NCBI GenBank assembly: GCA_937974415.1
Contig: CALJXB010000297.1
Location: forward strand, 1-15,992
Direction of reading: 5' to 3'
DNA from: an uncultured Kiloniellales bacterium
GTDB lineage: Bacteria; Pseudomonadota; Alphaproteobacteria; Kiloniellales; JAKSDN01
Length of the DNA: 15,992 nucleotides
A model generated the notes under the pieces. That model worked only from the letters and a program-made list of their open reading frames with translations. It had not been told where the DNA came from and ran no database searches. The translations under genes were made by a program, and so were the position numbers. This document shows positions 1-15,992 of this stretch, in pieces; within the stretch, counting starts at the first letter, position 1; each line of letters opens with the position of its first letter.

Positions 1-66
1 ATGGGTTACGTAGGCCCGCCAGTCGTCGTGGCAGGTGGATTTTAGGCGGTCGAAGAGGCTCTCCAC
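1..66 (-). CDS. tenA: TenA/thiaminase II family protein, N-terminal fragment (partial)
   Basis: The reverse strand from 66 down to 1 reads 22 codons from a GTG start, giving a peptide beginning (M)ESLFDRLKSTCHDDW and ending RAYVTH at the window edge. The pattern of SLF-x-RL followed by W-x-x-Y-V-x-H is how TenA-type proteins begin; the family usually continues with a PFV-x-x-L-x-DG-x-L segment, which is outside the window. TenA enzymes hydrolyse thiamin or salvage aminopyrimidine in the cytoplasm. No in-frame ATG lies between 66 and 168, so GTG is the best start, with a GGAG about 11 bases upstream. It is divergent from the methyltransferase at 169. Only 22 residues are visible, so the family call is tentative. 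Confidence 0.5.
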   Translation of the reverse strand, partial: MESLFDRLKSTCHDDWRAYVTH

Positions 67-168
67 GGTGCGAGTTCTCCGTTGCGGGTGCGGCTCCGGG
101 TGGCGCAGTCTCCTATAGCCGGCCCACCCATGGCCAGGGACACGCAAAGCAAATAGACTGGCCGCGCC

Positions 169-936
169 ATGACGCACCCGAACGAGCGCACCATCGAGGC
201 GGCCCGGCTGAGCTTCAACGAGGAGCTGCTGTCGGCCGACTATCCGTCGATTCACCACGACGATGAAGCGGTGGAGCGCCTGGTCGATTGGCTGGCGCCC
301 CGGGCCGGCGGCACCTATCTGGACCTGGCGACCGGGGCCGGGGTCATGGCCTTCGCCGCCGCGGCCCGCGAGCCGGCGGCCCGGGTGATCGGCGTCGACA
401 TCGCCGACGCCGCCATCGCGCGAAACCGGGAGGCGGCGAGGGAGCAAGGTTGCGCAAATATCGAGTTTCGCCTCATGGACGGGCGGAGCCTGGATTTTCC
501 CGACGCGACCTTCGACGGCATGACCTGGCGCTACGCCCTGCATCACTTCCCCGATCTGGAGCACACCCTGGCGGACGCCCGCCGCGTGCTGAAGCCCGGC
601 AGCCCCTTCGCTGTGGCCGACGCGGTGCGTCACCCGGCCGACGAGCCGGATTTCATCAACCGCTTTCAGGCCCTCAAGCCCGACGGCCACGTACGGATCT
701 ACACGGCCGAGGCCCTTGTCGAGCTGTTTCGCGCCCAGGGATTCGAGGTGAAGGCCCGTTTCGCCTCGGCGATCACCTTCACCCGCGCGCTCGACGCAGA
801 CTATCGTGCCTTGATCGCGGACATGCCGCCCGAGGTCCTCGATCTCTACCGGGTCAAGGTCGCCGGCGACGAGGCGAGGCTGACCTTCGAGGTTCTCAAC
901 GTCAGGTTTCTGGCGCCGGCCGGCCGACCGCTGTAA
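169..936 (+). CDS. Class I SAM-dependent methyltransferase (UbiE/COQ5-like fold)
   Basis: This 255-residue protein has the Rossmann-type methyltransferase signature. Motif I (LDLATGAGVM, residues 51-60) binds SAM, the acidic end of beta-2 is in GVDIAD (D77), the adenine-contacting MDGRSLDFPD lies at 103-112, and TWRYALHHFPD (119-129) is the motif IV/post-motif typical of UbiE/Coq5-like small-molecule methyltransferases. No membrane segment or signal peptide is seen, so it should be cytoplasmic. The acceptor substrate cannot be read from sequence. The ATG at 169 has no good Shine-Dalgarno sequence, which leaves the start slightly uncertain, but a shorter start would eat into the helix before motif I. 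A DUF1326 gene follows 55 bases downstream on the same strand. Confidence 0.85.
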   Translation: MTHPNERTIEAARLSFNEELLSADYPSIHHDDEAVERLVDWLAPRAGGTYLDLATGAGVMAFAAAAREPAARVIGVDIADAAIARNREAAREQGCANIEFRLMDGRSLDFPDATFDGMTWRYALHHFPDLEHTLADARRVLKPGSPFAVADAVRHPADEPDFINRFQALKPDGHVRIYTAEALVELFRAQGFEVKARFASAITFTRALDADYRALIADMPPEVLDLYRVKVAGDEARLTFEVLNVRFLAPAGRPL

Positions 937-991
937 TCTCGTGGGCCAGGCAAATGAATAAACAATCCTAGAACGGAACAGGGAGACGACC

Positions 992-1627
992 ATGGCGAGC
1001 GTCGATTGGAGCATCAAGGGACCCCATTTCGCGAACTGCAACTGCGACTATGGTTGCCCGTGTCAGTTCGTCGCCTTGCCCACCGACGGCACCTGCCGGG
1101 CCGTGGTCGGCTGGCGGGTCGACGAGGGCCATTTCGGCGACACGCGGCTCGATGGCCTCACCGCGGCAACGCTCTATTCCTGGCCGGGCGCGGTCCACCA
1201 GGGCAACGGCACCATGCAGGTCATCGTCGACGAGCGCGCCGATGCGGCCCAACGCGAAGCCCTCGTGAGCATTTTGCAGGGCGAGCACGCGGACGAGGGC
1301 GCGACCATGCTGTCGATTTACCGGGCCATGTGCACGACCGTTCGCGAGCCCGTCTTCGCGCCCATCGAAATTGCGGTCGACGTGGAGGGCCGCACGGCAA
1401 GTCTGCGGGTCCCCGAGCTCATCGAAACGGACCTGGAGCCGCTCAAGAATCCGGTGACCGGCGCGGACCACCGGGCGCGTATCGACCTGCCCAACGGGTT
1501 GGAGTTCCGCCAGGCGGAGGTGGCGAGCGGCCGCTCCAAGGTGCAGGGCGGCATGGCGATGGAGTTCACCGACAGCCACGCACACCTCACGGAAGGGCAA
1601 CTCACCTCGAGCGGCCTTCAGACTTAA
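992..1627 (+). CDS. DUF1326 domain-containing protein
   Basis: A 211-residue soluble protein whose N-terminus carries the hallmark DUF1326 cysteine cluster FANCNCDYGCPCQF (C16, C18, C22, C24), followed by the usual GHFGDTRLDGL and YSWPGAVHQGNG segments. Length fits the family. The biochemical function of DUF1326 is not established; four closely spaced cysteines suggest metal binding or redox chemistry, which is inference. The ATG at 992 is preceded by a strong GGGAGA site (about 8 bases upstream) and is the natural start. It follows the methyltransferase by 55 bases and may be cotranscribed with it. The following gene at 1712 is separated by a palindromic region that looks like its own control site. 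Confidence 0.85.
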   Translation: MASVDWSIKGPHFANCNCDYGCPCQFVALPTDGTCRAVVGWRVDEGHFGDTRLDGLTAATLYSWPGAVHQGNGTMQVIVDERADAAQREALVSILQGEHADEGATMLSIYRAMCTTVREPVFAPIEIAVDVEGRTASLRVPELIETDLEPLKNPVTGADHRARIDLPNGLEFRQAEVASGRSKVQGGMAMEFTDSHAHLTEGQLTSSGLQT

Positions 1628-1639
1628 CGAGCGTCCCTT

Positions 1640-1690
1640 GGGAACGATCGTTCCCTATGTGAAAATGTTCCGATCTTAGACATCTTAGAC
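1640..1690. promoter_or_regulatory. Operator-like palindrome plus tandem 9-bp repeat
   Basis: A perfect 16-bp palindrome, GGGAACGATCGTTCCC, occupies 1640-1655. Downstream, ATCTTAGAC is repeated head to tail at 1673-1681 and 1682-1690. Both lie in the 84-base gap between the DUF1326 stop and the NTF2-like start at 1712. A symmetrical site of this length and position suits a dimeric repressor such as a TetR-type protein. The palindrome has no loop, so it is a better protein-binding site than a terminator. No cognate regulator gene is next to it. Confidence 0.5.
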
Positions 1691-1711
1691 AAGGACGAGA
1701 GGGGGAAGATC

Positions 1712-2080
1712 ATGAGCCGTGCAGACCATCTGGGAGCCTACGCCGGGGGTTGGACCAACGGCGACCCGGCCGCGATTCTCGCGGCGACGGCCGATGGCTA
1801 CGTTTTCGACGATCCCAACGCCGGCGCTATCGCCAAAGGAGACTTTGCGGCGTACTTCGCTGAACTCAAGGAGACGCTCGATACGATCCGCGGCGGCACG
1901 CCCCAGCAAACTTTCATAGACCTTACCGAGATCGTTACCAATGACGACGGCGGCGTACTGACCGCTTGGTGCTGGTGGTCGTTTCCGGGCACGGACATTC
2001 AAGGCAGCGGCCTGCTCAAGGTGAGCGACGACGGCGTCGTTTCGGAACGCCTCACTTACTACACCGCGCTCCCCGGCTGA
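1712..2080 (+). CDS. NTF2/SnoaL-like small protein
   Basis: A 122-residue protein with the shape of a SnoaL-like/NTF2-fold cone: an N-terminal helix pair (residues 1-30, with HLGAYAGGWTNGD), the typical ADGYVFDDPNAG segment (27-38), a helix around KGDFAAYFAELKETL, then the beta-sheet half ending in GLLKVSDDGVVSERLTYYTALPG. Members bind or isomerise small hydrophobic molecules, or have no known activity; nothing here identifies a substrate. The ATG at 1712 has a strong GGGGGAAG ribosome site. The 16-bp palindrome upstream suggests dedicated regulation. It converges with the - strand gene ending at 2117, with only 36 bases between the stop codons. Confidence 0.7.
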   Translation: MSRADHLGAYAGGWTNGDPAAILAATADGYVFDDPNAGAIAKGDFAAYFAELKETLDTIRGGTPQQTFIDLTEIVTNDDGGVLTAWCWWSFPGTDIQGSGLLKVSDDGVVSERLTYYTALPG

Positions 2081-2116
2081 CGACCGAACGGGCGCGTCAA
2101 GAGCGGCGCACTGAAA

Positions 2117-2644
2117 TCAGTTCGTTCCGGCGCGCCCATCGATGCGGATGGACACCAGGGTGCTCCTGAGATTGCTCTTGTCCTTGAGGGCGACGCTGGC
2201 TCGGGCCTCCGGCAGGTCATAGTAGTGCGAGGCATAGAAGTCCGGGTGATTGACCGACTGATCCGTTTGCTCCTCCGCCCTGGTCCCGATGCAGGCGCGC
2301 ATCTCTGTCGCAAGCCGTTGAAATGTCGTGTGAGCCTGCTCGTCTCCCCGGGGATACGTCCATACGCAGCGGTAGGACGCCTTCTCCGCATCCTCGAGAA
2401 TCGTGCAATAGGAGGCGCCGGATAGAACAAGCGCGGCATCGTAGCCGCCAAATTCGCTCTTCGTGTCTTCTCGAATTGCCGAAAACTCGGACTCCGATTG
2501 CTCGATCAGATAGAGGAGGTCGGGGCACAGAGCTGAGTCTTCCGACGCTGCCGCGTTGCAGACTGTAACGGTGGACAAGAGGGTGGCCGCCACCAGGGGA
2601 AAGATCTGCCGAGTCTTACGGCGCAGCACAGGGTATCTCCCCAT
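2117..2644 (-). CDS. Hypothetical exported protein with four mature cysteines
   Basis: I do not recognise the family. The 175-residue product begins MGRYPVLRRKTRQ, a basic n-region, followed by a hydrophobic stretch (residues 14-28, IFPLVAATLLSTVTV) and a likely cleavage site near NAAASE, so it is probably exported to the periplasm. The mature part contains four cysteines (in LCPDLL, SYCTIL, RCVWTY and ACIG), enough for two disulfides, and is otherwise charged and soluble. The start has a GGAG about 9 bases upstream. It lies 71 bases downstream of the homocysteine S-methyltransferase homologue on the same strand and might share its transcript, though the two functions do not obviously connect. 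Confidence 0.6.
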   Translation of the reverse strand: MGRYPVLRRKTRQIFPLVAATLLSTVTVCNAAASEDSALCPDLLYLIEQSESEFSAIREDTKSEFGGYDAALVLSGASYCTILEDAEKASYRCVWTYPRGDEQAHTTFQRLATEMRACIGTRAEEQTDQSVNHPDFYASHYYDLPEARASVALKDKSNLRSTLVSIRIDGRAGTN

Positions 2645-2715
2645 TCTTGGCGTCTCCGACCCTTTGGCTCTCGATGAGGAACCGCGCGGCCGAATTCAGT
2701 GCCGATCCTCGCACG

Positions 2716-3651
2716 TCACGCGCGGCCGCGCACCTTCAGGGGGGCGAGCGCGGCGATGTGGGCGGGTGAAAGGCCGCAGCAACCGCCGAGCACCTGTACG
2801 CCGCCCGCGACCCAGTCGGTCGCAAAGGCGAGGAGCTCGTCCGGCGATATGACATCCTCGAACTGCCAGCTCGGCATCTTGAAGTAGCCGGAATCCGGGT
2901 AGGCCACGAGCGGACCGTCGAACACCCCGCGCAGAATGGCGATGGTCTCGGCGACGAGGTCTGACGGCGTGTGCATGACGCCGGCCGCCGCCACGTCGAA
3001 ATCGGCGAGGACCTGCACCACTTCCTCGAAGGGGACGTCCTTGTCGGCCGCGAAGCTGAGGACTTGTCCGTCCGCGCCGCGGCGCGCCGAGAATCCGGCC
3101 CAGACCGGGAGTCCCGTCGCCGTCGCGGCCGCGAAGGCCGCCGGCATGCGCTCGGGATCGTACATCATCTCCAGGAGGATGAGGTCGCAGCCTTCTTCTG
3201 CGAGCAGCGCGGCGAGTTCGCCGAAAGCCTCCGACATTGCCGCTTCGCGCGGCAATCGAGACAGGTCTATGTGGGCGGTGCCGCCGGCCATCGGCACCAT
3301 GTGGGACAGCGAGCCGGCAATGGCGATCTCGGGCTGTCCGCTCGCCGCCCGAGCCCGGAACGCCGTGCGCACGGCCGTACGGTTGATGTCCTCGAAGCGG
3401 TCGGCGTAACCGGCCGGGCCGAGCATCAGCCGCGACGAGGCATAGGTGTTGGCGGTGACGATGTCGGCGCCCGCCGCGATGTAGTCGCGGTGGATCGCCT
3501 CCAGCGTGTCCAGGTGCGCCAGGTTCGCCGGCCCGCACCAGGCCTCCGGGTCCATGGGGATGCCGCGCCGCTCCAGCTCCGTGCCGGTGCCGCCGTCGAG
3601 GATGACGATCCCGCCGTCGCCGAGCCGGCGCTTCAGGCCTTCATAGCTCAT
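2716..3651 (-). CDS. Homocysteine S-methyltransferase family protein
   Basis: A 311-residue TIM-barrel protein of the homocysteine S-methyltransferase (pfam S-methyl_trans) family, which transfers a methyl group to a Zn-bound thiol. Visible hallmarks are LDGGTGTELERRG (18-30), AGADIVTANTY (60-70), and the C-terminal Zn motif GGCCG (C291, C292). The third zinc ligand, normally Cys in a G-x-N-C-T motif, is replaced: the sequence there is GVMHTPSD with His227. The ORF is open 21 codons further upstream to 3714, but the ATG at 3651 has GGGAGG at good spacing and begins just before the conserved barrel, so I choose it. Whether homocysteine is the true acceptor is uncertain because of the ligand change. 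It is divergent from the DyP peroxidase. Confidence 0.85.
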   Translation of the reverse strand: MSYEGLKRRLGDGGIVILDGGTGTELERRGIPMDPEAWCGPANLAHLDTLEAIHRDYIAAGADIVTANTYASSRLMLGPAGYADRFEDINRTAVRTAFRARAASGQPEIAIAGSLSHMVPMAGGTAHIDLSRLPREAAMSEAFGELAALLAEEGCDLILLEMMYDPERMPAAFAAATATGLPVWAGFSARRGADGQVLSFAADKDVPFEEVVQVLADFDVAAAGVMHTPSDLVAETIAILRGVFDGPLVAYPDSGYFKMPSWQFEDVISPDELLAFATDWVAGGVQVLGGCCGLSPAHIAALAPLKVRGRA

Positions 3652-3872
3652 CGTCTGGCGTGCCTCCCGTCGGCTGTTTCTAGGGCATAGGCCGGGGTCA
3701 CGGCAACGGCTCATTGGCGGCCACGGGCTCGGTTACCCGGCAAAGGAAATCCGCCGTGGCGTCGAGAGATGGCTTGCCAAGTTAGGCGCCATGGCGAAAA
3801 TCCTTGCTGGCGTCGGCCGCGGCCGCAGGGGGGAAGTGGCGGTGGACGGCAACCGAGGGAGCGAATAGAGAC

Positions 3873-4787
3873 ATGGGTCAACCACAAAGCGGAATCCTTC
3901 CCGACAGCAGTCGCCATGCGGCCTTCTTGACGTTTCGGCTGCTCGCCGGCGAGGAGGCCAGCGGACGAGTTCGCCAGGCGGCGGCGAGCTTGCCGGCCAT
4001 GAATGCGGAGGTGGCCGCCATGGACCGGGCGGCCGGCCTGGTCAGTGTCATCGCGTTCGGCGCCGCCGCGTGGGACGCACTCTATCCCGCGGCGAGGCCC
4101 GAGGGGCTCGCCCCCTTTCAGGCCTTCGCCGACGGCGAACGCCGCGCGCCGGCAACGGAGGCCGACGTTCTCCTGCACCTGCGCGCCGATCGGCGCGATC
4201 TGGTCTTCGCCCTCACGCGCCGCCTGCGCCAGGCGATGGGCGACGCGGCGACGGTGATCGAGGAGGTCCACGGCTTTCGCAATTTCGACAGCCGCGATCT
4301 GACCGGATTCGTCGACGGCACCGAGAACCCGCAAGGCGTAGAGGAGCGCAGCGAAGTTGCCCTGGTGAGCGAGGGCCAGTTCGCCGGCGGCAGCTTCGTC
4401 AACGTTCAGCGCTACGTGCACGATCTGACGCGCTGGGAGTCCCTCCCCGTACGCGAGCAGGAAGACATCATCGCGCGCACCAAGGAGGACGACGTCGAAT
4501 ACCCGAGCGACCAGAAGCCCCCGACGGCCCACATCAAGCGGGTCTCGATCGAGGTCGACGGCGAATCCCTCAAACTTCTGCGCCACTCCATGCCCTATGG
4601 CACGGCCGACGAGCACGGGCTTTATTTCATCGCCTATGCTGGTCGGCCGGACAGCTTTTCGCGCATGCTGGAGGCCATGATCGTGGCCGATGACGCCGGA
4701 CACTACGACCATCTCATGGACTACACCCGCGCGGTCACGGGCGCGACTTTCTTCGCGCCGCCGCTGGAGACGCTAGCAACCGGTTAG
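3873..4787 (+). CDS. DyP-type (dye-decolorizing) heme peroxidase
   Basis: A 304-residue DyP peroxidase of the compact bacterial (YfeX/DypB-like) type. The distal catalytic Asp is in GFVDGTENP (D148), the proximal heme His in PPTAHIKRV (H220), and the distal Arg in LLRHSMPYG (R237). These are the residues that cleave H2O2 and oxidise bulky phenolic or dye-like substrates; the physiological substrate is unknown. There is no signal peptide or Tat motif, so it should be cytoplasmic, or cargo of an encapsulin, although none is visible here. The frame is open to 3804, but the ATG at 3873 follows a GAGGGAG site and matches the family N-terminus (PQSGILPDSSRHA). It is divergently transcribed from the methyltransferase at 3651. 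Confidence 0.92.
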   Translation: MGQPQSGILPDSSRHAAFLTFRLLAGEEASGRVRQAAASLPAMNAEVAAMDRAAGLVSVIAFGAAAWDALYPAARPEGLAPFQAFADGERRAPATEADVLLHLRADRRDLVFALTRRLRQAMGDAATVIEEVHGFRNFDSRDLTGFVDGTENPQGVEERSEVALVSEGQFAGGSFVNVQRYVHDLTRWESLPVREQEDIIARTKEDDVEYPSDQKPPTAHIKRVSIEVDGESLKLLRHSMPYGTADEHGLYFIAYAGRPDSFSRMLEAMIVADDAGHYDHLMDYTRAVTGATFFAPPLETLATG

Positions 4788-4959
4788 GAGCTGGATCGGG
4801 CCGGACCCGCCCGAACCCGACCGTTGGCGGGCTGCGTTAACGTCACGTTCACCAAGACTGTCGTAAGAATGGCCGCGATACCCTGTCGTTAGACAATCGG
4901 GGCCTCGCTCCGGCGGACTGCCGGGGACCGGCCCCGCTCCGGATTACGGGAGCCCTGCG

Positions 4960-5103
4960 ATGTCTTTTCTTGGAATCATACTGGTGTTTTTTGGCATCCT
5001 CGTGATCGCGGCGCCTCTGGGGTGGATCGGTCTCAATAAGCTCCAAGAGGTCTCGGACGATCGTACCCAGCGGCAACGAAAGCAGCGCCAGTCCAAGACC
5101 TGA
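4960..5103 (+). CDS. Small single-span membrane protein (47 aa)
   Basis: The ATG at 4960 opens 47 codons to a TGA at 5101. Residues 2-25 (SFLGIILVFFGILVIAAPLG and on) form one strongly hydrophobic span, followed by a highly charged tail, with KLQEVSDDR and then a run rich in Gln, Arg and Lys to the C-terminus. This predicts a single transmembrane anchor with a basic cytoplasmic tail. A GGGAG lies 8 bases before the ATG. No family is recognised. It stands alone between the DyP gene (172 bases upstream) and the convergent cupredoxin gene. Small size makes this less certain than its neighbours, but the hydrophobic/charged partition and ribosome site are not what a random frame gives. Confidence 0.6.
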   Translation: MSFLGIILVFFGILVIAAPLGWIGLNKLQEVSDDRTQRQRKQRQSKT

Positions 5104-5215
5104 TCCGCCGTCCGCTTCATAATTTCGAGGGACTGCGGCCGTCCTGAGCCTCATTCCGGCCATGGCCGCGATGGCGAGCCGGGCCATGACCGCAGCTCAC
5201 CGTCGGACATGAGCG

Positions 5216-5596
5216 CTATTCGACATCTCTCACCTTGACCACGCCGCGCATGGATTCGTGGCGGGTGCAGAAGTAGGCGAACTCGCCCGCCTCGTCGAAG
5301 CGATGATCGAAGCTCTGGCCCTGCACGAACAGTCCGGAGTCGAAGGCGACCCGGGGCGCGTCCGGTGTGCCGGCGGTAACGCTGTGCTCGATGGCGTCAC
5401 GGTTGGTCCAGACCACCCTGGTGCCTTCGGTCACCTCGAGGGTCTTGGGGAAGCTGAACAGCTTGATCTCGACGGCCCGCTCGCGCTCTGCGGAGAGGAC
5501 CGGCCAGGCGGTCGCGAGGGCGATGGCCGACAGCAGCACGGCGAGCATCGCCAAACGGAAGGCAAGGATGTGCCCGGAAATGGTGACCTGTTGCAT
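5216..5596 (-). CDS. Amicyanin-like cupredoxin, membrane-anchored or exported
   Basis: A 126-residue type I copper protein. Residues 12-35 form a hydrophobic signal or anchor ending near VLSAERE. The cupredoxin domain (about 42-125) shows copper ligands H71 (in IEHS), C110, H113 and M116 in YFCTRHESM; the Cys-x2-His-x2-Met spacing is that of amicyanin and short-loop plastocyanin-like proteins. It should act in the periplasm as an electron carrier or copper binder. The start has a near-perfect AAGGAG 7 bases upstream. It lies 96 bases downstream of the exported helical protein on the same strand, with a strong hairpin between, so the two are likely one operon with differential expression. No methylamine dehydrogenase or other obvious redox partner is in the window. 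Confidence 0.88.
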   Translation of the reverse strand: MQQVTISGHILAFRLAMLAVLLSAIALATAWPVLSAERERAVEIKLFSFPKTLEVTEGTRVVWTNRDAIEHSVTAGTPDAPRVAFDSGLFVQGQSFDHRFDEAGEFAYFCTRHESMRGVVKVRDVE

Positions 5597-5621
5597 GGGT
5601 GATCTCCTTGTCGGTCGGATG

Positions 5622-5651
5622 CCGGCGGATCCGTGAGACGGGATCCGCCGG
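5622..5651. other. Intercistronic hairpin, perfect 11-bp stem
   Basis: CCGGCGGATCC at 5622-5632 is exactly complementary to GGATCCGCCGG at 5641-5651, around an 8-base loop. It lies between the helical protein gene and the cupredoxin gene, both on the - strand. Neither side has a T run, so it is unlikely to be a Rho-independent terminator. A processing or mRNA-stabilising element, or a partial attenuator, fits better. Confidence 0.7.
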
Positions 5652-5692
5652 AACGCCGAACTCGAGACTTGAAGAGGACTGGAGAGGATCGC

Positions 5693-6379
5693 TTAGGCGA
5701 AACGCTCCGGGAACTGCTGGACGATGGCCTCGGCCAAGGCGCCGGCGATGTTGGCCATGTGGCCATAGGCCTCGCGCAAGCCCTCGTAGGCCTTCATGGT
5801 GTCGCCCGCAGCCTGGGCATCGACCACGCCCTTGAGGGTGATGGCGTGGGCCCGCACCAGCTTGGCCACCGCGTCCTTGGAAAGGCTCGGGCTGGCCGCG
5901 TTGATGAAGGCACCGAAGTCCTCCGAGTAGCCGATCAGGTCGTTGATTGCCTTCTCCTGCTTGGCCATGTCCTTGGCGGCCAGGCCGGTGGTGTAGTCGA
6001 CGAAGAAGCCGATGTGCTTGCGCCAGAGCGGCAAGAAGGCCTCGCCGGCACCTTCGCCGTAGACCGAGGCGATGGCCTTGGAAATGTCCACCGAATTGCT
6101 GTCGAGCGCGGCGGTGGCCGACTGGAACTCGTCGCTGCGCCCTCCGAGGGCGGCGTTGGTCGCGCCGGCGGCCAGTACCACGTGTTCGCCCAGCAACTGG
6201 GTCAGGGTGACACGCAGGCTGGCGGCCTTGCCGCTGGCCTCGCTCATGGTGACGGCCTTGGCCGACTGGGTCATGGCGCCGGACGCGGTCTTGGTCTCGT
6301 GCGCCTGGACCGGGCCGGCGATCAGCATGACGGCGGACGCGCCGGCCAAAAGGACGGACTTGAAGGTATTACGGGACAT
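5693..6379 (-). CDS. Exported all-helical protein, His-containing, cotranscribed with cupredoxin
   Basis: A 228-residue protein with a clear signal peptide: MSRNTFKSVLLAGASAVMLI, then PVQA with cleavage expected after A26. The mature part looks entirely alpha-helical and amphipathic, with four helices each carrying a His: LLGEHVVLA (H66), LWRKHIGFF (H122), VRAHAITLK (H178) and EAYGHMAN (H207). The spacing suggests a four-helix bundle that could bind metal, which is inference. I do not recognise a named enzyme. The frame is open to 6598, but the ATG at 6379 begins the signal peptide and has GGAG 8 bases upstream. The cupredoxin downstream on the same strand suggests a periplasmic copper or redox role. 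Confidence 0.7.
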   Translation of the reverse strand: MSRNTFKSVLLAGASAVMLIAGPVQAHETKTASGAMTQSAKAVTMSEASGKAASLRVTLTQLLGEHVVLAAGATNAALGGRSDEFQSATAALDSNSVDISKAIASVYGEGAGEAFLPLWRKHIGFFVDYTTGLAAKDMAKQEKAINDLIGYSEDFGAFINAASPSLSKDAVAKLVRAHAITLKGVVDAQAAGDTMKAYEGLREAYGHMANIAGALAEAIVQQFPERFA

Positions 6380-6750
6380 GAATCTGCTCCATTGCTTGGT
6401 TGCGGGTGACATCGCCCCCTTCCGCCGTCGCCGCGGCACGGCGGCCGGCCGGCGGGTCGAGGGGACAGGACCTTTCGGGGAAACCGGTGCATGCTGCCGA
6501 CGATCCCCCGCGGGACCTTCGGTTCTTGCCGCGCCGGTCTCGGTTTCCCGGCAGGATCTTGAGGGGTACTTACGGCGCCTGGATCGGTTTAGATGCAAAA
6601 ATGCAGCAAAAATTTGCGGCGCGCCGGATTACAAGGACATTGGGGCCGCCTGGTTACCGTGCAACCGAGCGACGTCCCGAACGCAGAGGGGATCGCGCCC
6701 GGCAGCAGCGCGCCCGGCGGAGAAGCCGAAGGCCGTCGCGCCTCGGCACG
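6380..6750 (-). promoter_or_regulatory. 371-base non-coding region; AT-rich repeat and leader inverted repeat
   Basis: No credible gene is seen here. It should hold the promoter of the - strand helical-protein/cupredoxin pair. An AT-rich island has GCAAAAAT repeated at 6595-6602 and 6606-6613 (11-base period), the second copy overlapping the inverted repeat GCAAA-AA-TTTGC (6606-6617). Closer to the gene, GGGAAACCG (6478-6486) and CGGTTTCCC (6541-6549) are exact complements about 54 bases apart and could close a structured leader. No promoter hexamers can be assigned with confidence. Confidence 0.4.
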
Positions 6751-7125
6751 TCAGGCGAGCGCGGCCCGCCGTGTCAGGCGTAGCTTGATGGGACTGCTTT
6801 CGTCGCCATCGACGACGGCATCGAGGATGAGGACGTCGCGCTCCAGGTTCGCCTCGAGGGTGCCGGTGAACGTGACCCTGTGCTCCTCGTTTGGGCCGAA
6901 CGGCGTGGGATCGACCCCGCCATGGCGGGTCGCCGTGAAGCGCCCGGTGAGGCCGAGGTTTTCGATCTGGTAGTCGCCGACGTAGTGGCAGTGGCTGTCG
7001 CCGCCGAACAGGCGCCCGGCCTGAAAGTAGTCGCCGAACACCCGGCGCAGGTGAAAGATCACGACGCCCGCCGGTACGGCCTCGTCGGCAAGCAGCACTT
7101 CCAGGCTCCAGAGCGCCTGCAGCAT
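6751..7125 (-). CDS. GrlR-like regulatory/beta-barrel family protein
   Basis: A 124-residue soluble protein. The pattern of an opening LWSLEVLLADE strand, AGVVIFHL, the GGDSHCHYVGDYQ segment (41-53), then LTGRFTATRHGG, VTFTGTLEANLE and a final LRLTRRA resembles the small proteins annotated as GrlR-family (T3SS negative regulator-like), which are common in alphaproteobacteria lacking that secretion system. The fold is probably a small lipocalin-like beta-barrel; the real role of these homologues is unknown. An AGGGG site lies about 8 bases before the ATG at 7125. It is 103 bases downstream of the AllG-like gene on the same strand, so it may be in the TetR-controlled unit. The assignment is from pattern memory and is moderate. 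Confidence 0.5.
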   Translation of the reverse strand: MLQALWSLEVLLADEAVPAGVVIFHLRRVFGDYFQAGRLFGGDSHCHYVGDYQIENLGLTGRFTATRHGGVDPTPFGPNEEHRVTFTGTLEANLERDVLILDAVVDGDESSPIKLRLTRRAALA

Positions 7126-7207
7126 GTGAAACCCCTAACGGTGCCGGGCCTCAAGTCGCCGCTCATATTGCCATTTAGGGGTGCCGGCCGTCATGCCTTG
7201 ATTGCAC

Positions 7208-7236
7208 GCCAGTGAGCCGGGGTGCGGTTCACTGGC
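7208..7236. other. Hairpin overlapping the AllG-like gene stop codon
   Basis: GCCAGTGA (7208-7215) pairs exactly with TCACTGGC (7229-7236), an 8-bp stem with a 13-base loop. On the - strand it begins at the stop codon of the AllG-like gene and precedes the GrlR-like gene. No T run follows in that direction, so complete termination is doubtful; it may only reduce read-through. Confidence 0.45.
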
Positions 7237-8512
7237 CCGGGTAGCGTGCCCTGTAGGCCTCGGCCGCCGCGGTGAAGCAGGGCAGGGGCGCGCGCACCAC
7301 GCCGGCGCCGATCTGCCCACCGTCCTTGCCGGCGACGCCGATGTCCATGGCCGGCATGATGCCGGTCTCGATCACCCGGAAGATGTCGATCCCGGTGGGC
7401 GTCCCGCGATAGCCGAGATAGGGAATGTGGTAGTCCGGGTTCTCGCCGACGGTAATTGCGTAAAGCTCCTCGTTGCGGGCCACCATCGCCTGGGCGGAGC
7501 CGCCCTGATACTTTTGCAGGGGAAAGGCGCAGGCCTGGGCGAATCCGCCGAGCCCGATGGTCTCGGCAATGATGCTCTCGCCGCCCATCCAGGCGATCTC
7601 GTCCTCCGTGTGCCCGTCGAACAGCTTGGCCTGCACGTCGGCGTGGGGCCCGGTGAACCATTCGCCGCCGAGGCCGCTCACCCGGATCGCGAAGCCTTGG
7701 CAGTTGAAGGCCATGGCGGTCACCATGCTCGAGCCTTCGACGCCGTGGGCGTGGTCGGCGGTCGCCTTGGCCGCCGCCATGGAGAGGCGCAGGAAGAAGT
7801 AGTGGTCCTCGGTCAGCGCTGTCAGCGTCCTGTCGACGCCGTCCCGGTCGGTCGTTGCCAGGTCGATCAAGGCTGGGAACAGCTCGCGGGTGAACAGCAG
7901 AGAGGCAGCTGTGCTGCGGCTGTGCAGCTCGTCGCCCATGTGCAGCGCCCGCTTCATGATCGGCTTCAATGCGATGCCGCCCGTGCGGCGCACCGCCTCG
8001 CCGACCACCGGCGCAATCACGTCGTTGACGAAGTCTAGGCGCTCCTTCACCCCCTCGTCGTAGACGCCGTAGTTGAGGCGGCGTGGATTGGTGCCTTCGT
8101 ACATGTTGCAGAAGGCCCGGTTGTCGCCGGCCCGGTTGTCCACGACGAAGACCGGCATCGAGGCGCTGTAAACGCCGGCGAGCGAGCCGATGCACTTGTA
8201 GTCGTGGCAGCCGTCGACCTTGAGGTCGCCGGACGCGAACTTGGCGTCGGCCTCCTCGGGAGTCTTGGCGAGCCCCTCGAAGAGTGCGGCGCCGATGACC
8301 GCGTCGCGCTGGCCGCCGACGTAGTCGCCCCACGCCATCGGCGGCCCCGACGTCAAGATGGTCTCGCGGGCCATGCCCGGCACCACGTCGATGGCCGACT
8401 GCACATCCACCAGCACCGGATCGGCGCCGGAGAGCCGCTCGAAGGCCGCGCGGTTGGCCGCTTCGCGCGTGCCGCCGCCGCCATCGTCGCCACCGCCGTT
8501 CCCCGTGGCCAT
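7229..8512 (-). CDS. DUF1116 family protein, AllG/YlbE-like (oxamate carbamoyltransferase subunit homologue)
   Basis: A 427-residue DUF1116 protein. Features seen in order: a Gly/Asp-rich N-terminal tail (residues 4-14), GPPMAWGDYVGGQRDAVIGA (56-75), IGSLAGVYSASMPVFVVDNR (108-127), RALHMGDELHSRS (188-200), SSMVTAMAFNCQGFAIRVSG (261-280), GEWFTGP (283-289), and the very typical TVGENPDYHIP plus GYRGTPTGIDIFRV (354-380). E. coli AllG (YlbE) acts with AllF (FdrA) and AllH in oxamate carbamoyltransferase of ureide catabolism. No AllF or AllH partner is in this window, so the activity here is unproven. The frame is open to 8854, but the ATG at 8512 has GGGAGG upstream. An operator-like site lies 22 bases before it. 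Confidence 0.85.
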   Translation of the reverse strand: MATGNGGGDDGGGGTREAANRAAFERLSGADPVLVDVQSAIDVVPGMARETILTSGPPMAWGDYVGGQRDAVIGAALFEGLAKTPEEADAKFASGDLKVDGCHDYKCIGSLAGVYSASMPVFVVDNRAGDNRAFCNMYEGTNPRRLNYGVYDEGVKERLDFVNDVIAPVVGEAVRRTGGIALKPIMKRALHMGDELHSRSTAASLLFTRELFPALIDLATTDRDGVDRTLTALTEDHYFFLRLSMAAAKATADHAHGVEGSSMVTAMAFNCQGFAIRVSGLGGEWFTGPHADVQAKLFDGHTEDEIAWMGGESIIAETIGLGGFAQACAFPLQKYQGGSAQAMVARNEELYAITVGENPDYHIPYLGYRGTPTGIDIFRVIETGIMPAMDIGVAGKDGGQIGAGVVRAPLPCFTAAAEAYRARYPGQ

Positions 8513-8533
8513 CACAACCTCCCTTGATCTTTC

Positions 8534-8553
8534 AATTGATCGGTTAGTTAATG
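8534..8553. promoter_or_regulatory. TetR-type operator copy 1 (divergent AllG-like/tetR promoter)
   Basis: AATTGATCGGTTAGTTAATG lies between the divergent AllG-like gene and tetR. It matches the reverse complement of the site at 9445-9464 at 16 of 20 positions, sharing AATT, ATCGGT and TTAAT. It is 22 bases from the AllG-like start, where a bound repressor would block transcription. A possible tetR promoter overlaps it: TTGATC at 8523-8528 and GTTAAT at 8546-8551. Confidence 0.65.
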
Positions 8554-8675
8554 TAGGGGAGTTTGCATGATGGCCGTTCGGATTGGCAAGCGAGTCCGGG
8601 CGCGGTACCTTTGGCTCGATTGTTGGACGTGAACGATTTTTCTTTGCGTGGGGTTTTGTCGAGGGGAAGCGGTCC

Positions 8676-9371
8676 ATGGCGCGATTGCACGCGAGCCAGA
8701 AAGCCCGATCCCGGGGCAGGCCGCAGGGATCGTCGAGAAGCACGCCCTTCGACCGGCGCGAGGAACTTGCGGCCGTGGCGCTCGATCTCTTCGCCGAGCG
8801 CAACTTCGCCGCCGTGACCATCAAGGACATCGCCAACGCGCTCGGCGTCAACACCGCCTTGATCTATTACTACTTCCACAGCAAGGAAGACCTGTTCCGC
8901 GCCGCCATCGAATACGCCGTCGACCAGGCCTTCAAGAACTTCCGCCAATTACGAACCAGGCACGATAATCCCGCTGATATCATTGACGATTGGCTGAACA
9001 ACCACGTCCAACTCTATGCGCCGATCCATAAATTCGTGAAGATCAGCCTCGATTACCGGGGCGCCAAGACGAGCATTCCCGTCGTCGACCGGCAGGTGCG
9101 GCAGTTCTACGACGAGGAGAAGCGCATCCTCTCCGGCTGTATCCGTCAGGGCATCCAAGAGGGCCGCTTCGAGGCGGTCGACCCGGAAACCCTCGCATTG
9201 TTCATCTCGACCTACCTGGACGGCGTGATGGTGCGCTCGGTCATCCTCGACGATTTCGATCTCACCCAGGCGGTCGAACTGTTGCGCCGCGAGATTTGGG
9301 CCCAGCTCGGCTACAGCGGGGCCGAGGCGTCCTCCGACGCACTTGCCGCCGCCAACGCCAAAGGCCGCTGA
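8676..9371 (+). CDS. TetR/AcrR family transcriptional regulator
   Basis: A 231-residue repressor-type regulator. The N-terminal HTH is clear: FDRREELAAVALDLFAERNF, then AAVTIKDIANALGVNTALIYYYFHSKEDLF, with the YYYF-x-SKEDLF recognition-helix end typical of TetR. The C-terminal ligand-binding half (about residues 95-215) is helical and contains a conserved-looking HVQLYAPIHKFVKISLDYRG stretch; the ligand is not known. The frame is open to 8583, but the ATG at 8676 follows GAGGGGAAG and is the better start, just before the basic SQKARSRGRPQG tail. Matching operators on both sides of the gene imply autoregulation and control of the AllG-like gene and of the ligase-permease operon. Confidence 0.93.
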   Translation: MARLHASQKARSRGRPQGSSRSTPFDRREELAAVALDLFAERNFAAVTIKDIANALGVNTALIYYYFHSKEDLFRAAIEYAVDQAFKNFRQLRTRHDNPADIIDDWLNNHVQLYAPIHKFVKISLDYRGAKTSIPVVDRQVRQFYDEEKRILSGCIRQGIQEGRFEAVDPETLALFISTYLDGVMVRSVILDDFDLTQAVELLRREIWAQLGYSGAEASSDALAAANAKGR

Positions 9372-9732
9372 CCGTCGTCCGGGCTCGCTGCCACCGACCT
9401 CGAGAGTGGCAAAAGAGCCGCCCCATACAAGCCTCTCGGCAAGAAATTAATTGACCGATTAATTATCTGCGGGCATGCTTTGGCCGCCATAAAAAGACAC
9501 TAAGTCCCGATCAGAAGGGCGGCGCCGTTCGCACGGAAAGCCGCTCCGTCACATCGGAGAGATGGCATCGCGTCCGGCTCGGCTGGCGCTCTCAGGAGCG
9601 GACGCAAGGGGAGGTGCGAGACGGAACCGGACGGTTCCTCCAAGCGAAAACGAAAGTTCTCTTCCGGCGGTCGTATGCCCTGAGGCGCCGCGTACGCCGG
9701 GCATCCGACCAGCAATAGGGGAGGCAGGGTCG
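9372..9732 (+). promoter_or_regulatory. 361-base non-coding region with operator, promoter and long leader of the ligase operon
   Basis: This gap holds the second TetR operator (9445-9464), a candidate promoter with TTGACC (9451-9456, inside the operator) and CATGCT 17 bases further on, and then about 240 bases of leader before the ATG at 9733. In the leader, GAGAG (9557-9561) can pair with CTCTC (9589-9593), and GGAACCG-GA-CGGTTCC (9623-9638) is a 7-bp inverted repeat. A frame from 9562 is open through the leader but lacks family-like sequence. No known riboswitch was identified. Confidence 0.45.
9445..9464. promoter_or_regulatory. TetR-type operator copy 2 (upstream of the ligase operon)
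   Basis: AATTAATTGACCGATTAATT is a 7-6-7 inverted repeat: AATTAAT, spacer TGACCG, ATTAATT. It has the length and symmetry of a TetR operator and matches copy 1 at 16 of 20 positions in opposite orientation. It covers the candidate -35 hexamer TTGACC of the downstream operon, so binding should repress. It is strikingly AT-rich in this GC-rich region. Confidence 0.7.
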
Positions 9733-11172
9733 ATGGCGACAGCAACAGCGACAACGCCCGAAGGCAGCGGGACCGAGGAGGCCGCCTGGAGCCAGAGACG
9801 CGCGACCTTGACCGAAAACGGCGTCAAGTACTGCTTCGCCTCCTACGTCGACGCCCACGGCATTCCCAAGGGCAAGACCGTCCCGGTTCACCATTTCGAA
9901 CGCATGATGCGCGGCTCTGAGTTGTTCACCGGCGCCGCCCTGGACGGGCTTGGACAGGGCCCCCACGACGACGAGCTGGCCATTCATCCGGACCCCGAGG
10001 CCGTGGTGCAGCTGCCGTGGCGGCCGGAAATCGCCTGGGCGCCGGGAAATCTGAAATACCACGACGAGCCTTGGCCCATGTGCTCGCGCACGGTGCTCGC
10101 CCAGCAGGTGGAGCGGGCGGCCAAGCTGGGACTCCAGTTCAACCTGGGAATCGAATGCGAGCTCTACGTCGTCGACAATAGCGACGGCGCCGTGAAGCCG
10201 CACAATCCCAGGGACACCCTCGCCAAGGCGGCCTACGACTTTCTGCTCACATTGGAGAGCTACGAGTGGCTCGACGAGGTCGTCGGTTACATGAACCAGC
10301 TCGGCTGGGACGTCCATTCCTTCGACCACGAGGACGCCAACGGCCAGTACGAGTTCGATTTCGCCTATGCCGACGTCATGACCATGGCAGACCGTTACGT
10401 GTTGTGGCGGCTGCTGACCAAGGAAATCGCCCGGCGCCACGGCTGGGAGGCGACCTTCATGCCGAAACCCTATGCCGACCGGACCGGCAGTGGCTCCCAC
10501 TTCAACATGTCGCTGTCGTCCCTGGAGACGGGCGAGAATGTCAGCGGAGACAAGCGCGACCCGCGCGGCTGCGGGCTCTCCAAGTTGGCCTACCAGTTCC
10601 TCGGCGGCGTGAAGCGCCACGCCAAGGCGATCGTCGCAACCACCTGCCCGACCGTGAACTCTTACAAGCGCCTCATCAAAACCGGCTCCATGACCGGCTT
10701 CACCTGGGCGCCGATCTTCATCTCCTACGGCGGCAACAACCGCACCCACATGCTGCGCGTGCCGATGGTACGCCCGCAGATCGAGGGCGATGCCAACCCG
10801 AGCGAGGGCGTCTACCTCTCCAGCGCGCGCTGGGAGTGCCGGGCCGTGGATCCGGCGATGAACCCTTATCTGGCGGCCGCCATGATGCTGGGGGCGGGCC
10901 TCAACGGGATCGAGCAGGACATCGACCCGGGCGACCCCATCGACCTGAACATGTACGAGCTGAGCGACGACGAACTGCGCCAGCAGGGCGTCGCCGAGCT
11001 GCCGCGCACTCTGTTGGAGGCCATCGACGACTTCGCCGCCGACCCCTTGAGCGAGCAGGTCATGGGGCCGGAGCTAAGGCAGTCCTACATGGACCTCAAG
11101 TACGGCGAGTGGTGGGACTACCACAACCACGTGTCCGACTGGGAAATCGATACCTATCTGACCCGCTACTGA
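9733..11172 (+). CDS. glnT: Type III glutamate-ammonia ligase (GlnT) / gamma-glutamylmethylamide synthetase-like enzyme
   Basis: A 479-residue glutamine-synthetase-superfamily ligase forming a gamma-glutamyl amide from glutamate, ATP and an amine or ammonia. Features: a beta-grasp N-domain (VKYCFASYVDAHGIPKGKTV, 31-50); metal-site acids in GIECELYV (E141, E143) and EDANGQYEFD (E200, E207); the ATP/metal histidine in TGSGSHFNMSL (H256); NSYKRL (309-314); and the GlnT/GMAS-type FTWAPIFISYGGNNRTHMLRVP region (323-344) in place of the classic GlnA motif. It is longer than the roughly 435 residues usual for GlnT, partly by an Ala/Thr-rich N-terminus. The start follows GGGGAGG; the frame is open upstream to 9562. 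It leads a TetR-controlled operon, arguing for an amine-specific role rather than housekeeping glutamine synthesis. Confidence 0.88.
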   Translation: MATATATTPEGSGTEEAAWSQRRATLTENGVKYCFASYVDAHGIPKGKTVPVHHFERMMRGSELFTGAALDGLGQGPHDDELAIHPDPEAVVQLPWRPEIAWAPGNLKYHDEPWPMCSRTVLAQQVERAAKLGLQFNLGIECELYVVDNSDGAVKPHNPRDTLAKAAYDFLLTLESYEWLDEVVGYMNQLGWDVHSFDHEDANGQYEFDFAYADVMTMADRYVLWRLLTKEIARRHGWEATFMPKPYADRTGSGSHFNMSLSSLETGENVSGDKRDPRGCGLSKLAYQFLGGVKRHAKAIVATTCPTVNSYKRLIKTGSMTGFTWAPIFISYGGNNRTHMLRVPMVRPQIEGDANPSEGVYLSSARWECRAVDPAMNPYLAAAMMLGAGLNGIEQDIDPGDPIDLNMYELSDDELRQQGVAELPRTLLEAIDDFAADPLSEQVMGPELRQSYMDLKYGEWWDYHNHVSDWEIDTYLTRY

Positions 11173-11185
11173 GGACCGAGCCAGG

Positions 11186-12163
11186 ATGTTCTGGAAAAAG
11201 AACAAGAAGGCTGGCGAAAAGCTCACGATCTTCTTCGCCTCCGACCTGCACGGCTCGTCTGTCTGCTTCAAGAAATTCATCAACGGCGCTCAGTTCTACG
11301 GCGCCAGCGTCTTGATCATGGGTGGCGACACCACCGGCAAGGCGGTGATCCCGATCACCGAGCAGAACGACGGCAGCTTCCTCGGCTTTCAATCGGGCGC
11401 GGACATCCGGCTGAACGGCAGGGACGAGGTCGACGAGTTCATCAAGCGGGTGAACAATCAGGGCTTCTACCCCATCGTCATGACCGAGGACGAATTCCAG
11501 GCCCTCAAGGACGATGCGGAGGCGCAAGCCCAGCTATTCAAGAAGCTGGTCTGCGACCGCGTCCGGGAATGGTGCGATTTCGCGGGCGACAAGCTGAAGG
11601 GCACCGAGGTCCGGTTCCTGACCTCGCCGGGCAACGACGATTTCTTCGAGATCGACGAGATCTTCAACGGCGCGCCCCACGTCGGCTACCACGAAATGGA
11701 AGTGACCGAGCTGTCGGGCTACGAGATTCTCCACTGCGGCGGCTCGACCAAGACCCCCTGGGATACCGAGCGAGAATACAGCGAAGAGGAATATCAAAGG
11801 CGTTTCGCCGAACTGGTTCCCCAGGTCAAAGACATGGAGCGGTGCATCTTCAACGTGCACGTGCCGCCCTACGGCACGATTCTCGATCGCTGCCCCAAGC
11901 TCGACAAAGACCTGAAGGTCGTGTTCGACATGGGCAATCCGGTCTCGATGCAGGCGGGCTGCCAAGCTCTCATGGACACCATCACGGAGCAGCAACCGCT
12001 GCTGGGACTCCACGGCCACATCCACGAGGGCCGCGGCAATATCAAGATCGGGAGGACCACCTGCGTCAATCCCGGCAGCGTTTATCCGGAGGGAATCCTG
12101 CAAGGCGTGTTGGTGACCCTTCAGGGCGGCGAGGTCGCAAGCGTCCAGTTGACGCAAGGCTGA
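11186..12163 (+). CDS. Metallophosphoesterase, Icc-related (calcineurin-like)
   Basis: A 325-residue calcineurin-fold phosphoesterase with all metal motifs visible: SDLHG (D20, H22), MGGDTTGK (D48), SPGNDD (N150, D151), NVHVPP (H225) and LHGHIHEG (H278, H280). The opening ASDLHGS followed by FINGAQFYGASVLIMGGDTTGKAVIPI matches Icc-related predicted phosphoesterases (COG2129), where GNDD replaces the GNHD/E of classic enzymes and a charged insert of about 90 residues separates the second and third motifs. The substrate is unknown. There is no signal peptide, so it is cytoplasmic. It begins 13 bases after the ligase stop and must be cotranscribed with it, which implies a phosphorylated intermediate or nucleotide in the same pathway, or a regulatory role. 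Confidence 0.9.
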   Translation: MFWKKNKKAGEKLTIFFASDLHGSSVCFKKFINGAQFYGASVLIMGGDTTGKAVIPITEQNDGSFLGFQSGADIRLNGRDEVDEFIKRVNNQGFYPIVMTEDEFQALKDDAEAQAQLFKKLVCDRVREWCDFAGDKLKGTEVRFLTSPGNDDFFEIDEIFNGAPHVGYHEMEVTELSGYEILHCGGSTKTPWDTEREYSEEEYQRRFAELVPQVKDMERCIFNVHVPPYGTILDRCPKLDKDLKVVFDMGNPVSMQAGCQALMDTITEQQPLLGLHGHIHEGRGNIKIGRTTCVNPGSVYPEGILQGVLVTLQGGEVASVQLTQG

Positions 12164-12223
12164 GTCTGTCGCTGACCGAAGTCGGCTTCGCCTGACACCA
12201 GACCAGGAAAGGGGAAACGGACT

Positions 12224-13834
12224 ATGGCGCAAACAGGAGGAGAGCAGAGGATCTTTCTGCGCAAGGCCTCCGGGCTGATCCGGACGGCGAGCGGAACCGA
12301 TACCTTCATCTACAATCTCGGCCTCGTCAGCGTCGGACTTGGCGTGGCCAGCATCTTGTTCTACGGACCGGCCTATTATCCGGGCGGCGATCTCGTCTGG
12401 TCCTGCCTGCTCGCGGGCGTGTGCATGGCCATGATCGCTTTCGGCTTCATCACCTGGACCATCACCCTGCCGCGTTCGGGCGGCATCTACGTTTTCGGAT
12501 CCCGCATCCTGCCGCCGGGCCTGGCGCTGACCATGAGCCTGGTCGAGATCACGGCTTGGCTGTTTTACTGCGCCATCGCCGCCTATTGGATCATCCTGCT
12601 CGGGCTTTCGCCGGCATTGACCTTCATCGGTTACCTCTCCGGTAACGACGCCTGGGTCGCCGCCGGCGCCTGGGTGGTCGAGCCCTGGCCGCTGTTCCTC
12701 ATCGGCTCGGGCATTCTGGTGCTCTCCGGCATCATCCTGTCGGCCGGCATGAAGTTCTACCTCATGACCCAGCGGATCATCTTCACCTCGGCGCTGGTCG
12801 GCTCCGTGATCCTGATCGTCGTGCTGGCGACCGGATCCAACGCCGACTTCATCGTCAGCTTCAACCAGCTCATGGGGCCGATCCTCGAAGTCGACGAGCC
12901 CTACCAGGCGATCATTGCCTCGGGCAAGGAGAACGGCTGGGCCTGGGACGGCACGACCGATTGGGAACAGACCTGGCTGGTCTCCAACTGGCCCTTCCTG
13001 CCGCTGGTCGGCGCCGCCTTCTCCATCGCCATCGGCGGCGAGGTGAAATCGGTCGAGCGCTCCCAGACCTATGGCATGCTGGGCGCGGTCTGCGGAGCCA
13101 CCCTTCTTTGGGTCATCACGATCTCGCTGGCCACCAGCGTGTTCGGTTATGAGTTCCTTGGCACCGCCGCTTACAATCTCCTGGAAGGCGTCGGCGTTCA
13201 AACCGATCCGACCATCACGTTGCTGGCCGGCGTGCTGACCGGCTCGCCGTTGGTCTGTATTCTCGTTTCGCTCGGCTTCATGTTCTGGATGTGGATGTGG
13301 ATTCCGGGCATGCATACCTTCGGCGTGCGCGCCATCGTCGCCTGGTCGTTCGACCGGGTGGCCCCGGAGCCCTGGGCTCGCATCTCACCTACGCGCCACA
13401 CACCGGTGGTGGCGATCATCTTCACCATGTTCGTGAACATCTTGTTCATGGCGCTCTTCGTCTTCACCGAGTTTTTCTCAGCTATCGTGATTTTGATCGA
13501 GGCCGCGGTGCTGGCCTGGAGCGTTGTGCTGGGCGCGGGAATCTTCTTCCCCTACATGCGGCCCCAGATCTATGAGAAATCGCCGATCGCGACCAAAAAC
13601 ATCCTCGGGCTGCCGATGATGACCGTGGCCTGCGCCCTCGGCTTCGCGGCCTCCCAGTTCTACTTCTGGACTCTTTGGTCTGATCCGGTTGCCGCGGGCC
13701 ACGACCCGCAGCAGCTCATGATCGTGGCCGGTGTCTTCATCATCGGATTTGCCTTCTATTTCGTCATGAAACAGATCCGCAAAGCGCAAGGCGTCGACGT
13801 GACCCTCGCGTTCAAGGAGATACCGATCGAGTAA
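12224..13834 (+). CDS. APC-superfamily amino acid/amine permease
   Basis: A 536-residue inner-membrane transporter with about 12 hydrophobic spans, starting at 28-50 and ending at 498-516. APC hallmarks are LPRSGGIYVFGSR (82-94) at the end of the second span, AIGGEVKSVERSQTYG (269-284), the WMWIPGMHTFGVRAIVAWSFDRVAPE stretch (357-382) and ISPTRHTPVVAI (387-398). A soluble loop at about 222-255 is rich in Trp and acidic residues. Members import amino acids, amines or related nitrogen compounds by proton or sodium coupling; the substrate cannot be deduced. It follows the phosphoesterase by 60 bases, with AAAGGGGAAA before the start and a small CGAAG-TCGG-CTTCG hairpin in the gap. A terminator-like hairpin lies after the stop, so this is probably the last gene of the operon. 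Confidence 0.92.
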   Translation: MAQTGGEQRIFLRKASGLIRTASGTDTFIYNLGLVSVGLGVASILFYGPAYYPGGDLVWSCLLAGVCMAMIAFGFITWTITLPRSGGIYVFGSRILPPGLALTMSLVEITAWLFYCAIAAYWIILLGLSPALTFIGYLSGNDAWVAAGAWVVEPWPLFLIGSGILVLSGIILSAGMKFYLMTQRIIFTSALVGSVILIVVLATGSNADFIVSFNQLMGPILEVDEPYQAIIASGKENGWAWDGTTDWEQTWLVSNWPFLPLVGAAFSIAIGGEVKSVERSQTYGMLGAVCGATLLWVITISLATSVFGYEFLGTAAYNLLEGVGVQTDPTITLLAGVLTGSPLVCILVSLGFMFWMWMWIPGMHTFGVRAIVAWSFDRVAPEPWARISPTRHTPVVAIIFTMFVNILFMALFVFTEFFSAIVILIEAAVLAWSVVLGAGIFFPYMRPQIYEKSPIATKNILGLPMMTVACALGFAASQFYFWTLWSDPVAAGHDPQQLMIVAGVFIIGFAFYFVMKQIRKAQGVDVTLAFKEIPIE

Positions 13835-13872
13835 CCCCTCGTTCGAACCCGTGAAGACCCCTTTTCTGTTGG

Positions 13873-13904
13873 CCCCGGAACCTTCATGGTTCCGGGGTCT
13901 TCTC
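13873..13904 (+). terminator. Terminator-like hairpin closing the ligase-permease operon
   Basis: CCCCGGAACC (13873-13882) pairs perfectly with GGTTCCGGGG (13888-13897) around the loop TTCAT, followed by TCTTCTC, a pyrimidine-rich but imperfect U tract. Just upstream, GAAGACCCC (13853-13861) is an exact complement of GGGGTCTTC (13894-13902), so the 3' arm has a competing partner. It lies 38 bases after the permease stop. Confidence 0.75.
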
Positions 13905-13932
13905 GGGCAAGAACCTGTGACGGAGTTTGCGG

Positions 13933-14718
13933 ATGGACGGCGCCAGCGACAATTTGCACCTGGAATTCGTCGACGTGGCTTTGCGCCTGGTTGAGGACGC
14001 GGAGGCGCGGGGCATTCAGCTTAGAATACTCGGCTCCATCGCCTACCGCTTGCAGTGCCCCAAGAACCTGCACCTGTTTCAGGATATGGCCCGGGTCCTC
14101 ACGGACGTCGATTTCGCCGGCCTCAAGAGTCAGAACCAGGAAGTCCGCGAGTTTTTCCTGACCCAGGGCTACAAGCCGGACGAAGGGGTTTACATGGCCT
14201 CGGAAGGCGCCCGCCACATCTATCTCCACCCCGAGACCAACCTCAATATCGACGTCTTCGCCAACGAGCTCTACTTTTGCCACCGCATCCCCTTCGAGGG
14301 CCGGCTCGACATCGACTTCCCGACCATATCCACGACCGACTTGCTTCTGGAGAAGATGCAGATCGTCGAGATCAACCTGAAGGACTTCAAGGATACCCTG
14401 GTGCTCATGCTCGAGCATCCGCTCGGCTCGCCGGCCGACGGCAACAAGCACATCGACGTTCGCTACATCTGCGACATGATGGCCCACGACTGGGGCTTCT
14501 ATCACACCTTCACGACCAACTTGCGGCGCGTGGAGGGCTATATCTCGGAGTTTCCCTCGATCACGCCGGCCGAAGGCGACACCATCCGCGGGCGCATCAC
14601 GGAGCTGCTGGAGGCCATCGATGCCGCGCCCAAGTCCATGAAGTGGAAACTGCGCGCCAAGATCGGCACCCGCAAGATCTGGTACCAGGAGGTGACGGAA
14701 AAGTCGGCGCAGTTCTAA
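13933..14718 (+). CDS. Nucleotidyltransferase-fold family protein
   Basis: A 261-residue cytoplasmic protein. Near the N-terminus ILGSIAYRLQCP (32-43) followed by LTDVDFAGL (56-64) gives the GS...DxD arrangement (G34, S35, D58, D60) of the polymerase-beta-like nucleotidyltransferase fold. The remaining sequence includes a beta-rich NLNIDVFANELYFCHRIPFEGRLDIDFP stretch with acidic residues that could supply the third catalytic Asp, and a helical C-terminus. The ATG at 13933 has GGAG 7 bases upstream; an in-frame TTG at 13927 is less likely. It lies after the terminator-like hairpin, so it may be expressed separately from the ligase operon, and it precedes the hydrolase by 53 bases. Its substrate is not known; I see no adjacent HEPN-type partner. 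Confidence 0.65.
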   Translation: MDGASDNLHLEFVDVALRLVEDAEARGIQLRILGSIAYRLQCPKNLHLFQDMARVLTDVDFAGLKSQNQEVREFFLTQGYKPDEGVYMASEGARHIYLHPETNLNIDVFANELYFCHRIPFEGRLDIDFPTISTTDLLLEKMQIVEINLKDFKDTLVLMLEHPLGSPADGNKHIDVRYICDMMAHDWGFYHTFTTNLRRVEGYISEFPSITPAEGDTIRGRITELLEAIDAAPKSMKWKLRAKIGTRKIWYQEVTEKSAQF

Positions 14719-14771
14719 GCGCAAGATCCGCCTAGCCCCCTGCGCGGCGGGCACTCTGAGGGGAGCCGATC

Positions 14772-15620
14772 ATGGCCGACGATTTCGACGCGTTTGTCGC
14801 CCGCCAGAAAAAAGTTGTGCTGGACGGGCTGTCCTATTTGCCGCTCGAGGTGGCCTACACGGACGTGGGCGAGGGCGATCCGGTGGTCCTGCTGCACGGC
14901 ATCCCCACCTGGTCCTACCTTTATCACGACGTCATCCCGCTGCTCGAACCGCACTGCCGGGTGCTGGCGCCGGACTTCCTCGGCCATGGCTACTCCGACC
15001 GCCGCGACCGCTTCGACCGTTCGCTCAGGGCCCAGACCCGGATGGTCCTGCGCCTGCTCGACGAACTGGGCATCGAAAAGGCCACCATCGTCGGCCACGA
15101 CACCGGCGGCGGCGTGGCCTTGATCCTGGGTATCGAGCATCCCGAGCGGGTCGCCCGGCTGGTCCTGACCAACGTGGTGGCTTACGACTCCTGGCCGATC
15201 GACGACATGATCGATCTCGGCAATCCCAACTGGCGCGACAAGCCGGCCGCCGAGGTGGCGGACTTCGTCGCCTCGGGCCTCGGCGACGGCCTGCACAACG
15301 CCGAGCGGCTGACGCCCGAGTTCGCCCGCAGTATCGTCGCCCCCTACAGCGACGAGGCGGGCAAGATCAGCCTGATCCGCAATGCCAGCGCGCTGAACAC
15401 CAACCACACCACCATGCTGATCGACCGCCACAAGGACATCGCCGCGCCGACCCTGGTGCTGTGGGGCGTGCACGACCCCTGGCAGACGATCGGCGACGGC
15501 GAACGGCTGGCCGAGGAGATCCCCGGCGCCCGGCTGGTGCGCCTGGAGAACGCCTCCCACTGGCTGCAGCAGGACGCGCCCGGGGACTTCGCCGCCGCGG
15601 TCCGCCGATTCATCGCCTGA
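14772..15620 (+). CDS. Alpha/beta hydrolase, haloalkane dehalogenase/epoxide hydrolase-like
   Basis: A 282-residue alpha/beta hydrolase. The oxyanion-hole motif LLHGIPTWSYLYHD (40-53), the nucleophile elbow VGHDTGGG with Asp110 as nucleophile, the acid WGVHDPW (D235) and ASHWLQQDAP with His263 complete an Asp-Asp-His triad. An Asp nucleophile points to haloalkane dehalogenases or epoxide hydrolases rather than esterases. The residue after the nucleophile is Thr111, where haloalkane dehalogenases normally have the halide-binding Trp; the Trp in the oxyanion motif (W47) might partly compensate. The substrate class is therefore open. There is no signal peptide. GAGGGGAG precedes the ATG. It is followed 96 bases later by aceK on the same strand. 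Confidence 0.85.
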   Translation: MADDFDAFVARQKKVVLDGLSYLPLEVAYTDVGEGDPVVLLHGIPTWSYLYHDVIPLLEPHCRVLAPDFLGHGYSDRRDRFDRSLRAQTRMVLRLLDELGIEKATIVGHDTGGGVALILGIEHPERVARLVLTNVVAYDSWPIDDMIDLGNPNWRDKPAAEVADFVASGLGDGLHNAERLTPEFARSIVAPYSDEAGKISLIRNASALNTNHTTMLIDRHKDIAAPTLVLWGVHDPWQTIGDGERLAEEIPGARLVRLENASHWLQQDAPGDFAAAVRRFIA

Positions 15621-15716
15621 CGCGGGCCGGCGACTTCGGGTTCTCGAACCGTCCGCCATGGGCGATAATGTTCGGGGGCGCCGAGGACGGCGAGCCTTAG
15701 GGGGATGAGCGGGCCT

Positions 15717-15992
15717 ATGACGGAGCGTGTCGCAGCCAAGTCTGCCGGCCAAGATCGACGGCGACCGCCGGCGGAGCCGGATGACGGGATAGCCGCGGCG
15801 CTGGCCCAGTGGGTGCTCCGGGAGTTCGACGACTACTACAACGAGTCCCGCGGGATTCCGGAGCGGGCCAAGCAGGCCTTCGAAGACCGCCAGCCCGGCG
15901 ACTCCCTCATGTTGAGCCGCCGCCGCCTGTCGATCTACAGTGAGAAGATTCACGAACTGGCGCCGCGCATCGCCGAGCGCCATCCGCATTTG
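15717..15992 (+). CDS. aceK: Isocitrate dehydrogenase kinase/phosphatase, N-terminal part (partial)
   Basis: The reading frame from the ATG at 15717 is open for 92 codons to the window edge. After a poorly conserved Arg/Pro-rich tail, the sequence AAALAQWVLREFDDYYNES (27-45) followed by IPERAKQAFEDR (47-58) and RRRLSIYSEKIHELAPRI matches the helical N-terminal regulatory domain of AceK, which begins with an A-x-x-I/V-L-x-x-FD-x-x-Y pattern. AceK phosphorylates and dephosphorylates isocitrate dehydrogenase, directing carbon between the TCA cycle and the glyoxylate bypass. The kinase core is outside the window. An in-frame ATG at 15705 is possible but sits directly against the GGGGG ribosome site, so 15717 is preferred. 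Confidence 0.8.
   Translation, partial: MTERVAAKSAGQDRRRPPAEPDDGIAAALAQWVLREFDDYYNESRGIPERAKQAFEDRQPGDSLMLSRRRLSIYSEKIHELAPRIAERHPHL

Follow-up and report, generated by a model that had tools for sequence, protein, structure and literature searches.

Does a single TetR-family protein control the genes on both sides of its own gene? The window, which is the whole analysed stretch of 15,992 nucleotides, raises this question because tetR lies between a divergent AllG-like gene and a run of ligase and permease genes, with two similar short sites in the flanking intergenic regions. Judging from their conservation in related loci, we consider these two sites very probably to be operators bound by the TetR-family protein whose gene lies between them. 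The locus would then be a small regulatory circuit that governs a cluster not yet characterised, and the first-pass annotation, which proposed that one regulator could repress both sides and itself, appears largely right in its interpretation.

Organization of the locus

The window is an entire contig of assembly G000 (2,892,557 bases, 469 contigs, 69% complete). As shown in Table 1, the AllG-like gene is divergent from tetR, and the run 3′ of tetR consists of at least five genes, all on the same strand, in the order ligase, metallophosphoesterase-like protein, APC permease, a product lacking any Pfam match and alpha/beta hydrolase. The Pfam-less product we take to be nucleotidyltransferase-like, from a motif recognised by eye. 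We placed the start of tetR at 8676 instead of 8583, the start of the listed open reading frame, because close relatives begin at that methionine; with this start the divergent region is 163 bp long. Gene names rest on Pfam or tblastn, except for the FMN reductases of loci L012 and L021, which were named from blastp clustering. Gene calling from codon-position G+C was rough and mixed in antisense reading frames.

Table 1. Genes and candidate control elements in the window.
Feature	Position	Strand	Remarks
AllG-like protein (PF06545), 427 aa	7229..8512	-	252 bits; type seldom found alongside AllH
Operator-like site 1	8534..8553	+	divergent AllG/tetR region; centre about 31 bp 5′ of the AllG-like start codon
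TetR/AcrR-family regulator, 231 aa	8676..9371	+	TetR_N 7.2e-16, TetR_C_6 8.2e-9; start from alignment of relatives
Operator-like site 2	9445..9464	-	5′ of the ligase gene; plus strand carries TTGACC at 9451-9456, proposed as -35 hexamer of the ligase promoter
Proposed -10 element CATGCT	9474..9479	+	17 bp past TTGACC
Type III glutamate-amine ligase (glutamine synthetase superfamily)	9733..11172	+	TIGR03105; top solved relative is a glutamate-methylamine ligase
Metallophosphoesterase-like protein	11186..12163	+	Pfam score under cut-off; synteny
APC-type amino acid permease	12224..13834	+	AA_permease_2 2.3e-14; synteny
Conserved protein, no Pfam match	13927..14718	+	synteny
Alpha/beta hydrolase	14772..15620	+	closest NCBIfam model haloalkane dehalogenase, under cut-off; synteny

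Two further reading frames were seen in the window. A small Pfam-less gene (6751-7125) has its sole relative among the searched loci in L039 (41%), where it likewise adjoins AllG. An open frame of 593 codons on the minus strand (11534-13315) is antisense to the putative operon and is probably an artefact of high G+C.

Two similar sites flank tetR

Site 1 reads AATTGATCGGTTAGTTAAT on the plus strand (8534-8552) and site 2 reads AATTAATCGGTCAATTAAT on the minus strand (9446-9464). The first-pass annotation had described 8534-8553 and 9445-9464 as matching in opposite orientation at 16 of 20 positions, and this was confirmed in the sequence (16/19 over the consensus). The consensus, announced as 20 bp, holds 19 letters as printed. 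Both sites had also been called palindromes, which is true of site 2 (8 of 10 arm positions, centre 9454.5) and hardly so of site 1 (best 6/9, off centre); the symmetry of site 1 is poor for a homodimer operator.

When the intergenic regions 8513-8675 and 9372-9732 were compared without gaps, this pair gave the best match. When both regions were shuffled in pairs with dinucleotides preserved, 17 of 2000 shuffles reached 16/19, which puts chance at about 0.009 from the window alone. Since these shuffles did equally well, the window by itself backs only a moderate claim. The assertion that such a pair is unlikely by chance therefore holds moderately for the window, and conservation among relatives carries the case.

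In its own genome G000 the consensus matched only sites 1 and 2 at up to two mismatches, both with none. At up to three mismatches it matched three places, the third on another contig with three mismatches, and the pattern read backwards as a control matched two. With a wider degenerate pattern and two mismatches, the control equalled or exceeded the pattern count in 10 of 15 genomes, including G000 (3 vs 3); in the AT-rich genome of L012 the pattern gave 16 matches and the control 17. The pattern alone is thus no genome-wide site predictor.

The cluster and its sites are conserved in relatives

Relatives of the TetR protein occur in at least 6 of 385 genomes of the class, its own included (a lower bound, since at most six candidates per genome were scored), in 2 of 58 nearer relatives, again including its own, and in named genomes at 27 loci, a few of which, at the tail of the ranking, are distant. 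The organisms named for these loci are Alpha- and Gammaproteobacteria. No TetR relative was found on plasmids at 1e-30 or on viral contigs, where 11 stretches fitted a pattern and none was confirmed.

Under several organism names, an AllG-like gene is again linked to TetR and to a ligase-permease run. L012, L014 and L021 have the complete cluster from AllG through the divergent TetR and ligase to the hydrolase. L039 has everything except the hydrolase, L023 has all parts in a different order, and in L013, L016, L017 and L024 the cluster is visible up to the limits of short contigs. Sites lie at both promoters in L013, L014, L021 and L039, and also in L012 with a weak AllG-side site; L015 has one site per gene, the ligase-side one weak. 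Of 29 distinct TetR loci scanned, the window included, 24 hold a consensus match with at most four mismatches, some of which could be chance matches in AT-rich loci. No such match was found anywhere in L018, L025, L030, L034 or L041.

We compared sites scoring at least 15 with the sites of the window; for the ligase, a distance of over 60 bp to the start was also required. The ligase-side site was identical at 15-18 of 19 positions in 11 of 12 relatives and at 11 of 19 in L015. The 60-bp flanks on either side of it agreed at only 8-21 of 60 positions, which is near random; the compared sites had been chosen as best regional matches, which inflates their identity over that of the flanks, and the relatives are not independent. 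AllG-side sites of 13 relatives agreed with that of the window at 12-15 of 19 positions in the better orientation.

A position-weight model was then applied, leaving one locus out at a time, to 40 regions upstream of AllG or ligase genes at 25 loci with TetR. The set omits L006, L026, L034 and L041, which have no AllG or ligase match, and the distant L032 and L035-L038. Twenty-eight regions scored at least 18.7 and 12 scored at most 11.5. The 28 regions represent 26 distinct sites, because L031 and L042 each share one site between both genes. Twelve regions from loci without TetR scored at most 5.2, a comparison that favours the operator reading because these regions were scored by a model trained on sites from loci with TetR. 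Among background windows, 276 from loci without TetR scored at most 12.3, and 527 from loci with TetR had a 95% point of 8.4. The six highest printed windows of the latter set overlie other candidate sites (L015, L019, L039, L022).

The AllG-tetR regions of L013 (2740-2800), L014 (8750-8800) and L021 (8750-8800; all positions approximate) share two further stretches, TTAAGGCAACA and GCAAGTACGTG, read on one or other strand. Kinship of the three loci may be the simple cause.

The ligase-side site probably overlaps a -35 box

Ten of the 14 ligase-side sites scoring at least 15 carry TTGNNN-N17-NANNNT, and those of L015, L027, L029 and L033 show no fit to it. Eight of the ten have the form TTGACY-N17-CANNNT, which is also that of the window (TTGACC, CATGCT). 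The spacing TTG-N20-NANNNT at 10 of 14 sites corresponds to that of -35 and -10 boxes, so the operator probably lies over the -35 box. We infer the ligase promoter itself from this recurring rule: the rule was first spotted by eye, the relatives are not independent and a stricter, generic sigma-70 scan of 8400-9760 gave no match, so the promoter is best called putative. On the AllG side no clear promoter was recognisable by eye. There the start codon follows the centre of the site at 22-31 bp in the window, L012, L013, L014, L015 and L021; in eight further loci the distance is 36-70 bp.

Repression at both sites has one alternative that draws on the same layout. TetR could repress at one site only and act at the other as an activator, or chiefly on its own gene. 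The distances to the start codons do differ, with 22-70 bp for AllG and 36-278 bp for the ligase, and in L016 and L024, where tetR is close to the ligase gene, the sole site seen lies between AllG and tetR. We consider this arrangement unlikely, because the likely -35 overlap at the ligase and the near-start position at AllG both fit repression. L015 has an extra candidate site (four mismatches) about 200 bp ahead of tetR, which is in line with putative autoregulation.

Under repression at both sites, a ligand-free TetR dimer would bind site 1 and site 2. At site 2 it would mask the spacer of the ligase promoter together with its -35 box. Bound to site 1, it would cover the promoter or start region of the AllG-like gene, and could limit its own gene too. 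A ligand, presumably an imported nitrogen compound or an intermediate, would free TetR, and the AllG-like protein would be switched on jointly with the permease, the glutamate-amine ligase and the accessory enzymes. In some relatives the FMN reductase gene would probably be governed as well, and Rieske oxygenase or transporter genes perhaps.

The sites follow the regulator

The first-pass reading implied that the site is kept upstream of orthologous genes. It is indeed kept 5′ of 12 of 15 AllG orthologues at loci with TetR, and of 0 of 6 at loci without it (Fisher p 0.0015). When only loci with G+C of at least 0.58 were compared, the counts were 8/9 and 0/6 (p 0.0014). This test accepted up to four mismatches to the consensus of the first-pass annotation within 600 bp upstream and used no position-weight model. 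The site was present in L013, L014, L015, L016, L021, L023, L024, L028, L031, L039, L040 and L042; L012 (five mismatches) and L017 and L030 (seven each) were over the threshold. Not included were the window, which is the source of the consensus, L079, whose AllG upstream region lies beyond the contig end, and L018, L019, L020, L022, L025, L027, L029, L033 and L043, which have no AllG orthologue.

AllG orthologues of at least 60% identity were found at no fewer than ten places in at least nine other genomes among the 385. Three of those ten share their locus with TetR. At the other seven, tblastn found no relative of this TetR; one of them is L079, which is cut by the contig end. Together with seven loci of distant AllG, these seven give 14 loci without TetR, and none has a match with at most four mismatches. 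Genome G135 holds both kinds: the AllG gene adjoining TetR has a site (L039), and a second one (L080), which lies by a TetR of another type, has none.

AT-rich sites can serve several proteins, and the two sites might belong to another regulator, either a global nitrogen regulator or a local factor, with TetR in between by accident. That is quite improbable in view of the AllG orthologues without TetR, none of which has a site (0/6), including L080 in a genome with TetR elsewhere, and of the 0/14 count at loci without TetR. That the sites are ordinary AT-rich promoter DNA, alike by coincidence or common ancestry, agrees with the 17 equally good shuffles of the window and with the backwards control in 10 of 15 genomes, but it is hardly credible given conserved sites in near-random flanks and a contrast that persists at similar G+C.

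The same counts (12/15 vs 0/6) led us to reject the idea that the sites belong to the AllG-ligase pair instead of the regulator. The pair itself also occurs elsewhere. In L074, L075, L076, L078 and L080, AllG adjoins the ligase without this TetR, amid other catabolic genes and transporters; L074 and L078 have Rieske oxygenases, and L074 also has a 2-hydroxyacid dehydrogenase and PhyH dioxygenases. The AllG-ligase pair seems to be a module put under different regulators. In L018, L019, L020, L027, L029 and L033, a TetR relative is found with a ligase of about 45-53% identity and no AllG, in some cases with NMT1-type transport genes.

The regulator falls outside the named TetR subfamilies tried

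The protein scored above the cut-offs for PF00440 (58 bits, cut-off 24) and PF13977 (36 bits, cut-off 27), which places it in the TetR family. All 19 NCBIfam regulator models tried, AcrR and MtrR included, stayed under their cut-offs; BetI reached 47 bits (cut-off 201) and RutR 33 bits (cut-off 368). Across 35 aligned sequences N90, A92, L93 and Y95-F98 are invariant, and these residues are taken to be part of the presumed recognition helix.

TetR/tetA, RutR and BetI are divergent repressor systems with the regulator in the centre and operators in the adjoining promoters. The regulator of the window likewise sits in the middle of a divergent arrangement with candidate operators in the flanking promoters, and unlike BetI and RutR it falls below both NCBIfam cut-offs. 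Control of both a divergent neighbour and an operon downstream by one TetR is an arrangement known from other systems. Searches of open-licence papers gave no description of this regulator, nor of the AllG-ligase cluster.

The ligase and the AllG-like protein

The ligase scored 539 bits with the equivalog model for type III glutamate-ammonia ligase, TIGR03105 (cut-off 470). Its closest solved structures are 9qur (335 bits), a glutamate-methylamine ligase, and 7cql (306 bits), whose deposited name is type III glutamate-ammonia ligase; chains named glutamine synthetase reached at most 250 bits. This order makes glutamine synthesis a less likely reaction than gamma-glutamylation of an amine. The gene neighbours differ from those of the 9qur enzyme, its nearest solved relative in sequence, and from those of the gamma-glutamylethanolamide synthetase GlnA4, also a glutamate-amine ligase (PMC6529630).

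The AllG-like protein matches structure 3clq, which was deposited as uncharacterised. It has the PF06545 AllG domain in common with AllFGH of E. coli, whose oxamic transcarbamylase requires AllF, AllG and AllH according to PMC11326118. For nitrifiers, PMC12625717 describes allFGH together with allK, an arrangement unlike that of the window. AllH (PF11392) was not found in the 69% complete genome G000, and AllF was absent among the seven neighbouring proteins scanned in the window. AllH is present in 2 of 14 genomes with the AllG type of the window (G135 and G272; G135 also holds a distant AllG copy) versus 13 of the 16 genomes whose AllG relatives are all distant, several of these genomes sharing a genus. 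Since this AllG type seldom co-occurs with AllH, the AllG-like protein is probably no subunit of an oxamate carbamoyltransferase, and we rejected its assignment as an ordinary AllFGH subunit. In L049 (G272), the AllG relative has one in-frame TGA, which may reflect a pseudogene, a sequencing error or an alignment effect.

The cluster probably degrades a nitrogen compound; our guess is that the substrate is a small one imported by the permease. For a regulator not yet characterised, the analysis provides a predicted operator and a list of candidate targets. It also links an AllG paralogue with a glutamate-amine ligase and a permease, and in some relatives with an FMN reductase. Because such a regulon shows which genes belong together, it would narrow the search for the substrate and for a role of AllG outside oxamate carbamoyltransferase. 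A larger claim is conceivable, though we hold it with somewhat more doubt than confidence: the TetR would represent a subfamily not yet described, with an operator of its own, and would control a likewise undescribed catabolic regulon found across Proteobacteria. Within it, an AllG paralogue would work without AllH next to a methylamine-ligase-like enzyme, and a small nitrogen compound would be processed by a new route based on carbamoyl or gamma-glutamyl groups.

Further candidate targets

FMN reductase genes near TetR have a site upstream in three of six cases (L039, 6020-6038; L043, 6080-6098; L026, 8852-8870, the last with three mismatches). In these three loci the gene is likely a third target of TetR. 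No site was found upstream of the FMN reductase genes of L012, L014 and L021; that of L012 lies after the hydrolase, on the same strand. In L019 (three mismatches) and L020 (four mismatches, gene start uncertain), a site is found close to the gene for an NMT1-type binding protein, which is located ahead of the ligase gene. L015 has a site with three mismatches upstream of an ABC ATPase gene, and a Rieske oxygenase gene in L022 is preceded by a site at a distance of about 80 bp.
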